DNA of 64,000 nt from contig WGLR01000017.1 in NCBI GenBank assembly GCA_016125475.1, positions 1-64,000 of the forward strand, written 5' to 3'. The translations under genes were made by a program, and so were the position numbers. The notes below the pieces were generated by a model that worked only from the letters and a program-made list of their open reading frames with translations, ran no database searches and was not told the DNA's origin. Each line of letters opens with the position of its first letter. The first letter of the stretch is position 1. This stretch comes from Betaproteobacteria bacterium. Its GTDB lineage: Bacteria; Pseudomonadota; Gammaproteobacteria; Burkholderiales; Ga0077523. Below, one piece after another: positions 1-64,000 of the stretch.

Positions 1-675
1 AGCGTCGCCGACTACGCGATGGGGCTCGTGATCTCCGCGTGCCGCCGCATGCCCGAGGCGGAGCGCTACCTGCGCAACGGCGAATGGCACGGCACCTTCC
101 TGAAGCAGATCCTCGGCGTGGACGTGCACGGGGCCACGCTCGGGATCATCGGCATGGGGCGCATCGGCCAGGCGGTCGCACGACGTGCGCACGGATTCGA
201 GATGAAGGTGGTGTACCACAACCGCACGCGTCTCAAGCCGGAACAGGAGTCACAGAGCCACGCGCAGTACCGTTCACTGGACGACCTGCTGCGCGAGTCC
301 GACATCGTCGTGCTGCTGATCCCGTATTCGTCCGAGACGCACCACCTCGTCGGGGCGCGCGAGATCGCGCTCATGAAGCCCACGGCGGTCCTCGTGAACA
401 TCGCGCGCGGCGGCATCGTCGACGACGCCGCGCTCATCGATGCACTCCGCGCGCGAAGGATCTTCGCCGCGGCGCTCGACGTCTACGAGAACGAGCCGCA
501 CTTCAACCCCGGCTTTCTCGAGCTCGACAACGTCGTGCTGTCGCCGCACATCGCCTCGTCCTCGGAGCCGACGCGCAAGGCCATGGCGAACACCGCGGCG
601 CGCAACTGCATCGCGGCGCTCACGAGCGGGCAGCCGCCCCACCTGCTCAATCCCGACCTGAAGCGGCGGCCCTGA
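1..675 (+). CDS. D-2-hydroxyacid dehydrogenase, C-terminal part (5' end outside window)
   Basis: The frame is open from the first base, so this is the 3' part of a longer gene. It encodes the NAD-binding domain of the D-isomer-specific 2-hydroxyacid dehydrogenase family, which reduces 2-keto acids to D-2-hydroxyacids or the reverse. A Rossmann motif GIIGMGRIGQ is followed by an HNR stretch. The family catalytic positions are visible: Arg in NIARGG, Glu in ENEP and His in SPHIASSS. The internal ATG at 19 is not a credible start because typical family sequence (SVADYAMG) lies before it. The substrate cannot be told from the sequence. An amidase gene follows after 26 bases and may be co-transcribed. 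Confidence 0.93.
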   Translation, partial: SVADYAMGLVISACRRMPEAERYLRNGEWHGTFLKQILGVDVHGATLGIIGMGRIGQAVARRAHGFEMKVVYHNRTRLKPEQESQSHAQYRSLDDLLRESDIVVLLIPYSSETHHLVGAREIALMKPTAVLVNIARGGIVDDAALIDALRARRIFAAALDVYENEPHFNPGFLELDNVVLSPHIASSSEPTRKAMANTAARNCIAALTSGQPPHLLNPDLKRRP

Positions 676-701
676 TCACACGGGACGGAGGCAAGACGCC
701 C

Positions 702-2072
702 ATGAAGAAGGCTCGGCTGTACCGGCTCGGGCTTCGCGAAGCCGCGAACCTGATCCGTTCCGGAGACATCACGGCCGAGGAACTCGCCGCCGCGCTGATC
801 GAACGTGTCGCGGCGCGCGAGAAGGACGTCCGGGCGTGGGTCTGGTTCGATGCGGACCGCCTGCTCGCCGCAGCGCGTGCATCGGATGCCCGGCACGCCG
901 GGCGCGGCAGGAGTGACGACCCGCGCGATGCACTGTCGGCCGACGAGCGGGGGCTCCTGACCGGCGTGCCGGTGGCCGTGAAGGACATCGTCGACGTCGC
1001 CGGAATGCCGACCGGCATGGGTTCCCCCGTCTACGCCGACAACTGGCCGAGGCGTTCCGCCGCGCTCGTCGATGCGCTGACGCGGTCGGGCGCGATACCG
1101 ATGGGCAAGACGGTGACCACGGAGTTCGCGTTCATGGTGCCGGCCGGGACGCGCAATCCGTGGAATCCCGCGCACACACCGGGCGGTTCGTCGAGCGGTT
1201 CTGCGGCGGCGGTCGCGTGCGGCATGGCGCCCGCGGCGATCGCGACGCAGACGAACGGATCGGTGATCCGCCCCGCCGCCTTCTGCGGGGTGGTCGGTTT
1301 CAAGCCGGGCCGGGGTCAGATCGCACTCGACGGCGTGCTGCCGTTCTCGGGCACGCTCGATCAGCCGGGCGTCATCGCTCGCAGCGTCGACGACGCCGCG
1401 CTCGCCGCGTCGTGGCTCACGCGTCGCGAGGGCGCCATCGGTCATCGTGTCGTCTCGCTGAAGACCGCTCCCAGGCTGCTCGCCGTGCGCTCACCCGTGT
1501 GGGAGCGCGCGACGTCCGTGCAGCGCGAACGTCTCTCCGCGGACGTCGCCACGTTGCGGCGTGGCGGTGCGGAGGTCGACGAACGCGAGCTGCCCGATCA
1601 CTTCGCCGAGGCGTACGGCATTCATCGCACGATCATGCTCCACGAAGCCGCGCGTGGCGCGCGCGCCTTGCGCAAACGCCATCGCGCCCTGTTCAGCGAT
1701 TATCTGAACGCCGCTCTCGACGAAGGCGAGCGCATCGGCGTTCGCGAATACCGTGCGGCGGTGCGTGCCTGTGGCACGTTCATCACCGAATTCTCCCGGT
1801 TCCTCACCGACCGCTACGACGCGATCGTCACACCGCCCGCGCCGGGCGAGGCGCCGGCCGGCCTGGACGGAACCGGGGATCCCGCGTTCTGCACGCTCTG
1901 GACGCTGCTGGGCGTGCCCGCGATCACGATCCCGACAGCGCTGGGGCCCGGCGGCCTGCCTCTCGGGCTGCAGATCGTCGCACGTCCTGGTGAATGCAAT
2001 GCGCTGCTCGCGGTCGCGGCGTGGTGCGAGGCCCGCCTGCCTTTCCGGAACCGTCTCCTGAACGCACGCTGA
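702..2072 (+). CDS. amidase signature family hydrolase
   Basis: A 456-residue amidase-signature enzyme, predicted to hydrolyse a C-N amide bond with a Ser-cisSer-Lys triad. The lysine lies in PVAVKDIVD. The glycine/serine-rich loop reads GGSSSGSAAAVACG, and the nucleophile serine falls in NGSVIRPAAFCG, where most members have GGSIR. The start at 702 is set by a GGAGGC ribosome site at 687-692; the reading frame is open further upstream but overlaps the dehydrogenase. Length is normal for the family. A GatA role is unlikely because no gatB or gatC is adjacent. The substrate is unknown. The close spacing to the hydroxyacid dehydrogenase suggests a small catabolic operon. Confidence 0.9.
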   Translation: MKKARLYRLGLREAANLIRSGDITAEELAAALIERVAAREKDVRAWVWFDADRLLAAARASDARHAGRGRSDDPRDALSADERGLLTGVPVAVKDIVDVAGMPTGMGSPVYADNWPRRSAALVDALTRSGAIPMGKTVTTEFAFMVPAGTRNPWNPAHTPGGSSSGSAAAVACGMAPAAIATQTNGSVIRPAAFCGVVGFKPGRGQIALDGVLPFSGTLDQPGVIARSVDDAALAASWLTRREGAIGHRVVSLKTAPRLLAVRSPVWERATSVQRERLSADVATLRRGGAEVDERELPDHFAEAYGIHRTIMLHEAARGARALRKRHRALFSDYLNAALDEGERIGVREYRAAVRACGTFITEFSRFLTDRYDAIVTPPAPGEAPAGLDGTGDPAFCTLWTLLGVPAITIPTALGPGGLPLGLQIVARPGECNALLAVAAWCEARLPFRNRLLNAR

Positions 2073-2157
2073 GCGAACGCTCGCGGTCATACCGTCCCGC
2101 ACGAGAGGCCGACGAACCCGGACGGACCCTGACGGAGCCCGCCGCGGGACGCCGCGG

Positions 2158-3189
2158 TCAGTCCGGCGCCGACGGAAAGCGAAACCGTTTCACCATCTGG
2201 TCCTGGCCCCGGTAGAGCCGGATCGCGACGATGTCGCCCGGGTGGTGACGCCGCACGACATTCGCGAGATCCTCGATGTCGCGAACCAGGTCGTCGTCGA
2301 TCGCGAGGATCACGTCGCCCTGGCGCAGGCCTGCCCGTGCGCCGTGCCCGCCCGGATCGATCGAGCCGATCACGGCACCGCGTTCCGCGAACAGGTGATC
2401 CCGTTCCTCCAGCGTGATGTCGTGCACGACGACCCCGAGAACGTCGATGTCGCGCGCCTTCGGCGCCGACGGCTCCGCCGCGGGATCCGGGGCGGTGCCC
2501 GAGTCTGCCTGTGCGCGCAGTTCCGCGAGCCGGGCGTCGTAGACCTCCTTGGGGATGATGCCCGCGCGATAGACGTCCTCGAGTTCCTGCATCTCCGCTT
2601 CCGAAGCGGCGCTGCGACGTTCGTCGGACGAAGGGCGTGCGGGCGGTGTGGCGCTGGCCGTTTCCTCGACGTGGCGAAGCAGGACCTGGCTGAATCCGTA
2701 GGACTGGGCAGGCAGGCGCGATACGGTGAGCAGGACACCGTCACCGAATTTCCCCGCGGCGACACGCACGAGAGACGCGATTCCCCGATTGTCCATGCCG
2801 GAGTACACGACGGCCTTGCCGGCCACGCTGCCGAACGTGGCGGGCTCGTCGCCGACCTTCGACAGACGGGTCCAGTTCTTCCGGACGTCCGCCAGTGCGC
2901 CGGCGAGGACTGCGTCCACGTCGTGATCCGGCTCGTAGCGGATCGACATCGAGGAACTGCGGGAACGAATCTCGGCCGAATCCGGCTTCCGGCTCGCGAG
3001 GTGCCAGCCCTTCGGGACCTCGAGGTAGAAGTGGCCGGCAGGATCGGCATAGTGCGTCTGGGCGAGGGCCGCGGGCGTGCTGCAAAGCAGCACCGCGCAG
3101 GCCGCGGCCCGGCACAGGCGAACCATCGCGAGAGGGCCGGAGCGGAAAGGCCCGACTTTCGAAACGAACTGGGACACACGCAGCACCAT
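2158..3189 (-). CDS. secreted PDZ-domain protein
   Basis: A 343-residue protein with an N-terminal export signal (hydrophobic AAACAVLLCSTPAALA, about residues 28-43). An extracytoplasmic region follows, then a short SHOCT-like helical stretch (LEDVYRAGIIPKEVYDARLA, about 203-222) and a C-terminal PDZ domain (about 255-340). The PDZ part has GARAGLRQGDVILAIDD, the usual peptide-binding groove region. No protease domain is present, so it is more likely a periplasmic adaptor than a DegP-type enzyme. The start at 3189 is preceded by GGAGG six bases upstream. An internal ATG at 3126 would give a more usual signal peptide but lacks a ribosome site. Function unknown. Confidence 0.85.
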   Translation of the reverse strand: MVLRVSQFVSKVGPFRSGPLAMVRLCRAAACAVLLCSTPAALAQTHYADPAGHFYLEVPKGWHLASRKPDSAEIRSRSSSMSIRYEPDHDVDAVLAGALADVRKNWTRLSKVGDEPATFGSVAGKAVVYSGMDNRGIASLVRVAAGKFGDGVLLTVSRLPAQSYGFSQVLLRHVEETASATPPARPSSDERRSAASEAEMQELEDVYRAGIIPKEVYDARLAELRAQADSGTAPDPAAEPSAPKARDIDVLGVVVHDITLEERDHLFAERGAVIGSIDPGGHGARAGLRQGDVILAIDDDLVRDIEDLANVVRRHHPGDIVAIRLYRGQDQMVKRFRFPSAPD

Positions 3190-3303
3190 TGTCCTCCATA
3201 CAGCCTGTCACGATTCAATGATGGGTGTCGCGGGCGGCACGCACAATCCGGACATTCGAGCGCTGTCCAGGGACATCCCGTTCGCCGGCACCCGGGAACA
3301 TCG

Positions 3304-3319
3304 TCACGTTATGACGTGA
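3304..3319. promoter_or_regulatory. inverted repeat, candidate operator
   Basis: TCACGT-TATG-ACGTGA is a perfect six-base-arm inverted repeat. It lies 115-130 bases upstream of the PDZ gene start, between two minus-strand genes. Its 16-base size and N4 centre suit a dimeric regulator, but no regulator can be named. A termination role for the lipoprotein gene is less likely because no T-tract follows. Confidence 0.3.
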
Positions 3320-3428
3320 TTGCCGCTCTTCGGTTCACGTTCGCCGAGGGCGAGAACCGCCGGATGCAGGCGCCGGCCCGTGCTGCGGGCGCAGGTGCAC
3401 CGCGCCGCCCCGGGGCGGCGCGGGGAAC

Positions 3429-3851
3429 TCACGCAGGGGGAAGGAGTCTGACGACGCCGTGAGCGACGCGGCGGGCGACCGCGGTCTCGGAGTCGATGCC
3501 CTCCGAGTAGGAGAGAATCTCGAAGCCGGGTGCGCCGTTCCGGTACGCGATCTCCTCGGCGCGCCTCTGGAAGAGATCCTGGGCCTCGCCATCGCCGCCC
3601 GTGGAGAACCGCTTCTTGCGCAGCCTGATCTCGACGCGGTGCACGTCGAGACGCTCCGCGCGGACTTCCCAGTTCGGGGCGAGCGGATCGAGCACGTAGT
3701 AGGCCGCGGCGCCGATCACGACGCCGGCCAGGATCGCATCGGCCGGCGGCTGGAAGTCGGCCGAGATCGCGACCGGATTGTCCGGGAACAGGCGGTACGA
3801 TGCGCAGCCGTTCAGCACGGCGAGCATTGCGACGAGGGGAACGAGGCGCAT
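3429..3851 (-). CDS. small lipoprotein of unknown function
   Basis: A 140-residue protein with a lipoprotein signal: the lipobox LNGC ends at about residue 16, after a short hydrophobic stretch. It should be lipidated and membrane-anchored facing the periplasm. The C-terminal half is charged (VEIRLRKKRF, then DLFQRRAEEIAYRNG). No family is recognised with certainty. A strong GGAGGAG ribosome site precedes the ATG at 3851; the longer open frame upstream is not coding. It is divergent from the antiporter cluster. Confidence 0.8.
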   Translation of the reverse strand: MRLVPLVAMLAVLNGCASYRLFPDNPVAISADFQPPADAILAGVVIGAAAYYVLDPLAPNWEVRAERLDVHRVEIRLRKKRFSTGGDGEAQDLFQRRAEEIAYRNGAPGFEILSYSEGIDSETAVARRVAHGVVRLLPPA

Positions 3852-4184
3852 CGGGGTCTCCTCCGGGATCGGGACGGCATTCCGCGCACACGAGGCGTGT
3901 GCGCTCGTGTAACGGTGACAGTACCCGGTAACGGCTTCGCGCGAGGGGTCTTTAGGCCCCGACGTCCGTCGCCCGTGGCCGGATGGGGCTGAAGCGCAGC
4001 CGTCCGACCGGATTGCGGCCGCGAGAGTCGCTGTGGTACGTTTCGGCGGTTTCATTGGTTCGGGCCTCGAGATCGACAGCGTCGTGTGTTCCTTCGCGCG
4101 CCGCGATCGATCCAGGGCACGGGGCCGGCGGGCAGGAGGCGTGCAGGAGCGGCGGAGCGCCTGCATCGAAAAAGACAACCAACG
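3852..4184. other. divergent intergenic region upstream of antiporter operon
   Basis: 333 bases between the minus-strand lipoprotein gene and mrpE. It must hold the promoters of both, but no convincing -35/-10 pair was found. No other gene is supported. Confidence 0.6.
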
Positions 4185-4661
4185 ATGATTCCAACACTGA
4201 GTCTGGTGGCCAGTCTGTTCGTCTTCTGGCTGCTCCTGTCGGGATACTTCCAGGCGTTCCTGATCTCTGCGGGGCTCGGGTCGGCCATTGCCGTCGCGCT
4301 GTTTGCGCGCCGCATGGACGTCGCGGATCGCGAGGGGCACCCGATCGACCGGGGCTTTCGCGCGCTGGCCTACTGGCCGTGGCTCGTACTCGAGATCATC
4401 AAGTCCGGGTGGGCCGTCACGCGCATCATTCTCGACCCCCGACTGCCTGTGAGTCCGACACTCGTGCGATTCCGGCCTTCGCAGCGGACCGCGGTCGGGC
4501 TCGTCACGCACGCGAACTCCATCACGCTCACGCCGGGCACGCTCACGGTCGAGGCCTCCGAAAAGGAGTTCCTCGTGCACGGTCTCACGCGCGACGGTGC
4601 AGAGGGCTGCGTGGACAGCGAGATGGACCGCCGCGTCACGCACTTCGAGGGGACCACCTGA
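4185..4661 (+). CDS. mrpE: MrpE/MnhE-type antiporter subunit
   Basis: A 158-residue membrane protein of the MrpE (MbhA) family, an accessory subunit of multi-subunit Na+/H+ antiporters. Two hydrophobic segments near the N-terminus (about 5-30 and 60-75) precede a cytoplasmic domain with the family's VTHANSITLTPGT stretch. It is the first gene of the operon. The ATG at 4185 has only an A-rich leader and no clear Shine-Dalgarno. Its stop overlaps the ATG of mrpF by one base (TGATG). Confidence 0.92.
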   Translation: MIPTLSLVASLFVFWLLLSGYFQAFLISAGLGSAIAVALFARRMDVADREGHPIDRGFRALAYWPWLVLEIIKSGWAVTRIILDPRLPVSPTLVRFRPSQRTAVGLVTHANSITLTPGTLTVEASEKEFLVHGLTRDGAEGCVDSEMDRRVTHFEGTT

Positions 4662-4945
4662 TGTTCGTCGCCGTCACCGCCGCGCTCGTCGTCGCGCTCG
4701 CGCTCGCGCTCGTGCGCGCGGCGCTCGGGCCGACCGTGTTCGATCGCGTGCAGGCCGCGAACACCGTCGGGACGCTCGCGATCCTCATGCTCGCAGCGCT
4801 CGGCTTCGTTTCCGACCGGCCCGAGTTCCTCGATCTCGCGATCGTCTATGCACTCCTGAACGTCGTCGGGACCTTCGCGGTGCTCAAATTCTTCCGGTAC
4901 GGGGATCTCGGTCATCCCGGCGAAGAGACGGAGCAGCGGCCGTGA
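4661..4945 (+). CDS. mrpF: MrpF/MnhF-type antiporter subunit
   Basis: A 94-residue protein with three hydrophobic helices, matching MrpF (MbhB). The family pattern GPTVFDRVQAANT is present near residues 24-36. It is a small membrane subunit needed for assembly and activity of Mrp complexes. It starts within the stop of mrpE, and its own stop lies inside the GTGA start of mrpG, so translation is probably coupled. Confidence 0.92.
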   Translation: MFVAVTAALVVALALALVRAALGPTVFDRVQAANTVGTLAILMLAALGFVSDRPEFLDLAIVYALLNVVGTFAVLKFFRYGDLGHPGEETEQRP

Positions 4946-5256
4946 GCACGATCGTCGACATCCTGAGCTGGGTGCTGCTCGTCGCGGGCGGATTCTTCTG
5001 CATCGTGGGGACCATCGGTCTGAACCGGATGCCCGATTTCTTCACACGCATGCACGCCGCCAGCGTGACCGATACGCTCGGCGCGGGTTTCGTGCTGCTC
5101 GGGCTCATGCTCCAGGCCGGCTGGACCCTCGTGATGGTCAAGCTGGTGTTCATCGGACTGCTCATCTTCTTCACGAGCCCCGCCGCCACCCACGCGCTCG
5201 CGAAGGCCGCGATCGCGCGCGGCCTCAAGCCGCTGCTGCACAGGGACGAGTCATGA
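4942..5256 (+). CDS. mrpG: MrpG/MnhG-type antiporter subunit
   Basis: A 104-residue protein with three hydrophobic helices and the MrpG signature GLNRMPDFFTRMHAAS. The start is GTG at 4942, overlapping the mrpF stop by four bases. It corresponds to MbhC in archaeal membrane-bound hydrogenases. Known role: structural subunit of the Mrp cation/proton antiporter. The stop overlaps the next start (ATGA). Confidence 0.92.
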   Translation: MSTIVDILSWVLLVAGGFFCIVGTIGLNRMPDFFTRMHAASVTDTLGAGFVLLGLMLQAGWTLVMVKLVFIGLLIFFTSPAATHALAKAAIARGLKPLLHRDES

Positions 5257-5801
5257 TCGACGCCCTCGTCGTCAACGCGCTGCTCACGATGATGGTGTTC
5301 ATCGTGCTCGTGATGGTGGGCCAGCGCAATCTCTTCGCGGTCGTGATTCTCGGGGGCATCTACAGCTTCCTGATGGCCACGGCTCTCGTCGCACTCGACG
5401 CGGTCGACGTCGCGATGACCGAGGCGTCGGTCGGTGCGGGCATCTCGACCGTCCTGCTGCTCGGTGCGCTCTACCTCACCCGCGGGGACGAGGCGAAGCC
5501 CATGCGGCATTCGACCATCCCCCTGATCGTGTCGGTCGCGGTCGGGGCAGCCCTCGTCTACGGCTCGCTCGGCCTGCCCGCATTCTCGGACCCGAACGCA
5601 CCGATCCAGACCCACGTCGCGCCGCGATACCTCAAGGAAACATTGAGTGCCACGGGTGTCCCGAACGCCGTCACGTCCGTGCTTGCCTCCTACCGGGGCT
5701 ACGACACGCTCGGCGAGACGACGGTCGTGTTCACGGCCGGGGCGGGCGTCATCGCCCTGTTGCGGCGTCGCCGGCGCATCCGGGAAGACGAAGAAAGATG
5801 A
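5253..5801 (+). CDS. MbhD/MbhE-like (DUF4040) antiporter subunit
   Basis: A 182-residue membrane protein that appears to join two parts. The N-terminal 80 or so residues resemble DUF4040/MbhD, with MTEASVGAGIS near residues 54-64. A second part resembles MbhE, with a periplasmic loop ending in GYDTLGETTVVFTAGAG. In canonical Mrp complexes this region is the C-terminus of the large MrpA subunit; here it stands alone, as in Mbh-type clusters. The Glu in MTEAS is in the position proposed to line the proton path. ATGA overlaps occur at both ends. Confidence 0.85.
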   Translation: MIDALVVNALLTMMVFIVLVMVGQRNLFAVVILGGIYSFLMATALVALDAVDVAMTEASVGAGISTVLLLGALYLTRGDEAKPMRHSTIPLIVSVAVGAALVYGSLGLPAFSDPNAPIQTHVAPRYLKETLSATGVPNAVTSVLASYRGYDTLGETTVVFTAGAGVIALLRRRRRIREDEER

Positions 5802-6229
5802 GGCGCGACATCGTCCTCCGGGTGATCGCGAAGCTGATCATCCCGTTCATGCTGCTGTTCGCGCTATACGTGCAGTTCCACGGCGATTTCGGTCCGGGCG
5901 GCGGATTCCAGGCGGGCGTGATCATCGCGACCGCCGTCATCTTCTATGCACTGATCTTCGGTCTTCCCGCCGCACGGCAGCTCCTGCCCGAATGGATCGT
6001 GGAGACCATGGTCGCGAGCGGGGTCCTCGTCTACGCGGGCGTGGGCATCGTCTCACTGCTGCTCGGCGGCAGCTACCTCGATTATTCGGTGCTCGCCCAT
6101 GACGCCGTGCACGGGCAGGAACGCGGGATCTTCTGGGTCGAAGTCGGCGTCGCGATCACCGTGTCGGGCGTGATGCTCAAGATCTTCTACATGTTCGCGG
6201 GCCGCAGGCGGGACGAGGACAACGGATGA
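5798..6229 (+). CDS. mrpB: MrpB/MnhB-type antiporter subunit
   Basis: A 143-residue protein with four predicted helices and the MrpB hallmark FHGDFGPGGGFQAGV at about residues 27-41. It is a core membrane subunit of Mrp antiporters (MbhF in hydrogenases). It starts in the ATGA overlap with the preceding gene and ends in an ATGA overlap with mrpC. Confidence 0.93.
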   Translation: MRRDIVLRVIAKLIIPFMLLFALYVQFHGDFGPGGGFQAGVIIATAVIFYALIFGLPAARQLLPEWIVETMVASGVLVYAGVGIVSLLLGGSYLDYSVLAHDAVHGQERGIFWVEVGVAITVSGVMLKIFYMFAGRRRDEDNG

Positions 6230-6585
6230 GCTTCGCGAGCCACTACAGCTACTGGGCGACGATCGTCCTCATGATCGCGGGGCTCTACGTCGTGATCGCG
6301 CGCGGCAACCTCGTGAAGAAGCTCATCGGACTCGGCATCTTCCAGACGTCGGTCTACCTGCTCTACGTCGCACCGGGCAAGCTGATCGGCGGTACCGCGC
6401 CGATCATCGCCGAGGGCTACAGGACCTACTCGAATCCGCTGCCGCACGTTCTGATACTCACCGCGATCGTGGTGGGTGTCGCCACCCTCGCGCTGGGCCT
6501 CGCGCTCGTCGTGCGCATCCGGGAAGCCTACGACACCATCGAGGAGGACGAGATCCTCCGTCTGGACGACGAGGACGGATCGTGA
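6226..6585 (+). CDS. mrpC: MrpC/NuoK-like antiporter subunit
   Basis: A 119-residue protein with three helices, homologous to NuoK of complex I. The motif LVKKLIGLGIFQTSVYLL is typical of MrpC. NuoK-type subunits carry buried acidic residues for proton transfer. Its stop overlaps the GTG start of the next gene by four bases. Confidence 0.93.
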   Translation: MSFASHYSYWATIVLMIAGLYVVIARGNLVKKLIGLGIFQTSVYLLYVAPGKLIGGTAPIIAEGYRTYSNPLPHVLILTAIVVGVATLALGLALVVRIREAYDTIEEDEILRLDDEDGS

Positions 6586-8066
6586 TCCTCGATCATCTGC
6601 CGGCGCTGCAGGTGGTCCTGCCCCTGATCAGCGCACCCGTGATCGTGCTCGTGCGCCGCAGCCGCTTCGCGTGGCTCATGGCCGTGGCGGTGAGCTGGGT
6701 CGCGGCCGCGATCGCGGTGATGCTCGCGATCCGCGTCGCGGACGCGGGCGTGATCTCCTACGCGCTCGGCAACTGGCAGCCGCCCTGGGGCATCGAGTAC
6801 CGGGTCGACCCGCTGAGCGCGTTCGTGCTCGTGCTCGTGGCAGGCACTGCCGCGATCGTCGCGCCGTTCTCGCGCATCAGCGTCGTCGCGGAACTGCCGC
6901 GCGAGCAGGAGTACCTGCTCTACGCGATGTTCTGCCTGTGCCTGGCCGGCCTGCTGGGCATCACGATCACGGGCGACGTCTTCAACCTCTTCGTGTTCCT
7001 CGAGATCTCCTCGCTGTCGACCTACGTGATGGTCGCGCTCGGTCAGAAGCGCCAGGCGCTCGCGGCGGCATACCGCTACCTGATCATGGGCACGATCGCG
7101 GCGACGTTCTACGTGATCGGGATCGGCATGCTCTACCTGATGACGGGCACGCTCAACATGGCCGACCTGTCCGTCCGGCTCGCGGACGTCACGGACGTCC
7201 GGCCCATCCTCGCCGCGTTCGCGTTCATCACCGTGGGCATCGGCCTGAAGCTCGCACTGTTCCCGCTGCACCAGTGGCTGCCGAACGCCTACACGTTCGC
7301 GCCGTCGGCTGTCACCGCGTTCCTCGGCGCCACGGCGACGAAGGTCTCGATCTACGTGCTGCTCCGGTTCTACTTCACCGTGTTCGGCACGACGCTGCTC
7401 TTCCGCGCCATGCCCACGGACCAGGTGCTCATGCTGCTGTCCCTGCTCGGTGCCGTGACGGCGTCGCTCGTCGCGGTGTTCCAGAAGGACATCAAGCGCA
7501 TGTTCGCGTACTCGAGCGTGGGCCAGGTCGGCTACATCACGCTCGGGATCAGTCTCGCGAACACCTCCGGCCTCACCGCAGCCGTGGTGCACCTGCTCAA
7601 TCACGCGGTCACGAAGGGCGCGATCTTCATTCTGATCGCGGGCATCACGCTGCGCACGGGCGGTGCGTCCGGGTTCGATCGCCTCAAGGGCATCGGCAGC
7701 CGGATGCCGTTCACGTCGTTCGGGATCGTCATCGGTGGCCTGAGCCTCATCGGCGTTCCCGGAACCGCCGGGTTCGTGAGCAAGTGGTACCTCGTTCTCG
7801 GCGCGATCCAGCGCGGGGAGTGGATCGTGGCCGCAGTCGTGCTCGCGAGTTCGCTGATCGCGGCCGCCTACGTCTGGAAATTCGTCGAGACGGCCTATCT
7901 CACGAAGCCGGACGAGTCGTCCGTGAAGGCCGGCGAGGCGCCGCTGCCGATGCTCGCCTTCGCGTGGTTCATGGTGGTCCTCTGCGTGTTCCTGGGGCTC
8001 GACACGTCCCTGTCGGTCGGAGGCGCCCGTGCGGCGGCGGACTTCCTGCTCGGGGGGCTGCGATGA
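6582..8066 (+). CDS. mrpD: MrpD-type proton-translocating subunit (NuoN/M-like)
   Basis: A 494-residue polytopic protein of the NuoL/M/N antiporter-like superfamily, closest in kind to MrpD. The conserved TM5 glutamate is in FVFLEISSLSTY and the TM7 lysine in GATATKVSIY. HQWLPNAYTFAP and NHAVTKGAIF are further family motifs. The start is GTG at 6582 in a GTGA overlap. It should carry out ion/proton exchange in the cytoplasmic membrane. It is the first of three such subunits in this operon. Confidence 0.93.
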   Translation: MILDHLPALQVVLPLISAPVIVLVRRSRFAWLMAVAVSWVAAAIAVMLAIRVADAGVISYALGNWQPPWGIEYRVDPLSAFVLVLVAGTAAIVAPFSRISVVAELPREQEYLLYAMFCLCLAGLLGITITGDVFNLFVFLEISSLSTYVMVALGQKRQALAAAYRYLIMGTIAATFYVIGIGMLYLMTGTLNMADLSVRLADVTDVRPILAAFAFITVGIGLKLALFPLHQWLPNAYTFAPSAVTAFLGATATKVSIYVLLRFYFTVFGTTLLFRAMPTDQVLMLLSLLGAVTASLVAVFQKDIKRMFAYSSVGQVGYITLGISLANTSGLTAAVVHLLNHAVTKGAIFILIAGITLRTGGASGFDRLKGIGSRMPFTSFGIVIGGLSLIGVPGTAGFVSKWYLVLGAIQRGEWIVAAVVLASSLIAAAYVWKFVETAYLTKPDESSVKAGEAPLPMLAFAWFMVVLCVFLGLDTSLSVGGARAAADFLLGGLR

Positions 8067-9514
8067 GTCCGGAACTCGCGATGCTGCTGGCACCGCTGAT
8101 TCCGGCGGTCGCCGCGGTCGGGGTCGCGGCGTGCCACCGTGCACCGAACCTCCGGGAAGCCGTCACGCTGACCGCGTCGGCACTGCTCATCCTGTGCGTG
8201 ATGTCCCTCGTCGGGCCCGTGGCGGCCGGCGCGACGCCCGTGGTGCGTCTGTTCGAGACGCTGCCCGGACTCTCGCTCGAATTCCGGATCGAGCCGCTCG
8301 GCATGCTCTTCGCGCTCGTGGCGTCCTGCCTCTGGCTCGTGAGTTCCGTCTACTCCATCGGCTACATGCGCGGCAACGACGAGGCGCACCAGACCCGCTT
8401 CTTCGTGTGCTTCGCGCTCGCGATTGCCGCCACGATGGGGATCGCGCTCGCGGGCAACCTCATCACGCTGTTCCTCTACTACGAACTGCTCACGCTCGTG
8501 ACCTATCCGCTCGTCACGCACCACGGCGACGATGCCGCACGCCGTGGTGGACGCGTGTACCTGGGCGTGCTGCTCTTCAGTTCGATCCTGCTCTTCCTGC
8601 CGGCGGTGATCGCCACCTGGGCGCTCGCGGGAACGCTCGAGTTCGTGCCCGGCGGCATCCTGGCAGGCAAGGTGTCGGGCACGGGGGCGATGGTGCTGCT
8701 CGCGCTCTACATGTTCGGGATCGGAAAGGCCGCGCTGATGCCCATGCACCGGTGGCTGCCGTCCGCCATGGTCGCGCCGACGCCCGTCTCCGCGCTCCTG
8801 CACGCCGTCGCCGTCGTGAAGGCGGGCGTGTTCACCGTCGTGAAGGTGGTCGTGTACGTGTTCGGTATCCATTTCGACGCGGCCGTGTTCGCATGGCTGC
8901 CCTGGGTGGCGGGCTTCACGATCATCGCCGCGTCGCTCGTTGCACTCCGGGCGGACAACCTCAAGCGGCGACTCGCGTATTCCACCGTGAGCCAGCTCTC
9001 GTACATCGTGCTCGCCGCGTCGCTGCTCGCGCCGCTGTCCGTGATCGGCGCCGCCCTGCACATCGTCGCGCACGCGGTCGGCAAGATCACGCTCTTCTTC
9101 GCGGCCGGCGCGATCTACACGGCCGCACACAAGACCGACGTGAGCCAGCTCGACGGCATCGGTCGCCGGATGCCCTGGACACTCGCGGCATTCGGGATCG
9201 CCTCGCTGTCGATGATCGGCCTCCCGCCCGCGGTCGGCTTCGTGAGCAAGTGGTACATGGTGGCCGGCGCGCTGCAGGCGCACCAGTGGATGGCCATCGC
9301 CGTGATTCTCGTGAGCACGCTGCTCAACGCCGGCTATTTCCTGCCGATCGTCTATCGCGGTTTCTTCGTGCGACCGGATCCGAACGAGGCCGCTCACGGC
9401 GAGGCGCCGTGGCCGATGGTCGCCGCGATGGTCGCGACCGCGGCGCTCACGATCGGCCTGTTCTTCTACGCGGACCTGCCGCTGCGGTTCGCGAGAATGC
9501 TCGTGGGAGGATGA
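8063..9514 (+). CDS. second NuoL/M/N-like antiporter subunit
   Basis: A 483-residue polytopic membrane protein of the same superfamily as MrpD but clearly distinct. It has the TM5 glutamate in LYYELLTLVTYP, the TM7 lysine in AVAVVKAGVF, and HRWLPSAMVAPTPVSALLH. It ends after about 14 helices and lacks the C-terminal extension of full MrpA. The start at 8063 overlaps the mrpD stop (ATGA). It resembles extra D-type subunits in Mbh/Mbx-like clusters. It probably forms part of the same complex. Confidence 0.9.
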   Translation: MSPELAMLLAPLIPAVAAVGVAACHRAPNLREAVTLTASALLILCVMSLVGPVAAGATPVVRLFETLPGLSLEFRIEPLGMLFALVASCLWLVSSVYSIGYMRGNDEAHQTRFFVCFALAIAATMGIALAGNLITLFLYYELLTLVTYPLVTHHGDDAARRGGRVYLGVLLFSSILLFLPAVIATWALAGTLEFVPGGILAGKVSGTGAMVLLALYMFGIGKAALMPMHRWLPSAMVAPTPVSALLHAVAVVKAGVFTVVKVVVYVFGIHFDAAVFAWLPWVAGFTIIAASLVALRADNLKRRLAYSTVSQLSYIVLAASLLAPLSVIGAALHIVAHAVGKITLFFAAGAIYTAAHKTDVSQLDGIGRRMPWTLAAFGIASLSMIGLPPAVGFVSKWYMVAGALQAHQWMAIAVILVSTLLNAGYFLPIVYRGFFVRPDPNEAAHGEAPWPMVAAMVATAALTIGLFFYADLPLRFARMLVGG

Positions 9515-9768
9515 ACATGGACCGCCACTGGCTCACCCGTCCCGGTACGATCGCGCTGCTCTGGGTCGTCTTCGTGCTCGTGCTCGCCGGCACCGTCGTC
9601 GCCGAGGCGTTCATCCATCGTCACGCCCACTTCGAGGTGACGTCCTGGTTCGGGTTCAACGCCGTGTTCGGTTTCGCGAGCTGTGCCGTGATGATCGTCG
9701 GAGCCAAGGTGATCGGATTCGTGCTGAAGCGGCCCGACACCTACTACTCGGAGGATGGCGATGACTAG
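9511..9768 (+). CDS. small two-helix membrane protein in antiporter operon
   Basis: An 85-residue protein with two hydrophobic segments (about 14-34 and 45-70) and an acidic tail. No named family is recognised with certainty. Its position, ATGA-overlapped with the gene before it and overlapping the gene after it by eight bases, suggests a structural subunit or assembly factor of the Mrp-like complex. An in-frame ATG at 9517 is an alternative start. Confidence 0.75.
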   Translation: MNMDRHWLTRPGTIALLWVVFVLVLAGTVVAEAFIHRHAHFEVTSWFGFNAVFGFASCAVMIVGAKVIGFVLKRPDTYYSEDGDD

Positions 9769-11449
9769 CCTCCTCGCCCATCCGACCACGGCCCTCTTCC
9801 TGGGGGCGGTGCTCGTGGCCATCCTGAAGGGGCAGGCGCGCAGCGTCGCCGCGCTCGTCGCGCCGCTCCTCGCGCTCTGGCTCGTGTGGCAGGTCCCCGA
9901 AGGCATCGTCTGGCAGACGCACTTCCTCGGTGTCGAGATCACGCCGTTCGCGGTGGATCGCCTCTCGCGGCTGTTCGCGACGATCTTCTCGATCATGGTG
10001 TTCAGCGGTGCGCTGTTCTCGCTGAACCAGACGAGCCGGCTCGAACTCCCCGCGGCCTTCGTCTACGCGGGTTCCGCGATCGGCGTGACGTTCGCGCGCG
10101 ACCTCGTCACCGTGTTCCTGTTCTGGGAGCTCATGGCCATAGGCTCGACGCTCGTCATCTGGAGTGCGGGCACGCGTCGGTCGTACGCCGCGAGCATGCG
10201 TTACCTGATGGTTCACCTCACGGGCGGCGTGCTGCTCCTGATCGGCGTGACCGCGTTCATCGCCGAGACGGGTCAGGCAACCTTCGGCGCGATGACGCCG
10301 CACAGCGTCGGCACGTGGTTCATCCTCGCCGCATTCCTGGTCAACGCGGGCGCACCGCCCCTGTCGGCGTGGCTGCCCGATGCATACCCCGAGGCGTCGT
10401 GGAGCGGCACCGTGTTTCTTTCCGCATTCACGACCAAGACGGCCGTGTACGCACTCCTGCGCGGCTTCCCCGGCGCAGAGATCCTCGTGTTCGTCGGGTT
10501 GTTCATGGTGTTCTACGGCATCCTCTACGCGCTGCTCGAGAACGACATGCGCCGGATCCTCTCGTACAGCATCGTGAACCAGGTCGGTTTCATGGTCACG
10601 GGCATCGGCATCGGCACCGAGATGGCGCTGAACGGTGCGGCCGCGCACGCGTTCGCGCACATCATGTACAAGGCGCTGCTGCTCATGTCCGCGGGGTCGG
10701 TCTTCTACGTGACCGGCAAGCGCAAGTGCACGGATCTCGGCGGGATCTTCCGGACGATGCCGCTCACTGCCATCTGCGGGATCGTCGGCGCGCTCGCGAT
10801 CTCCGCCTTTCCGCTGACCTCCGGATTCATCAGCAAGTCGATGATCGCTCAGGCTGCCGCCGACCGGCACATGACCGTGGCGTGGCTCCTGCTGGCTGCC
10901 GCGTCCGCGGGGGTGTTCCTCCACGCAGGCATCAAGTTCCCGTGGTTCGTGTTCTTCCAGAAGGACTCCGGGCTGCGCCCGCCCGAGCCGCCACTGAACA
11001 TGCGGATCGCGATGATCCTGCTCTCGGTCGTGTGCGTCGGGCTCGGTGTCTTCTACGAGCCGCTCTACCACATCCTGCCCTACGCGACGGACTACAGGCC
11101 GTACACCGCGGACCACGTCGTGACCCAGCTCCAGCTCCTCCTGTTCGCCGGACTCGCGTTCTTCGTGATGCTCGGGTGGCTGCGCCGCACGCTCACGATC
11201 TCGCTCGACTTCGACTGGTTCTATCGTCGCCTCGGGCCCGCCCTCGTGCGTATCGCGGAAGCCGTGATAGAGGCCGGGCGCGCAGCCGTGCGGACGGCGG
11301 TGTTCGACACGATGCGCGCCGTGGGTGCCTGGCTCGTGGCACGACACCGTCCCGATGCGCTGCTCGCACGTACCTGGAGCACGAGCGGCATGGCACTGGG
11401 CGTCATGCTGATCCTGCTCGCCTATCTGGTCGGTTTCTACGTGCTCTGA
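9761..11449 (+). CDS. third NuoL/M/N-like antiporter subunit
   Basis: A 562-residue polytopic protein of the antiporter-like superfamily. The TM5 glutamate is in FLFWELMAIGST, the TM7 lysine in AFTTKTAVYALL, and AHIMYKALLLMSAG is present near the middle. Compared with MrpD it has a C-terminal extension of about 100 residues ending in another helix, as in NuoL/MrpA-like proteins. The ATG at 9761 sits six bases after GGAGG (9750-9754), which favours it over the ATG at 9755. It is the last gene of the ten-gene operon. Confidence 0.9.
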   Translation: MTSLLAHPTTALFLGAVLVAILKGQARSVAALVAPLLALWLVWQVPEGIVWQTHFLGVEITPFAVDRLSRLFATIFSIMVFSGALFSLNQTSRLELPAAFVYAGSAIGVTFARDLVTVFLFWELMAIGSTLVIWSAGTRRSYAASMRYLMVHLTGGVLLLIGVTAFIAETGQATFGAMTPHSVGTWFILAAFLVNAGAPPLSAWLPDAYPEASWSGTVFLSAFTTKTAVYALLRGFPGAEILVFVGLFMVFYGILYALLENDMRRILSYSIVNQVGFMVTGIGIGTEMALNGAAAHAFAHIMYKALLLMSAGSVFYVTGKRKCTDLGGIFRTMPLTAICGIVGALAISAFPLTSGFISKSMIAQAAADRHMTVAWLLLAAASAGVFLHAGIKFPWFVFFQKDSGLRPPEPPLNMRIAMILLSVVCVGLGVFYEPLYHILPYATDYRPYTADHVVTQLQLLLFAGLAFFVMLGWLRRTLTISLDFDWFYRRLGPALVRIAEAVIEAGRAAVRTAVFDTMRAVGAWLVARHRPDALLARTWSTSGMALGVMLILLAYLVGFYVL

Positions 11450-11590
11450 GTCTCCGCGGCGCCGCCCTGCGGCGCGTGGGCGCATCCGCGGCGCGATTCC
11501 GTGCGATCATCGTCTCCGACCGTGCGTCCGTGCCTGCAACTTTATGGCCGCGCCCCGCTCGAATTCACAACATCACGATCCATCAGGACC

Positions 11591-12007
11591 ATGAAGAACT
11601 ACACGACAGACAGTGCCGAAGCCATGGCGCGCGTGCTCGCCATGACCATGATCACGGATGCCCGTCTCGATGACACGGAACTCGAGATCATGGATCACCT
11701 TTTCCTCTACGACGTCCTCGGCATCTCGCGCGACGACTTCTCCCGGGTGGTCGGGGACTACTGCGAGGATCTGCTCGAGGGCGGCGCGCCGGACGGGAAG
11801 ATCGCGCTCATGGACGAGAAGCGCATCGACGCCGTCATCGGCTGCGTGAAGGACCCGCAGAAGCGCCTGGTCACGGCGCGCATGATCGCGAACATCATCA
11901 AGGCCGACGGCAAGCTGCACGACGCCGAACTCGCGCTGTTCCGTCACATCCTGGAGCGCTGGGATCTCACGCTCGACCAGCTCAAGGGACTGGTCCACCC
12001 CGCCTGA
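11591..12007 (+). CDS. TerB-like protein
   Basis: A 138-residue, mostly helical acidic protein resembling the TerB/DjlA-type helical domain. Acidic pairs recur as DARLDDTELEIMDHL near the N-terminus and KADGKLHDAELALFRHIL near the C-terminus, which suits a metal-binding four-helix repeat. It appears cytoplasmic, with no signal peptide. It lies 141 bases after the antiporter operon and may be read through from it. A weak AGGA precedes the ATG. The exact role is unknown; TerB-domain proteins are linked to metal or oxyanion stress. Confidence 0.7.
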   Translation: MKNYTTDSAEAMARVLAMTMITDARLDDTELEIMDHLFLYDVLGISRDDFSRVVGDYCEDLLEGGAPDGKIALMDEKRIDAVIGCVKDPQKRLVTARMIANIIKADGKLHDAELALFRHILERWDLTLDQLKGLVHPA

Positions 12008-12079
12008 CCGCGGCACGACGGGACGGCGGGTTTCCGGGCTCCCGTCCCGTATCGCCACGGAAAGCGCCGTCGCCGACCT

Positions 12080-12111
12080 TCGCACGCGTCGACCTTCGCA
12101 CACGTCGACCT
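12080..12111. repeat. 16-bp tandem direct repeat, two copies
   Basis: Units TCGCACGCGTCGACCT (12080-12095) and TCGCACACGTCGACCT (12096-12111) differ at one base. They end two bases before an FNR-type box. They may bind a second regulator or be a chance duplication. Confidence 0.6.
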
Positions 12112-12112
12112 G

Positions 12113-12126
12113 TTGACCTGCGTCAA
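12113..12126. promoter_or_regulatory. FNR/Anr-type box
   Basis: TTGACCTGCGTCAA matches the TTGAY-N4-RTCAA pattern of FNR-family sites on both half-sites. Its centre (12119.5) lies 41.5 bases before the start predicted from the CACAAT -10-like element at 12149-12154. This is the class II activator position, and it would switch the downstream transcript on at low oxygen. Confidence 0.6.
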
Positions 12127-12148
12127 GAAACGCCGGCCTCGCATTCTG

Positions 12149-12154
12149 CACAAT
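12149..12154 (+). promoter_or_regulatory. -10 element of putative FNR-dependent promoter
   Basis: CACAAT matches four of six positions of TATAAT. It sits at the spacing expected for an FNR class II promoter, with a start near 12161. No separate -35 is needed when FNR is bound at -41.5. Confidence 0.4.
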
Positions 12155-12160
12155 TGCTCC

Positions 12161-12323
12161 ATCGCACCTCGCGGCCCCGCGGGATTCAGGGCCGGGTCTT
12201 CTCGAGTGCAGCGTGCCGGTGTTTTTCCGCCGTCGGGGGTAGCGACCTGACGGAGTTCGGTGGTTGCTTCGCTACGTCGTTTCAGGGATTTCGGGGTGTC
12301 CTCGGACACCCCTTTCTTTTTCA
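12161..12323 (+). ncRNA. candidate FNR-regulated small RNA
   Basis: About 160 bases run from the predicted start to a strong intrinsic terminator, between terB-like and the convergent dapA-family gene. No coding frame of its own is convincing; the overlapping open frame mostly runs antisense into the neighbour. Several local stems are possible: CGCGG/CCGCG at 12170-12181, GTAGCGA/TCGCTAC at 12239-12275 with an inner CCGTC/GACGG, and the terminator stem. FNR box, -10, structured body and terminator are what one expects of an anaerobically induced trans-acting RNA. The alternative is an ordinary terminator far downstream of the antiporter operon. No known RNA family was recognised. Confidence 0.45.
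12293..12323 (+). terminator. intrinsic terminator
   Basis: GGGGTGTC (12293-12300), a CTCG loop and GACACCCC (12305-12312) are followed by TTTCTTTTTC. The T-tract is on the plus strand only. It ends the putative small RNA and any read-through from the upstream operon before the convergent gene. Confidence 0.85.
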
Positions 12324-12356
12324 TTCTTCGTTCCGTGCCGCTCGATTCGCAGCCTG

Positions 12357-13319
12357 TCACGCCGCGTGTCTGAGCGCCCCCTCGCGCGCAACCCCCGCCT
12401 CCTGCAGCGCGCGCCTCAGGTCCTCGATCTCCTTCGCAGGAATCTTCACGAGGGGCGGGCGCACGAATGCCTTCTCGAGTCTCCCGAGCAGCACGAGGGC
12501 TTCCTTCATGCGGTTGTGCATGTCGAGGAACGGTGGCGCGTAGAAGGCCTGCGCGAGCGGGACGATCCGGTCGTTCACGGCGCGTGCAGCGGCGAGGTCT
12601 CCGGCCTGCACGGCACGATACAGCGCGACCTGCAGGTCGGCGATGACGCTGCCGGCGCCGGACAGCAGTCCGGCGGGGCCCATCGTGAGGGAAGCCATGA
12701 GCCACGAGGAGTGCGTGGTCAGCACGTTCACCGGGCGCGGAAGCGTCTGGAAGGTGCGGATGTGGCGTTCGTGCAGCATCGCGTCGTTCGACCAGTCCTT
12801 GATCGCCCGGATTGCGGGGACCTCGTCGAACAGCCGCAGGAGCGTGTCGAACGGATATCCCAGTCCTCCGGCCATGGGGTACTGGAACACGATGATCGGC
12901 AGGTCGGTCGCGTCGGCGATGCGGCGGAAGTGTGCGACCGCCATCCCGGGCCTCAGCTGCCCTCCCATCGCCATGCTGTTCGGCGGAAAGACGAGCAGTG
13001 CCGACGCACCTTCGCGATCCGCCATGGCGGCGATGCGGGCGGCCTCGAGGCTGCCGTCGGCGTACACGCCGTTGATCAGGGGAACGCGGTCGCCGACCTC
13101 CGCGAGCGACGCGGCGAGAATCCGCCGCTGTTCGTCGAAGGTGCAGGCGTGCACCTCGGACGCGTGACCGTTCACCGTGATCGCCGTGATCCCGTCCACG
13201 TTCGCGCAGTCGCGGAGGTGCCTGCGGGTCTCGCGCTCGTCGATCGTGAGGTCTTCGTTCAGTGCGAGCAGCGTCGCCGGAATCACGCCGGCGGGTCGGA
13301 AGTCTGGGAAGCGGCGCAC
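12357..13319 (-). CDS. DapA-family (dihydrodipicolinate synthase-like) aldolase/dehydratase
   Basis: A 320-residue TIM-barrel protein of the DapA/NanA superfamily, which forms or breaks C-C bonds of keto acids through a lysine Schiff base. The lysine is K174 in IKDWSND and the acid/base tyrosine Y147 in FQYPM. The usual GTTGE substrate loop is replaced by TVNGHASE, so lysine biosynthesis is unlikely; a catabolic keto-acid substrate is more probable. The start is GTG at 13319, because GGAGG lies five bases upstream. An upstream GTG at 13346 is less supported. It is convergent with the small RNA locus. Confidence 0.87.
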   Translation of the reverse strand: MRRFPDFRPAGVIPATLLALNEDLTIDERETRRHLRDCANVDGITAITVNGHASEVHACTFDEQRRILAASLAEVGDRVPLINGVYADGSLEAARIAAMADREGASALLVFPPNSMAMGGQLRPGMAVAHFRRIADATDLPIIVFQYPMAGGLGYPFDTLLRLFDEVPAIRAIKDWSNDAMLHERHIRTFQTLPRPVNVLTTHSSWLMASLTMGPAGLLSGAGSVIADLQVALYRAVQAGDLAAARAVNDRIVPLAQAFYAPPFLDMHNRMKEALVLLGRLEKAFVRPPLVKIPAKEIEDLRRALQEAGVAREGALRHAA

Positions 13320-13465
13320 AGGTCCCTCCACTCGTAGACGGAACACACGCCGCCATTATAGGGGACGGTACGCATGCCCCGGCCGCACGCAGCCGCGTGA
13401 CGTCGGGCGGAAACCGCACCCGGACCTCGTTGCGCGGCCCGGGTGCGGCGACTACCGGACCGCGG

Positions 13466-13741
13466 TCAGTTGCGGTCCTCGCTGCCTGAGGACTCGTCGG
13501 TCGGCGAAGCCGGGCTCATGTTCTGGTCCGGGTCGATGGCAGGGCTGGCGGCGTCACCGTTGTCCTCTGCGGGTGCGCCGACGTCCGGTTGCGCAGCCCC
13601 GGAATCGGCCGGGTCGACGGCTGCCGGTGCGCTGTCCGGGGGTGCTGCATCGCCTTCCTCCGCCCGGACACCTGCGGAGAGAGTCGCCGCCACGAGCGCG
13701 AGTGCGAACATGAAGGTCGTGATTACGCGTCTGGTTTCCAT
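13466..13741 (-). CDS. small acidic secreted protein
   Basis: A 91-residue protein with a Sec signal peptide (FMFALALVAATLSAGVRA, about residues 10-27). The mature chain is short and disordered, rich in Asp, Glu, Ala, Pro and Ser with no aromatic residues. An AAAGG ribosome site precedes the ATG. No family is recognised. Its composition suggests an unstructured periplasmic or secreted peptide. Confidence 0.65.
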   Translation of the reverse strand: METRRVITTFMFALALVAATLSAGVRAEEGDAAPPDSAPAAVDPADSGAAQPDVGAPAEDNGDAASPAIDPDQNMSPASPTDESSGSEDRN

Positions 13742-13932
13742 TTGAATGCCTTTCTTCGATGAGTTTCGATTCGATCGGAATACCGCGATACACCTGTGTA
13801 CGGTGCCAGCGTGCGGGGTGGCCTGTGTCGGAGGGCTCCTGGGGAAGGGGGATGAGGCGCCCGCAGCGCGCGAGACGCGCGTGGCGGGCGAGATGACCTC
13901 AGCAGGGATGCAGGGTCGGTGTCATCGCGCGG

Positions 13933-14955
13933 TCAGCCGCTCTCGGATGCGATCCGGACCAGCCGCTTGCCGAGGTTCTCGCCACGGTAGAGCGCCGCGA
14001 TGGATCCCGGTGCGTGTTCGATGCCGTCCACGATTTCCTCGCGGTAGTCGATCGCGCCTTCGCGGATCCAGCCCGCGAGCGCCTCCAGCGCTTCGTGGTA
14101 ACGGTCGGCGTAGTCCAGCACGACGAAACCCTGCATGCGCGCACGCTTGACGAGCAGGTGTCGTTCCACGCGCGGACCCTCCGGGGGCGGGTCCCAGGCA
14201 GAGATCGAGGCCGTTCCGCAGATCACCACGCGTGCGTGCGGGCGCAGACGTTTCATCACGGCATCCGTGATGCTGCCGGCCGTGTTGTCGAAGTAGACGT
14301 CCACCCCTTCCGGGCACGCGGCCGCGAGCGCGTGGTCCAGGTCTCCGGCCTTGTAGTCGATGGCTTCGTCGTACCGGAAGAGTTCCCGGCACAGTCGCAC
14401 CTTTTCGGCGCCTCCGGCGATGCCCACGGTGCGACAGCCCACGAGTTTCGCGATCTGGCCCACGCAGGATCCGACGGCACCGGACGCGGTCGAGACGACC
14501 ACCGTTTCGCCCGCCTTCGGCTGACCGACCTCCAGCAGGCCGAAGTAGGCCGTCACGCCGTTCAGGCCCAGCACGCCGAGCGAGGTGGAAAGCGGCAGGT
14601 CCCGTTCGACGATCTTGCGGTCGATGCTGGCTGCGTGAACGGCGGCGTAATCCTGCCAGCCGAACATTCCGGTGACGTAGTCTCCGGGGGCGTAGGCGGG
14701 ATCGCGCGAGGCGACCACGCGGCCGGTGGCGAACGACCTCATGACCGCACCGATCGGAACCGGCTCCGAATAGTTCGCGGCAGCGTTCACCCACCCGCGC
14801 ATCGCAGGGTCCACGGACAGGTAGATGTTTCGCACGAGCACCTGACCCTCCCGGAGTTCCGGTACAGGTGCCGCGACGATCTCGAAGTGTTCGGCCTGGG
14901 GAATGCCGCTCGGGCGGGACTTGAGCCTGACCTGGCGGTTGATCGGTTGAGACAT
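13933..14955 (-). CDS. NADP-dependent zinc-free MDR oxidoreductase (CurA-like)
   Basis: A 340-residue medium-chain reductase of the leukotriene B4 12-hydroxydehydrogenase/CurA group, which reduces alpha,beta-unsaturated carbonyls with NADPH. The N-terminal YLSVDPAMRGW is a family hallmark. The dinucleotide-binding region has STASGAVGSCVGQIAK and later GVDVYFDNTAGSITDAV. Zinc-binding cysteines are absent, as expected. GGAGAA precedes the ATG. It stands alone. Confidence 0.9.
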   Translation of the reverse strand: MSQPINRQVRLKSRPSGIPQAEHFEIVAAPVPELREGQVLVRNIYLSVDPAMRGWVNAAANYSEPVPIGAVMRSFATGRVVASRDPAYAPGDYVTGMFGWQDYAAVHAASIDRKIVERDLPLSTSLGVLGLNGVTAYFGLLEVGQPKAGETVVVSTASGAVGSCVGQIAKLVGCRTVGIAGGAEKVRLCRELFRYDEAIDYKAGDLDHALAAACPEGVDVYFDNTAGSITDAVMKRLRPHARVVICGTASISAWDPPPEGPRVERHLLVKRARMQGFVVLDYADRYHEALEALAGWIREGAIDYREEIVDGIEHAPGSIAALYRGENLGKRLVRIASESG

Positions 14956-15419
14956 GCGGGATTCTCCGTTTGGCGCGACAAGCGGCTCCGTGTCCCGGTG
15001 GGCCGGCCGCGAGCGGTGTGGTGGCAGCGATGGTACGGCCGGCGCGGCCCGAAGAGAAGGGAACGGCGGGAGCTGCCGCCGTTATTGCTCTGCGCTCCCG
15101 AAGGGGGATGAAGACGTCACGACCTGGGCGGGTGAAGCCGTGTCCGCTCCACCGTGTCCCCCTGCCACCACGCCCGGCCCGTTCGCGACGAGGTCGTGGA
15201 CGCCGAGCGCAATCGCGGTGGCGATGACGAGGGCGGTCAGCATTTCGGTCACGTCCGGCTGTCTCCTGATATTGTCTGCGGATTCTTCCTTTCTATCCCT
15301 AGCCTAGGAAGACGACCTTACGCAGACCTGAATCGCCGGCCGGACGACGTGTTCCGTGCCGCGCGGGGCCGCAGGATGCGCCTATCATGGTGGTCGAACG
15401 ACATTCCGGGAGGTGTGCC
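14956..15419. other. intergenic region with one possible short gene
   Basis: 464 bases between the reductase start and the SoxYZ-like gene. Besides the short minus-strand frame at 15082-15252, nothing coding is supported. A TATCAT near 15383-15388 could be a -10 for the SoxYZ-like gene but lacks a good -35. Confidence 0.5.
15082..15252 (-). CDS. possible 56-residue membrane-anchored small protein
   Basis: A short frame beginning GTG at 15252 (ATG alternative at 15243), with GGAG about ten bases before the GTG. The product starts with one hydrophobic helix (MLTALVIATAIALGVHDLVA), then a Gly/Ser-rich tail. Codon third positions are GC-rich, as in neighbouring genes. The length and simplicity make a chance frame possible. 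Confidence 0.4.
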   Translation of the reverse strand: MTEMLTALVIATAIALGVHDLVANGPGVVAGGHGGADTASPAQVVTSSSPFGSAEQ

Positions 15420-16226
15420 ATGCTTCGAGCCGTCCTTTACTGCGTGCTGCTGTCCCTCGTTCCCCTGAGCCAGGTGGCGGCCGGCGACGACATCGACGGA
15501 CGCGAGTGGGACTCCCTGCGACGCCTCGCGTTCGGGGATCGACCGGTGCGGACGGATTCGGGGAATGTCGTCGAACTGTTCGTGCGGGAGCAGGCGGACG
15601 ACGCCGCGTTCGTCCCGATCCTGATCCGCACGCGCATGGAGCAGCAGCCGGACCGCTTCATCAGGTACCTGTGGCTCGTCATCGACAACAATCCGTCGCC
15701 GTTCGGGTCACGTTTCACGCTCACGCCGGACAGTGGCCGCGCCGACATCGAGACACGCGTGCGCCTGGAGAGTGCCTCGCCCGTGCGCGTGATCGCGGAA
15801 CTGAACGACGGAACGCTCTGGATGGCCGCGAAGAAGGTCTTCGGGGCGGGCGGGTGTTCGTCGGCCGCGACGAAGGACCTCCGGGCGATGCGAAACATCG
15901 GGAAGGTGAAACTCACCGTCGACGAGCAGTTCGCGGACGAAGGAGAGCCGTTCGTCGCCGACCTCAAGGTGAGTCATCCACAGTTCTCGGGCATCGGTGG
16001 CGACGACCCGGAGCCCGCCCGGTTCATTCGCGAGGTGCGGGTCTTCTATCGCGAGAAGATCGTGCTGTCGGCCGAACTCGACTTCACGATCAGCGAGAAT
16101 CCGAGCTTCCGGTTCTATTTCCTGCCTGGTGCCGGCGGCGAACTCCGCGCGGAAATGGTCGACACGGCGGATCTGCGCGTCGAGGCGAAGCTCCAGATCG
16201 ATCCGGGAAAGCTCCGTGCGCAATAG
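15420..16226 (+). CDS. quinoprotein dehydrogenase-associated SoxYZ-like carrier
   Basis: A 268-residue exported protein with a signal peptide (VLYCVLLSLVPLSQVAAG). It joins a SoxY-like domain (about 30-165) to a SoxZ-like domain (about 170-268). The SoxY swinging-arm cysteine is in GAGGCSSAATKD, a variant of the GGCGG motif, but internal rather than C-terminal because of the fusion. Such fused carriers usually neighbour PQQ-dependent alcohol dehydrogenases and cytochromes; none is here. GGGAGG (15408-15413) sets the start. Predicted location: periplasm. Confidence 0.85.
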   Translation: MLRAVLYCVLLSLVPLSQVAAGDDIDGREWDSLRRLAFGDRPVRTDSGNVVELFVREQADDAAFVPILIRTRMEQQPDRFIRYLWLVIDNNPSPFGSRFTLTPDSGRADIETRVRLESASPVRVIAELNDGTLWMAAKKVFGAGGCSSAATKDLRAMRNIGKVKLTVDEQFADEGEPFVADLKVSHPQFSGIGGDDPEPARFIREVRVFYREKIVLSAELDFTISENPSFRFYFLPGAGGELRAEMVDTADLRVEAKLQIDPGKLRAQ

Positions 16227-16493
16227 GTGTGGTGGGCGAAGACGCACTTTCGCCGCCGGCCTGTGGCGGCGGGTGTCCGGCAGGCCGGAGTCTGCGACTC
16301 ATCCGGTTGCCGGGGCCGTCGGGGCGTCGGCCCTGCGGCCGGGCGACCTCCCGGACTGCCCCTCGAAGACTTCACGCACGTTCACCCGGAGGCCGCACCG
16401 ACGAAGCGACGGAGCCCGTGCGTCCGGGCCGTCGACAGTCGGGCCGGTCCGAAGGCGCCGGGATGGCATGGCCGGGAGGAGCGCCGTCGCAGG

Positions 16494-16904
16494 TCAGGCC
16501 ACCCGCAACCCTTCGTCGTCGGGCGGAACGCCGGGCGCCAGGACGTTCCCGGGTGGCGAGACGTTCGGAACGAGGGTGAGCGAGTCGACGCCGTGGCGCG
16601 CACGGGCGCGCAGACATTTCTCGTCTCCCGGTTCGAGTTCACGACAGGGCCCCGGTCGTCGCTCGTAGAGCGTGCAGCGAACGCTCCGGCCGACCTCGCC
16701 CTCCAGCGCGACGCACCGTGGTTCGGGCTGACTCGTGCCCGCCATGCACGCGTAGACCGGCGTGATGGGTATCACGAGTTCGTCGGGTATCCCGTGGACT
16801 TCCGCCTCGGCCCAGTAGAAGGAAACGCGAAAGGTCGTGCAGCATGCGCCGCAGGACACGCAGGGGTTGCCGGGCGGGATGCCGGCGGGAGAGGGTGGGA
16901 GCAA
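16494..16904 (-). CDS. YkgJ-family cysteine cluster protein
   Basis: A small protein with the zinc- or iron-chelating pattern CVSCGACC near its start, then RCVALEGEVG and RCTLYERRPGPCRE. The eight or so cysteines fit the YkgJ family, whose biochemical role is unclear. The start is uncertain: no in-frame ATG exists. TTG at 16904 gives the usual family length (136 residues), and the frame is open to a TTG at 17003. It is convergent with the SoxYZ-like gene. Confidence 0.75.
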   Translation of the reverse strand: MLPPSPAGIPPGNPCVSCGACCTTFRVSFYWAEAEVHGIPDELVIPITPVYACMAGTSQPEPRCVALEGEVGRSVRCTLYERRPGPCRELEPGDEKCLRARARHGVDSLTLVPNVSPPGNVLAPGVPPDDEGLRVA

Positions 16905-17055
16905 GTGGTGCGAACACCGGAATGCGGAGCGTGAATTCTCGCCGAGCGCGTGATCTGCTGGCAATGGGTCGGACGCATGAGGATGCCTTCCGACGGCAGG
17001 CAAACATGCAGACCAGACCCTGCCGGACGCCTCCCCGGTGTGGCCGACTGGACGA

Positions 17056-17823
17056 TCATCGCCGGAATCGGATCCGCCGTCCGGCCGCCACCAGTCCCAG
17101 TCCGGACAGCAGGAGGACTGCCGCCGAGGGTTCCGGCACCGGGGCGGCCGCGACGTTGGTGAAACGGATCTGCCCCGCGCTCGAATCGATCAGAACGTCG
17201 TTGCCGTCGATCGTCGCCGATGCGACCGAGAGTCCGTTCAAGCCGACACCCGCGCTCGTCGTGTCCGCGATCGTGAGCCCGAGTGCGCCCGAAGACGGAT
17301 CCCAGACGTAGCGGCCCGACTCGAGCGCACTCGCGCCGGATCGATCCGTTCCGAACAGGTAGGTGCCGTCCGGCAGGAAGCTGAGCACCGTCAGGTCTCC
17401 GGGAGCCGGATCGTCTCGCAGGGACCAGCTCCCGACGAGCGGGGACGTCGGGCTCGTGAGACGCGGCAGGACCAGGTCGGCCGGCACGGCAGGTACGTCG
17501 AGCGTGTCACCGGTCACGAACACGGTGAGCGGGGGGTCGTTCGAGAGCCCCCACCTGCCGTCCCCGTCGACCTTCGTGACGATCCCGAGCGCGCCGGTCT
17601 GCTCGTTCCAGGTATAGGTGCCGCGCTCGACGCCGGGCCTGCCGGTCGGGTCGCGTACCGGATCCCCGTGATCGTTCAGGAAATATTCGCCGTCGGGGAA
17701 GAACGAGAGCGTCACGACACCCCCGGCGTCGCCGAGATCGACGCCGAGCCAGCTCCCCCAGATGGAGGCTGCCGAGGCATTCACGGAAACGAGCAAGAGG
17801 GCCGACAGAATCAGGCGACGCAT
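17056..17823 (-). CDS. PEP-CTERM protein with duplicated domain
   Basis: A 255-residue secreted protein. The signal peptide (LILSALLLVSVNASA) is followed by two copies of a beta-rich unit of about 95 residues. Each copy has GSW, then an LSFxPDG core, and ends in a Y-W-SGALG-like stretch (TYTWNEQTGALGI and RYVWDPSSGALGL). The tail PVPEPSAAVLLLSGLGL plus an Arg-rich end is a PEP-CTERM exosortase sorting signal. GGAGG precedes the ATG at 17823. The role is probably in the envelope or extracellular matrix; the ligand is unknown. Confidence 0.85.
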   Translation of the reverse strand: MRRLILSALLLVSVNASAASIWGSWLGVDLGDAGGVVTLSFFPDGEYFLNDHGDPVRDPTGRPGVERGTYTWNEQTGALGIVTKVDGDGRWGLSNDPPLTVFVTGDTLDVPAVPADLVLPRLTSPTSPLVGSWSLRDDPAPGDLTVLSFLPDGTYLFGTDRSGASALESGRYVWDPSSGALGLTIADTTSAGVGLNGLSVASATIDGNDVLIDSSAGQIRFTNVAAAPVPEPSAAVLLLSGLGLVAAGRRIRFRR

Positions 17824-18212
17824 GGCGGAGCCTCCATGGCAGTGGTCAGGAGGCCGACCCGGCGCGGTGCGCGCGTCCCGGATCCGACCCGGATTTCGAT
17901 CCCTGCTCCCTGCAGGTGCAGCACCGCGTCGCAGCCGTGTCGCGCGAACCGGTGCCGATCGAACGGGATGGATTGCACCGCGAATCGAGGCCGCCCGCAT
18001 CACCCGTTCGGGCTACGTCGTTTCGGAGCAGCACGGTGCGCCTTCGGCCCGGGCGACGGAGGACTCCCACGGCAGCGTCGCTCGCGTCCTCCGCTCGGGT
18101 CGCGACGGTATCGTGGAGGCGTGTACCTCGCGAAAGCCCGTTGACCCTCCGCGGACGGGGCGGACCGTCCCGCACTTCCCGTGGCGACGGTATCGGGCCG
18201 GTGGCCCGGAAC
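17824..18212. other. intergenic region, nothing recognised
   Basis: 389 bases between two minus-strand genes. It contains only overlapping low-quality frames in both strands. It should carry the promoter of the PEP-CTERM gene. Confidence 0.5.
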
Positions 18213-19208
18213 TCAGCGGCCGGTGTCGTAGATGCGCAATTGCGCGGGCAGGGGGCCGGAGGCCGGGAGCGCGACGATGAGCCGGTGCAGAGCCGGGACG
18301 AACAGGGATGTTCTCGCGCCTCGCCGGGTCCGGATGGACGCCGTGCGCGCGAGTGTCGGTGCATGCGCGTCGTGCACTTCGACCATGCCGGCCCCACCGC
18401 TCACGTAGACGAGGTCCCGCGCGCGGTCGAAGTGGATGTCGTCCGCGTCCGCGACCGTCGGCACGCTCTCGAGAATCTTGCCCGAGCGCGTGTCCAGCAC
18501 GATGAGGCGTGCCGGGTCGCGGGTGGCCACGAACAGCCGGTGGCCGCCGTCGTCGAGCGCCATCGGGAAGTTGGCGGCCGCCGGCAGGGGCCAGCGCGCG
18601 ACGACCCGGCCTGCCGTGCGGTCGACGACCTCCACCGCGCTGTCGCGGGGAACGTTGACGTAGATCCGTCCACCGTCGGGAGCGAGCCGGAAGGATTCGG
18701 GATGTCCGGGCAGCCGGATGCGGCGCAAGACGCGACCCCGCACGACGTCCGCTTCCAGCAGGGCGGCCGTTTCGCCGCTGCCAGCTCCGAACCACACGTG
18801 ATCCGAATGCGGATCCCTGCGCACATTGTCGCCGTCGTCCGGCAACTGCACCTCGCCTTCGCGTTCGAGCGTGCGCGTGTCGATGATCGTCGCGCGTCCG
18901 GCCGTCGCATCGGTGACCACCACACGGTGCAGGCTCGGGACCACGATCACGCCCTGGGGGGCACCGAACGGCGTGATGCGCGCGACCCGGCGGCGCTTGC
19001 GCATGTCGACGACGTCGACTTCGCCGCTTCCGAGAGCGGCCACGTAGAGGTGGTGATCCCGAGGGTCGAGGGAAAGGTGATCGATGCGGCCGGACACGCC
19101 GGGCAGGTCGATCCGCGCGACCAGCGGGAATGCCGGCGTCGCCTCACCGCGGGCCGGCGCGGCCAGCACGGCAAGCATGCACAACGTCGTGAAGGCGCGT
19201 CGATGCAA
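18213..19208 (-). CDS. YncE-like secreted beta-propeller protein
   Basis: A 331-residue protein with a signal peptide and a seven-blade-like series of repeats, such as HLYVAALGSGEVDVVDM, RVVVTDATAGRATIIDT and RLFVATRDPARLIVLDT. Such YncE/PQQ-propeller proteins sit in the periplasm and bind partners unknown in most cases. The start is TTG at 19208: AGGAGG (complement of 19216-19221) lies seven bases upstream, and no in-frame ATG is near the signal peptide. It is divergent from the SGNH hydrolase gene. Confidence 0.82.
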   Translation of the reverse strand: MHRRAFTTLCMLAVLAAPARGEATPAFPLVARIDLPGVSGRIDHLSLDPRDHHLYVAALGSGEVDVVDMRKRRRVARITPFGAPQGVIVVPSLHRVVVTDATAGRATIIDTRTLEREGEVQLPDDGDNVRRDPHSDHVWFGAGSGETAALLEADVVRGRVLRRIRLPGHPESFRLAPDGGRIYVNVPRDSAVEVVDRTAGRVVARWPLPAAANFPMALDDGGHRLFVATRDPARLIVLDTRSGKILESVPTVADADDIHFDRARDLVYVSGGAGMVEVHDAHAPTLARTASIRTRRGARTSLFVPALHRLIVALPASGPLPAQLRIYDTGR

Positions 19209-19522
19209 GGCATGTCCTCCTGGTCGCGGGCGTTCGCGATCCGTCCCGAAACCGTTCGACCGCGACCGGCTCGCAAGTTTCCCCGGTGGGCCGGACGGAT
19301 CCGGCGCGATCGTCGCGAGGACGCTCGCGACGCCCGTCGCAGACGTCGCTTGTCTCCGGCAAAGTGCTATGGCACGCTCCTCGCTATCCTCGCGAGGCGG
19401 CGTCGTTCCGCAGATTTCGGCCCGAAGTGAAGCGAGAAGGCCGCAGGTCCGCATGCGACGCTCAGCCGCCAGGGGTGGCCGTGCTCGAGGGCGGTCCCGG
19501 ATCAGAAAAGGAGACTAATCAA
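19209..19522. other. divergent intergenic region
   Basis: 314 bases between the propeller gene (minus) and the SGNH hydrolase (plus). A TGCTATGGC at 19365-19373 resembles an extended -10, but no -35 is well placed. No gene is supported. Confidence 0.45.
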
Positions 19523-20662
19523 ATGAAGAAAATTGCAGCAGGCACCGCGGGTGTCGTGCTGGCACTCGTGGTCGGAGCGGCACCCGCGACTGCCGCATCG
19601 TCGTTCGACCAGATGTTCGTTTTCGGCGACAGCCTCTCCGACAACGGAAACCTGTTCCAGATGACGCAGGTGATTCCGGGGCTCGGCCTTCCGCCATCAC
19701 CGCCCTACGCGCAGCGCCTCTCGAACGGTCCCGTCGCCGCGGAACACCTGGCGGCGATGTTCGGCATCACGCTCGCGCCTTCCCTGAGCGGCGGCACCGA
19801 TTATGCGGTCGCCGGCGCCGCGACTTCGACGTATACGGCGCCCTACGAACCGTCGCCGCCGCTTACACCTCCCAGCTCGACGGTCACCGTGAGCAACTAC
19901 ATCCCGACGAAGTACTGGCCCGTGGACGGCGTGGTCAACGTCTCCGTCACGGCCGACAAGGGCATGCAGTGGGAAGTCGACCAGTTCAAGGCCGCGGCAC
20001 CTGCCTTCAACCCGAATTCGTCCCTGTTCATGGTCTGGGGGGGCGCGAACGACTTCTTCCTGCTGCCCGGTCTCGTCTCGATCGCGAGCGATCCGCAGGC
20101 GACGGCCCTGGCGACTGCAGGCGGTGCTGCCGCGCAGATCGGGAGCTTCGTGAGCCAGCTCTACGATTCCGGCGCGCGCAATTTCCTGGTGCCCAACCTG
20201 CCGAACGTCGCGAACATTCCGGGCTTCGCGACCCTTTCCCCGACCGACAAGCAGGTGCTCACCGACCTCACGCAGTACTTCAACGTGAATCTCGCCGGAC
20301 AGCTCGTTGCGCTGAGCGCCGCGCATCCGGACATGAACATCATCGGATTCGACACGTATACCGCGTTCGAGAGCGTCCTCGCGAATCCGGCCGCGTTCGG
20401 TCTCACGAACGTGACGGACGCGTGTCTCGCCTCCGTCACCGCGACGCCGTGTGCACAGCCGGACTCGTACCTGTTCTGGGACGACGCACATCCGACCACG
20501 CGTGGCGCCCAGATCATCGCGGATGCGCTGTACGGCCGTGTGCAGGCGGCGATGGTGCCGGAGCCCGGGACCTGGGCGCTGATGGTGGCGGGACTGTCGC
20601 TGGTCGGCTGGTCGGCGAGCCGCCGGGTTCGCGGCGGGCGCGCGGCGGTGACCGCCGTCTGA
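19523..20662 (+). CDS. PEP-CTERM SGNH/GDSL hydrolase
   Basis: A 379-residue secreted esterase or lipase of the SGNH family. After a signal peptide (VVLALVVGAAPATA), block I is FGDSLSDNG with nucleophile S37, block III is WGGANDFF near residue 175, and the Asp-His pair is in WDDAHPTT near residue 320. The C-terminus VPEPGTWALMVAGLSLVGW followed by arginines is a PEP-CTERM signal, so the enzyme is probably processed by an exosortase encoded elsewhere. AAGGAG at 19508-19513 supports the ATG. A perfect intrinsic terminator follows. Confidence 0.92.
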   Translation: MKKIAAGTAGVVLALVVGAAPATAASSFDQMFVFGDSLSDNGNLFQMTQVIPGLGLPPSPPYAQRLSNGPVAAEHLAAMFGITLAPSLSGGTDYAVAGAATSTYTAPYEPSPPLTPPSSTVTVSNYIPTKYWPVDGVVNVSVTADKGMQWEVDQFKAAAPAFNPNSSLFMVWGGANDFFLLPGLVSIASDPQATALATAGGAAAQIGSFVSQLYDSGARNFLVPNLPNVANIPGFATLSPTDKQVLTDLTQYFNVNLAGQLVALSAAHPDMNIIGFDTYTAFESVLANPAAFGLTNVTDACLASVTATPCAQPDSYLFWDDAHPTTRGAQIIADALYGRVQAAMVPEPGTWALMVAGLSLVGWSASRRVRGGRAAVTAV

Positions 20663-20690
20663 GTCACGATCGCGATTGCCTGCGGGAACG

Positions 20691-20720
20691 GAGGGCCGGC
20701 GTTGCCGGCCCTCTTCTTTT
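20691..20720 (+). terminator. intrinsic terminator after SGNH hydrolase
   Basis: GAGGGCCGGC (20691-20700), loop GTT, GCCGGCCCTC (20704-20713), then TTCTTTT. It is a ten-base perfect stem with a T-tract on the plus strand. Confidence 0.92.
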
Positions 20721-20875
20721 GTGTGCCGCCACGCCGGGTCGTGCGGATGCCGGCGTGACGGGGACGGTCCGGCCGGGATATGGCATAAGATCCGTGCCAG
20801 TGGCCGAAGCGGGTTCCGGGAACCCCAAGCGGAAGCCGATTTCCGGACCTGGGTCCGACGTTTCTGGGAGTGATC

Positions 20876-21577
20876 ATGGATGGTGTGAAGGCTCTGTTCT
20901 TCGATGTGTTCGGCACGGTGGTCGACTGGCGCACGAGTGTCGCGCGGGAAGCGCGCGTGCTGCTCGAGCCGCGCGGGTACTCGCTCGACTGGCTCGCTTT
21001 TGCGGATGCGTGGCGAGCCGAGTATCAGCCCGGGATGGAGGAGGTGCGTTCCGGACGGCTCCCGTTCGCGCGGCTCGACGTGATCCACCGCAGGATGCTG
21101 GACCGTATCGTTCCGAAGTTCGATCTCGGAAAACTGGACGAGACGACCCTCAGGAACCTGAATCTCGCCTGGCACCGACTCGACGCCTGGCCGGATTCCA
21201 CGCGCGGCCTGCATCGCCTCCGGGAGAAGTACTTCATTGCACCCGTGTCGAACGGCAACATCGCGCTGATGGTCGATCTGGCGCGCCGCAACGACTTCCG
21301 CTGGGACACGATTCTCGGCGCCGAGATCGCGGGCGACTACAAGCCGAAACCCCGCGTCTATCTGGCTGCCGCCGAAGCGCTGGCGCTGGAACCCGGGCAG
21401 TGCATGATGGTCGCGGCGCACAGCGACGACCTCGCGGCGGCGGCGTCGAACGGATTGCGCACGGCCCACGTCGCGCGTCCGAACGAGCACGGTCCGGGCA
21501 AGGGAGAGCCCGGACCCACCGTGCCCGTGGACGTGGCCGCATCCTCCTTCGAGGATCTGGCCGACAGGATCGTCTGA
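20876..21577 (+). CDS. haloacid dehalogenase, type II
   Basis: A 233-residue HAD-superfamily enzyme of the L-2-haloacid dehalogenase type. Motif I is FFDVFGTVVDWR with the nucleophile Asp, motif II is PVSNGNIALM, motif III lysine is in GDYKPKPRVY, and motif IV is VAAHSDDLAAA. It hydrolyses 2-haloacids through an aspartyl ester in the classical family; other small acids are possible. GGGAG lies five bases before the ATG at 20876, with an in-frame GTG at 20870. Confidence 0.88.
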   Translation: MDGVKALFFDVFGTVVDWRTSVAREARVLLEPRGYSLDWLAFADAWRAEYQPGMEEVRSGRLPFARLDVIHRRMLDRIVPKFDLGKLDETTLRNLNLAWHRLDAWPDSTRGLHRLREKYFIAPVSNGNIALMVDLARRNDFRWDTILGAEIAGDYKPKPRVYLAAAEALALEPGQCMMVAAHSDDLAAAASNGLRTAHVARPNEHGPGKGEPGPTVPVDVAASSFEDLADRIV

Positions 21578-21676
21578 GCACGTCGCACGATCAGACCCGG
21601 GCACGAGCCGCGTCCCTCTCGAGACTGCGGACGTGCCCGGGCGGCGGGTCCTGGGCCGTGTCGTCCGGCAGCGGCC

Positions 21677-22336
21677 TCAGAAGCGATAGATCGCGTCGAG
21701 AGAGACGAGACTCAGCGAGCCTTTTCCGGTCCCCGTGTGCGCGGCGAAGTTGGCGTCCGACCCCGCCTTGCCGAAGTATTCGTATTCGACCCTCAGGCCG
21801 AAGTTGTCCGTGAGGTCGTACTCGCCGCCGACGCCGAATGCCGCGCGCACGTGACTTTCCTTGTTCTGGTAGGCCGCGGTTTCCACGGTGTCCGCCTTGA
21901 GCCGGTTGTCCGCGATGCCGATCTTGCCGAAGACCAACAGACCGTCGTCCAGGGGGAGGGTCCCGACCCCGAAGACGTTCCAGATTCTCGCGGTGTACTT
22001 GATGCCCGTGTCCGCCGTGCCCGGGTTGCGATAGTGGAAGCTCCGCAGGTCGTCGTAGCCACCCTCGACCGCGAAGTTCCGGTTGAACTGGTAGCCCACG
22101 CCGAGCTTGAAGCCGACGCCCGACTTGTCCACGGAAGACGACGGCGGCAGACCTGCAGCGATCGCCTGCCCGTCGAGAGCGCCCCGTTCGACACCCATGC
22201 GCGCGTAGCCGACGGCGCCCAGCACGTACGGGCCCTGTGCGAGTTCTGCGGCCTGGGCCATCGAGCAGGCTCCGAGAATTGCGACGGAGCAGGTTCCCGC
22301 CACGACGGCCGACTTGAACATCCTGGTGCGAGGCAT
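21677..22336 (-). CDS. outer-membrane beta-barrel protein (OmpA/OmpX-like)
   Basis: A 219-residue protein with a signal peptide and alternating beta strands typical of an eight-stranded barrel: GPYVLGAVGYARMG, VGFKLGVGYQFNRN, FGLRVEYEYFGKAG. It ends in LDAIYRF, the terminal aromatic signal used by the Bam machinery. GGAGAA precedes the ATG. Function is unknown; related barrels act in adhesion or envelope integrity. It is divergent from a PEP-CTERM gene. Confidence 0.88.
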   Translation of the reverse strand: MPRTRMFKSAVVAGTCSVAILGACSMAQAAELAQGPYVLGAVGYARMGVERGALDGQAIAAGLPPSSSVDKSGVGFKLGVGYQFNRNFAVEGGYDDLRSFHYRNPGTADTGIKYTARIWNVFGVGTLPLDDGLLVFGKIGIADNRLKADTVETAAYQNKESHVRAAFGVGGEYDLTDNFGLRVEYEYFGKAGSDANFAAHTGTGKGSLSLVSLDAIYRF

Positions 22337-22509
22337 TTCGATTCTCCATGAAGAGGGCGGGACATGATTCGTCCCGGCCGGTGGTATGCGTGCGGGCGTC
22401 CCCCGCGGGAGACACCCGTGCCGGCCCCTGCGCGGAACGGACCGTCCTCGCGCCTCGCGCCGACAGTCCGAATTCTGGGTGGAGGTCCGGGGACCAGACA
22501 GTAGCGAGC

Positions 22510-22537
22510 GTCACGAAATCGCGTGACTGGCGTCACG
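22510..22537. promoter_or_regulatory. interlocked GTCAC/GTGAC palindromes
   Basis: GTCACG-AAATCG-CGTGAC (22510-22527) shares its right arm with CGTGAC-TGGC-GTCACG (22522-22537). The second contains GTGA-N6-TCAC, the core spacing of CRP-family sites. Regulator unknown. Confidence 0.4.
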
Positions 22538-22643
22538 ACCGGGCCATGGTCCGGCGCCGTCGTGCCGGCTGCGGTCAGGTGCCGGAGGTCACTGTCCCGA
22601 TGACGTTCGTCACGGGAGGCCGCCGGGGCGCAGCCGGTCCGTC

Positions 22644-22672
22644 TTGAGACACGTCCGCACTGATGATATGGT
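22644..22672 (+). promoter_or_regulatory. sigma-70 promoter of PEP-CTERM gene
   Basis: TTGAGA (22644-22649) matches five of six -35 positions. TATGGT (22667-22672) matches four of six -10 positions at the ideal 17-base spacing. The predicted start is near 22679, giving a leader of about 86 bases. Confidence 0.55.
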
Positions 22673-22764
22673 CCAAATGCAATTCACAAACAGTCCACGG
22701 ATCGTGCGCCGTGCTGTCGTGCGTGTCGGTACCGTCGGACGGCCTGCCAGAAGGAGACACGACC

Positions 22765-23613
22765 ATGACCATTCGCACGCTGTGTGCACGCCTGGGTTTC
22801 GGGCTCGCCGTTGCAGGCGCGATGACGGGTAACGCGAGTGCCCTCGTCTTCGACAGCGGGACCACCGAGAATTTTTCGGACACCGTCCCGGAAGGCATCC
22901 AGGTCTACGACAGTCCTGCCGCCGTGCCGACGACGCTCAACGTGCTCGCGGGCGCCTCGGTGGGATCGACGACGCTGGTTCACGACTTCTCGGTGCTCAA
23001 CGCCTTTCCCGGCGCGACCTTCGGCGACACAGTGCGCGGTTTCGACCAGTCCGACGTGAACCTCCACGGGGGCACGTTCCGGACGCTCGATCTCGCGAAC
23101 GGTGCCCACGGGACGATTCTGGGCGGCACCTTCACGTGCGGCGGCAGCGCGCGCTGTGTCGGACTATTCGACAGCAGCACGGCGACGATCGCGGGGGGTG
23201 ACTTCGCCACGGCGCCGGTCTTCGCGTTCGACAGTTCCCGGCTCGCGGTGACGGGCGGCAGCCTCGGCGGTGGCGTGGTCGCCGACCACGGCGAGGCGGC
23301 CATCCATGGCGGGGATGTCGGGTCGGTTCAGGCGACGAACGGCGTCGTGACCCTGTTCGGAAGCAGCTTCGTCGTTCACGAGGACGGGGTGGCCGATCCG
23401 ATCCTGACCACCTACGGCGTGATCCCCGAGTTCACCCACGGCACGATCAGCGGCACCCTCGGCGACGGAACCGTGCTGACGGACATGCCCTACCAGGTGG
23501 GCAACAACGGCAACATCGTGATCGCGGCGGCGGTGCCCGAGCCTTCGACGCTCGCGTTCCTCGCGGCGGGTGCCGGGCTCGTCGCCGGCGTCGCGCGACG
23601 CCGGCGACACTGA
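22765..23613 (+). CDS. PEP-CTERM protein
   Basis: A 282-residue secreted protein with a signal peptide (LGFGLAVAGAMTGNASA). The body is built of short beta-helix-like turns (DVNLHGGTFRTLDL, STATIAGGDFATA, SRLAVTGGSLGGG). The C-terminal VPEPSTLAFLAAGAGLVAG plus an arginine cluster is a PEP-CTERM signal. AAGGAGA at 22751-22757 sets the start. It is probably an exported surface or matrix protein; ligand unknown. Confidence 0.87.
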   Translation: MTIRTLCARLGFGLAVAGAMTGNASALVFDSGTTENFSDTVPEGIQVYDSPAAVPTTLNVLAGASVGSTTLVHDFSVLNAFPGATFGDTVRGFDQSDVNLHGGTFRTLDLANGAHGTILGGTFTCGGSARCVGLFDSSTATIAGGDFATAPVFAFDSSRLAVTGGSLGGGVVADHGEAAIHGGDVGSVQATNGVVTLFGSSFVVHEDGVADPILTTYGVIPEFTHGTISGTLGDGTVLTDMPYQVGNNGNIVIAAAVPEPSTLAFLAAGAGLVAGVARRRRH

Positions 23614-23648
23614 CACCGCAACGCGGACGGGGCACGTCCCTGCCGGCT

Positions 23649-24335
23649 TCACGGGCGGCGGTTCGATCCGCCGCCCGAATTCTTGTGGCCGTACATCGCC
23701 ACGTCCGCGCGCGCGACGAACGCGGACGTGGTCTCAGCAGACTCGAACTCCACGATCCCCGCACTGATTCCGAGCGGACCATCCCGCCATAACGGATCCT
23801 GCCTCACGCAGTGATCGCGGATTCTCGCGACCACCGCGTGACCGTGCGCCGCGTTGCTGCCCGGCAGAAGCAGTGCGAACTCGTCTCCTCCGAGCCGGAA
23901 GCCCCGGTCGACGTGTTCGCGGATCGCGCGGCGGATGGCGTTCCCGAACTGCTGGAGCACCGCGTCGCCGCGCGCGTGCCCGGACAGGTCGTTCACCTGC
24001 TTGAAACGGTCGAGGTCCATCAGTACCAGCGTGAGCGGAACCACGAGTCGCCGGGCGCGCGTGCACTCGGCCTCGACCTCCTCGGCGAACGCACGCCTGT
24101 TACCGAGACCCGTCAGCGCGTCCGAGCGGGCCAGCGACAGCAGCGCCAGGTGTTCGCGCCGCAGTGCGTGGACGAGCAGCGCGATCAGCACGCCCACCGC
24201 CGCCTCCGTGAACCATTCCCGCGGGGAGTGGGGCAGTCCTCCGGTCTCGATCACGTCGGTCAGGATCGGAAAGCACACGAGGAGATACATCCATGCGCGG
24301 CTGGTGCTCGCGCGAGCGGGGGACTCGAGCGGCAT
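23649..24335 (-). CDS. membrane GGDEF diguanylate cyclase
   Basis: A 228-residue protein with two N-terminal helices (about 14-30 and 42-58) and a GGDEF domain. The active-site motif GGDEF is intact at residues 149-153, so it should make cyclic di-GMP. The inhibitory RxxD site five residues before the motif is absent (EHVD there). Upstream DLDRFKQVND is the substrate-binding region. Its ATG overlaps the stop of the Nramp-like gene (TGATG), so the two are probably co-translated. There is no sensor domain beyond the membrane helices. Confidence 0.9.
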   Translation of the reverse strand: MPLESPARASTSRAWMYLLVCFPILTDVIETGGLPHSPREWFTEAAVGVLIALLVHALRREHLALLSLARSDALTGLGNRRAFAEEVEAECTRARRLVVPLTLVLMDLDRFKQVNDLSGHARGDAVLQQFGNAIRRAIREHVDRGFRLGGDEFALLLPGSNAAHGHAVVARIRDHCVRQDPLWRDGPLGISAGIVEFESAETTSAFVARADVAMYGHKNSGGGSNRRP

Positions 24336-25612
24336 CACACGAAAGACAGACCCATCGCCGCGACGACGACGGTCATCACGGCCGTCGCGAGCCAGCCGAG
24401 AACGCGCAGTCGCGCACCGATCACGTGAGTCCCCATGACGTCGGGACGCGACGCGAGATGCATCATCACGGCCATCACGGGTACGGCCGTCACGCCGTTG
24501 AACACGGCCGCCCAGAACAGTTCCCTGACGGGGTCGCTCGGCGTGAAGCACAGCACGATGCCGTAGAAGCGGCGTCCTTCCTTGTTCTCGACGCGGATCT
24601 TCATGCTGCCGCGCCAGCCTGCCGCTTCGGCCACGGCGTAGGCGGCGGAACCGGCAAGCACCGGTACGGCCAGCATGCCCGTGCCGACGATCCCCAGGCT
24701 GAACAGCAGGGCGCTCAGATCGCCGGCCATGGGGCGGAGTGCCTGGGCTGCCTGGACCGACGTCTGGATGTTCGTGACGCCGGACGCGTGAAGGGTCGCG
24801 GCCGTGCTGAGGATGATGCAGAACGCGATCAGGTTCGAGATCGTCATGCCGGCGATCGTGTCGAGGTCGATGCGCCTCAGGTGATGGCGGACCTTGCGAG
24901 GCGTGTGCGGCCGGGTATCGATGCCGGCCTCCATTTCCTGCGCCGCCTGCCAGAAGAAGAGGTAAGGGCTGATCGTGGTGCCCAGCACCGCCACCACGGC
25001 CAGCAGCATTTCCCGACGCGGGACACCTGCCGGCAGGCCCGGTCGCACCGCTGCAACCATGACGTTCCACCAGTCGACGTGCAGTGTGAACGCCACGCCG
25101 ACGTACGCGAGCAGCGCGAGCGTGAGGACGGTGAGCCAGCGCACGTAGGTCCGGTAGGGCAGGAAGACCTGAAGCAGCAGACACAGCATGCCGAACCCGG
25201 CCGCGTAGAGATGGGCCGATCCGCCCAGGAGCAGGCGTGCGGCTTCGGCCATCGCGGCGATGTTCAGCGTGTTCGCGGCGACGAGCATGGCCACGAGCGA
25301 CAGGACGATCGGGCGCGGGTAGCACGTCTTGATGTTCGCGGTCAGGCCGCGTCGTGTCACGTATCCGATGCGCGCGCTCACGATCTGGATCGCGATCATG
25401 AGCGGAAGCGTGAACACCACCGTCCAGAGCAGGCCGAACCCGAAGCTCGCACCGGCCTGCGAGTACGTCGCGATCCCGCTCGGATCGTCATCCGCGGCCC
25501 CCGTGATCAGGCCCGGCCCGAGCCTGCTCAGCCGGCGTGGCACGCGTCGTCCGAGGTGCGAGGCGAACCCGGTCCGTCTCGCGCCCGCGTGCCGCGGACG
25601 AGCCTCCGCCAT
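24335..25612 (-). CDS. Nramp-like divalent metal transporter
   Basis: A 425-residue polytopic protein of the Nramp superfamily. The TM1 motif reads DDDPSGIATY where classical members have DPGN, so the metal-binding Asn is replaced by Gly. In TM6, TTISPYLFFWQ replaces the usual AxxMPH motif, removing the metal-selective methionine. Manganese/iron specificity is therefore doubtful; magnesium or another ligand is possible. The start is uncertain: ATG at 25612 gives the normal length, while the frame is open to a TTG at 25684. It overlaps the GGDEF gene. Confidence 0.85.
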   Translation of the reverse strand: MAEARPRHAGARRTGFASHLGRRVPRRLSRLGPGLITGAADDDPSGIATYSQAGASFGFGLLWTVVFTLPLMIAIQIVSARIGYVTRRGLTANIKTCYPRPIVLSLVAMLVAANTLNIAAMAEAARLLLGGSAHLYAAGFGMLCLLLQVFLPYRTYVRWLTVLTLALLAYVGVAFTLHVDWWNVMVAAVRPGLPAGVPRREMLLAVVAVLGTTISPYLFFWQAAQEMEAGIDTRPHTPRKVRHHLRRIDLDTIAGMTISNLIAFCIILSTAATLHASGVTNIQTSVQAAQALRPMAGDLSALLFSLGIVGTGMLAVPVLAGSAAYAVAEAAGWRGSMKIRVENKEGRRFYGIVLCFTPSDPVRELFWAAVFNGVTAVPVMAVMMHLASRPDVMGTHVIGARLRVLGWLATAVMTVVVAAMGLSFV

Positions 25613-25913
25613 GCGGGGGCGCGCCGACTTCACCGCAGGCTCCCGGACGATCGCCTTCCGGCCGGGGTGCCCGGTTCGGGGCAACCTCGACGGCTACGTG
25701 CAACCTCGCGGAGTCGGGCTGGCAGGCGGAGTGACACGATGATCTCCCGAAGTCCCCGAGGGGATGCGTCCGGGGCCCGGACGTCGTGGTTTGTTGTGCG
25801 AAGGACGGAGCGGTGGACCGCCTCGCGCTACTGCAACAGATCCGTCTTAACGACGCCTTAACCGCGGTCTCGTGACGGCCGTCGCGAGACCGCGGCCCGT
25901 TGCGACGGTTTGC
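25613..25913. other. intergenic region with TTAA direct repeat
   Basis: About 300 bases upstream of the Nramp-like gene. It contains CTTAAC-N5-CTTAAC at 25846-25862. No gene is supported. Confidence 0.5.
25846..25862. promoter_or_regulatory. CTTAAC-N5-CTTAAC direct repeat (response-regulator-like box)
   Basis: Two identical hexamers spaced to repeat every 11 bases, the geometry used by OmpR-family regulators. It is close to the YTTAAK-N5-YTTAAK box of PmrA/QseB. It lies 234-250 bases upstream of the Nramp-like start. Confidence 0.35.
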
Positions 25914-26831
25914 CTACCGTACCGTGTATCCCCGGCCGTCCAGGCACGCACTCATCGCACGCGAGAAGTCCGAGATCTGTCCGGAGGTCACGCCGGCAGC
26001 CTGCGCGGACGGGTCGAATCCCACCTGGTCGACCGCCCATGCGTGACATTCGGATCGATCCCTTTCCTGCTGGTCGGCGCTCTGCCCCTGACGCGGGTAG
26101 ATGAACAGGTGCGGAAGGGGGCTTCCTGCCGCCACCGTGGCACCTGCCGGCGCGGAAGCGGGTGCCGGCGCGTGGCTGCCCGATGCGGGAGACGCCGGAA
26201 CCGGCCCCTGCTCGATGACCGCGTTCCCCGAAGTCGTCGCCGGCGGCGTCGCGCCGGGCGGCGGCGTCGTCGTGACGGCGGCAACCGGCGCCGGAACGAC
26301 CATGTAGCCCTGCGGAGTCTGGGCGTAGTAGGTGCGGTTCGCGTAGTAGTAGGGGATGCCGCCGACCCAGACGGTCGTGGAGTAGGGCGGAAGTACGGGA
26401 ATGGTGATGCCGAACGGCGGTGTCACCGCCACGTACTCGAAGCCGTCGAACGTGAACCACAGGGCTCCCGAGCAGAAATAGTGCACGCCTCCGAAGAAGA
26501 TGTCGTGGTAGCCGACCGGCAGGCGCCGGAAGCGATAGCCGAAGGGCGGGTAGTAATGTCCGTGATGGAACCGGTCGTCCAGGAACCGCCTTTCGTGAAA
26601 CTCGCGCTCCCGGAATTCATGGGGCCGGAAGTCATCGTGACCACGATCTCCGCGGTCGAACCGGTCGTGATCCTCGAAACGTCCATGGTCCTCGAAACGA
26701 CCGTGGTCGCCGGAGTGGCCGCGATCGTCGTCGGCGCGGCCCGTCGGGGAAAATGCGAGTCCCGCGGTCAGCAGTGCCAGACTCGCGCAGAGGATGGTGG
26801 TGTGGCTGGTCTTCGTCATGACGGCGCTCAC
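25914..26831 (-). CDS. DUF6515-like His/Tyr-rich secreted protein
   Basis: A 305-residue exported protein. After a signal peptide (LCASLALLTAGLAFS), residues 30-90 are very rich in His, Asp, Arg and Phe (GRFEDHGRFEDHDRFDRG), suggesting metal binding. Then comes a Tyr/Pro-rich repeat region typical of DUF6515-like proteins (FGGVHYFCSGALWF, GGIPYYYANRTYYAQ), then a Pro/Ala linker and a helical C-terminal domain (SADQQERDRSECHAWAVDQ). The GTG start at 26831 overlaps the upstream stop (GTGA), implying coupling; ATG at 26819 is the alternative. Confidence 0.75.
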   Translation of the reverse strand: MSAVMTKTSHTTILCASLALLTAGLAFSPTGRADDDRGHSGDHGRFEDHGRFEDHDRFDRGDRGHDDFRPHEFREREFHERRFLDDRFHHGHYYPPFGYRFRRLPVGYHDIFFGGVHYFCSGALWFTFDGFEYVAVTPPFGITIPVLPPYSTTVWVGGIPYYYANRTYYAQTPQGYMVVPAPVAAVTTTPPPGATPPATTSGNAVIEQGPVPASPASGSHAPAPASAPAGATVAAGSPLPHLFIYPRQGQSADQQERDRSECHAWAVDQVGFDPSAQAAGVTSGQISDFSRAMSACLDGRGYTVR

Positions 26832-27349
26832 TGGGTGGATCTCGGTGTGACGGTCACGTTGATGGGCAGTCTGCTGCCCGGGTCGTACGGCAGCCGGGTG
26901 GAGAATCGCTGACCGTCGTAGTCGAAAGTGACCTGGTAGCCGGTGGTCACCGTTTCATAGTGATCGACCTGCTGGCAGCGCTGCACCGGCACCGAATAGG
27001 GCGCCGCCTGTGAAGAATCGGAGTTCGCGAGCGCGTCCCCGGTGAGTGCGCCGATTCCTGCACCGATCGCTGCGCCCGCCACACGACCGCTACCGCGGCC
27101 GATCGTGCTGCCGAGCAGGCCGCCGGCGATCGTTCCGAGCACGCCACCGACGTAATTGTGTTCCTGCGGAGGCGGTTGCACGGTCTGCTGGCCTTCGGTC
27201 CAGCACTGCTGCGTGGGACGGTTCACGGTCTGGGTGATCGGGGTGCTCTGCACGACCGTCGCGACGGCGTCGTAGGCGAGAGCATCGGTGGTCTGTACCA
27301 GGAAAGTCCCGGTGCACAGCGCAATGATCAGATGGTTCTTCGTCAACAT
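26828..27349 (-). CDS. glycine-zipper outer-membrane-type protein
   Basis: A 173-residue protein with a signal peptide and a glycine-zipper segment (GGVLGTIAGGLLGSTIGRG, then VAGAAIGAGIGALTGDALA, about 68-107), as in SlyB/17 kDa antigen-like proteins. Flanking regions hold conserved Cys in QQCWTEGQQ and QRCQQVDHYE. It ends in a beta-rich YQVTFDYDGQRFSTRLP. GGAGGG precedes the ATG. It probably sits in the envelope and is co-expressed with the His-rich protein downstream. Confidence 0.85.
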   Translation of the reverse strand: MLTKNHLIIALCTGTFLVQTTDALAYDAVATVVQSTPITQTVNRPTQQCWTEGQQTVQPPPQEHNYVGGVLGTIAGGLLGSTIGRGSGRVAGAAIGAGIGALTGDALANSDSSQAAPYSVPVQRCQQVDHYETVTTGYQVTFDYDGQRFSTRLPYDPGSRLPINVTVTPRSTQ

Positions 27350-27903
27350 GGGTCCCTCCTGTCTTCCGGACGGACGAAGGGACGACGGTCCCTTCTTCTT
27401 GCCGCCATGTTGCGCGCCGACTGTTAACACTGACTTAAGAGTCAGTTTCGGCGGGAACGGGTGACAGGGGAGGGACGACAGGCGATGGGCGACGGGCAAG
27501 GGGCGATCGGCACCCGGAGTGGCCCGACAGTGGACGGCCGGCGTCTCGCCGCCCTCGTCGTGGCGTACACGAGGGTGGACATTCCGGTGCCCCCGTCGGG
27601 CGTGACGAGCGCGGCGCTGGCACACCATCCGGTCGCGGGGCGGTGGATCGACTCGTGACTCGTGGATATGCTGCCCGCGGTGAGCGTCGTGAGAGGCATG
27701 CCTCTGGCCGAGCGGTGCGTCCGGGCGGTCGTAGCGACGAGTGTGTCTTGCGCAGCCGGAGCGGGTGTCGGGGTGCGCCAGGACGATACCCCGATCGGAC
27801 GTTGCCGTGATCGGTGAACCCTGATGCGTTTGGGGAGATCCGGGCAGCCCGTAACGCGCCGGTAAGGGCCGACCCCTAACATGCCAGGAAACAGTCGTCG
27901 AAC
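27350..27903. other. long divergent intergenic region
   Basis: 554 bases between the glycine-zipper gene and the protease gene. It includes a low-complexity GGGCGA-rich tract near 27465-27515 and a TTAA-type repeat at 27423-27445. No gene is supported in either strand. Confidence 0.5.
27423..27445. promoter_or_regulatory. GTTAAC-N5-CTTAAG motif overlapping inverted repeat
   Basis: GTTAAC (27423-27428) and CTTAAG (27434-27439) repeat at 11-base spacing. CTGACT-TAAG-AGTCAG (27430-27445) is an overlapping inverted repeat. It lies 74-96 bases upstream of the glycine-zipper start, where a regulator would act. Confidence 0.35.
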
Positions 27904-29733
27904 ATGCGAACCTTCTCTCTTGTCCTTGGCGCTTTCCGGAACCTGTCGTGGGGACGTCTGGCGATCATGCTGCCGCTCGTCGCGCACGGCGCGCCGCTCA
28001 CCGGGGATGCGGATGCCCGTCTGACGGCCGGCAAGCCCGTACGTGTCATCGTCGAGTACTCGGCGGCATCGGTCGACCGGACCGCCGACGACGAGCGCAG
28101 TCGCCGCCACCTCGTCCGGGACGATGCACGGATCCGTGACCTGCGCGCGAAGGGTTACGACCGCATCAAGGCCGACGTGGACGCCGTCGCCACCGGGACG
28201 GACGGCGCGAGGGTGCGGGACTATTCGAACCTGCCGATGTCCGTCTGGCGTCTGAGTTCGCAGGCCGCACTGAAGCGCCTGCTCGCCCAGCCCGGCGTCG
28301 TGGCGGTCCACGAGGATGTGCTCATGCATCCCGTGGGGGTCAGCGACCTCGGATTCATCAACCAGCCGCAGACCGCGTCGCAGGGGGCCACGGGCGCGGG
28401 CACCGTCATCGCGGTGATCGACGGCGGCCTCGGCACGAACTACCAGAGCTACACCGACTTCGGCACCTGCACGGGCGTCGGCACGCCGGCCGACACCTGT
28501 CGCGTGGTCTACGACGTGGACTACTACCCCGGCGCATCCACGGTGGTGAGCCACGGTACGAACGTGTCCGCGATCGCGCTCGGCGTCGCGCCCGGTGCGA
28601 AGCTCGCGATGTACGACGTCTACAACGGGGGCACGGCCGCGACCTCGGACATCCTCGCCGCGATGAATCACGTCATCGCGAACGTCGATCCGGTGAACTA
28701 CAACGTGGTCGCGGTGAACCTGAGTCTCGGTGACGGCACGAGCCACGCGCTGCCGTGCGACAGCACGTCCCGTCGCAGCGCGAACTACAGCGTCTACAAC
28801 GCGCCCGTCGCGGCGCTCGCGAATGCCGGCGTGATCACCGTGGCTGCGGCCGGGAACAACGGTTCGAAGACGGGCGTCGCGCAGCCCGCGTGTGCGGGCG
28901 GCGTCGTGTCCGTCGGCGCGGTGTTCGACAAGACCTACTCGGGCATCTCGTGGGGCGCGCCCGCCTCGTGCACGGATGCGCCGGTCGCGGATCTCGTGGC
29001 CTGCTTCTCCCAGAGCGCGAGCTACCTGACGATGCTCGCCCCGGGCACGTTCGTGGACGCCCCGACCTCGGCGTTCCGCGAGTCCGGCACGTCCCAGGCC
29101 ACGCCGCACGTTTCCGGCGCGGTGGCGGTCCTGCGTGCGCGCTACCCGGCGGAGCCTCTGTCCCAGACGCTGCAGCGCCTCACCGACACCGGCGTGCCCG
29201 TGGCGGACCCGAATGCCGGAAACCAGGTCACGCCCCGGCTGGACCTGCTCGCCGCGACGAACGAAGCGACCGTGCTTACGGTCACGGGTACCGGCCCGAG
29301 CCAGGGCACGGCGCTGCAGACCGGCACCTACGCGCTGACCGTCACGAACTCGGGGCCGCTCATCGCGACCGGCGTCAGCGTCACGAACACGCTGCCTGCG
29401 GGGGCCACGTTCGTGTCCGCGAGCGCCGGCTGCACGCAGGCCGCCGGCGTCGTGACGTGCACCGTTCCGAGCCTCGCAGTCGGTGCGGCGCAGACGTTCG
29501 ACGTCACGGTGCAGTGGAACGTCACGGGCCCCGTCTACGCCACGGCCGCGGTCGCGGCCGATCAGGGCAACGCAGCGCCCCCTTCAGGGCAGCAGGTCGC
29601 GTTCGGGACACCCGCGGCCTGGGACATCTCGACCGAGGACGTGCCGCTGCCCATGTGGGCGAACGTGCTGCTGGCCGGCGGTCTGATCGCGGTGCTCGCG
29701 AGGGCGCAGAAGCGGGCGCGCGGCACGATCTGA
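27904..29733 (+). CDS. S8 subtilisin-like protease with DUF11 domain and C-terminal anchor
   Basis: A 609-residue secreted serine protease. An N-terminal hydrophobic signal and inhibitor-like prodomain (to about 155) precede the catalytic domain with D173 (VIAVIDGG), H217 (SHGTN) and S397 (GTSQATPHVSGA). A DUF11-type beta domain follows (about 460-555, LPAGATFVSASAGC). The tail PLPMWANVLLAGGLIAVLA plus basic residues resembles exosortase/rhombosortase-type sorting signals but is not PEP. It is thus likely surface-anchored or released after processing. An AGGA lies upstream of the ATG. Confidence 0.9.
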   Translation: MRTFSLVLGAFRNLSWGRLAIMLPLVAHGAPLTGDADARLTAGKPVRVIVEYSAASVDRTADDERSRRHLVRDDARIRDLRAKGYDRIKADVDAVATGTDGARVRDYSNLPMSVWRLSSQAALKRLLAQPGVVAVHEDVLMHPVGVSDLGFINQPQTASQGATGAGTVIAVIDGGLGTNYQSYTDFGTCTGVGTPADTCRVVYDVDYYPGASTVVSHGTNVSAIALGVAPGAKLAMYDVYNGGTAATSDILAAMNHVIANVDPVNYNVVAVNLSLGDGTSHALPCDSTSRRSANYSVYNAPVAALANAGVITVAAAGNNGSKTGVAQPACAGGVVSVGAVFDKTYSGISWGAPASCTDAPVADLVACFSQSASYLTMLAPGTFVDAPTSAFRESGTSQATPHVSGAVAVLRARYPAEPLSQTLQRLTDTGVPVADPNAGNQVTPRLDLLAATNEATVLTVTGTGPSQGTALQTGTYALTVTNSGPLIATGVSVTNTLPAGATFVSASAGCTQAAGVVTCTVPSLAVGAAQTFDVTVQWNVTGPVYATAAVAADQGNAAPPSGQQVAFGTPAAWDISTEDVPLPMWANVLLAGGLIAVLARAQKRARGTI

Positions 29734-29857
29734 ATCCTGCGCCGGGAGAAGGGAGGACCGGGCCGCGGGTCTGGCGGCCGGTGCATTGCACTGCCGGGCA
29801 AGACCCGGTAGCCTGAAAAAACGTTCGACCAAACAAGAATCGGCCAGGAGACCCTCC

Positions 29858-30337
29858 ATGGACATCCGTCCCGTCGCGGCGCTTGCGCTCGTGTGGGGCA
29901 GCATCGTCCCGTGTCTCGCCCAGGCAGTTCCGCAATACCGGATCGTGGATCTCGGTCACGAGATCGCGAGCGGGCTGTCGGCTTACGGTTCTCTCAAGGA
30001 TGGCCTTCGCATCGGGCCTTCCGGCGAGGTCGCCGCGGCAGTGAACGGTAATCTGCTGATCAGCAGGAATGGTCTTCTCGCGACGATCGCTGCGCCCTCT
30101 GGCTGGCGCATCGACCGCGTCACGGACATCAACGGCAAGGGGGACGTTCTGCTCTCCCTCTGGAATTCAGGACGTCCGCGCGGTGCCGCCGTGCGCGGAG
30201 CGCGTCGCGGGGTTCTGCTCGCAGTGCTGCCCGTACGGGGTCGGGACGTGCCCGCTCGCCCGCCCCCTGTAACGCTGCTCGAGCTCCTGTGCGCGGCCGG
30301 CCACGAGACTCGCGTCGCGCATCCGGCCGAGCGATGA
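29858..30337 (+). pseudogene. truncated secreted protein gene
   Basis: Starts well, with CAGGAGA before ATG 29858, a signal peptide (AALALVWGSIVPCLAQA) and beta-repeat sequence (YRIVDLGHEIASGL, GLRIGPSGEVAAAVNG, VTDINGKGDVLLSLWNSG) like HAF/propeller repeats. After about residue 102 the sequence turns into Arg/Pro-rich filler that is antisense to the neighbouring TPR lipoprotein gene. A longer beta-repeat protein was probably cut by a rearrangement near 30160. No domain is complete. Confidence 0.5.
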
Positions 30338-30808
30338 CAGCACGCCCGCGTACTCCTCGAGAATCGTCGCGTAGCCGATCGGATCCTTCATGTCCGCGTT
30401 GACGCTGTCGAGCGCTTCCTTTGCCGTCCCGAAGTAGCGGGCGGACAGTTCCAGAGAGCCCCGCGCGTGATACATGCGTGCGAGTTCGACGAGCGACATG
30501 TAGACCGGGCCGTTCGACCGTCGATCGATCTCGAGGGCCTTGAGCAGACCGTGCTCGGATTCCGCCCAGTCGCAGATCACCCCCGACGCACGGCCGTATT
30601 CGTAGGCGTACGTGGCCGTCACGCGATCGTCGGCATTTCCCGAGTCCGCGTTGGTCCAGGCCCGGCCGAAAGCCATGCGGGCCTTCGACCAGTCGCCCTG
30701 TGCGGCCTGTCCCCGGCCGCCCTCGAAGTAGCGGTTCGCGGTGTAGAGGTTCAGCGGGTTCGCACACGCCGCGAGCAGCAGCGACATGAAGATCGCGGAA
30801 CGTTTCAT
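30167..30808 (-). CDS. TPR-like lipoprotein
   Basis: A 213-residue lipoprotein (lipobox LAAC at about residues 12-15) with helical TPR-like repeats (QGDWSKARMAFGRAW, SLVELARMYHARGSLELSARYF). Its natural end is probably TPYGQHC near residue 196; the last 17 residues (EQNPATRSAHGG on) look like read-through into foreign sequence at the junction with the truncated gene. AGGAGA precedes the ATG. A role in scaffolding in the envelope is likely. Confidence 0.75.
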   Translation of the reverse strand: MKRSAIFMSLLLAACANPLNLYTANRYFEGGRGQAAQGDWSKARMAFGRAWTNADSGNADDRVTATYAYEYGRASGVICDWAESEHGLLKALEIDRRSNGPVYMSLVELARMYHARGSLELSARYFGTAKEALDSVNADMKDPIGYATILEEYAGVLSSLGRMRDASLVAGRAQELEQRYRGRASGHVPTPYGQHCEQNPATRSAHGGTARTS

Positions 30809-31123
30809 TCTGTCTCCTCGTGTTCCATCCGTCGCGGTCGCGATGCGCGGTGGTCCCGGCTTCCTGGCTCCGGGTCGTTATTCTGGAGCAATTTTTCGCG
30901 CGCGGCACATCGACCGCCGATGATGCGCGAAGCGTCCGTGTCGCCGGAGGCCTGCACGCGCGACGGTCCCCGCCGCGACCGGACGGTCCTGTCGCGGTAA
31001 TAATTCACGGGGGAAGCACGCGCCGGGTGTGGCATTCCGCCACCGCGGAAGTCTTCGAAGTCAACGAGCCGACGACTCCGGCCGCCGTCGTGGTGCCGGA
31101 AGCCGGCAATGGGAGGGTGTCGC
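30809..31123. other. intergenic region, nothing recognised
   Basis: 315 bases between the TPR lipoprotein start and the RidA-like gene. No convincing promoter or gene. Confidence 0.45.
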
Positions 31124-31546
31124 ATGTCCAGGGTCGAATATCTCAATCCGCCGGCCACGCCGCCGGCACAGGGCCTGTATTCGCACGTCGGCAGGGTCTC
31201 GCCGGGCAGCCTGCTCTTCGTTGCAGGGCAACTGTCCATCGACGGTTCGGGGGCCGTCGTGGGCCGTCACGACTTCGCGGCGCAGTTCCGGCAGGTGTTC
31301 GACAACCTCGGCGCGGTACTCGCCGGTGCAGGGAGCGGATTCGACGACGTGGTCAGGTTCACGACGTATCTCGTGCACGCGCAGGACATCGAGCCGTTCA
31401 TGACCCTTCGCGCGGAACTGTTCCCGAGGATCTTCCGCGGGCCGCTGTACCCGCCGAACACGCTGCTCGTCGTGGACAGGCTCGTGAAGGAGGACTTCCT
31501 GATCGAGGTCGAGGCCATTGCCGCGACCGGGTCGCGCGCACCGTGA
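31124..31546 (+). CDS. RidA/YjgF-family protein lacking the catalytic arginine
   Basis: A 140-residue member of the RidA/YER057c/UK114 superfamily. The N-terminal LFVAGQLSIDGSG and C-terminal FLIEVEAIA are typical. The arginine that binds imine/enamine substrates in true RidA (PARS-type motif) is replaced by N112 in YPPNTLL, so it belongs to another subfamily and may have a different reaction. GGGAGG at 31111-31116 sets the start. It precedes a TauD-type dioxygenase gene by 78 bases. Confidence 0.88.
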   Translation: MSRVEYLNPPATPPAQGLYSHVGRVSPGSLLFVAGQLSIDGSGAVVGRHDFAAQFRQVFDNLGAVLAGAGSGFDDVVRFTTYLVHAQDIEPFMTLRAELFPRIFRGPLYPPNTLLVVDRLVKEDFLIEVEAIAATGSRAP

Positions 31547-31582
31547 CGTCCCGCGAGCGGTGCGAGGATCGTGTGATCGCGC

Positions 31583-31588
31583 GATAAT
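31583..31588 (+). promoter_or_regulatory. possible -10 for dioxygenase gene
   Basis: GATAAT matches five of six -10 positions and lies 37 bases before the ATG. No good -35 is present. Confidence 0.3.
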
Positions 31589-31624
31589 GCCGCTCCGCCA
31601 TTTCGCACCGAGGCAGACGCCGTC

Positions 31625-32497
31625 ATGTCCGCAACCGCACGGAAGACCTCCTGGCCGTTCACCGTCCGTCCCCTGACGCCCCGGCTGGGTGCCGAAATCT
31701 CGGGCGTGGACTTCACGAAGCCGATGGAGGGCGCGCTGTTCGACGCGATCCACGACGCCTTCCTGACGTATCAGGTGCTGCTGTTCGGCGTGCAGGATCT
31801 CGATCCCGGCGACCAGGTGGCCTTCGCACGCAATTTCGGTGACGTGCAGGTGCACGTGATGAACCAGTATCACGCCGTTGCCCACCCCGAGCTGTATCGC
31901 CTCTCGAACCTCGACGAGCAGGGCAATCCGAACGGCCGCCACCCGGACAAGGGGACGCTCGCGTGGCACACCGACGGGTCCTGGATGCGCAACACGGGGC
32001 AGGCGACGATCATCTACTCGGAGGTCGCGCCGGAGGAGGGCGGACAGACGCACTTCTGCGACATGTACGGTGCGTACGATCGGCTCAGCCCGGCGTGGAA
32101 GTCCCGGCTCGAAGGCCTCCGTGCCGTGCACAACCTGGATTTCTCGCGCACGCGCCGCCACGGCGTGGACCTCATGACGGACGATCAGAAGCGGGCGGTG
32201 CCGCCCGTGGATCACCCCGTCGTGCGCACGCACCCGGAAACCGGCCGCAAGGCCGTGTTTCTCGGGGATCACGCGGAATGCATCCAGGGCATGGACTACG
32301 ACGCGGGACGTGCGCTGATCGAGGAAGTGAACGCGATGATCGTGCATCCCGACCTCACGTACGAGCATCGCTGGACACCCGGCGAACTCATCGTCTGGGA
32401 CAACCGGTGTCTGCTGCACCGCGCGACCGAATACGACGCGGCGACACAGCGGCGCGTGATCCGGCGGTGCACGGTGCTCGGAGAGGTGCCCCGGTAG
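31625..32497 (+). CDS. TauD/TfdA-family Fe(II)/2-oxoglutarate dioxygenase
   Basis: A 290-residue dioxygenase. The iron ligands are H115 and D117 in WHTDGSW and H265 in CLLHRATEY. R280 or R281 near the C-terminus probably binds 2-oxoglutarate. Such enzymes oxidise taurine, alkyl sulfates or phenoxy acids; the substrate here is not evident. The enzyme is cytoplasmic. It may be co-transcribed with the RidA-like gene upstream. Confidence 0.9.
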   Translation: MSATARKTSWPFTVRPLTPRLGAEISGVDFTKPMEGALFDAIHDAFLTYQVLLFGVQDLDPGDQVAFARNFGDVQVHVMNQYHAVAHPELYRLSNLDEQGNPNGRHPDKGTLAWHTDGSWMRNTGQATIIYSEVAPEEGGQTHFCDMYGAYDRLSPAWKSRLEGLRAVHNLDFSRTRRHGVDLMTDDQKRAVPPVDHPVVRTHPETGRKAVFLGDHAECIQGMDYDAGRALIEEVNAMIVHPDLTYEHRWTPGELIVWDNRCLLHRATEYDAATQRRVIRRCTVLGEVPR

Positions 32498-32699
32498 GGC
32501 GGAGCTCCGGGCCGGGGTACCCGGTTCGCGGGCCGCTGTTCCGTGCGGCGGGGGCGTCCGGCGGCGCTCGCCGATCGCCGACGGCAAGCGAGAACGCGTC
32601 CCGGCGACATCCCGGCAACGGGACGTCGGTCCCCGGGGATGTCTTCTGCCTGCCATTTCCGTGGCCGGATTCCCGTCGATCCGCGTTAAAGTACCGCCC

Positions 32700-32713
32700 T
32701 TGAACGGTATCAA
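32700..32713. promoter_or_regulatory. FNR-like palindrome at hemerythrin start
   Basis: TTGAACGGTATCAA fits TTGAN-N4-ATCAA with one mismatch. It overlaps the AAGGAG ribosome site. If real, FNR would probably repress here; the overlap with the ribosome site may make it a coincidence. Confidence 0.3.
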
Positions 32714-32723
32714 GGAGAGACCC

Positions 32724-33155
32724 ATGGCGGTCATCGAGTGGAACGACAGGCTCGCGATCGACGACGGCGTGATGGACGAGACCCATCGCGAGTTCGTGGA
32801 TCTGGTCAACCGCATGGCCGACGCGCCGGACGAGCAGATGGAAGCGATCGTCGACGAGTTCATCCGGCACACGGAAGAGCACTTCGGGCAGGAGGAGCGC
32901 TGGATGCGCAGCCTGTCCTTTCCCCCTCTCGGCTGTCACAAGCGTGAACACGACGGCGTGCTCGAGATCGCGCGCGAGGTGAAACAGCGTATCGCGCGAG
33001 GCGAGATCCGCTTCGGTCGCGTGCTGGCCCAGGCCGTCGCGGAGTGGTTCGCCGATCACGCGGCGTCGATGGACACCGTGCTCTCGATGTACATGAAGGA
33101 CCAGGGCTACACGCCCACGGTCGGCGCTCTCGAAACCACCGAGCAGGCCGACTGA
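32724..33155 (+). CDS. bacteriohemerythrin
   Basis: A 143-residue single-domain hemerythrin that should bind O2 at a di-iron site. All seven ligands are seen: H21, H53, E57, H72, H76, H112 and D117. Helix-rich with no signal peptide, so it is cytoplasmic, for O2 storage, delivery or sensing. A strong AAGGAGAG precedes the ATG at 32724. It stands alone. Confidence 0.93.
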   Translation: MAVIEWNDRLAIDDGVMDETHREFVDLVNRMADAPDEQMEAIVDEFIRHTEEHFGQEERWMRSLSFPPLGCHKREHDGVLEIAREVKQRIARGEIRFGRVLAQAVAEWFADHAASMDTVLSMYMKDQGYTPTVGALETTEQAD

Positions 33156-33220
33156 CCCGGAGCATCCGTCACCGTACGGGGCGCGGATCGCTTCCCGGGC
33201 GCGCTGCTCTCTTCCGCTGC

Positions 33221-33925
33221 ATGTCTCCCGACGCCCCTGACGCCGGGCCCGGTGCCGTTCCTCCCGGGGCTGCCAGCGTCACGGTAGCGGGCGAAGGTCT
33301 CGTGCTGCTGCCGGAGCGCGCGGTCCACTGGGCGGCCGCGGCCACGGCCCTCGTCGCCGACGTGCACTTCGGCAAGGCAGCGAGCTTTCGGGCGCGCGGC
33401 GTGCCGGTGCCGGGCGGTACGACGCGGGAGAACCTGGAACGGCTCGACCGCGTGATCGCGACGACGGCCTGTCGACGTCTCGTCGTTCTCGGGGACTTCC
33501 TGCACGGACGCATCGCGCCTGAGTCTTCCGCCATGGCCTGCCTGCACGCGTGGCGCGAACGTCACGCCGCGCTGGACGTCCTGCTCGTGCGGGGCAACCA
33601 CGACCGGCACGCGGGTGATCCACCACCCGGTCTGCACATCGAGGCCGTCGCCGAACCTTACGTTTCACGTCCGTTCGTGCTTCGCCACGAACCCGGGACG
33701 AGCGAGGACGGCTATGTTCTCTCGGGTCACGTCCATCCCGCCGTGCGGCTTTCGGGTCGCGCACGCGAGCGGCTGCGCGTTCCGTGCTTCTGTTTCGACG
33801 CCTTGACCGGCATCCTGCCTGCGTTCGGTGCGTTCACGGGGACCGCCGTGGTCGCACCACGGCGTGGCACGAGGATCTTCGTGGCAGCGGGCGACCGCGT
33901 GGTCGCGCTGCCCCCGGAATCCTGA
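33221..33925 (+). CDS. metallophosphoesterase, PdeM-like
   Basis: A 234-residue calcineurin-type phosphoesterase. Metal-binding motifs occur in order: ADVHFGK, LGDFLHG, GNHDRH and SGHVHP. The order and the GKAASFRARG stretch match ligase-associated PdeM proteins. Those often neighbour a DNA ligase and a short Lhr helicase; neither is adjacent, although a long Lhr is encoded 14 kb away. The substrate is probably nucleic acid. Confidence 0.82.
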   Translation: MSPDAPDAGPGAVPPGAASVTVAGEGLVLLPERAVHWAAAATALVADVHFGKAASFRARGVPVPGGTTRENLERLDRVIATTACRRLVVLGDFLHGRIAPESSAMACLHAWRERHAALDVLLVRGNHDRHAGDPPPGLHIEAVAEPYVSRPFVLRHEPGTSEDGYVLSGHVHPAVRLSGRARERLRVPCFCFDALTGILPAFGAFTGTAVVAPRRGTRIFVAAGDRVVALPPES

Positions 33926-34148
33926 AGGCACGGCGTTTGCAATCCGACCCGTGCCGGCCTGCCCGGGGACCGTAAACGAAGATTTCCGGCTCTCCGCAGA
34001 CGGTTCACGGATGAAATCGGTGGTTTCGCGCGGCAGGTCGCTGCCGACACTGTCGATGATTTGAACAAAAACATCGAGGCCTTCACGACCACGGCGACAT
34101 CCTCCGGGATGCAGGCGTCGGGATGGCCAGAGGAGCCACCGGACACCC

Positions 34149-36410
34149 ATGAGGCCCTTCGCGGACCTCCCGTTCACCCGTCGTGCGGCGTCGCCGCCGG
34201 ACGGCGGCCGTACCCGCACGCTTTCTGCCCGGACGTTCGAGTGGATTCTGGCAACGGTCGCGCGACTGCATGGAGTCGACGTGGATGCGGCCGCAGTCAC
34301 GCGTGATGCCCTTCCGCCGCGCACGCCGGACACGCTGGCGAGCGTATTCGAGTCGCTGGGCTTCGCGTGTGCGCAGCTGCGGGTCACCGACTTCGCCGCC
34401 CAGAAGATCCCGCTGCCGTGCATCGCCTTCTACCACCCGCCCGGGGGACGTCGCGGTGGTGTCGGCCCGGACGGGCCGCCCGGGATCGCCGTGATCGTCG
34501 CCCGCGACGGTGACGAGATCTCTTACGTGGCCGACGGCGACGAGAAACCCGCAAAGCTCGCGGCTCAGGCGTTCCACGTGGTCTTCGCGCCGGAGGTCGT
34601 GTGCGTGCGTGGACCACGCGAGCGGCTCCCCGCGGAGGAGGACTCCGACGATCCCGCCGTGCGACGACCGTTCGGGTTCCGCTGGTTCCTTCCGTCGCTG
34701 CTCCGGCACCGGCGGGTCTGGCGGGACGTGCTGCTCGCCTCGGCCGCAATCCAGCTGCTCGCGCTCGCGACGCCGCTGTTCACGCAGGTGATCATCGACA
34801 AGGTGGTCGTTCACCACACCCACAGCACGCTGCTCGTCGTCGCGGCGGGCATGGGAATGTTCCTGCTCTTCTCGAGCGCGATGAACTGGGCGCGCCAGTA
34901 CCTCGTCGCGCACACGGGCACACGGATCGATGCCGCGCTGGGGGCCCGCGTGTTCTCGCACCTGCTGGGTCTGCCGCCGGGCTATTTCGAACAGCGTGCG
35001 ACGGGATCGGTCGTCGCGCGATTGCAGGCCGTCGAGACGATCCGGGAATTTCTCACCGGAGCCGCCGTCGCGCTGCTCCTCGACGTGCCGTTCCTGCTGC
35101 TCTTCCTCGCGATCATGTTCTGGTACAGCGCGTCTCTCACGCTGATCGCGCTCGCCTGTCTGGGCGCCCTCGTGGGCGTCAGCGCGTGGGTCACGCCGAT
35201 GCTGCGCGCCCGCCTGAACGACCAGTTCCTGCTCGGTGCACGCAGCCAGGCGCTCGTGACCGAGTACGTCGCGGGCATGACGACGGTGAAGGCGCTGCAG
35301 ATGGAAACGCTCGTCGCGCGTCGCTACGGCGAGTCGCTCGCCGCGCACCTGTCCGCCGGACTCCGCACGCGCACGCTCGCGAATTCCTACCAGGTCACCG
35401 CGGCGACGCTCGAAAACGTGATGACCGTCGCCGTGATGGTCGCGGGTGCGTGGCTCGTGATGGGCGACACGGGTTTCACCGTGGGCATGCTCGTCGCGTT
35501 CCAGATGTTCGCGTCGCGACTGGCCCAGCCCCTGCTGCGTCTCGCCGGTCTCTGGCAGCAGCTGCAGCAGGCGGGCGTGGCGATGCGCCGGCTGGGCGAT
35601 CTCATGGACACGCCGCAGGAGCCGACCCGGGAACGGATCGCACGCACGGCGCCACCGCGGGGCGCGGTCGTGCTCGAGAACGTGGGGTTCCGGTACGGCG
35701 AGCGTCGGGCATTCGTGTTCCGCGGACTTGACATCTCGCTGCCGCCCGGCCGGGTCACGCTCGTGTCGGGTCCTTCGGGCGTCGGCAAGAGCACCCTTAC
35801 GAAGCTGCTGCTCGGATTCGAGCGACCCACGGAGGGGCGGATCCTCGTCGACGGTCGCGACACCGGACACTTCGCCGTGAACGAGCTCCGGTCGCTCTTC
35901 GGTGTCGTGCCGCAGGATTCCGTGCTGTTCGCGGACACCGTGCGCGGCAACCTCGCGCTCGCGCAACCGTCGGCGTCGCTGGCCGACATGATGCTCGCGT
36001 GCAGGCTCGCCGGTGTTCACGACGACATCGACCGCCTGCCGGACGGCTACGACACGCGGCTCGGTGAGCGCGGTACCGGTCTGTCCGGCGGGCAGCGACA
36101 GCGGCTCGCGATCGCACGGGCTCTCCTGAAGCGGCCCCGTGTCCTGATCTTCGACGAGGCCACGAGTCACCTCGACGCGGACACCGCGCAGTCGCTCGTG
36201 CAGACGGTGAATGCGCTGCGCGGACAGGTCACGGTGCTGTTCATCGCGCACTCGGTGCCTGCGGGCCTGCTCGTGGACCAGGTCGTGCGTCTTACGGCCT
36301 CGGGAGCGCGGTCGATCGTGTCCGCGGTGGCTGCGCCGGATGCGCGCGAGCCGCGTGGTGCGCCGGAGGGGGCGATCGATTCGGCGACGCCCGGCGTGGC
36401 GCCGGCATGA
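34149..36410 (+). CDS. type I secretion ABC transporter/ATPase (HlyB-like)
   Basis: A 753-residue exporter. An N-terminal C39-peptidase-like domain (about 25-155) lacks the catalytic Cys, as in HlyB, so it acts in substrate recognition. The membrane domain spans about 190-460. The ATPase has Walker A GPSGVGKST near 541, the signature LSGGQRQR near 645 and Walker B VLIFDEATSHLD near 665. The next gene overlaps its stop (ATGA). It works with the HlyD-like protein and an outer-membrane TolC encoded elsewhere. Confidence 0.93.
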   Translation: MRPFADLPFTRRAASPPDGGRTRTLSARTFEWILATVARLHGVDVDAAAVTRDALPPRTPDTLASVFESLGFACAQLRVTDFAAQKIPLPCIAFYHPPGGRRGGVGPDGPPGIAVIVARDGDEISYVADGDEKPAKLAAQAFHVVFAPEVVCVRGPRERLPAEEDSDDPAVRRPFGFRWFLPSLLRHRRVWRDVLLASAAIQLLALATPLFTQVIIDKVVVHHTHSTLLVVAAGMGMFLLFSSAMNWARQYLVAHTGTRIDAALGARVFSHLLGLPPGYFEQRATGSVVARLQAVETIREFLTGAAVALLLDVPFLLLFLAIMFWYSASLTLIALACLGALVGVSAWVTPMLRARLNDQFLLGARSQALVTEYVAGMTTVKALQMETLVARRYGESLAAHLSAGLRTRTLANSYQVTAATLENVMTVAVMVAGAWLVMGDTGFTVGMLVAFQMFASRLAQPLLRLAGLWQQLQQAGVAMRRLGDLMDTPQEPTRERIARTAPPRGAVVLENVGFRYGERRAFVFRGLDISLPPGRVTLVSGPSGVGKSTLTKLLLGFERPTEGRILVDGRDTGHFAVNELRSLFGVVPQDSVLFADTVRGNLALAQPSASLADMMLACRLAGVHDDIDRLPDGYDTRLGERGTGLSGGQRQRLAIARALLKRPRVLIFDEATSHLDADTAQSLVQTVNALRGQVTVLFIAHSVPAGLLVDQVVRLTASGARSIVSAVAAPDAREPRGAPEGAIDSATPGVAPA

Positions 36411-37786
36411 ACGCGTCCACCGACCCGCGGCCAGTCACCCCGCACGCGCTCGCGCTGCTCGCTCCGCTCGAACGTCTCGAGCTCGAGCCGCCACCACCGC
36501 TCGCCGGCCTGGTGCTCCGTCTCGTACTGGCGCTCGTCGTGGCCGTGCTCGCCTGGGCGTGTCTGGGCAGGCTCGACGTCGTTTCCGTGGCGGAAGGCCG
36601 GCTCGTGCCGCGAACGCGGCTCAAGGTCGTGCAACCCGCTGACGGCGGGATCGTCCGGAACATCCTCGTCCAGGAGGGTGACCGGGTAGTTCCCGGACAG
36701 GTGCTCGTGCGGATGGACAGCCGGCTGTCGGACGCGGACCAGCGGCGCCTCGTCGCCGAACTGAAGGAGCGCTCGCTCCAGCTGCGACGCATCGACGCCG
36801 AACTCGCCGCGCGTGTGCCGGCGCGCGATGCCGGCGACCCGGAGGAACCCTACGCACAGATGATCGCGCGCTTCCACGCACGCCGTCGCGCATTCACCGA
36901 CGTCCTCGCCGAGGAACGGGCGGCGCTCGCGCGCACCGAGCAGGAACTCGCCTCCGCGCGTGCGACCGAGCGGCGTCTTCGCGAGACGCTCGCCACCTTC
37001 CGTGTCGAGGAACGGGCGTGGCGCGACCTCCAGCGTGACGGTTTCGCGGGCAGGCTGCAGGCGGAGGACAAGCGCCGGAAGCGCGCCGAGGCCGAACAGG
37101 ACCTCGAAGCGCAGGTGCACGTCATCGCGGGCCTGCGCGCGTCGATCGAACAGGCGCGTCGTCTCGTCGCGCGCACGACGTCGGAATACCGGCAGCAACT
37201 GCTCGCGGAGCGCGTGGAGGCGGCCGCGCAGGAACGCCGCCTCCGGGAGGAACTCGCGAAGCAGGCGGTACGTCGGGACCTGCTCGAACTGCGTGCCCCG
37301 CAGGCCGCGATCGTGAAGGAACTGGCCACGCACACCGAAGGCGCCGTGCTCGCACCCGGCACGGTGCTCATGACGCTCGTGCCCTCCGGCGAGGCGCTCC
37401 AGGCCGAGGTGTGGATCGGCAACGAGGACATCGGCTTCGTGCGGGAGGGCCAGCCCGTCCGGGTGAAGCTCGCGCCGTTTCCGTTCCAGAAGTACGGCAT
37501 GCTCGACGGAACGGTCACGCACGTGAGCGTGGATGCGACGGAGACACCGGGCCCGGCGGTTCCCGGTGACGCCGGGCCGGACGTGCCGCGCGCGGCGCGC
37601 TACGGTTACCGCTACCGCGCCATCGTGGATCTTCCCGCGCAGTCGCTCGAGGCAGACGGCGTGCGGTATCCGCTGAGCCCCGGCATGCAGGTCAACGCCG
37701 AGATCCTGCTGGGCGAACGGCGCGTGATCGACTACGTGCTGTCGCCCGTGCGCCGGGCCTTCCACGAGGCAGGCCGCGAGCGCTAG
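36407..37786 (+). CDS. type I secretion membrane-fusion protein (HlyD-like)
   Basis: A 459-residue periplasmic adaptor. One helix (about 36-55) follows a cytoplasmic N-terminus. It is followed by a split lipoyl domain (VVQPADGGIVRNILVQEGD and later ELRAPQAAIVKELATHTEG), a long coiled coil (about 100-300) and a beta-barrel region ending in GMQVNAEILLGER, the HlyD-family C-terminal signature. It connects the ABC exporter to TolC. No RTX substrate gene is adjacent. Confidence 0.93.
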   Translation: MNASTDPRPVTPHALALLAPLERLELEPPPPLAGLVLRLVLALVVAVLAWACLGRLDVVSVAEGRLVPRTRLKVVQPADGGIVRNILVQEGDRVVPGQVLVRMDSRLSDADQRRLVAELKERSLQLRRIDAELAARVPARDAGDPEEPYAQMIARFHARRRAFTDVLAEERAALARTEQELASARATERRLRETLATFRVEERAWRDLQRDGFAGRLQAEDKRRKRAEAEQDLEAQVHVIAGLRASIEQARRLVARTTSEYRQQLLAERVEAAAQERRLREELAKQAVRRDLLELRAPQAAIVKELATHTEGAVLAPGTVLMTLVPSGEALQAEVWIGNEDIGFVREGQPVRVKLAPFPFQKYGMLDGTVTHVSVDATETPGPAVPGDAGPDVPRAARYGYRYRAIVDLPAQSLEADGVRYPLSPGMQVNAEILLGERRVIDYVLSPVRRAFHEAGRER

Positions 37787-38318
37787 CCGGCCGGACACGG
37801 GCTCACGCCATGAGCCACCCGCAGCCGTACGCTGCGTGCATGGAAACCGTCCCACCCCTGTGCATCGGCTGCCGCTTCGGCACGGTGATTCCCGCGTGCA
37901 TCGCAGCGGAGCAGCGATCCGTCTTCTGGTGTCGGCAGGGCGTACCGCGTCAGCCGGACCGGCAGAGCTGCCCGTGCTTCCTCGGGGGTGACGGCGTCGC
38001 CGACGGGCTCGATCCGTCGCGGGTCATCCGGGAAACCGCGGTGCGGCGACGCGCCCCGCCGTCCCGTGACGGGTAGGCGCCTCCGCACGCAGGGCGGGCA
38101 TGGCCGTCGTCGGGCGTACACCGGAGTGACGTGGTCGGCTTCGTGGGCCGCAGGTGCGCCGTGCGCACCCTGCGGGGTGATCACGGAATCGCCCGCCTGT
38201 CGCAGGGTGGGCAACGCCCACGCGGCCGGCCGAGTCCCGGCAGCGCGTCGGAGAAGCATGACCGAAGCCCGCGCCGTCGTCCCCAAAGCATTTCGCCTCG
38301 CGGGTTCCGCGTGGGAGG
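37787..38318. other. long intergenic region between convergent genes
   Basis: 532 bases between the HlyD-like gene and the end of the TonB receptor gene. It holds one low-confidence Cys-rich frame (37810-38076). Nothing else is recognised on either strand. Confidence 0.5.
37810..38076 (+). CDS. doubtful Cys-rich small ORF
   Basis: An 88-codon frame whose N-terminal half has seven cysteines in about 50 residues (CIGCRFG, ACIAAEQ, FWCRQG, SCPCFLGG), which might bind metal. Third positions are GC-rich, though less so than in clear genes. No ribosome site is seen and the C-terminal part is Arg-rich filler. It could be a chance frame. Confidence 0.25.
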   Translation: MSHPQPYAACMETVPPLCIGCRFGTVIPACIAAEQRSVFWCRQGVPRQPDRQSCPCFLGGDGVADGLDPSRVIRETAVRRRAPPSRDG

Positions 38319-40580
38319 TCAGAACCTCACGTTCAGCGCGACGTTCAGCGAACGACCCGGCCCCGGCACGGTGATGCCCCACGGAATGCCGCCGAGTGTC
38401 ATCGACGGGCCCTGGCCGAGATAGGCGCCTCCGAGGGGCAGGAAGTTGAAACGATCGAAGACGTTCTCGATGGACGCGTCGATGCGCAATTCCCGCCACG
38501 CGTAGCTGGTGCGCAGGTTCACGAGCCCGTACCCGGGCGTCGGCACCTCGTTGCGCACCCGTGACACGTGCGTCTTCGCGGACACGCCGCGGATCTCGAC
38601 CGTGTTGCGCCAGGCACCGATCGCCTGCGTGATGCCGAGCACCGCATTCAGGGGCATGATGTGATAAAGGTCGTCACCCGTCGTGCGGTTCTCCCCGCGC
38701 ACGTAGTTCACGGTGGTGGTCACGCCGAAGGTGCCGAGACTTCCGGCTTCGCCGAGTGACGAATGTCCCGAGAGGTCGATTCCGTAGAGCCGCGCGGACT
38801 GGTTCGCGTACTGCAGCAGCACGAACCCCGTCGTCCTCGCGACATTTGCGCTGCCCCCGCACTGGCCGAAATCGCACCGTCTCGCGTCGATGTAGCCGTC
38901 GACGTACGTGACGTACGTGGTGGCCTTCAATCCCCAGAGGCTCCCGTCGGCGTCGTGCCAGTCCCCGGAGACGCTGAAGGTGTTGGCCGTTTCGGGTTTC
39001 AGCGCCACGTCGCCGATGTACCCGTTGCCGTCCCCGGCGAAGTTGTTCATGAGGGCCGCCATGGCCTGCGTGGACCACGCGTAGCGTTCGTAGAGGCTGG
39101 GCGAGCGTGTCTTGCGTGCGTAGCCGGCCTCGAGCGTGAGCGTCTCGCGCGGTTCCTGGCGGACGAGCGCGGAGAACCCCCAGTGGTGATCCAGGCGCGA
39201 GTGATCGAGTGTGTTGAAGCGGGCTGCGTCCGCGGACCACATCCCGGAGGTGCTGTAGCCGGCCGCGTCGCCCGCATCGCTTCTCACGAGATCTCCGCGG
39301 ATGCCGACGAGTCCCGTCCACGCGGATGCCCAGCGGGTTTCCCATTCTGCGAACGCGCCGACGCGGTTGCGCCTGCCGTCGCGAACGTTCCAGAACGTGT
39401 CGCAACACATCGAACCCGCGGTGCCGACCGGTGGCCACCAGTCGTCGAGGCTGTAGAGTTGCAGGTCGCCCCCCACACGCAGGATGTCTCGCGGCGAGAG
39501 GTCGATGTCGCCGCGAATCGACGCGCCGTGGGTGGCCGCCTTCGATTCCATCGGCATGCCGGTCCCGTAGGAGAACCGGTCCGTTCCCATGTCCATGCCG
39601 TGGCGCGTCCTCTGCGTGGAGACGCGTGCCTCCAGCGCGCCCCAGCCGAACTGCCCCGTGTAGCGGACGTTGACAAGGGTGTTCCGGTTCGCGGTCATGT
39701 CCATGCGCTGGTTCGGGAATCCCTCGAAGCCCACCGTCTGCTCGCTCACGTTCAGCTGCACGAGGTGGTTCTCCTGCTGGGTCGCAATGCCGAGTTCCCG
39801 ATCGTGCGCACCGAACCAGGCGCTGGACGCGACTTCGTCGCCCTCGATCCACGCACCGCCGGGAAGCAGCGACCCGATGGCCGCGGGCTTGAAGGCCGCC
39901 CCGGCGTGATGGTTGTGCGACTGCGTGCTTGACTCGTCGTACGTGACGCTCAGGCGTTCGCCTGCGAGCGTCGCGCCGACGTCGTGTCCGTGGGCGTCGC
40001 CGTTGCTGCGATAGAACGCGCCCGCGCGCCCCCTGGCGAGGAGACCTTCCCCGGTCACCGCGAACTCCGGTGGTGCCGACTCGACCTGGACCGTGCCGCC
40101 GATGTTGTCGCCGCCCGCACTCACCGGCGCGATGCCGGACAGGACCGTGATCCTGTGCACCTTCGTCGGATTGACGTAAGAGAGCGCGGAATTCATGTGG
40201 TTCGGACACGCCGACATCGGGGCCGCACCGTCCACGAGAATGTTCAGGCGGTCGTCGGCGAGCCCGTGGAGGACCGGAAGGCTGGAGATGCCGCCCGCGC
40301 CGTACAGGCTCACGCCGGGGAGGTCCTGCAGAAGACGCGCGCTGTCGGTGGTCGTCGCACGCAACGCGGCGAGATCCTGCTCTCCGAGCGACGTGCGTGC
40401 CGGCGCGTCGCCAGGAGATCGGCCCGTGACCACGACCGTCGGAAGGGTCGTGGAGTGTGCCGACGCGTCAGGACGTGGTGCGGTCTGCGCGCACGCCCTG
40501 CCGGACACCGTCAGGACCAGCGCGAGAGCGGCGAAGGGAAGGCCGTGTCCGACGGGTGGACAGCGGGAACCGATGGACAT
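38319..40580 (-). CDS. TonB-dependent receptor, OprC/NosA-like copper type
   Basis: A 753-residue outer-membrane receptor with a signal peptide, a TonB-box-like TLPTVVVTG near residues 45-53, a plug domain (about 60-175) and a 22-strand-type barrel ending in NVALNVRF. The plug has CPNHM (C125, M129) and the barrel has H327-G-M329, matching the CxxxM-HxM copper site described for OprC. Met-rich loops (QRMDM, GMDMG, GMPME) add to this. Copper uptake is therefore the likely role. It lies 22 bases after a PEP-CTERM gene in the same direction. Confidence 0.88.
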   Translation of the reverse strand: MSIGSRCPPVGHGLPFAALALVLTVSGRACAQTAPRPDASAHSTTLPTVVVTGRSPGDAPARTSLGEQDLAALRATTTDSARLLQDLPGVSLYGAGGISSLPVLHGLADDRLNILVDGAAPMSACPNHMNSALSYVNPTKVHRITVLSGIAPVSAGGDNIGGTVQVESAPPEFAVTGEGLLARGRAGAFYRSNGDAHGHDVGATLAGERLSVTYDESSTQSHNHHAGAAFKPAAIGSLLPGGAWIEGDEVASSAWFGAHDRELGIATQQENHLVQLNVSEQTVGFEGFPNQRMDMTANRNTLVNVRYTGQFGWGALEARVSTQRTRHGMDMGTDRFSYGTGMPMESKAATHGASIRGDIDLSPRDILRVGGDLQLYSLDDWWPPVGTAGSMCCDTFWNVRDGRRNRVGAFAEWETRWASAWTGLVGIRGDLVRSDAGDAAGYSTSGMWSADAARFNTLDHSRLDHHWGFSALVRQEPRETLTLEAGYARKTRSPSLYERYAWSTQAMAALMNNFAGDGNGYIGDVALKPETANTFSVSGDWHDADGSLWGLKATTYVTYVDGYIDARRCDFGQCGGSANVARTTGFVLLQYANQSARLYGIDLSGHSSLGEAGSLGTFGVTTTVNYVRGENRTTGDDLYHIMPLNAVLGITQAIGAWRNTVEIRGVSAKTHVSRVRNEVPTPGYGLVNLRTSYAWRELRIDASIENVFDRFNFLPLGGAYLGQGPSMTLGGIPWGITVPGPGRSLNVALNVRF

Positions 40581-40602
40581 GGAACGCCGGTGACGGGCGT
40601 GG

Positions 40603-41313
40603 TCAGCTCCGCGTGCGTCTGCGTGCGACCCACCCGACCAGGCCGAGACCCGAAAGCAGCAGGGCGTACGTTTCCGGCTCCGGAACGGCGGCCGTGATCG
40701 TCTGTGACACGGGATAGCCGTCCATCGTGCCGATCGCTCCGTAGCCGGCGACCGTCGTGCCGGTCATGCAGGTGCCGCCCATCATGCCGCCTGGCGTGCA
40801 GTCCGCGTATGCGAGTCTGTCCAGCTGCGCCTGCGTGAGCGGGGCGGTCGGATCCGACGTGTTCACGAAGATCCGTGCGTAGGCGTTGCCCGGATTGGTG
40901 CCCGGAAACCCGTGATAGAGGCCGAATCCGGTACCCGGCGACCAGCCGTCGCCTCCGCCCATCGTCGACAGGGTGTCCGTGTCGGTGTTAAGGAAGGTCG
41001 TGACGAGCAGTCCGCCCAGCGCGGGGTCGTACACGGCCGATAACTGGTGGGACAGACCGAGCAGCGCCATGTCGTAGCCCGGGGTGGTGCCCGTGCCCGC
41101 GCCGGTCATCGCCTCGGTGAGGGTGCCCGAGAGGCCGGACACCGTTTTCGACACGTCGTCGAAACTGAACGAACCGGTGAACACCGTGTTCTTCGGCTGG
41201 GTCTGGGGTTCCGCGAATGTCGCGACCACGTCGTAGACCGTGACCGTGGCGTGTGCGGCCGGGACGATGGCGAATGCCGACAGTGCCGCGGCGATGGATG
41301 CAAGTCTGTTCAT
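40603..41313 (-). CDS. PEP-CTERM protein with Cys/Met cluster
   Basis: A 236-residue secreted protein with a signal peptide (IAAALSAFAIVPAAHA) and a beta-rich body. Residues 172-183 read CTPGGMMGGTCM, two Cys and three Met that could bind copper. The tail VPEPETYALLLSGLGLVGW plus an RRR cluster is a PEP-CTERM signal. AGGAGA precedes the ATG. It is the first gene of a likely two-gene operon with the copper-type TonB receptor, suggesting a part in copper handling at the surface; this is inferred. Confidence 0.85.
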   Translation of the reverse strand: MNRLASIAAALSAFAIVPAAHATVTVYDVVATFAEPQTQPKNTVFTGSFSFDDVSKTVSGLSGTLTEAMTGAGTGTTPGYDMALLGLSHQLSAVYDPALGGLLVTTFLNTDTDTLSTMGGGDGWSPGTGFGLYHGFPGTNPGNAYARIFVNTSDPTAPLTQAQLDRLAYADCTPGGMMGGTCMTGTTVAGYGAIGTMDGYPVSQTITAAVPEPETYALLLSGLGLVGWVARRRTRS

Positions 41314-41640
41314 TTCGGTCTCCTCTCGATCAGGTCACGGCCCAGAGCGGGCACCGTACCGGCGCCGACATGCGACTGCGCCGACGAGGCCGAGCCCGAC
41401 GAACGTCAAGGCGAACGTCTCGGGCTCACGCTTCCTCCCGGCGGGTGTCAGGGACGCACGAGCGCCTGGTGGGCGCGAAGTATCCGGGGAACGTCGGAAG
41501 AAGTGGATGCGACACGATGTCGCAGCGGTGAGGGCGGGTGCTCCCTACCGACCTCCCCCCGCTGTCGCGGAGGGAGAGTCGGTGCGTGGTACGCACCCTA
41601 CGGCTCGCGGGGGAGGGATGGGGAGGGGGTGGCGGAATCC
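41314..41640. other. intergenic region containing a palindromic repeat
   Basis: 327 bases upstream of the PEP-CTERM/TonB operon and downstream of the fadJ-like gene. Its 3' third is a GC-rich palindromic element also found at 47.3 kb. Confidence 0.6.
41541..41630. repeat. REP-like palindromic element, copy 1
   Basis: Arms ACCTCCCCCCGCTGTCGCGG (from 41551) and GGCTCGCGGGGGAGGG (from 41602), with an inner AGGGAG, can form a long hairpin. It closely resembles the element at 47314-47421. It follows the stop of a minus-strand gene, as REP elements often do. Confidence 0.65.
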
Positions 41641-43740
41641 TCAGCCGTTGAACCTGCCGCCCTCGCTGCCGAGCCTTTCCAGCAGTGGTGCGGGCTTCCA
41701 GAACCGGCCGAACCTCGCTTCGTATCCGCGCACGGCGTCCAGCACCTTGTCGAGCCCGACGGTGTCTGCGTAGAACATCGGGCCGCCACGGTAGCGCGGG
41801 AACCCGTAGCCGTAGAGATACACGATGTCGATGTCGCTCGCGCGCTGCGCGATGCCTTCCTCCAGCAGTTCCGCGCCCACGTTCACGAGCTGGTACACGC
41901 AGCGTTCGAGGATCTCCTGGTCGCCGATCTCGCGGCGTTCGATCCCGGCTTCCTTCGAGGCCTCGACGATCAGTGTCTCGATCTCCGGATCGGGAATCGG
42001 CTTGCGGCTGCCCGTCTCGTAACGGTAGTAGCCCGCGCCCGTCTTCTGGCCGAAGCGCCCCTTCTCGCAAATGCGGTCCGCGATCGTGGAGTAACGCTCG
42101 TTCGGGTCGCGCGTGGCGGCCTGACGCTTGCGGATCGCCCAGCCGATGTCGAGGCCGGCGAGATCGCTCACGCGAAACGGCCCCATCGCGAAACCGAACT
42201 CCTCCATCACGCGGTCCACCTGCTGCGGGAGGGCGCCCTCCTCGAGCAGGAAACCCGCCTCGCGGAAGTACGCGTGGACCATGCGATTGCCCACGAATCC
42301 GTCGCAGACGCCCACGAGGACGCCGACCTTCCGGATGGTCTTCGCGAGCTTCATGCTCGTCGCGATCACGTCGTTCGCGGTCTTCGCGCCGCGCACGATC
42401 TCGAGCAGGCGCATCACGTTCGCCGGGCTGAAGAAGTGCAGCCCGATCACGTCGGCGGGCCGTGACGTGACCGCCGCGATTTCGTCGATGTCGAGCGTCG
42501 AGGTGTTCGTCGCGAGGATCGCACCCGGTTTCGCGGCTGCGTCGATCTTGCGGAAAACGTCCTTCTTGACGTCCATTTCCTCGAACACGGCTTCGACGAC
42601 GATGTCCGCATCGCCGATGTCGTCGTAGCTCAGCACCCCCGTCAGGAGACCCATGCGCCGGTCCATCGCATCCTGCGAGAGCCGGCCTTTCGCGACGGTT
42701 GCCGCGTAGTTTCGACGTATCGTCTCGAAACCCTTGTCGAGTCGATCCTGCGCCGCCTCGAGCACCTTCACGGGGATGCCGGCGTTCGCGAAGTTCATCG
42801 CGATGCCGCCCCCCATCGTGCCTGCACCGATCACGGCCGCCGTCCTGATCTCCCGCAGCGGGGTGTCGTCCGGAAGATCCCTGACCTTGTTGGCGGCGCG
42901 CTCCGCGAAGAACGCGTGACGCAGGGCCTTCGACTCGGTCGTGCCGACGAGGTGTTCGAACCGCTCGCGCTCGAACTTCACGCCCTCGGCGAAGGGTCTG
43001 CGGGTCGCTGCCTCGACGCACGCCAGGCATTCGAGTGGCGCGGGGTAGCCGCGATGCTCTCTTGCGATGCGCTCGCGCGCCTGCGTGAAGAACGCGTCGA
43101 CATCGCCGTCCACGGCCACGGCGAGCGCGCTCGCGCGGCGTATCGGCCGGCTTTCCCTGACGACACGGGTCGCGAACGCGATCGCCGATGCGCGCAGATC
43201 TCCGGTCACGATCTCGTCGACGATGCCCAGTTCGTGCGCCTTCTCCGTGCTGACCGGGTCACCCGACACGATCATCTCGACACCTCGGGCGGCACCCACC
43301 AGCCGCGGCAACCGCTGGGTTCCGCCTGCCCCGGGCAGGATGCCCAGCTTCACTTCCGGCAGTCCGATCTGCGCCCCCGTGATCGCGCAGCGGTAGTGTG
43401 CGCCGAGCGCCAGTTCCAGCCCGCCCCCCATCGTCGGCCCCGCGATCGCGGCGACGATCGGTTTCGTGATCGTGTCCATGTACGCGAGCACGTCGCGCAG
43501 GTTCGCCATGCCCGGAACGGGTGGCTTGCCGAATTCCGAGATGTCGGCACCACCGGAGAAGTTCCTGCCCGCGCCGATGAGCAGGAACACGCGCACGGCC
43601 GGGTCGTGGTCTCCCTGCTTGAGCGCGTCGAGGATGCCCTGGAGCAGTCCCTTGCTCACCGAGAGCGCATTGACCGGAGGATTGTTCAGCGTGATGACGC
43701 CGACGTGGTTCTTGACCTCGTATTCGATGATGTTGGACAT
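41641..43740 (-). CDS. bifunctional enoyl-CoA hydratase/3-hydroxyacyl-CoA dehydrogenase (FadJ-like)
   Basis: A 699-residue multifunctional beta-oxidation enzyme. The crotonase domain (about 1-190) has oxyanion-hole sequences (GRNFSGGADISEF) and the catalytic-region glutamate in GLPEVKLGILPGAGG. The NAD-binding domain starts near 295 (VIGAGTMGGGIAMNFANAG), followed by the catalytic histidine in GLHFFSPANVM. A C-terminal dehydrogenase domain is duplicated. No thiolase gene is adjacent. Confidence 0.93.
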   Translation of the reverse strand: MSNIIEYEVKNHVGVITLNNPPVNALSVSKGLLQGILDALKQGDHDPAVRVFLLIGAGRNFSGGADISEFGKPPVPGMANLRDVLAYMDTITKPIVAAIAGPTMGGGLELALGAHYRCAITGAQIGLPEVKLGILPGAGGTQRLPRLVGAARGVEMIVSGDPVSTEKAHELGIVDEIVTGDLRASAIAFATRVVRESRPIRRASALAVAVDGDVDAFFTQARERIAREHRGYPAPLECLACVEAATRRPFAEGVKFERERFEHLVGTTESKALRHAFFAERAANKVRDLPDDTPLREIRTAAVIGAGTMGGGIAMNFANAGIPVKVLEAAQDRLDKGFETIRRNYAATVAKGRLSQDAMDRRMGLLTGVLSYDDIGDADIVVEAVFEEMDVKKDVFRKIDAAAKPGAILATNTSTLDIDEIAAVTSRPADVIGLHFFSPANVMRLLEIVRGAKTANDVIATSMKLAKTIRKVGVLVGVCDGFVGNRMVHAYFREAGFLLEEGALPQQVDRVMEEFGFAMGPFRVSDLAGLDIGWAIRKRQAATRDPNERYSTIADRICEKGRFGQKTGAGYYRYETGSRKPIPDPEIETLIVEASKEAGIERREIGDQEILERCVYQLVNVGAELLEEGIAQRASDIDIVYLYGYGFPRYRGGPMFYADTVGLDKVLDAVRGYEARFGRFWKPAPLLERLGSEGGRFNG

Positions 43741-44074
43741 GTGTCAGCCGCCTTGTGGTGAATCGTGCCGCATCGGCAGGAACGCCGGGTCGGGGCGAGT
43801 GGCTCGCGCGAACCCGACGTGCCCCGGACGGGCACCGGACCGCGAACTTTAGCGCACGCCCGCGACAGACGCTTTCCGTGCCACCGCGACGCCACGAGCC
43901 CTTCCCTTGATTTCGGTCAATCCGTATGACTTTCCGCGGAGCGCGTGACACGGCGCTTCGGCATACCATGGGCATGCGGGTGTGTTGCGATGGACTCGTA
44001 CCGTCGCCCGGGTCGACGGGTTCCGGCGCAGGGGCAGCCGTCCTGCAGAGGCGGCGAGGGTGGAGACGACGCAC
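43741..44074. other. divergent intergenic region with FNR-type box
   Basis: 334 bases between the fadJ-like gene (minus) and the 1079-residue membrane protein (plus). It contains TTGATTTCGGTCAA at 43907-43920. No gene is supported. Confidence 0.55.
43907..43920. promoter_or_regulatory. FNR/Anr-type box
   Basis: TTGATTTCGGTCAA has a perfect left half-site and GTCAA on the right. A TACCAT at 43964-43969 could be the -10. The box would then centre near -62.5, close to the class I activator position, for the plus-strand gene starting at 44075. Confidence 0.5.
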
Positions 44075-47000
44075 ATGAACGAACGCAGTCTCGGTGGACT
44101 GCCGATAACGGGATGGCTGGGGATCGTGCTGGCCGTCGTCGGCGTGCTCGTGTGGAAGCAGGCGCCGCTCGATCCGAACCGCGCGACCGGCAGCGAGGTG
44201 CCGCAGACACAGCTCCGCGCGCTGCAGGACGTGAGTGCGCGGCTCTGGGAGGACCCGTTCACGGCGCTCGCGCGGGCCAGGGCGGACATGCGCAACGCCG
44301 GTGTGGCCGAGCAGGAGAGCGCGCGCTCCATCGAGACAGTCTGCGATCAGCTCGTCGCGAGCAGCGGGGATTCGACGTTCCATCTCCACGTGATCGCGGC
44401 GATGGTCTCGAATGCGCCCTACGCGGACGGTGACGAGAGCCGCCGGCGCGTCCGCTATGCGACGGTCTCCGCGCTCAACGTCGCGCACTTCGTGCCCGAG
44501 AATGCCGACCACCTCGGCTACTTCCGCTGGAACGGGACGAACGACGTGCCGTTCGAGGCCTTCCGCCGGAAGAACACCCGGGGCGACAAGTTCTTCGCGC
44601 TCGTGCTGTGGCTCGAGGACGAGGTCGTGTCGTGGACCGACGTCGACAATCCGTCGGCGCAGTCTCTCGACGGCCGCCCGCTGCACCGTCTCGCGCAGCT
44701 CCGCGACCAGGTGCGGCACGCCTGCATTCCGGGCAGCGCCCGGAAGAGCCCGCAGAACTTCACGTTCTCGGTGCTGGGACCCGCGAATTCCCAGACGCTG
44801 CGCACGATGACGCGCGAACTCCAGGCGCAGGGGGCGAACGCGGCCGCCGCCCGGCGCGCCTTCGGCGAACCCTTCGACATCTACTCCGCGTTCGCCACCG
44901 CGCCCGCCAAGGAGATCATGGGCAGCTCGCCTCCTCCCGGCGAACACGATGCGTGCACCGGCTCGCCGGATCCCTGGTACTGCCGTCTGGGCATGCTCTT
45001 CCGCCAGCACGGCATCCGCTTTCACCGCGTGAACGCGACCGACAACGCGGCCGCGCAGGTGCTCGTGGAGGAGCTCGAGCGGCGTGGCGTGCACGTGAAA
45101 TCCGCGCCAGCGGACGACGAATCCCGGCACCACGTCGCGATCGTCTCCGAATGGGACACCTACTACGGCCGCCGCCTTCCGGTCGTCTTCCTGCGTGCCG
45201 CCGGACTCGAGGCGGCCTGCGAGACCGATCCGAGCGAACACGATGCCGAGGACGAGGCAGCCGGCGGCCCGCCCAGAGAGTGTCGTGTCGTGCGTTTCAG
45301 CTATCTGCGTGGTCTGGACGGAGAAGGGCCCCGATCCGCTTCTGCGTCGAAGTCGGCGTCGAAGGCCGGCGACGAGTCGACGCCGCGGGGCACCGCGACC
45401 GAGCCGGCGGAAGGGTATTCCCAGTTCGACTACCTCAGGCGTCTCGCCGCGCGGATCGAGCGCGAGAACGACCGCCTCAAGCGTGCGGGACGCGGCGAGA
45501 TCGGGGCGATCGGCGTGCTGGGCAGTGACGTGTACGACAAGATCGCCGTGCTGCGCGCGCTGCGTCCGTCGTTTCCGCGCGCGGTCTTCTTCACGACGGA
45601 TCTCGACGCGCGGCTGCTGCGCGCGGAGCAGCTCGAGTGGACACGCAACCTGATCGTCGCGTCGGGGTTCGGGTTCGCGCTCTCGCCGTGTCTCCAGAAG
45701 GACGTGCCGCCATTTCGCGGCACCTACCAGACCGCCGCATTCTTCGGTGTGCGCGTCGCACTGTTCAATGCGATGCCGGCCGATTCGCCCTATCGCGGCA
45801 CGCTGTGTCCGGAACACCACGCGCCAGACACACTGGATTCGGTGCCGCCGGCGCCGACGGCGAAGTCACCGGAAAGGATCACGTCGGCCGCGCTCGACGG
45901 GTGGCTCGCGACGCCGCGACTGTTCGAGCTCGGGCGCACGGGTGCAGTGAGCCTCGACGGGCCGGCCGCGCAGTGCCTGGGGCTGGACGACTGCGGAAGC
46001 GTTCACCCGACGGACAGCGACGCGGTGGCCGGCACGGAGAAGTTCCTGTGGGGATGCGCCGCGGCCGGTGCGTTCTTCCTGCTGCTGGTGATGATTTCCG
46101 GCACGCGCCCGATCGTGATGCGACCGTTCCTGTTCGCGGTCGACTACCTCGGGAACGGTACGCAGTCGCAGCGCGTGGGTGTCCTGTTCGTGCTGGCCGC
46201 GGTGATCGGTCCGCCGATCTGGGTGATCCTGCGCGGTCTCGCGAGCATCGGCGACCCGGGTGGCGAGCCGTTCTTCTGGGCCGAGGGGGTGAGCGTCTGG
46301 CCGTCCGAACTCCTTCGTCTCGTTGCGCTCACGCTGGGTGTGTGCTTCCTCGTCTACGCGTTCTCCGAACTCCACCGCAGTGCCGACCGGCTCGCCACCC
46401 GCTTCGACCTCGAGGGCGGGACGGACCTGCGGACCACCTGGCGTGTCGCGCTGGGATGGTTCGGCACGCGGAAGAACGACGTCGGCACGAAAGGGCGCGC
46501 CGCCCAGCTCTGGGCCCAGTACCGCCGATCGGGTCATCTGTTCTGGCGGCTCGCGCGGTCCTTCGCGTGGGTGGTGCTCTTCTACCTCGGTGCCGCCGTG
46601 ATGTTCCACCTCACGGAGCGCCCCAACAACCCCGCGCGTGGCCTGGCTGCGATGCAGGTGGAAGGTTTCCTGCGCATCACGGTGGTGTTCGTGTTCCTGT
46701 TCCTGCTCTTTGCGGTCAACGACGCGATCCGTCTCTGCACGCGCTTCCTGCGCGAACTGACGGCCTCCCGGGAGACGAACGACTGGTCACCCGGCGCGTG
46801 CCGCGAGTTCGGGGAGGCGCTCGGACTGCCCGCCACACTGCAGCCGGCCGCGCGCGACAAGGTGCTCGACGCGTGGATCGACACGCGTTTCGCCGCGCGG
46901 CTCACGGCCGACGTCGGCCTTCTCATCTACTTCCCGTTCGTGATCTTCGCGTTCCTGCTGGCGGCGCGCTGGCACGTCGTGGACGCCTGGGATCTCGCGC

Positions 47001-47314
47001 CGGGACTCGTGGTCGTGCTGGCGGCGGGGTTCGTGCTCGCGTGCGTGAACGCGGTCGAGATGCAGCGGGCGGCGTCGCGCGCGCGCCACTCGGCGCTCTG
47101 GCGCCTGAACGACATGGTGATTCGCGCGAGTGGCGGCGCCGACAAGGACTATCCGGGCGTGCAGTCGCTGCAGACGCTCGTGCGGATGATCGAGACGCTG
47201 CGGGAAGGCGCGTTCGTGCCGTTCGTGGAGCAGCCGCTCGTGCGTGCGGCGCTGATCCCGTTCAGCAGCGCGGGTGGCCTGTACCTGATCGATCTGTTCT
47301 CGCTGGCGAACTGA
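44075..47314 (+). CDS. large membrane protein of unknown function
   Basis: A 1079-residue protein. One helix lies near the N-terminus (about 10-27), then a soluble region of about 620 residues, then seven helices (starting near 656, 702, 748, 829, 866, 946 and 975). The soluble part has the look of a periplasmic-binding-protein-like alpha/beta fold: VAIVSEWDTYYGRRLPVVF near 356 and IGVLGSDVYDKIAVLRALRP then AVFFTTDLDARLL near 480-515. A low-complexity Ser/Ala/Lys stretch near 426-440 splits it. GGAG (44062-44065) supports the ATG. An FNR-type box lies upstream. No named family is recognised; a sensor or signalling role is a guess. Confidence 0.85.
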   Translation: MNERSLGGLPITGWLGIVLAVVGVLVWKQAPLDPNRATGSEVPQTQLRALQDVSARLWEDPFTALARARADMRNAGVAEQESARSIETVCDQLVASSGDSTFHLHVIAAMVSNAPYADGDESRRRVRYATVSALNVAHFVPENADHLGYFRWNGTNDVPFEAFRRKNTRGDKFFALVLWLEDEVVSWTDVDNPSAQSLDGRPLHRLAQLRDQVRHACIPGSARKSPQNFTFSVLGPANSQTLRTMTRELQAQGANAAAARRAFGEPFDIYSAFATAPAKEIMGSSPPPGEHDACTGSPDPWYCRLGMLFRQHGIRFHRVNATDNAAAQVLVEELERRGVHVKSAPADDESRHHVAIVSEWDTYYGRRLPVVFLRAAGLEAACETDPSEHDAEDEAAGGPPRECRVVRFSYLRGLDGEGPRSASASKSASKAGDESTPRGTATEPAEGYSQFDYLRRLAARIERENDRLKRAGRGEIGAIGVLGSDVYDKIAVLRALRPSFPRAVFFTTDLDARLLRAEQLEWTRNLIVASGFGFALSPCLQKDVPPFRGTYQTAAFFGVRVALFNAMPADSPYRGTLCPEHHAPDTLDSVPPAPTAKSPERITSAALDGWLATPRLFELGRTGAVSLDGPAAQCLGLDDCGSVHPTDSDAVAGTEKFLWGCAAAGAFFLLLVMISGTRPIVMRPFLFAVDYLGNGTQSQRVGVLFVLAAVIGPPIWVILRGLASIGDPGGEPFFWAEGVSVWPSELLRLVALTLGVCFLVYAFSELHRSADRLATRFDLEGGTDLRTTWRVALGWFGTRKNDVGTKGRAAQLWAQYRRSGHLFWRLARSFAWVVLFYLGAAVMFHLTERPNNPARGLAAMQVEGFLRITVVFVFLFLLFAVNDAIRLCTRFLRELTASRETNDWSPGACREFGEALGLPATLQPAARDKVLDAWIDTRFAARLTADVGLLIYFPFVIFAFLLAARWHVVDAWDLAPGLVVVLAAGFVLACVNAVEMQRAASRARHSALWRLNDMVIRASGGADKDYPGVQSLQTLVRMIETLREGAFVPFVEQPLVRAALIPFSSAGGLYLIDLFSLAN

Positions 47315-47421
47315 CGCCCCCTTCCCATCCTCCCCCCGCTCTCGCGGAGGGAGGGGCCTGCACGGGTTCCACGTGTTCTCTCCCTCCCTCGCTCGCGGGG
47401 GAGGGCCGGGGAGGGGGCGCG
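47314..47421. repeat. REP-like palindromic element, copy 2
   Basis: CGCCCCCTTCCCATCCTCCC begins the left arm (47315 on), and GCGGGGGAGGGCCGGGGAGG begins the right arm (about 47395 on). The arms pair over about 25 bases with a few mismatches. Inner CGCGGAGGGAG and CTCCCTCGCTCGCG form a second stem. It resembles copy 1 at 41541-41630. It directly follows the stop of the large membrane protein gene and may also end transcription. Confidence 0.7.
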
Positions 47422-47523
47422 TCGTCCCTGCCCTGAAAGGATTACCATCCCGTCGAGCCGGGCAGCGTGTCGCGTCGGACACGTTGCCGGCCGGACTCTT
47501 TCCCGCTCCGCCACGCGCCACCC

Positions 47524-50500
47524 ATGGCCCTCCCAGAGACTTCCCGTTCCACGATTCACGCCGCGCTCGACGACTTTCATCCCGCCGTGCGCGCGTGGTT
47601 CGCTGCGACGTTCGCGGCGCCCACGGACGCGCAGCGCGAGGCCTGGCCCGCGATCCGTGCCGGATCGGACGTCCTCGTGGCGGCGCCGACCGGTTCCGGC
47701 AAGACGTTCGCGGCGTTCCTGTCCGCCATCGACGACCTCGTGCGCGAGGGGCTCGCGGGCCCGCTTCCCGACGAGACCCGCGTCGTCTACGTCTCGCCGC
47801 TCAAGGCACTGTCCAACGACATCCGGCGCAATCTCGAAAGCCCGCTGGCCGGCATTGCCGGGGAGCTCGCGCGCGAAGGGCTGCCGGACGTCCCGATCCG
47901 GACCTGGGTGCGCACGGGAGACACGCCAGCCGCGGAACGCACACGCGCGGCGAAGAAGCCCCCCCACATCCTCGTCACGACGCCAGAGTCGCTGTACATC
48001 CTGCTCACGAGCCGGTCGGGGCGCGCGATGCTCGCGACCGCGCGTACCGTGATCGTGGACGAGATCCACGCGCTCGCGCCCGGGAAGCGCGGCACGCACC
48101 TGTCCCTGTCTCTCGCGCGTCTCGACGCGCTCGCCGGGCGTCGCCCCGTGCGTGTCGGACTCTCCGCGACGCAGAAGCCGCTCGACCTCGTCGCGCGGTT
48201 CCTGAGCGGTACCGACGGACACACCGCCCGTCCCTGCCGGATCGTGGACACGGGCCACGTTCGCAACCGCGACCTCGCGCTCGAACTGCCCCCGTCTCCC
48301 CTGCAGGCCGTGATGTCCGCGGAGGTCTGGACCCAGGTCTACGACCGGCTCGCGGAACTCGTCGCCCGGCACCGCACGACGCTCGTGTTCGTGAACACCC
48401 GACGGCTCGCCGAGCGCATTGCCCGCAACCTCTCGGAAAGGCTCGGGCCCGGCCGGATCGCGTCGCATCACGGCAGCATGTCGCGAGAGCAGCGTCTCGA
48501 TGCCGAACAGCGGCTGAAAGGCGGGGATCTCCACGCGATCGTCGCGACGGCATCGCTCGAACTCGGCATCGACATCGGCGACGTGGATCTCGTCTGCCAG
48601 ATCGGGTCGCCTCGATCGATCTCCGCATTCCTGCAGCGTGTCGGGCGCTCCGGTCATGCCGTCGGCGGAACGCCGAAGGGCCGCCTGTTCCCGCTGTCCC
48701 GCGACGATCTCGTGGAATGTGCCGCACTGCTCGATGCCGTGGGCCGCGGCGAACTCGACCGGATCACGATTCCCGAACAGCCGCTGGACGTGCTCGCGCA
48801 GCAGGTCGTCGCGGAGGTATCGCAGCGCGAGTGGCGGGAGGACGATCTCCACGCCCTCGTTCGTCGTGCCCACCCCTATCGCGATCTTTCCCGGGAGCGG
48901 TTCGACGAGGTCGTGCGGATGGTCGCGGACGGCTTCCACACGCGCCTCGGGCGTCGGGGCGCCTACCTGCACCGCGATGCGGTCAACGGGGTGCTGCGCG
49001 CGCGTCGCGGTGGCGGGCTGGCGGCGGTGATGTCGGGCGGCACGATTCCCGACACGGCCGACTACACGGTCGTGCTCGAACCGCAGTCGGAAGTGGTCGG
49101 TACCGTCAACGAGGACTTCGCGGTCGAATCGCTCGCGGGCGACGTGTTCCAGCTCGGCAACACCGCGTACCGCATCCTGCGCATCGAGCGCGGCACCGTG
49201 CGCGTGGAGGACGCGAAGGGACTGCCCCCGGGCATTCCGTTCTGGCTCGGCGAGGCGCCGGGGCGCACCGCGGAGCTGTCGGCGGCAGTGATGCGTCTCC
49301 ATGGCGAGGTCGCGCGCATGGCCTCGCACGACGACACCCAATCGGTCGTGACGGCCATCGCGGGACGGGCCGGCATCGGGCAGGACGCGGCGGAGAGGAC
49401 GGTCGAGTACCTGTCCGCCGCGTACGTCGCGCTCGGTGCGCTGCCCGACGAAAGCACGGTCATTCTCGAGCGCTTCTTCGACGAGTCGGGCGGCATGCAG
49501 CTCGTCGTGCACACGTCGTTCGGGAGCCGCATCAACCGCGCGTGGGGGCTCGCGCTGCGCAAGCGCTTCTGTCGCCGGTTCAACTTCGAGCTCCAGGCCG
49601 CGGCCACGGAAGACGCGATCGTGCTCTCGCTCTCCACGAGCCACAGTTTCGAACTCGCCGAAGTCGCGCGTTACCTGTCGTCGGGGACGGTCCGCGCGCT
49701 GCTGGTGCAGGCGGTCCTCGATGCGCCGATGTTCACGACCCGCTGGCGCTGGAACGCCACGGTCGCGCTCGCGCTGCTGCGCGTGCGCGGCGGTCACAGG
49801 GTGGCACCGCAGCTCGTCCGGATGCAGAGCGAGGATCTGCTCGCGACCGTGTTTCCCGACCAGGTCGCGTGCGGGGAGAACATCGTCGGCGACCGCGAGG
49901 TTCCCGATCATCCGCTCGTCGCCCAGACCCTCGAGGACTGCCTGCACGAGGCGATGGACGTGGACGGGCTCGAGGACGTGCTCGCGCGCATCGAGCGTGG
50001 TGCGATACGTGTGGTGGCACGTGATCTGACCGGACCGTCCCCGCTCGCGCTCCAGGTGCTTGCCGCGAAGCCTTACGCATTCCTCGACGACGCGCCGCTG
50101 GAGGAGCGTCGCACGCAGGCCGTGCTTGCCCGCCGCTGGCTCGACCCGCGAGCGGCTGCGGACCTCGGCCGCCTGGATGCGGACGCGATCGCGAGCGTCC
50201 GTGCACAGGTGTGGCCGGAGGCGCGCGACCCCGACGAACTGCACGATGCGCTCGTCCAGACGGGGTTTCTCGCGGACCGCGAGATTGTGGCGGTGCCGGC
50301 GTGGCGCGACTGGCTGAAGGTACTCGTGGACACGGGGCGCGCGACGTCCCTGACGCCCGACACGAAGGCGCCACCGCTGTGGTGCGCGACGGAAAGGCTG
50401 CCCGAGCTGCGGGCCGCACACCCCGAGGGGGTCGTGAGCCCGCCCGTCGAGGTTCCGGCGACGCGCGAGGACCGCGCGTGGTCGCGCGAGGATGCCGTGA

Positions 50501-51876
50501 CGGAACTCCTGCGTGACCGCCTGGGCTGTTCCGGGCCCGTCACGGTCGCGGAAATCGCCGCGACTGCCTTGCTGTCGCCGGCGCTCGTCACGGCGAGCCT
50601 GATCGCACTCGAGTCGGCGGGCGTCGTCATGCGCGGGCACTTCACGCCCGGCGCGCAGGACGAGGAATGGTGCGACCGCCACGTGCTCGCGCGCATCCAC
50701 CGCCGGACCGTCGACCGGTTGCGCCGGGAGATCGAGCCTGTCGCGCTGTGGGAGTTCTCGCGCTTCCTGCTTCGCTGGCAGCACGTGGAAGCGGACTCTC
50801 GGCTCGAAGGGCCCGATGCGGTCGCGGCGGTCGTCGACCAGCTCGAAGGCTTCGAGATTCCCGCCGGTGCGTGGGAATCCGAGATCCTGCCTGCGCGGAT
50901 CGCGGGGTACGAGGCAGCGTGGCTCGACGACCTGAGCGTTGCCGGGCGCGTGGTCTGGGCACGCCTGTCCGTCCCGCGAGGGGCGGGCGAGCGGGCGGCG
51001 TCGCCGGTGCGCACGACACCGATCGGGCTGGTCCCCCGGCGCCATCTCGCGAACTGGACTGCGCTCGCGGGCGAAGCGACCGAAGCGCCGCTGTCCGCAG
51101 CGGGCCGGGCGGTTCTGGACGTTCTCGAGCGCGAGGGCGCCTCGTTCTTCGACGAACTCGTGACCACCACGCGGCTGCTGCCGTCCCAGGCCGAGAGCGC
51201 GCTCGCCGAGCTGGTCGCACGCGGACGCGTGAGCGCGGACGGATTCGCGGGCCTCCGCGCGATGCTGGTGCCGCCGGACCGCCGGCGCTCGACGACAGGT
51301 CACCGGAGACGTCATCGCACGGTCGCCTTCGGCATCGAGGATGCCGGGCGCTGGGCGTCGCTTCGGCGCGGCGCATCTCCCGCGGAGTCCGACGAGGCGA
51401 GGGCGGAACACGTCGTCCGCACGCTCCTGCGCCGTTACGGCGTCGTGTTCTGGCGGCTGCTGGAGCGCGAGGCGCACTGGCTGCCCCCGTGGCGGGTGCT
51501 GCTGCGTGCACTGCGTCAGCTCGAGGCGCGCGGCGAGATTCGCGGGGGGCGGTTCGTGGCCGGCATGTCCGGGGAACAGTTCGCGCTGCCCGAAGCGGTC
51601 GCGACGCTGCGCGAGGTGCGTCGCCTGCCGCCGTCGGGCGGGCTCGTATCGCTGAGCGGCGCGGACCCCCTGAACCTGCAGGGCATCCTGGTGCCCGGGG
51701 CGCGGGTGCCTGCTCTTGCCGGTAACCGCGTGCTCTACCGCGACGGCGTACCCGTCGCGACGCTCGTCGCGGGCAAGGTGCAGGTGCTCGACACATGCGA
51801 TGCACACACCGGCTGGGAACTGCACAAGGCGCTGATTCGGCGCAACGTTCCGGGCGCACTCGCGCATCCGGCGTGA
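47524..51876 (+). CDS. lhr: ATP-dependent helicase Lhr
   Basis: A 1450-residue superfamily 2 helicase of the Lhr (large helicase-related) family. Walker A APTGSGKT near residues 54-61, DEIH box VDEIHA near 179, LSATQ near 212 and motif [14 protein letters not shown] near 371. A winged-helix and Lhr-core region follow, and a long C-terminal domain similar in size to that of E. coli Lhr. It acts in DNA repair on 3'-tailed substrates in known members. The start at 47524 is chosen over an upstream ATG at 47467. Confidence 0.93.
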
Positions 51877-51900
51877 CCCGGGGTCCGTTGCGCGACAGTT

Positions 51901-51930
51901 TTGTTGCGTTGCGGAATTCCCGGCTATCAT
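51901..51930 (+). promoter_or_regulatory. possible promoter of pyruvate carboxylase gene
   Basis: TATCAT (51925-51930) is a good -10 and TTGTTG (51901-51906) a weak -35 with an 18-base spacer. The start would fall near 51937, about 70 bases before the ATG. Confidence 0.4.
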
Positions 51931-52009
51931 CGGGCCTCGAGCCGGGTCGCGGGCCGACACGATCGGCCCGTGGATCCGGCGTCCATCGACACCCAGCCCG
52001 AGACTGCCC

Positions 52010-55000
52010 ATGAAACAGATTCGCAGCCTGCTCGTTGCCAACCGCTCCGAGATCGCCATTCGCGTGATGCGTGCCGCCGCCGAACTCGGCATCCGCACCG
52101 TGTCCGTGTTCTCGAACGAGGATCGCTTCGCCCTGCACCGGTTCAAGGCCGACGAGAGCTATCTCGTCGGGGCGGGAAAGAAGCCCATCCAGGCCTATCT
52201 GGACATCGAGGACGTGCTGCGCATCGCGCTCGAGGCGAAGGTCGACGCGATCCATCCGGGCTACGGCTTCCTCTCCGAGAACCCCGACTTCGCCCAGGCG
52301 TGTGCCGACGCCGGCATCACGTTCATCGGACCGAAGCCCGAAGTGATGCGGCTGCTCGGGAACAAGGTCGCGGCACGATCGCTCGCGCAGAAGGTCGGCG
52401 TTCCGGTCGTGCCCGCGACGGGCGCACTGCCGCGCGACGTCGAGGAGGCGAAGCGCATGGCCGCCGCCGTGGGCTATCCGCTCATGCTGAAGGCGAGCTG
52501 GGGCGGTGGCGGACGCGGCATGCGCGTGGTCGAGTCCGAGGCGGATCTTCCCGGGCACCTGGACGTCGCGCGTCGCGAGGCGCTGGCGGCGTTCGGCAAC
52601 GACGAGCTCTATCTGGAGAAGCTCGTGCGGCGCGCACGCCACGTCGAGGTGCAGATCGTCGGCGACCAGCACGGCAATCTCGTGCACCTCTTCGAGCGCG
52701 ACTGCTCCGTGCAGCGGCGCAACCAGAAGGTCGTCGAACGCGCGCCGGCTCCGTACCTCGACGACGGGAAGCGTGCGGCGCTCTGCGACGCGGCGCTCAG
52801 GCTCGCGGCCGGTGCGAACTACACCCACGCGGGGACCGTCGAGTTCCTCATGGACGCGGACACGGACGAGTTCTACTTCATCGAGGTGAACCCGCGTATC
52901 CAGGTCGAACACACGGTGACGGAGGAAGTCACGGGCGTCGACATCGTGAAGGCGCAGATCCGGATCAGCGAGGGCAAGCGCATCGGTGACACCGACTCCT
53001 ACGTGCCCAAGCAGGACGACGTGCGGCTGAACGGTCACGCGCTGCAGTGCCGGGTCACCACCGAGGACCCGGAGAACGGCTTCATGCCCGACTACGGACG
53101 CATCACGGCCTACCGCAGCGCGGCGGGCTTCGGCATCCGGCTCGACGGTGGCACGGCCTACAGCGGCGCGGTGATCACGCCCTATTACGACTCGCTGCTC
53201 GTGAAGGTGACGGCGTGGGGTCATTCGACGGAAGAGGCGATCGCGCGGATGGATCGCGCGCTGCGCGAGTTCCGGATCCGCGGACTGTCCAGCAACCTGC
53301 AGTTCCTCGAGAACGTGATCGGGCACGCGAAGTTCGCAAGCGGCAGCCTCACGACACGCTTCATCGACGAGACGCCCGAACTCTTCCGCTTCACGCTGCG
53401 CCGCGACCGCGCGACCAAGCTGCTGCGCTTCATCGGTGACGTCGTGGTGAACGGCAATCCCGAGATGAAGGGCAGGCGACGCGCCGAATCCGGGCAGGTC
53501 GACGGACACCTGCCGAAGTGCGATCTCGCCGCGACGCCTCCGGAAGGTTCGCGCGACCGGCTGAAGGCTCTCGGCCCCGCGGGATTCAGCGCCTGGATGA
53601 AGTCCGAGCCTCGCGTGCTGCTCACGGACACGACCCTGCGCGATGCACACCAGTCCCTGTTCGCGACCCGCATGCGGACCGCGGACATGATGCCCGTCGC
53701 GCCGCACTATGCACGCATGATGCCCGGCCTGTTCTCGCTCGAGTGCTGGGGCGGAGCCACGTTCGACGTCGCGATGCGGTTCCTGCGGGAAGATCCCTGG
53801 GACCGGCTGGGCCAGCTGCGCGAGGCGATCCCGAACATCTGCTTCCAGATGCTGCTGCGTGCGTCCAACGCGGTCGGGTACACCAACTACCCCGACAACG
53901 TCGTGCGCTACTTCGTGCAGCAGGCAGCGAAGGAGGGCATCGACATCTTCCGCGTGTTCGACTCGCTCAACTGGGTCGAGAACATGCGCGTCGCGATGGA
54001 TGCCGTGCTCGAGTCGGGCGCGGTCTGCGAGGCCGCGATCTGCTACACGGGCGATCTCTTCGACGCGGCCCGGCCGAAGTACAACCTGCGCTACTACGTC
54101 GACATGGCGAAGGCACTCGAGAAGGCCGGCGCGCACGTGCTCGGCATCAAGGACATGGCGGGGGTGTGCCGGCCGCGCGCGGCGCACGCACTCGTGACTG
54201 CGCTCCGGCAGGAGGTCGGCATTCCGATCCACTTCCACACGCACGACACGAGCGGCATCAGCGCGGCTTCAGTGCTCGCCGCGATCGATGCCGGCGTCGA
54301 CGCCGTGGATGGCGCGCTGGACGCGATGAGCGGGCTCACCTCGCAGCCCAACCTCGGCTCGGTCGTCGCGGCGCTCGAGGGTACGGAGCGCGCGCCGGCC
54401 GTGGACCTCGGGGCACTGAAGTCGCTCTCTCACTACTTCGACGGCGTGCGCCGCCACTACGCACCGTTCGAGGCGGACATCCGTTCCGGCACGTCCGACG
54501 TCTACCTCCACGAGATGCCCGGCGGACAGTACACCAACCTGCGCGAGCAGGCGCGCGCGATGGGTCTCGATCACCGCTGGCCGGAAGTGTCGGCGGCCTA
54601 CGCGCAGGTGAACCGGCTGTTCGGCGACATCGTGAAGGTCACGCCGACCTCGAAGGTCGTCGGCGATCTCGCGCTGTTCATGGTCGCGAACGATCTCTCG
54701 CCGGACGACGTGCTCGATGCGACGCGCGAGGTCGCGTTCCCCGAGTCGGTGATCTCGATGATGAAGGGCGAACTCGGCTTCCCGCCGGAAGGGTTTCCGC
54801 AGGACATCACGCAGCGCGTCCTGCGCGACGAGAAACCGATCGAGGGCCGCGTCGGCGCGACACTGCCGCCCGCGGACCTCAAGGCCGTGCGCGCCCAGGC
54901 CGAGAACGCGATCGACCGCAAGGTGAGCGACACCGAGCTCGCCTCGTATCTCATGTACCCGAAGGTCTTCGTCGACTACGCGAAACACCTGCGGCAGTAC

Positions 55001-55453
55001 GACGACGTCTCCGTGATCCCGACGCCGGTGTTCTTCAACGGCATGAAGGATCGCGACGAGGTGTCCGTGCCGATCGCGAAGGGCAAGACGCTCGTGATCC
55101 GCCTGCAGGGACGCTCGGAGCCCGACGACGAGGGTGTCGTGCGGCTGTTCTTCGAACTGAACGGCCAGTCGCGCGTCGTGCGTGTGCAGAAGGCCGGCGT
55201 CGCGACCGCGAAGCAGCGCATGAAGGCGGAGGATGCGAACGCGAACCACGTGGGGGCGCCGATGCCCGGCAGCGTGGTCACCGTTTCGGTGAAGGCCGGT
55301 CAGCAGGTGCGCAAGGGTGCGCCGCTCGTGTCGATCGAGGCAATGAAGATGGAGAGCGTGATCCGCGCGGAACGGGACGCCCGCGTGAAGGCGGTCCACG
55401 TGAAGCCGGGCGAGCCCGTGTCGGCGAAGGACCTCCTGATCGAACTCGCGTGA
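52010..55453 (+). CDS. pyc: pyruvate carboxylase
   Basis: A 1147-residue single-chain pyruvate carboxylase, which makes oxaloacetate from pyruvate, bicarbonate and ATP. The biotin carboxylase domain (1 to about 460) has the ATP-grasp loop KASWGGGGRGMR. The carboxyltransferase domain begins near 540 (DTTLRDAHQSLFATR) and continues with the conserved PYC domain. The C-terminal biotin carrier carries the biotin lysine K1113 in EAMKME. Full length and intact. It supplies the TCA cycle (anaplerosis). Confidence 0.97.
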   Translation: MKQIRSLLVANRSEIAIRVMRAAAELGIRTVSVFSNEDRFALHRFKADESYLVGAGKKPIQAYLDIEDVLRIALEAKVDAIHPGYGFLSENPDFAQACADAGITFIGPKPEVMRLLGNKVAARSLAQKVGVPVVPATGALPRDVEEAKRMAAAVGYPLMLKASWGGGGRGMRVVESEADLPGHLDVARREALAAFGNDELYLEKLVRRARHVEVQIVGDQHGNLVHLFERDCSVQRRNQKVVERAPAPYLDDGKRAALCDAALRLAAGANYTHAGTVEFLMDADTDEFYFIEVNPRIQVEHTVTEEVTGVDIVKAQIRISEGKRIGDTDSYVPKQDDVRLNGHALQCRVTTEDPENGFMPDYGRITAYRSAAGFGIRLDGGTAYSGAVITPYYDSLLVKVTAWGHSTEEAIARMDRALREFRIRGLSSNLQFLENVIGHAKFASGSLTTRFIDETPELFRFTLRRDRATKLLRFIGDVVVNGNPEMKGRRRAESGQVDGHLPKCDLAATPPEGSRDRLKALGPAGFSAWMKSEPRVLLTDTTLRDAHQSLFATRMRTADMMPVAPHYARMMPGLFSLECWGGATFDVAMRFLREDPWDRLGQLREAIPNICFQMLLRASNAVGYTNYPDNVVRYFVQQAAKEGIDIFRVFDSLNWVENMRVAMDAVLESGAVCEAAICYTGDLFDAARPKYNLRYYVDMAKALEKAGAHVLGIKDMAGVCRPRAAHALVTALRQEVGIPIHFHTHDTSGISAASVLAAIDAGVDAVDGALDAMSGLTSQPNLGSVVAALEGTERAPAVDLGALKSLSHYFDGVRRHYAPFEADIRSGTSDVYLHEMPGGQYTNLREQARAMGLDHRWPEVSAAYAQVNRLFGDIVKVTPTSKVVGDLALFMVANDLSPDDVLDATREVAFPESVISMMKGELGFPPEGFPQDITQRVLRDEKPIEGRVGATLPPADLKAVRAQAENAIDRKVSDTELASYLMYPKVFVDYAKHLRQYDDVSVIPTPVFFNGMKDRDEVSVPIAKGKTLVIRLQGRSEPDDEGVVRLFFELNGQSRVVRVQKAGVATAKQRMKAEDANANHVGAPMPGSVVTVSVKAGQQVRKGAPLVSIEAMKMESVIRAERDARVKAVHVKPGEPVSAKDLLIELA

Positions 55454-55499
55454 TGCGCGTATCGTGCATGTCACGAGGGCAGAACGGAGTGGAAGCGTC

Positions 55500-56705
55500 A
55501 TGACCGGGGACGGCGACGGTACGAAGGCAGCGACGGGCAGCCTGCACGATCGCATCGACACCGAGCTCGAGCGCGCGTGCGCGACCGGACGCCTGCCGGG
55601 TGTCGTGGCGGCCGTCACGACGGGACGGGGCACCGTCTACACGGCTTCCTTCGGACGCCGACACGTCGGTTGCGCCGAGGCGATGACACCGGACACGGTG
55701 TGCTGGATCGCGTCGATGACCAAGCCGGTCACCGCGGTCGCGGCGATGCAGCTCGTGGAGCGCGGCGATGTCTCGCTCGACGAGCCGATCGGCCGGGTCC
55801 GGCCGGAACTCGCCGCGATCCGGGTGCTGACGGGCTGGACCGCCGACGGGGAACCGGTCCTGCGAGACCCCGTGCGTCCGATCACCCTGCGTCACCTGCT
55901 CACGCACACGTCGGGTCTCGCCCACGGTCTCTGGAACGCCGATCTCGGGCGGTACCAGAAGCTGCGCGGTCTGCCCGCCACGATCTCCGGCCGCCTCGGC
56001 GCGCTCGACGTGCCGCTCGTGTTCGACCCCGGTGAACGCTGGGAGTACGGCATCGGCGTCGACTGGCTCGGGCGCGTCGTCGAGGCGGTCACGGGGGAGC
56101 GTCTGGGCGAGTACTTCCGGACGCGCGTGTTCGAGCCGCTCGGCATGGGCAGCACCGGGTTCCGGATCACGCCGGACATGCGCCGGCGTCTTGCATGTGT
56201 CCACGCACGCGGGATCGGCGACGCACTCGAACCCACTGCCTTCGAGGTCGAGCAGGATCCCGAGTGGGACGTGGGGGGCGGCGGTCTCTACTCGACGGCC
56301 GGTGACTACCTGCGCTTCATGCGGATGATCCTGAATCGCGGCGAACTCGACGGCGTGCGCGTGCTCGCGCGCGACACGGTCGAACTCATGGGGAGGAACG
56401 CGATGGGCGCGCTGCGCGTCCGGCCGCTCGCGAGCGCGAATCCCGCGATGACCCGCGACGTGGACTTCCACGCGGACGTGCAGAAGACCTGGGGCCTCTC
56501 GTTCATGATCAACGAGACGGCGTTGCCGACGGGGCGAAGTCCCGGTTCCCTGACGTGGGCGGGCCTCGCGAACACCTACTTCTGGATCGACCCGACGCGC
56601 GATCTCGCCGGCGTGTTCCTCACGCAGATCCTGCCCTTCGCGGATCCCGCCGCGCTGGACCTGTTCGGCCGGTTCGAGACCGCCGTCTACAAGTCCCGGG
56701 ACTGA
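55500..56705 (+). CDS. serine hydrolase of the beta-lactamase (class C-like/EstB) family
   Basis: A 401-residue enzyme of the beta-lactamase/DD-peptidase-like esterase family. The SxxK motif is SMTK (near 70-73) and the Tyr motif is EYGIG (near 181). GGGGLYSTAGDYLRF is a further family block. No signal peptide is seen, so it is probably a cytoplasmic esterase rather than a resistance enzyme. The start at 55500 follows GGAG by about ten bases; an upstream ATG at 55464 is possible. It lies 46 bases after pyc. Confidence 0.85.
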   Translation: MTGDGDGTKAATGSLHDRIDTELERACATGRLPGVVAAVTTGRGTVYTASFGRRHVGCAEAMTPDTVCWIASMTKPVTAVAAMQLVERGDVSLDEPIGRVRPELAAIRVLTGWTADGEPVLRDPVRPITLRHLLTHTSGLAHGLWNADLGRYQKLRGLPATISGRLGALDVPLVFDPGERWEYGIGVDWLGRVVEAVTGERLGEYFRTRVFEPLGMGSTGFRITPDMRRRLACVHARGIGDALEPTAFEVEQDPEWDVGGGGLYSTAGDYLRFMRMILNRGELDGVRVLARDTVELMGRNAMGALRVRPLASANPAMTRDVDFHADVQKTWGLSFMINETALPTGRSPGSLTWAGLANTYFWIDPTRDLAGVFLTQILPFADPAALDLFGRFETAVYKSRD

Positions 56706-56717
56706 CCCGGCGCCACT

Positions 56718-59700
56718 TCAGCCGCGGAGCGCATCCCCGACCGCCGGCGTCGCGATGTCCGGCGCATCGAGCAGCGTGACGTGACGAACGGTCTCGTCGA
56801 ATTCGGTGGCGAGCCCGGTCTTCAGGGTGGCCAGCATTGCCCCGTCGCCGGCATCGCAGGCTTCCTCGACGCGTGCCATGAGCCGCGCCAGCCGATCGAG
56901 TGCCAGATTCGCGGAGACGCCGCGGAGCCGGTGTGCGAGAGCCCGGGCGGCGGCCAGATCGTCCCGAGCGATGGCGTCCGCCAGGTTCGCCGGTGTCTCC
57001 GCGTGCGACCGCAGGAACCTGCCGAGCGCGTCGAGGTATTTCGCGCGCTTCCCCGCCCACCTTCGTACGCCGGCTGTCACGTCGACGTATTCCACCGTGT
57101 CCTCCACGACCGCGGGGGCGGCGGATGTCGCGGCCAGTCCGAGCACGCGGGCGATTTCCCGCTCGAGCACGGGCAGGTCCACGGGCTTCGTCGCGAAACC
57201 GTTCATTCCGGCCGCCATCGCGGCGTCCCGGTCCGGCGCCAGGACGCTCGCGCTCAAGGCGATCACCGGAACGGGGGCCTGATCGCGCCCACGTTCGCGC
57301 GCGCGAATGAGCGTGCAGGCTTCGCAGCCCCCCATGCCCGGCATGTGCAGATCGAGCAGGACGAGGTCAGGGTGCTCGCGGGACGCGATCTCGACGGCGG
57401 CCTGTCCGTCGGCGGCAGTCAGAACCGTGTGCCCGCGTGCGGACAGCATGATCTCCAGCAGTTCGAGATTTTCCGGGACGTCGTCGACGCAGAGGATGCG
57501 CAGGGGCGGAAGCCGTGCCGCGTCGGGTTCCCGACGGGTGTCGTCGCGTATTCCCGCCGCCGCACGCAGGGGCAGCACGACGTGAAACGTGCTGCCCGAC
57601 CCGGGCGTGCTCTCGGCCCGGATCGACCCGCCCATCAGGTCGACCAGCTGGCGACAGATGGTGGTGCCGAGTCCGGTGCCGCCGTAGCGACGCGTCGTGG
57701 ACGCGTCGGCCTGCGTGAAGGGTTCGAAGATGGCCTCGAGACGGTCCGGGGCGACGCCGATCCCCGTGTCGCGAATGCGGATGTGGATCTCCTGACCCTC
57801 GCGCCCCACGTCGATCGAGACGGTGCCGTGTTCGGTGAACTTGATCCCGTTGCTCACGAGGTTGACGAGAATCTGGCGGACCCGCAGTTCGTCGCCGTGC
57901 ACGAGGCGCGGCAGCGTGTCGTCCCACGCATGCACGAGTGCGATGCCCTTGCGGTCGGCGTCCGGCCCGAACGTGGCGCGGACGTCCGCGACCAGGGCCG
58001 CGAGATCGAAGTCGCCGAAGCAGAGCTCGATCGCGCCCTTGTCGAGCCTGGCGGCGTCCAGCACGTCGTTCAGCAGGCGCAACAGGGAACGTGCCGAGCC
58101 CTGCACGGTTTCGAGACGCCGGCGCTGCGTGTCGTCCAGCGACGATTGCAGCAGCACGTCGGTGAAGCCGAGTATCGCGTTCATGGGCGTCCGGATCTCG
58201 TGACTCATGTTCGCGAGAAACGCGGCCCGGGATTCCGCCGCGAGTTCCGCCCTGTCCCGGGACTCGCGCAGCGCTTCCTCCATGTGGTGACGGTCCGTGA
58301 TGTCGATGATCACGCCGTCGAGCCAGCGCCCGCTGCGCTGGTCGGTGTGCACGATCCTGCCGCTTCCCCACATCCAGCACGTGCTGCCGTCCCGGCGCAC
58401 CAGCCGATACTCGATCCGGTACGGACGCTCTTCCCGCAGGGCCGTGCCGATCTCGGTCGTCACGGCGTCCCTGTCGTCGGGATGGACGAGGTCGAGGTAT
58501 CCCACCCTGGCGTCCGGTCCCAGAAAGTCGCTGGCCGGAAACCCCGTGAGGCGTTCGACGCCCTCGCTCACGAAGACCATCTCGTGTCCGTCCCGCGTGA
58601 CGAGACAGCGGTACGTGACACCCGGTATGTTGCCGATCAGGGAACGCAGCTGCTCCTCGCTCTCGCGCAGTGCGCGCTCCATTCTCAGACGTTCCGAAAT
58701 GTCGGAGACGAATGCGATGAAGAGATCCTCGTGGTCCAGTTTCGTGTGGCCCACGGCGAGGCGGACCGGAATCTCGGTGCCGTCCCGTTTGCGGACGACG
58801 ATCTCGCGGCTGCCCCGCAGTCCCGCGATGGCTCCGGGCCGCGACAGGCTGTCCAGGGCCTGGCGGAATTCCCGTGCGTGGGATTCCGTCATGAGATGCG
58901 TGATGTCCGTTCCGATCGCCTCCCCGTGTTGCCATCCGAACAGCTCTTCCGCCGTGGTGTTGACCTCGCCGATCCTGCCCGACGCATCGAAGATGAGCAC
59001 GCCGTCGACCGTGGTCGCGAGAAGGCTTCGCATGCGGGCCTGCCTCTCGCTGAGGCGTCGATAGAGTTCGCGCACACGGAGATAGGCGTTCGTCGCGAGC
59101 ACGATCGTGGCGAGTGCCACGGTGGTGAGGCTGATCGCGATGGCGAGCGTGGACGCATTTCCGCCGCCCGACGTGCTGCCCACCGGCATGTTTCCGACGA
59201 AACGTGCTGCCGCCATGCCGGTGTAGTGCATGGCGGCGATCGCACACCCCATGACGACCGCGCTGGCATTGAGACGCCAGAACGCGCTCAGTTTCCGGAC
59301 CTGCCCGAGCCCGAACCGGATCCAGAGCGACAGGAACGCGAGCGCGACCGCGACGACGATCGAGAGTGCGAAAAGGGCAGGGTCGTACCGCTGGGCGAGG
59401 GGCATGGTCATCGCGGCCATGCCCACGTAGTGCATGCAGCCGATGCCCGCGCCGACCAGTACGCCGCCGACCACGAGCCGCCTGGTGCTCACCCGTTCGC
59501 GTCCGATCACGTGCAGGGCGATCGCCGACGCGAACACGCTCGGCACCAGGGACCACGCGGTGAGCGCAGGGTCGTACGTGACGTTGCAGAGACTGAACGC
59601 GAGCATGCCGATGAAGTGCATGGCCCAGACACCGCAGCCCAGGGCGATGCTTCCCGTGAGCAGCGCGATGTTGCGCAGTCGTCCGCGGCGGTGTGCGAAC

Positions 59701-59852
59701 GCGAGTCCGGAAACCTGGAACGCCATCCAGGACGTGAAGATGGCGATCGCGAGGGACAGCGTCACCAGCCACGGATCGTAGGTGCCCAGTTGCAGCAGGG
59801 ACGGGTCCTGAGGAACCGTGAAGAGCGTGCGGAGGGTGCCTGAAATGTCCAT
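56718..59852 (-). CDS. MHYT-PAS hybrid histidine kinase with REC and Hpt domains
   Basis: A 1044-residue membrane sensor. N-terminal MHYT region (about 15-250; MHFIGM, MHYVGM and MHYTGM repeats) is thought to sense O2, CO or NO through metal. Two PAS domains follow (about 280-390 and 410-520), then HisKA with the H-box MSHEIRTPMN (His near 547), HATPase (about 650-765), a receiver domain (about 786-905, Asp near 834 in LLDLHMP) and an Hpt domain with AHRLRG (His near 972). The phosphorelay output partner is not here. ATG 59852 is chosen because upstream codons look non-coding; 59966 is the alternative. Confidence 0.9.
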   Translation of the reverse strand: MDISGTLRTLFTVPQDPSLLQLGTYDPWLVTLSLAIAIFTSWMAFQVSGLAFAHRRGRLRNIALLTGSIALGCGVWAMHFIGMLAFSLCNVTYDPALTAWSLVPSVFASAIALHVIGRERVSTRRLVVGGVLVGAGIGCMHYVGMAAMTMPLAQRYDPALFALSIVVAVALAFLSLWIRFGLGQVRKLSAFWRLNASAVVMGCAIAAMHYTGMAAARFVGNMPVGSTSGGGNASTLAIAISLTTVALATIVLATNAYLRVRELYRRLSERQARMRSLLATTVDGVLIFDASGRIGEVNTTAEELFGWQHGEAIGTDITHLMTESHAREFRQALDSLSRPGAIAGLRGSREIVVRKRDGTEIPVRLAVGHTKLDHEDLFIAFVSDISERLRMERALRESEEQLRSLIGNIPGVTYRCLVTRDGHEMVFVSEGVERLTGFPASDFLGPDARVGYLDLVHPDDRDAVTTEIGTALREERPYRIEYRLVRRDGSTCWMWGSGRIVHTDQRSGRWLDGVIIDITDRHHMEEALRESRDRAELAAESRAAFLANMSHEIRTPMNAILGFTDVLLQSSLDDTQRRRLETVQGSARSLLRLLNDVLDAARLDKGAIELCFGDFDLAALVADVRATFGPDADRKGIALVHAWDDTLPRLVHGDELRVRQILVNLVSNGIKFTEHGTVSIDVGREGQEIHIRIRDTGIGVAPDRLEAIFEPFTQADASTTRRYGGTGLGTTICRQLVDLMGGSIRAESTPGSGSTFHVVLPLRAAAGIRDDTRREPDAARLPPLRILCVDDVPENLELLEIMLSARGHTVLTAADGQAAVEIASREHPDLVLLDLHMPGMGGCEACTLIRARERGRDQAPVPVIALSASVLAPDRDAAMAAGMNGFATKPVDLPVLEREIARVLGLAATSAAPAVVEDTVEYVDVTAGVRRWAGKRAKYLDALGRFLRSHAETPANLADAIARDDLAAARALAHRLRGVSANLALDRLARLMARVEEACDAGDGAMLATLKTGLATEFDETVRHVTLLDAPDIATPAVGDALRG

Positions 59853-60172
59853 CGGTGCTGCCAGCCTGTCGGGGGTGATGCGGGGGGCGCTGCCTGCTGG
59901 GGGCCGGACGGGAAGGGCCGCGACGAAAGCCCGGGGAGCGGGGGCGCGCGGCAGCATCCGGATCATCCGGCACGGAAGCCGGACGGGGGAGAGGTGAATC
60001 GCCGTGTGTCACCGGGTAACGGCGGAAAATCTCGCGACTTGAGAGATTTTGGGGAAAGGGTGCCGCGGATGCCGGGCGGATGGCGCGACCCGGGAAGCGC
60101 TTGCGGTCGTGCCGTGATGCACAATCGCGGGGTGCCGCCGCCGAGGCGGTCATTCGCCGGAAAGGATCCTGA
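59853..60172. other. divergent intergenic region
   Basis: 320 bases between the hybrid kinase and the ACT-domain gene. An eight-base inverted repeat sits at 60026-60050. No gene is supported. Confidence 0.5.
60026..60050. promoter_or_regulatory. AT-rich inverted repeat
   Basis: AAAATCTC (60026-60033) and GAGATTTT (60043-60050) are perfect arms around a nine-base loop, in an otherwise GC-rich spacer. It could be an operator for either divergent gene. The stem is too AT-rich for a strong terminator. Confidence 0.35.
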
Positions 60173-60472
60173 ATGACGAACCCAGCAAGCGTTTCCTCCA
60201 GCAACCGCGTCATCGTGAGCGTGATCGGCCAGGACCGCGTCGGCATCATCGCCGCGGTGGCCACGATCCTGGCCGACGCGAGCGCGAACATCCTCGACAT
60301 TTCCCAGAGCATCATGGAGGAGTTCTTCGTGATGATCATGATGGTCGACCTGGAGAAGGCCTCGACGTCGTTCGACGACCTCCGCCAGCGCCTCGCGCGG
60401 AAGGGCGAGGAGATGGGGCTGCGCATCGACGCGCAGCACGAGGACGTCTTCAAGTACATGCACCGGGTCTGA
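60173..60472 (+). CDS. ACT-domain protein (UPF0237)
   Basis: A 99-residue protein consisting of one ACT-like domain, with [23 protein letters not shown] at the start. UPF0237 members commonly pair with UPF0210 genes, as here, ten bases downstream. A regulatory role through small-molecule binding is likely; ligand unknown. AAAGGAT precedes the ATG. Confidence 0.9.
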
Positions 60473-60482
60473 GGGCGGTCAC

Positions 60483-61847
60483 ATGCAGCGCTTCTCGCCG
60501 CAGGAAATCGTCGAGACCATCCGCATGGTGCAGATGGAGAAGCTCGACATCCGCACGATCACGATGGGGATCAGCCTGCGCGACTGCGGCGCCGATTCGA
60601 TCGGTGTGGTCGAGCGCAGGGTCTACGACAAGGTTTGCCGCCATGCGGCGCGTCTCACCGCCGTCGGCGACCAGATCGAGCGGGAGTACGGCATTCCCGT
60701 CATCAACAAGCGCATCTCGGTGACGCCCGTGGCACTCGTGGCCGAGAGCACGGGCACGTCGGACTACGTGCGCATCGCGCGGGCGCTGGACCGCGCCGCG
60801 ACGGAAGTCGGCGTGAACTTCCTCGGGGGCTATTCCTGTCTCGTCGAGAAGGGTGCGACGCCCGGTGACCGTGCGCTCATCGATTCGATACCGGAGGCGC
60901 TCGCGACGACGGAACGTGTCTGCGCATCGGTGAACGTCGGCACGACGCGCGCGGGGCTCAACATGGATGCGATCGCGCGCATGGGCGAGGTGATTCGCGA
61001 CGCCGCACTGTTGACGGCCGACCGGGACGGGCTCGGTGCCGCGAAGCTCGTGGTGTTCTGCAACGCGGTCGAGGACAACCCGTTCATGGCCGGTGCGTTC
61101 CACGGCGTGGGAGAGCCCGACACCGTGCTGAACGTGGGCGTGAGCGGACCGGGTGTCGTGCTGCGTGCGGTCGAGACCGCTCCCGAGGCCGACTTCGGCG
61201 CGCTCGCCGCGATCATCAAGCGCACCGCGTTCAAGGTCACGCGCATGGGCGAGCTCGTCGGACGCGCGGCATCGGAGAAGCTCGGCGTCCCGTTCGGCAT
61301 CGTCGATCTCTCGCTCGCGCCGACGCCCGCAGTGGGTGACAGCGTCGCGCGCATCCTCGAGGCCATGGGCCTGGAGCGTGTCGGTACGCACGGCTCGACC
61401 GCGGCTCTCGCGCTGCTCAACGATGCCGTGAAGAAGGGAGGGGCGATGGCGTCCGGTCACGTCGGCGGTCTGAGCGGCGCCTTCATCCCGGTCTCGGAAG
61501 ACATCGGGATGATCGAGGCCGCCGAAGCGGGCATGCTCTCGATGGACAAGCTCGAGGCGATGACGGCCGTGTGCTCGGTGGGGCTCGACATGATCGCGAT
61601 TCCGGGCGAAACCCCCGCGACGACGCTGAGCGCGATCATCGCGGACGAGGCGGCGATCGGCATGATCAACCGCAAGACGACGGCGGTGCGGCTGATTCCG
61701 GCACCGGGCAAGCGCGTCGGCGACAGCGTGGAATTCGGAGGGTTGCTCGGACGGGCGCCCGTCATGGCCGTGCACACGGCCTCGAGCGAGGGATTCGTGC
61801 GGCGGGGCGGGCGGGTACCCGCGCCGCTTCAGGCGCTCAACAACTGA
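60483..61847 (+). CDS. UPF0210 (PFL/DUF711) family protein
   Basis: A 454-residue protein of the UPF0210 family. The conserved N-terminus [21 protein letters not shown] and the glycine-rich [16 protein letters not shown] are visible. It is often annotated as related to pyruvate-formate-lyase-like folds, but no glycyl-radical motif is present. The function is unknown. It forms an operon with the ACT-domain gene. Confidence 0.92.
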
Positions 61848-61863
61848 TCACCACGCGCCCGGG

Positions 61864-62712
61864 TCAGAAGCAGAGGATGCCCTCGACGAAGTCCTGATGC
61901 CCGGCGAGGTCTTCCTCGGACAGGTCGAGCACGTCGAGCGCGAAGCCGCCCGCGAACCCCCACTCCGCGCAGTCGGTTCCCGTGGTCAGCCTGGTGTGGA
62001 CGGTCTCGGCGACGAGCGCGAGTGCGACGAGCCGGCGAGTCGCCGCCGACACGCCGCTCTCGAACAGCGCCGAACGCGCGTGATGCAGCGCGATCGCGTT
62101 CGTGATGTCCTCCGGGAGGTACCAGGTCTTCGCGAGGTGGGCGCCGACGCGTGCATGGTCGGTCCCGAAGGTCCGGGTCTCGATCTCGGTGATGGGCTCC
62201 TCGCCGGTGGCGGACTCCAGAAAGAAGTGGTCGTATTCGTCGAATCGACGCGCCATGAGCGGGATGCCGCAGTCCCGGAACAGTGCGAACGTGTAGGCGT
62301 CGTCCCGGTCGATGCGGCTGACTTCCTGCGCGAGGAGCGCCGCCGTCTGGGCAATGGCCGCCGAGGTGTCCCAGAATTTCCCGAGCACGACGTTGTCGCC
62401 GACCGGCAGGGCGTCGCGCAGCAGCAGCCCCGTCGTGATCTGCTTCACGTTGCGCACGCCCAGGAGCTTCAGGGCCTGGTCGACGGACTTGACCTTGTTG
62501 CGCAGGCCGAAGAACGGCGAGTTCACGGTCTTGAGAACGGCCGCGGCCAGGCTCACGTCGCCCGTGACCAGGTTGCCGATCTTCACGAAGTCCGGATCCT
62601 CGCGCCGCATCTCCGCGATGACCTTCACGAGAATCTCCGGGCATGGGGGAATGCCGAACGATTCGACGATGGCCTGTGCTTCGTCGTCGGCCGTGAGGAC
62701 AACCGTTTCCAT
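61864..62712 (-). CDS. HDOD-domain protein
   Basis: A 282-residue protein consisting mostly of an HDOD domain (about 15-210). Typical stretches are PPCPEILVKVIAEM, LAAAVLKTVNSPFFG and VDQALKLLGVRNVKQI. HDOD proteins act in signalling, often with cyclic di-GMP or chemotaxis, and lack catalytic HD residues. GAAAGG precedes the ATG. An eleven-G tract lies about 93-103 bases upstream. Confidence 0.9.
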   Translation of the reverse strand: METVVLTADDEAQAIVESFGIPPCPEILVKVIAEMRREDPDFVKIGNLVTGDVSLAAAVLKTVNSPFFGLRNKVKSVDQALKLLGVRNVKQITTGLLLRDALPVGDNVVLGKFWDTSAAIAQTAALLAQEVSRIDRDDAYTFALFRDCGIPLMARRFDEYDHFFLESATGEEPITEIETRTFGTDHARVGAHLAKTWYLPEDITNAIALHHARSALFESGVSAATRRLVALALVAETVHTRLTTGTDCAEWGFAGGFALDVLDLSEEDLAGHQDFVEGILCF

Positions 62713-62804
62713 GAGGGTGTTCGCCTTTCGGATGGCAGGCAGTGCCGCGATGGATCGAACATCGGTCGGAAAGCGCGGTTCTTGAGGCAGTGTGCCGCAC
62801 GGAC

Positions 62805-62815
62805 GGGGGGGGGGG
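62805..62815. repeat. homopolymer tract, eleven G
   Basis: A run of 11 G between the HDOD gene start and the end of the CoA-transferase gene. It reads as C11 on the minus strand, in the HDOD promoter region. Such tracts slip in replication and may also be miscounted in sequencing. Confidence 0.8.
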
Positions 62816-62898
62816 AGGCCACGGGGGGCGCGCGGTGAGGATGTTCCGCTGCCCGGAATCCCGAGGGGGCGGGTGACTCGCGCGATCGCGCGAGACGG

Positions 62899-64000
62899 TC
62901 AGGCCCGTGGCTGGCCGGCGACCTGCACGGCCCCGGCCGCGACGAGCGCGGTCACGCGCTCGGGCGGGTAGCCGAGGACTGTCTCGAGGATCTCCGCGGT
63001 GTGCTGACCGACTTCGTAGGGAGCGGGACCGGCGGGCACCGTGGGTTGCCCATCCACGTGAAAGGGTGTTGCGGTCACCCGGACTGCTCCGCGCGAGACG
63101 TGCGGCACCTCGGGGAATGCGCCGCGCTCGCGCAGGTGGGGGTGCGCGATGACCTCCTCCGGGGACAGCATCGGCACCGCCGGCACTCGCGCAGCGGCGA
63201 GTGTCTGCACGGCTTCGTCGACGCTCGCGAAGCCGTCCAGCCACTCGCGCAGGCAGGCCATGAGGTCCGGCCAGTTGGCGCGCCGCCCGGACGGTGTCGC
63301 GAATCTGGGATCCGCCGCGAGTTCGGGTCGGCCGACCAGTGCGACGAGTCGCGCCCAGAGATGGGGGGCCCCCACGGTCTGCAGCGCGACGTGGCCGTCC
63401 CCGATGGGGTGGACCATCATGCCCGGCCGCGGACGACGCTCGACGGCTCCCCCGTTCAGTGCCGTGCAGTAGGTGATGTCGTCCGCCGCGATCAGGCACT
63501 CGAGCATCGAGACGTCGAGACGGGCACCTTCACCCGTGCGGGCCTGCCGGACGAGCGCTGCGCAGATCGCGCCGAACGCGTGCGCGCCCGCGAGCACGTC
63601 GGCCGCCTGCAGGTAGGACACCCGTGGCGCGGGATCGCCGCAGCGATCGAGATCCATCATGCCCGAGATGGCGTTGATGAGGTGGGCGTAGGCCTGCATC
63701 GAACTCAAAGGGCCCGTCTGTCCGAACCCGGAGATGGAGCAGTAGACGAGCCCCGGCTTCCGCGCGTGGAGGCTCGCGGCGTCGAACCCGTAGCGCGCCA
63801 TCACACCCGGCGAGAAGTTCTCGACGACGACGTCGGCGCGTTCGACGAGATCGAGGACGATCGCGCGCGCATCGGGGTGCGCGAGATCGATCGCGATCCC
63901 GTGCTTGCCCGCGTTCAGGCGCACGTAGTAGGAGCTCTGGTCCGCGCGTGCCGGATCGAGCTGCATGACCGTGTAGCGGATCTCGTCGCCTTCGCCCGGT
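62899..64000 (-). CDS. class III CoA-transferase (CaiB/BaiF), 5' end outside window
   Basis: The frame is open to the window end, so the N-terminus is missing. It encodes a family III CoA-transferase, which moves CoA between acyl groups. Conserved stretches are YYVRLNAGKHGIAIDL, VVVENFSPGVMARYG and GLVYCSISGFGQTGP; the catalytic Asp is probably in RLDVSMLECLI. The internal ATG at 63966 is not the start because family-type sequence (PGEGDEIRYT) lies upstream. The substrate is unknown. Confidence 0.92.
   Translation of the reverse strand, partial: PGEGDEIRYTVMQLDPARADQSSYYVRLNAGKHGIAIDLAHPDARAIVLDLVERADVVVENFSPGVMARYGFDAASLHARKPGLVYCSISGFGQTGPLSSMQAYAHLINAISGMMDLDRCGDPAPRVSYLQAADVLAGAHAFGAICAALVRQARTGEGARLDVSMLECLIAADDITYCTALNGGAVERRPRPGMMVHPIGDGHVALQTVGAPHLWARLVALVGRPELAADPRFATPSGRRANWPDLMACLREWLDGFASVDEAVQTLAAARVPAVPMLSPEEVIAHPHLRERGAFPEVPHVSRGAVRVTATPFHVDGQPTVPAGPAPYEVGQHTAEILETVLGYPPERVTALVAAGAVQVAGQPRA

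Follow-up and report, generated by a model that had tools for sequence, protein, structure and literature searches.

The segment from position 12113 to 12321 of the analysed DNA probably comprises the promoter and the gene of a small RNA (sRNA) under the control of FNR. The best explanation is a genus-restricted, FNR-activated and trans-acting sRNA which is analogous to FnrS and outside the FnrS sequence family. The observations behind this reading are conservation, covariation, the geometry of box and -10, the presence of FNR and Hfq genes and the complementarity to one gene start; from these we infer transcription, FNR dependence, Hfq binding, repression and the target. The element is located in a stretch of 64,000 nucleotides (here referred to as the window) with a GC content of 68%. 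A TerB-like gene and a convergent gene of the dihydrodipicolinate synthase (DHDPS) family flank it, leaving a gap of 349 bp (12007 to 12357). The following features were assigned, with "members" or "carriers" denoting the six genomes that contain the element:

11591..12007, + strand: TerB-like flanking gene, outside the RNA (PF05099, 23.8 bits, just below the curated cut-off of 24.4)
12113..12126, + strand: FNR-type box TTGACCTGCGTCAA, centre at -41.5; in 6/6 members the only TTGA-N6-TCAA box within 350 nt upstream of the core
12149..12154, + strand: -10-like hexamer CACAAT, 22 nt past the box; identical 22-nt distance in 6/6
12161..12321, + strand: predicted small RNA of about 161 nt; start placed by the box geometry and end by the terminator
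12230..12253, + strand: 5' stem-loop of the conserved part with GTAGCG (12239-12244) as its loop; both sides changed in 4/7 inner pairs among the six genomes, pairing in 88-90% of its cells
12262..12288, + strand: near-invariant 27-nt block GGTTGCTTCGCTACGTCGTTTCAGGGA; same in 5/6 members, one substitution in the sixth
12270..12275, + strand: CGCTAC, complementary to the loop GTAGCG; six pairs kept in 6/6, one via G-U in one genome
12276..12288, + strand: proposed seed GUCGUUUCAGGGA; 11-13 consecutive pairs, no more than one of them G-U, with the start of a 42-aa ORF in 6/6 carriers
12293..12321, + strand: intrinsic terminator with 8-bp stem, loop CTCG and U-rich tail; found by terminator scan, four pairs changed on both sides across six genomes
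12357..13346, - strand: convergent flanking gene of the DHDPS family (PF00701)

The box, the hexamer CACAAT and the spacing given in the initial annotation could all be read directly from the sequence, the box centre (12119.5) being 41.5 bp from a start at 12161. With the start site placed accordingly, the layout corresponds to the geometry of class II activation by FNR at -41.5. Across the six members the box centre was located 133-204 nt 5' of the core. The hexamers 22 nt after the box were CACAAT, CAGACT, CACACT, CACACT, TAGAGT and CAATCT, and in every one the second base is A and the sixth T. By eye, the sequence around and between box and -10 was little alike among the six, except for the close pair G005 and G006. 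The half-site AATCAA was common to the other five members and the window's own box deviated most. A sigma-70 scan of 10500-13500 found no promoter, which is also expected for an activator-dependent promoter without a -35 hexamer.

Within the 64 kb window the pattern TTGA-N6-TCAA was observed three times versus 0.15 times expected, and none of 100 shuffles reached three. The second box, TTGAACGGTATCAA (32700-32713), overlaps the ribosome-binding site of a gene with a hemerythrin domain (ATG at 32724, PF01814). It would be placed for repression rather than activation, unless this gene starts elsewhere. The third box, TTGATTTCGGTCAA (43907-43920), lies between an enoyl-CoA hydratase-like minus-strand ORF (41641-43740) and a plus-strand ORF of 1110 aa of no assigned kind.

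The GC stem and T-tract described for the end of the RNA are present as the hairpin GGGGTGTCCTCGGACACCCC (12293-12312) followed by TTTCTTTTT up to 12321, in agreement with the terminator scan. A U-tailed terminator was kept in all six members. Thermodynamic folding alone was unremarkable (z -1.02; 30 of 200 shuffles equally stable). Since the single strand folds no better than its shuffles, the case depends on the relatives and the structural evidence is comparative. Pairs were counted on the RNAalifold structure over the alignment of the six members. Here, 94.2% of the cells were paired and eight pairs were changed on both sides (14 cells), four of them in the stem 12230-12253 and four in the terminator. 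When the partners were slid by 1-3 columns as a control, pairing fell to 40.4-47.3%. None of 500 shuffles equalled the alignment in covariation score, in the number of pairs changed on both sides or in the share of paired cells, a count which, coming from six related sequences, is not a probability; for further pair types, one of the five pair measures, 124 of 500 shuffles reached the observed value.

If the loop GTAGCG pairs with CGCTAC, the result would be a pseudoknot with GUCGUUUCAGGGAUUUC unpaired. Alternatively, GTGGT and GCTAC could form a local hairpin. Both structures are possible, as the GTAGCG/CGCTAC pairing hardly varies and hence does not decide between them. The single-sequence folds differed among the members, including how open the linker was, and those of G001 and G006 showed an extra hairpin right at the predicted 5' end. 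Near this end, CTTCGGGGTGAGG was present in G001 (locus L014), G005 (L012) and G006 (L011) and absent from the window, G002 and G004. In the folds of G001 and G006 it makes up a hairpin, which the fold of G005 lacks. That the RNA has no readable gene of its own was borne out, as no ORF closing within it was common to all six members. A small protein was considered and rejected: a frame beginning with GTG/ATG-GTT-GCT (VASLRRF...) stays open across the core and on beyond the terminator, and the six have no closed ORF in common.

In total, box, -10, covarying stems, core and terminator were found in six of 12 genomes of the genus. The conservation of box and stems in relatives, on which the proposal had been staked beforehand, was thereby observed. 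In a BLASTN search of 12080-12330 against 41 genomes, among them the source genome, five clear matches were obtained apart from the self-match. All five belong to the genus, with E from 1.2e-27 to 6.2e-12, and fall within roughly 12218-12321. A covariance model built from the six members was applied to the 12 genus genomes and to a draw of 399 genomes from the order. Such a search for conserved stems had been suggested in the initial annotation, and it returned the six genus members at 84.8-117 bits and the next match at 36.5 bits. Matches at E up to 0.1 occurred in 111 of the 399 order genomes, all of them at 36.5 bits or less beyond the six members. Neither the remaining six genus genomes nor any other of the 399 order genomes yielded the element. 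Members outside the genus were rejected, since three of the best non-member loci that were read proved to be plain terminators. Among 48 non-member loci (L040-L087), none had an exact box or a copy of the core with fewer than 10 mismatches of 27.

The core pattern was additionally searched in genome_contigs (84,980 species, contigs of at least 3 kb), which may omit the window's own record. Five contigs matched and all were members, belonging to metagenome-assembled genomes (MAGs) labelled Betaproteobacteria (two), Burkholderiales, Rhodocyclaceae and Pseudomonadota. The enterobacterial framing is a slip of the initial annotation: the source genome is not enterobacterial and the named relatives are MAGs carrying one of these four labels. 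A mobile origin was rejected as well, with the core pattern absent from viral_contigs and plasmids giving one weak match (E 0.9). The carriers G000, G001, G002, G005 and G006 grouped together with a support of 0.93 in the FNR tree and 0.53 in the concatenated tree. G004 joined them in the FNR tree (support 0.65), and its placement was not settled in the concatenated tree. The carriers may thus form one clade.

FNR was found above the curated cut-off in 11 of the 12 genus genomes, including all six members, whose FNR proteins each showed C-x2-C-x5-C and a later HTC. A counterpoint to an FNR-controlled sRNA is that the RNA is absent from half of the genus, although five of these six non-carriers have an FNR over the cut-off. 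Hfq was likewise encoded in 11 of 12 genomes, again with all six members included. AUUUC precedes the terminator hairpin in four of six members, and the longest U run ranged from 5 (window) to 8. The overall layout of the RNA, from its 5' part to the U-tailed terminator, would fit an Hfq-binding, trans-acting sRNA.

The genes surrounding the element differ between the carriers. TerB was present in G000, G002 and G004 and not found in G001, G005 and G006. PF00361 was detected upstream of the element in the window, and the genes upstream of the RNA in the members that were read are presumably of the Mrp type. This position behind Mrp-type genes would suit an RNA that is no more than the 3' untranslated region of the Mrp/TerB genes with its terminator, or an sRNA processed from that region. 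Against such an origin stand the own box and -10 geometry in all six members, with the box even overlapping the TerB stop codon in G002, and the TerB genes of the non-carriers G003, G010 and G011, behind which neither box nor core was present in the 257-450 nt inspected; we rate it as very improbable. On the 3' side of the RNA, the window has the convergent DHDPS-family gene and G001 another convergent ORF; the remaining members have mutually unlike same-strand ORFs. Among the latter, a hemerythrin-like gene follows in G005 and G006 (PF01814 was tested for G006, G005 assigned by likeness) and further same-strand ORFs follow in G002 and G004. By eye, similar segments are repeated several times behind the hemerythrin gene of G006 (L011:2150-2720) and likewise in L012 of G005, as a tandem or dispersed repeat. 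As a hemerythrin-like gene is a plausible FNR target, the box and promoter could drive the downstream gene, with the hairpin as attenuator or leader element. However, in both the window and G001 the gene that follows runs convergently, all six members retain a terminator with a U tail, and the following gene differs in kind and orientation, so that the RNA is not the leader of one gene. This arrangement is accordingly very improbable.

Which regulator occupies the box is a separate question. Dnr/NnrR-type proteins use sites near-identical to those of FNR, and a protein of this kind within the CRP/FNR family would make nitric oxide the signal instead of oxygen. Further CRP/FNR homologues are encoded in G000, G001, G005 and G006, and those of the members at L101-L103 and L106 lack the C-x2-C-x5-C arrangement (L100, L104 and L105 were left out). 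The cysteine-bearing FNR, in contrast, was the sole type found in all six members at the threshold used, and we consider another regulator unlikely. The preferred reading remains a separate sRNA gene controlled by FNR.

For such an RNA, targets were sought with the complement of the 3' half of the block (a 14-mer) in the six carrier genomes, allowing at most two mismatches. This gave 120 matches, of which six were the RNA itself. 44 loci were examined, and four of these in four genomes represented the start of the same 42-codon gene. The ORF encodes 42 residues with one hydrophobic stretch (MTGVILLG...; L144:739-864 in G002 and G000:C3:12580-12705) and adjoins cupin and DoxX genes in G002. Homologues were present in all 12 genus genomes and in five of 194 other order genomes searched, the five coming from two families. 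No Pfam family exceeded its cut-off for the protein (best TraD, E 0.06 and 0.046) and NCBIfam gave none; the best of the PDB sequences had an E of 0.87, and none was found on plasmids.

The ORF starts with GGAGTTCCCTGAAATGACTGG in G000, G001, G002 and G005, with GGAGTCCCCTGAAATGACTGG in G006 and with GGAGTTTTCCTGAAATGACTGG in G004. The longest run between seed and start with at most one G-U was 13, 13, 13, 13, 12 and 11 pairs in the six carriers; with two G-U allowed, the run of G004 is 14. In the six non-carriers the same run was 7, 7, 6, 10, 7 and 7, the value of 10 belonging to G009, and it was 5-7 in four homologues outside the genus (a fifth, G134, was left out). The match covers the ribosome-binding spacer and the AUG in all six carriers. 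None of 230 other gene starts sampled in G000 reached 13 (best 10), and by duplex energy four of the 230 paired equally well or better; this sample, like the starts of fnr and of the neighbouring genes, rests on crude start finding. In 20,000 trials with shuffled cores, a run of at least 12 on two of the target starts came up twice. Over a few hundred genes with conserved starts we estimate the chance expectation at about 0.05.

A conserved start is not rare, given that one of six neighbouring genes had an invariant block of 14 nt at its start versus 15 nt in the 42-aa gene (of 11 orthologue groups found, starts were set for six and five were dropped). The spacer of the 42-aa gene is constant among the carriers, whereas that of fnr varies. 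Furthermore, five of the six carriers group together, and shared descent therefore explains part of the match. A composition-matched control 14-mer had 79 matches; the nine examined, from its two most recurrent strings, included no gene start, lay inside open frames and recurred as orthologues in pairs only. The target prediction called for by the initial annotation thus yielded a candidate matched in six carriers, which is tentative, with chance and common descent as remaining explanations. We tentatively regard the 42-aa gene as a likelier target than any other single gene, and that it is the target has a chance approaching even.

A second seed search with GTAGCGAAGCAACC gave in each genome fewer matches than its own backward control, with at least 30 loci, 24 of them outside the RNA. 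One recurrent match, ATGGCCGTAGCCAAGAAACC, was observed at the start of an ORF (MAVAKKP...) in G001, G004, G005 and G006 (L227, L228, L229 and L230). It is near-complementary to the other half of the block, with a pairing to the RNA that is interrupted twice, and we take it as conserved coding sequence or as a weak lead to a second target.

A real FNR-controlled sRNA could also act elsewhere, on other mRNAs or a protein partner, in which case chance, aided by common descent, would account for the match to the 42-aa gene. GGTTGCTTCGCTAC, which forms the rest of the block, is equally conserved, and the only recurrent gene-start match noticed for it is the interrupted one in conserved coding sequence. 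The chance estimate given above and the 10 bp kept by G009, which has no RNA, point in the same direction. On the other hand, in 6/6 carriers the match coincides exactly with spacer and AUG, and in 6/6 non-carriers it is shorter (in G009 by one pair only), and the control 14-mer gave no gene start among its nine inspected recurrent matches. An action elsewhere is a serious possibility, somewhat below an even chance.

Comparison with known systems was made on several levels. No Rfam family reached its gathering score in the window, and the gap 12008-12356 had three chance-level matches at E up to 10. Because the Rfam search and the literature, searched by titles and abstract openings (MAG names not covered), gave no description of the RNA, we call it undescribed. 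PMC3032703 and PMC8139620 describe FnrS of E. coli and other enterobacteria as a stand-alone sRNA which represses mRNAs for functions dispensable in anaerobiosis, and its FNR-dependent class II site is at -41.5, as in the present layout. In contrast to FnrS, the gap 12008-12356 had no match to RF01796 even at E up to 10, with the E. coli fnrS control scoring 134.8 bits, and model R1 gave no match around E. coli fnrS. The present RNA also differs from it in lineage, in neighbours and in predicted target. A further close system, compared by description, is fnrS (AniS) of Neisseria, a betaproteobacterium; in the searches made here, the core motif of the present RNA turned up in this genus alone.

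By its description in PMC3032703, gonococcal fnrS is similar in being an FNR-induced sRNA with a 5' stem-loop, an unstructured middle and a terminator, and differs in lying beside bacterioferritin genes and opposite NGO0796. PcrZ of Rhodobacter and PaiI of Pseudomonas, compared by description, are likewise sRNAs made in low oxygen; however, in the account of PMC8139620, PcrZ depends on PrrA and FnrL, and PaiI on NarXL with a probably indirect role of ANR. We place the present RNA outside the FnrS sequence family, and its analogy with FnrS is strong. What is new here is that in all six carriers the linker is complementary to the start of the gene for a 42-aa membrane protein, its tentative target.

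In the mechanism we propose, FNR would bind the box at -41.5 in low oxygen and, judging from the geometry, activate the weak -10 by the class II mode. This would yield a stand-alone RNA of about 160 nt in which a variable 5' part is followed by the conserved stem-loop, the invariant linker and a terminator with a U tail. The linker GUCGUUUCAGGGA(UUUC) would serve as seed, and its target would be the translation start of the 42-residue single-span membrane protein, GGAG-UUCCCUGAA-AUGACUGG. Pairing over the spacer, the start codon and the next codon would repress translation in low oxygen. Taken as a whole, a genus-restricted sRNA, possibly pseudoknotted with an exposed 13-nt linker, that coevolved with the start of the 42-residue protein and shuts this protein off in low oxygen is conceivable, if short of an even chance. 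The two would make up an oxygen switch that differs from FnrS in both sequence and target.

FNR-controlled sRNAs are known from a few model lineages. Another such sRNA with the same promoter layout, outside the FnrS family and in uncultured betaproteobacteria, would suggest that the wiring of FNR to sRNAs arose repeatedly. The predicted target would give a first regulatory context to a small membrane protein of no known function, and could be tested in E. coli.
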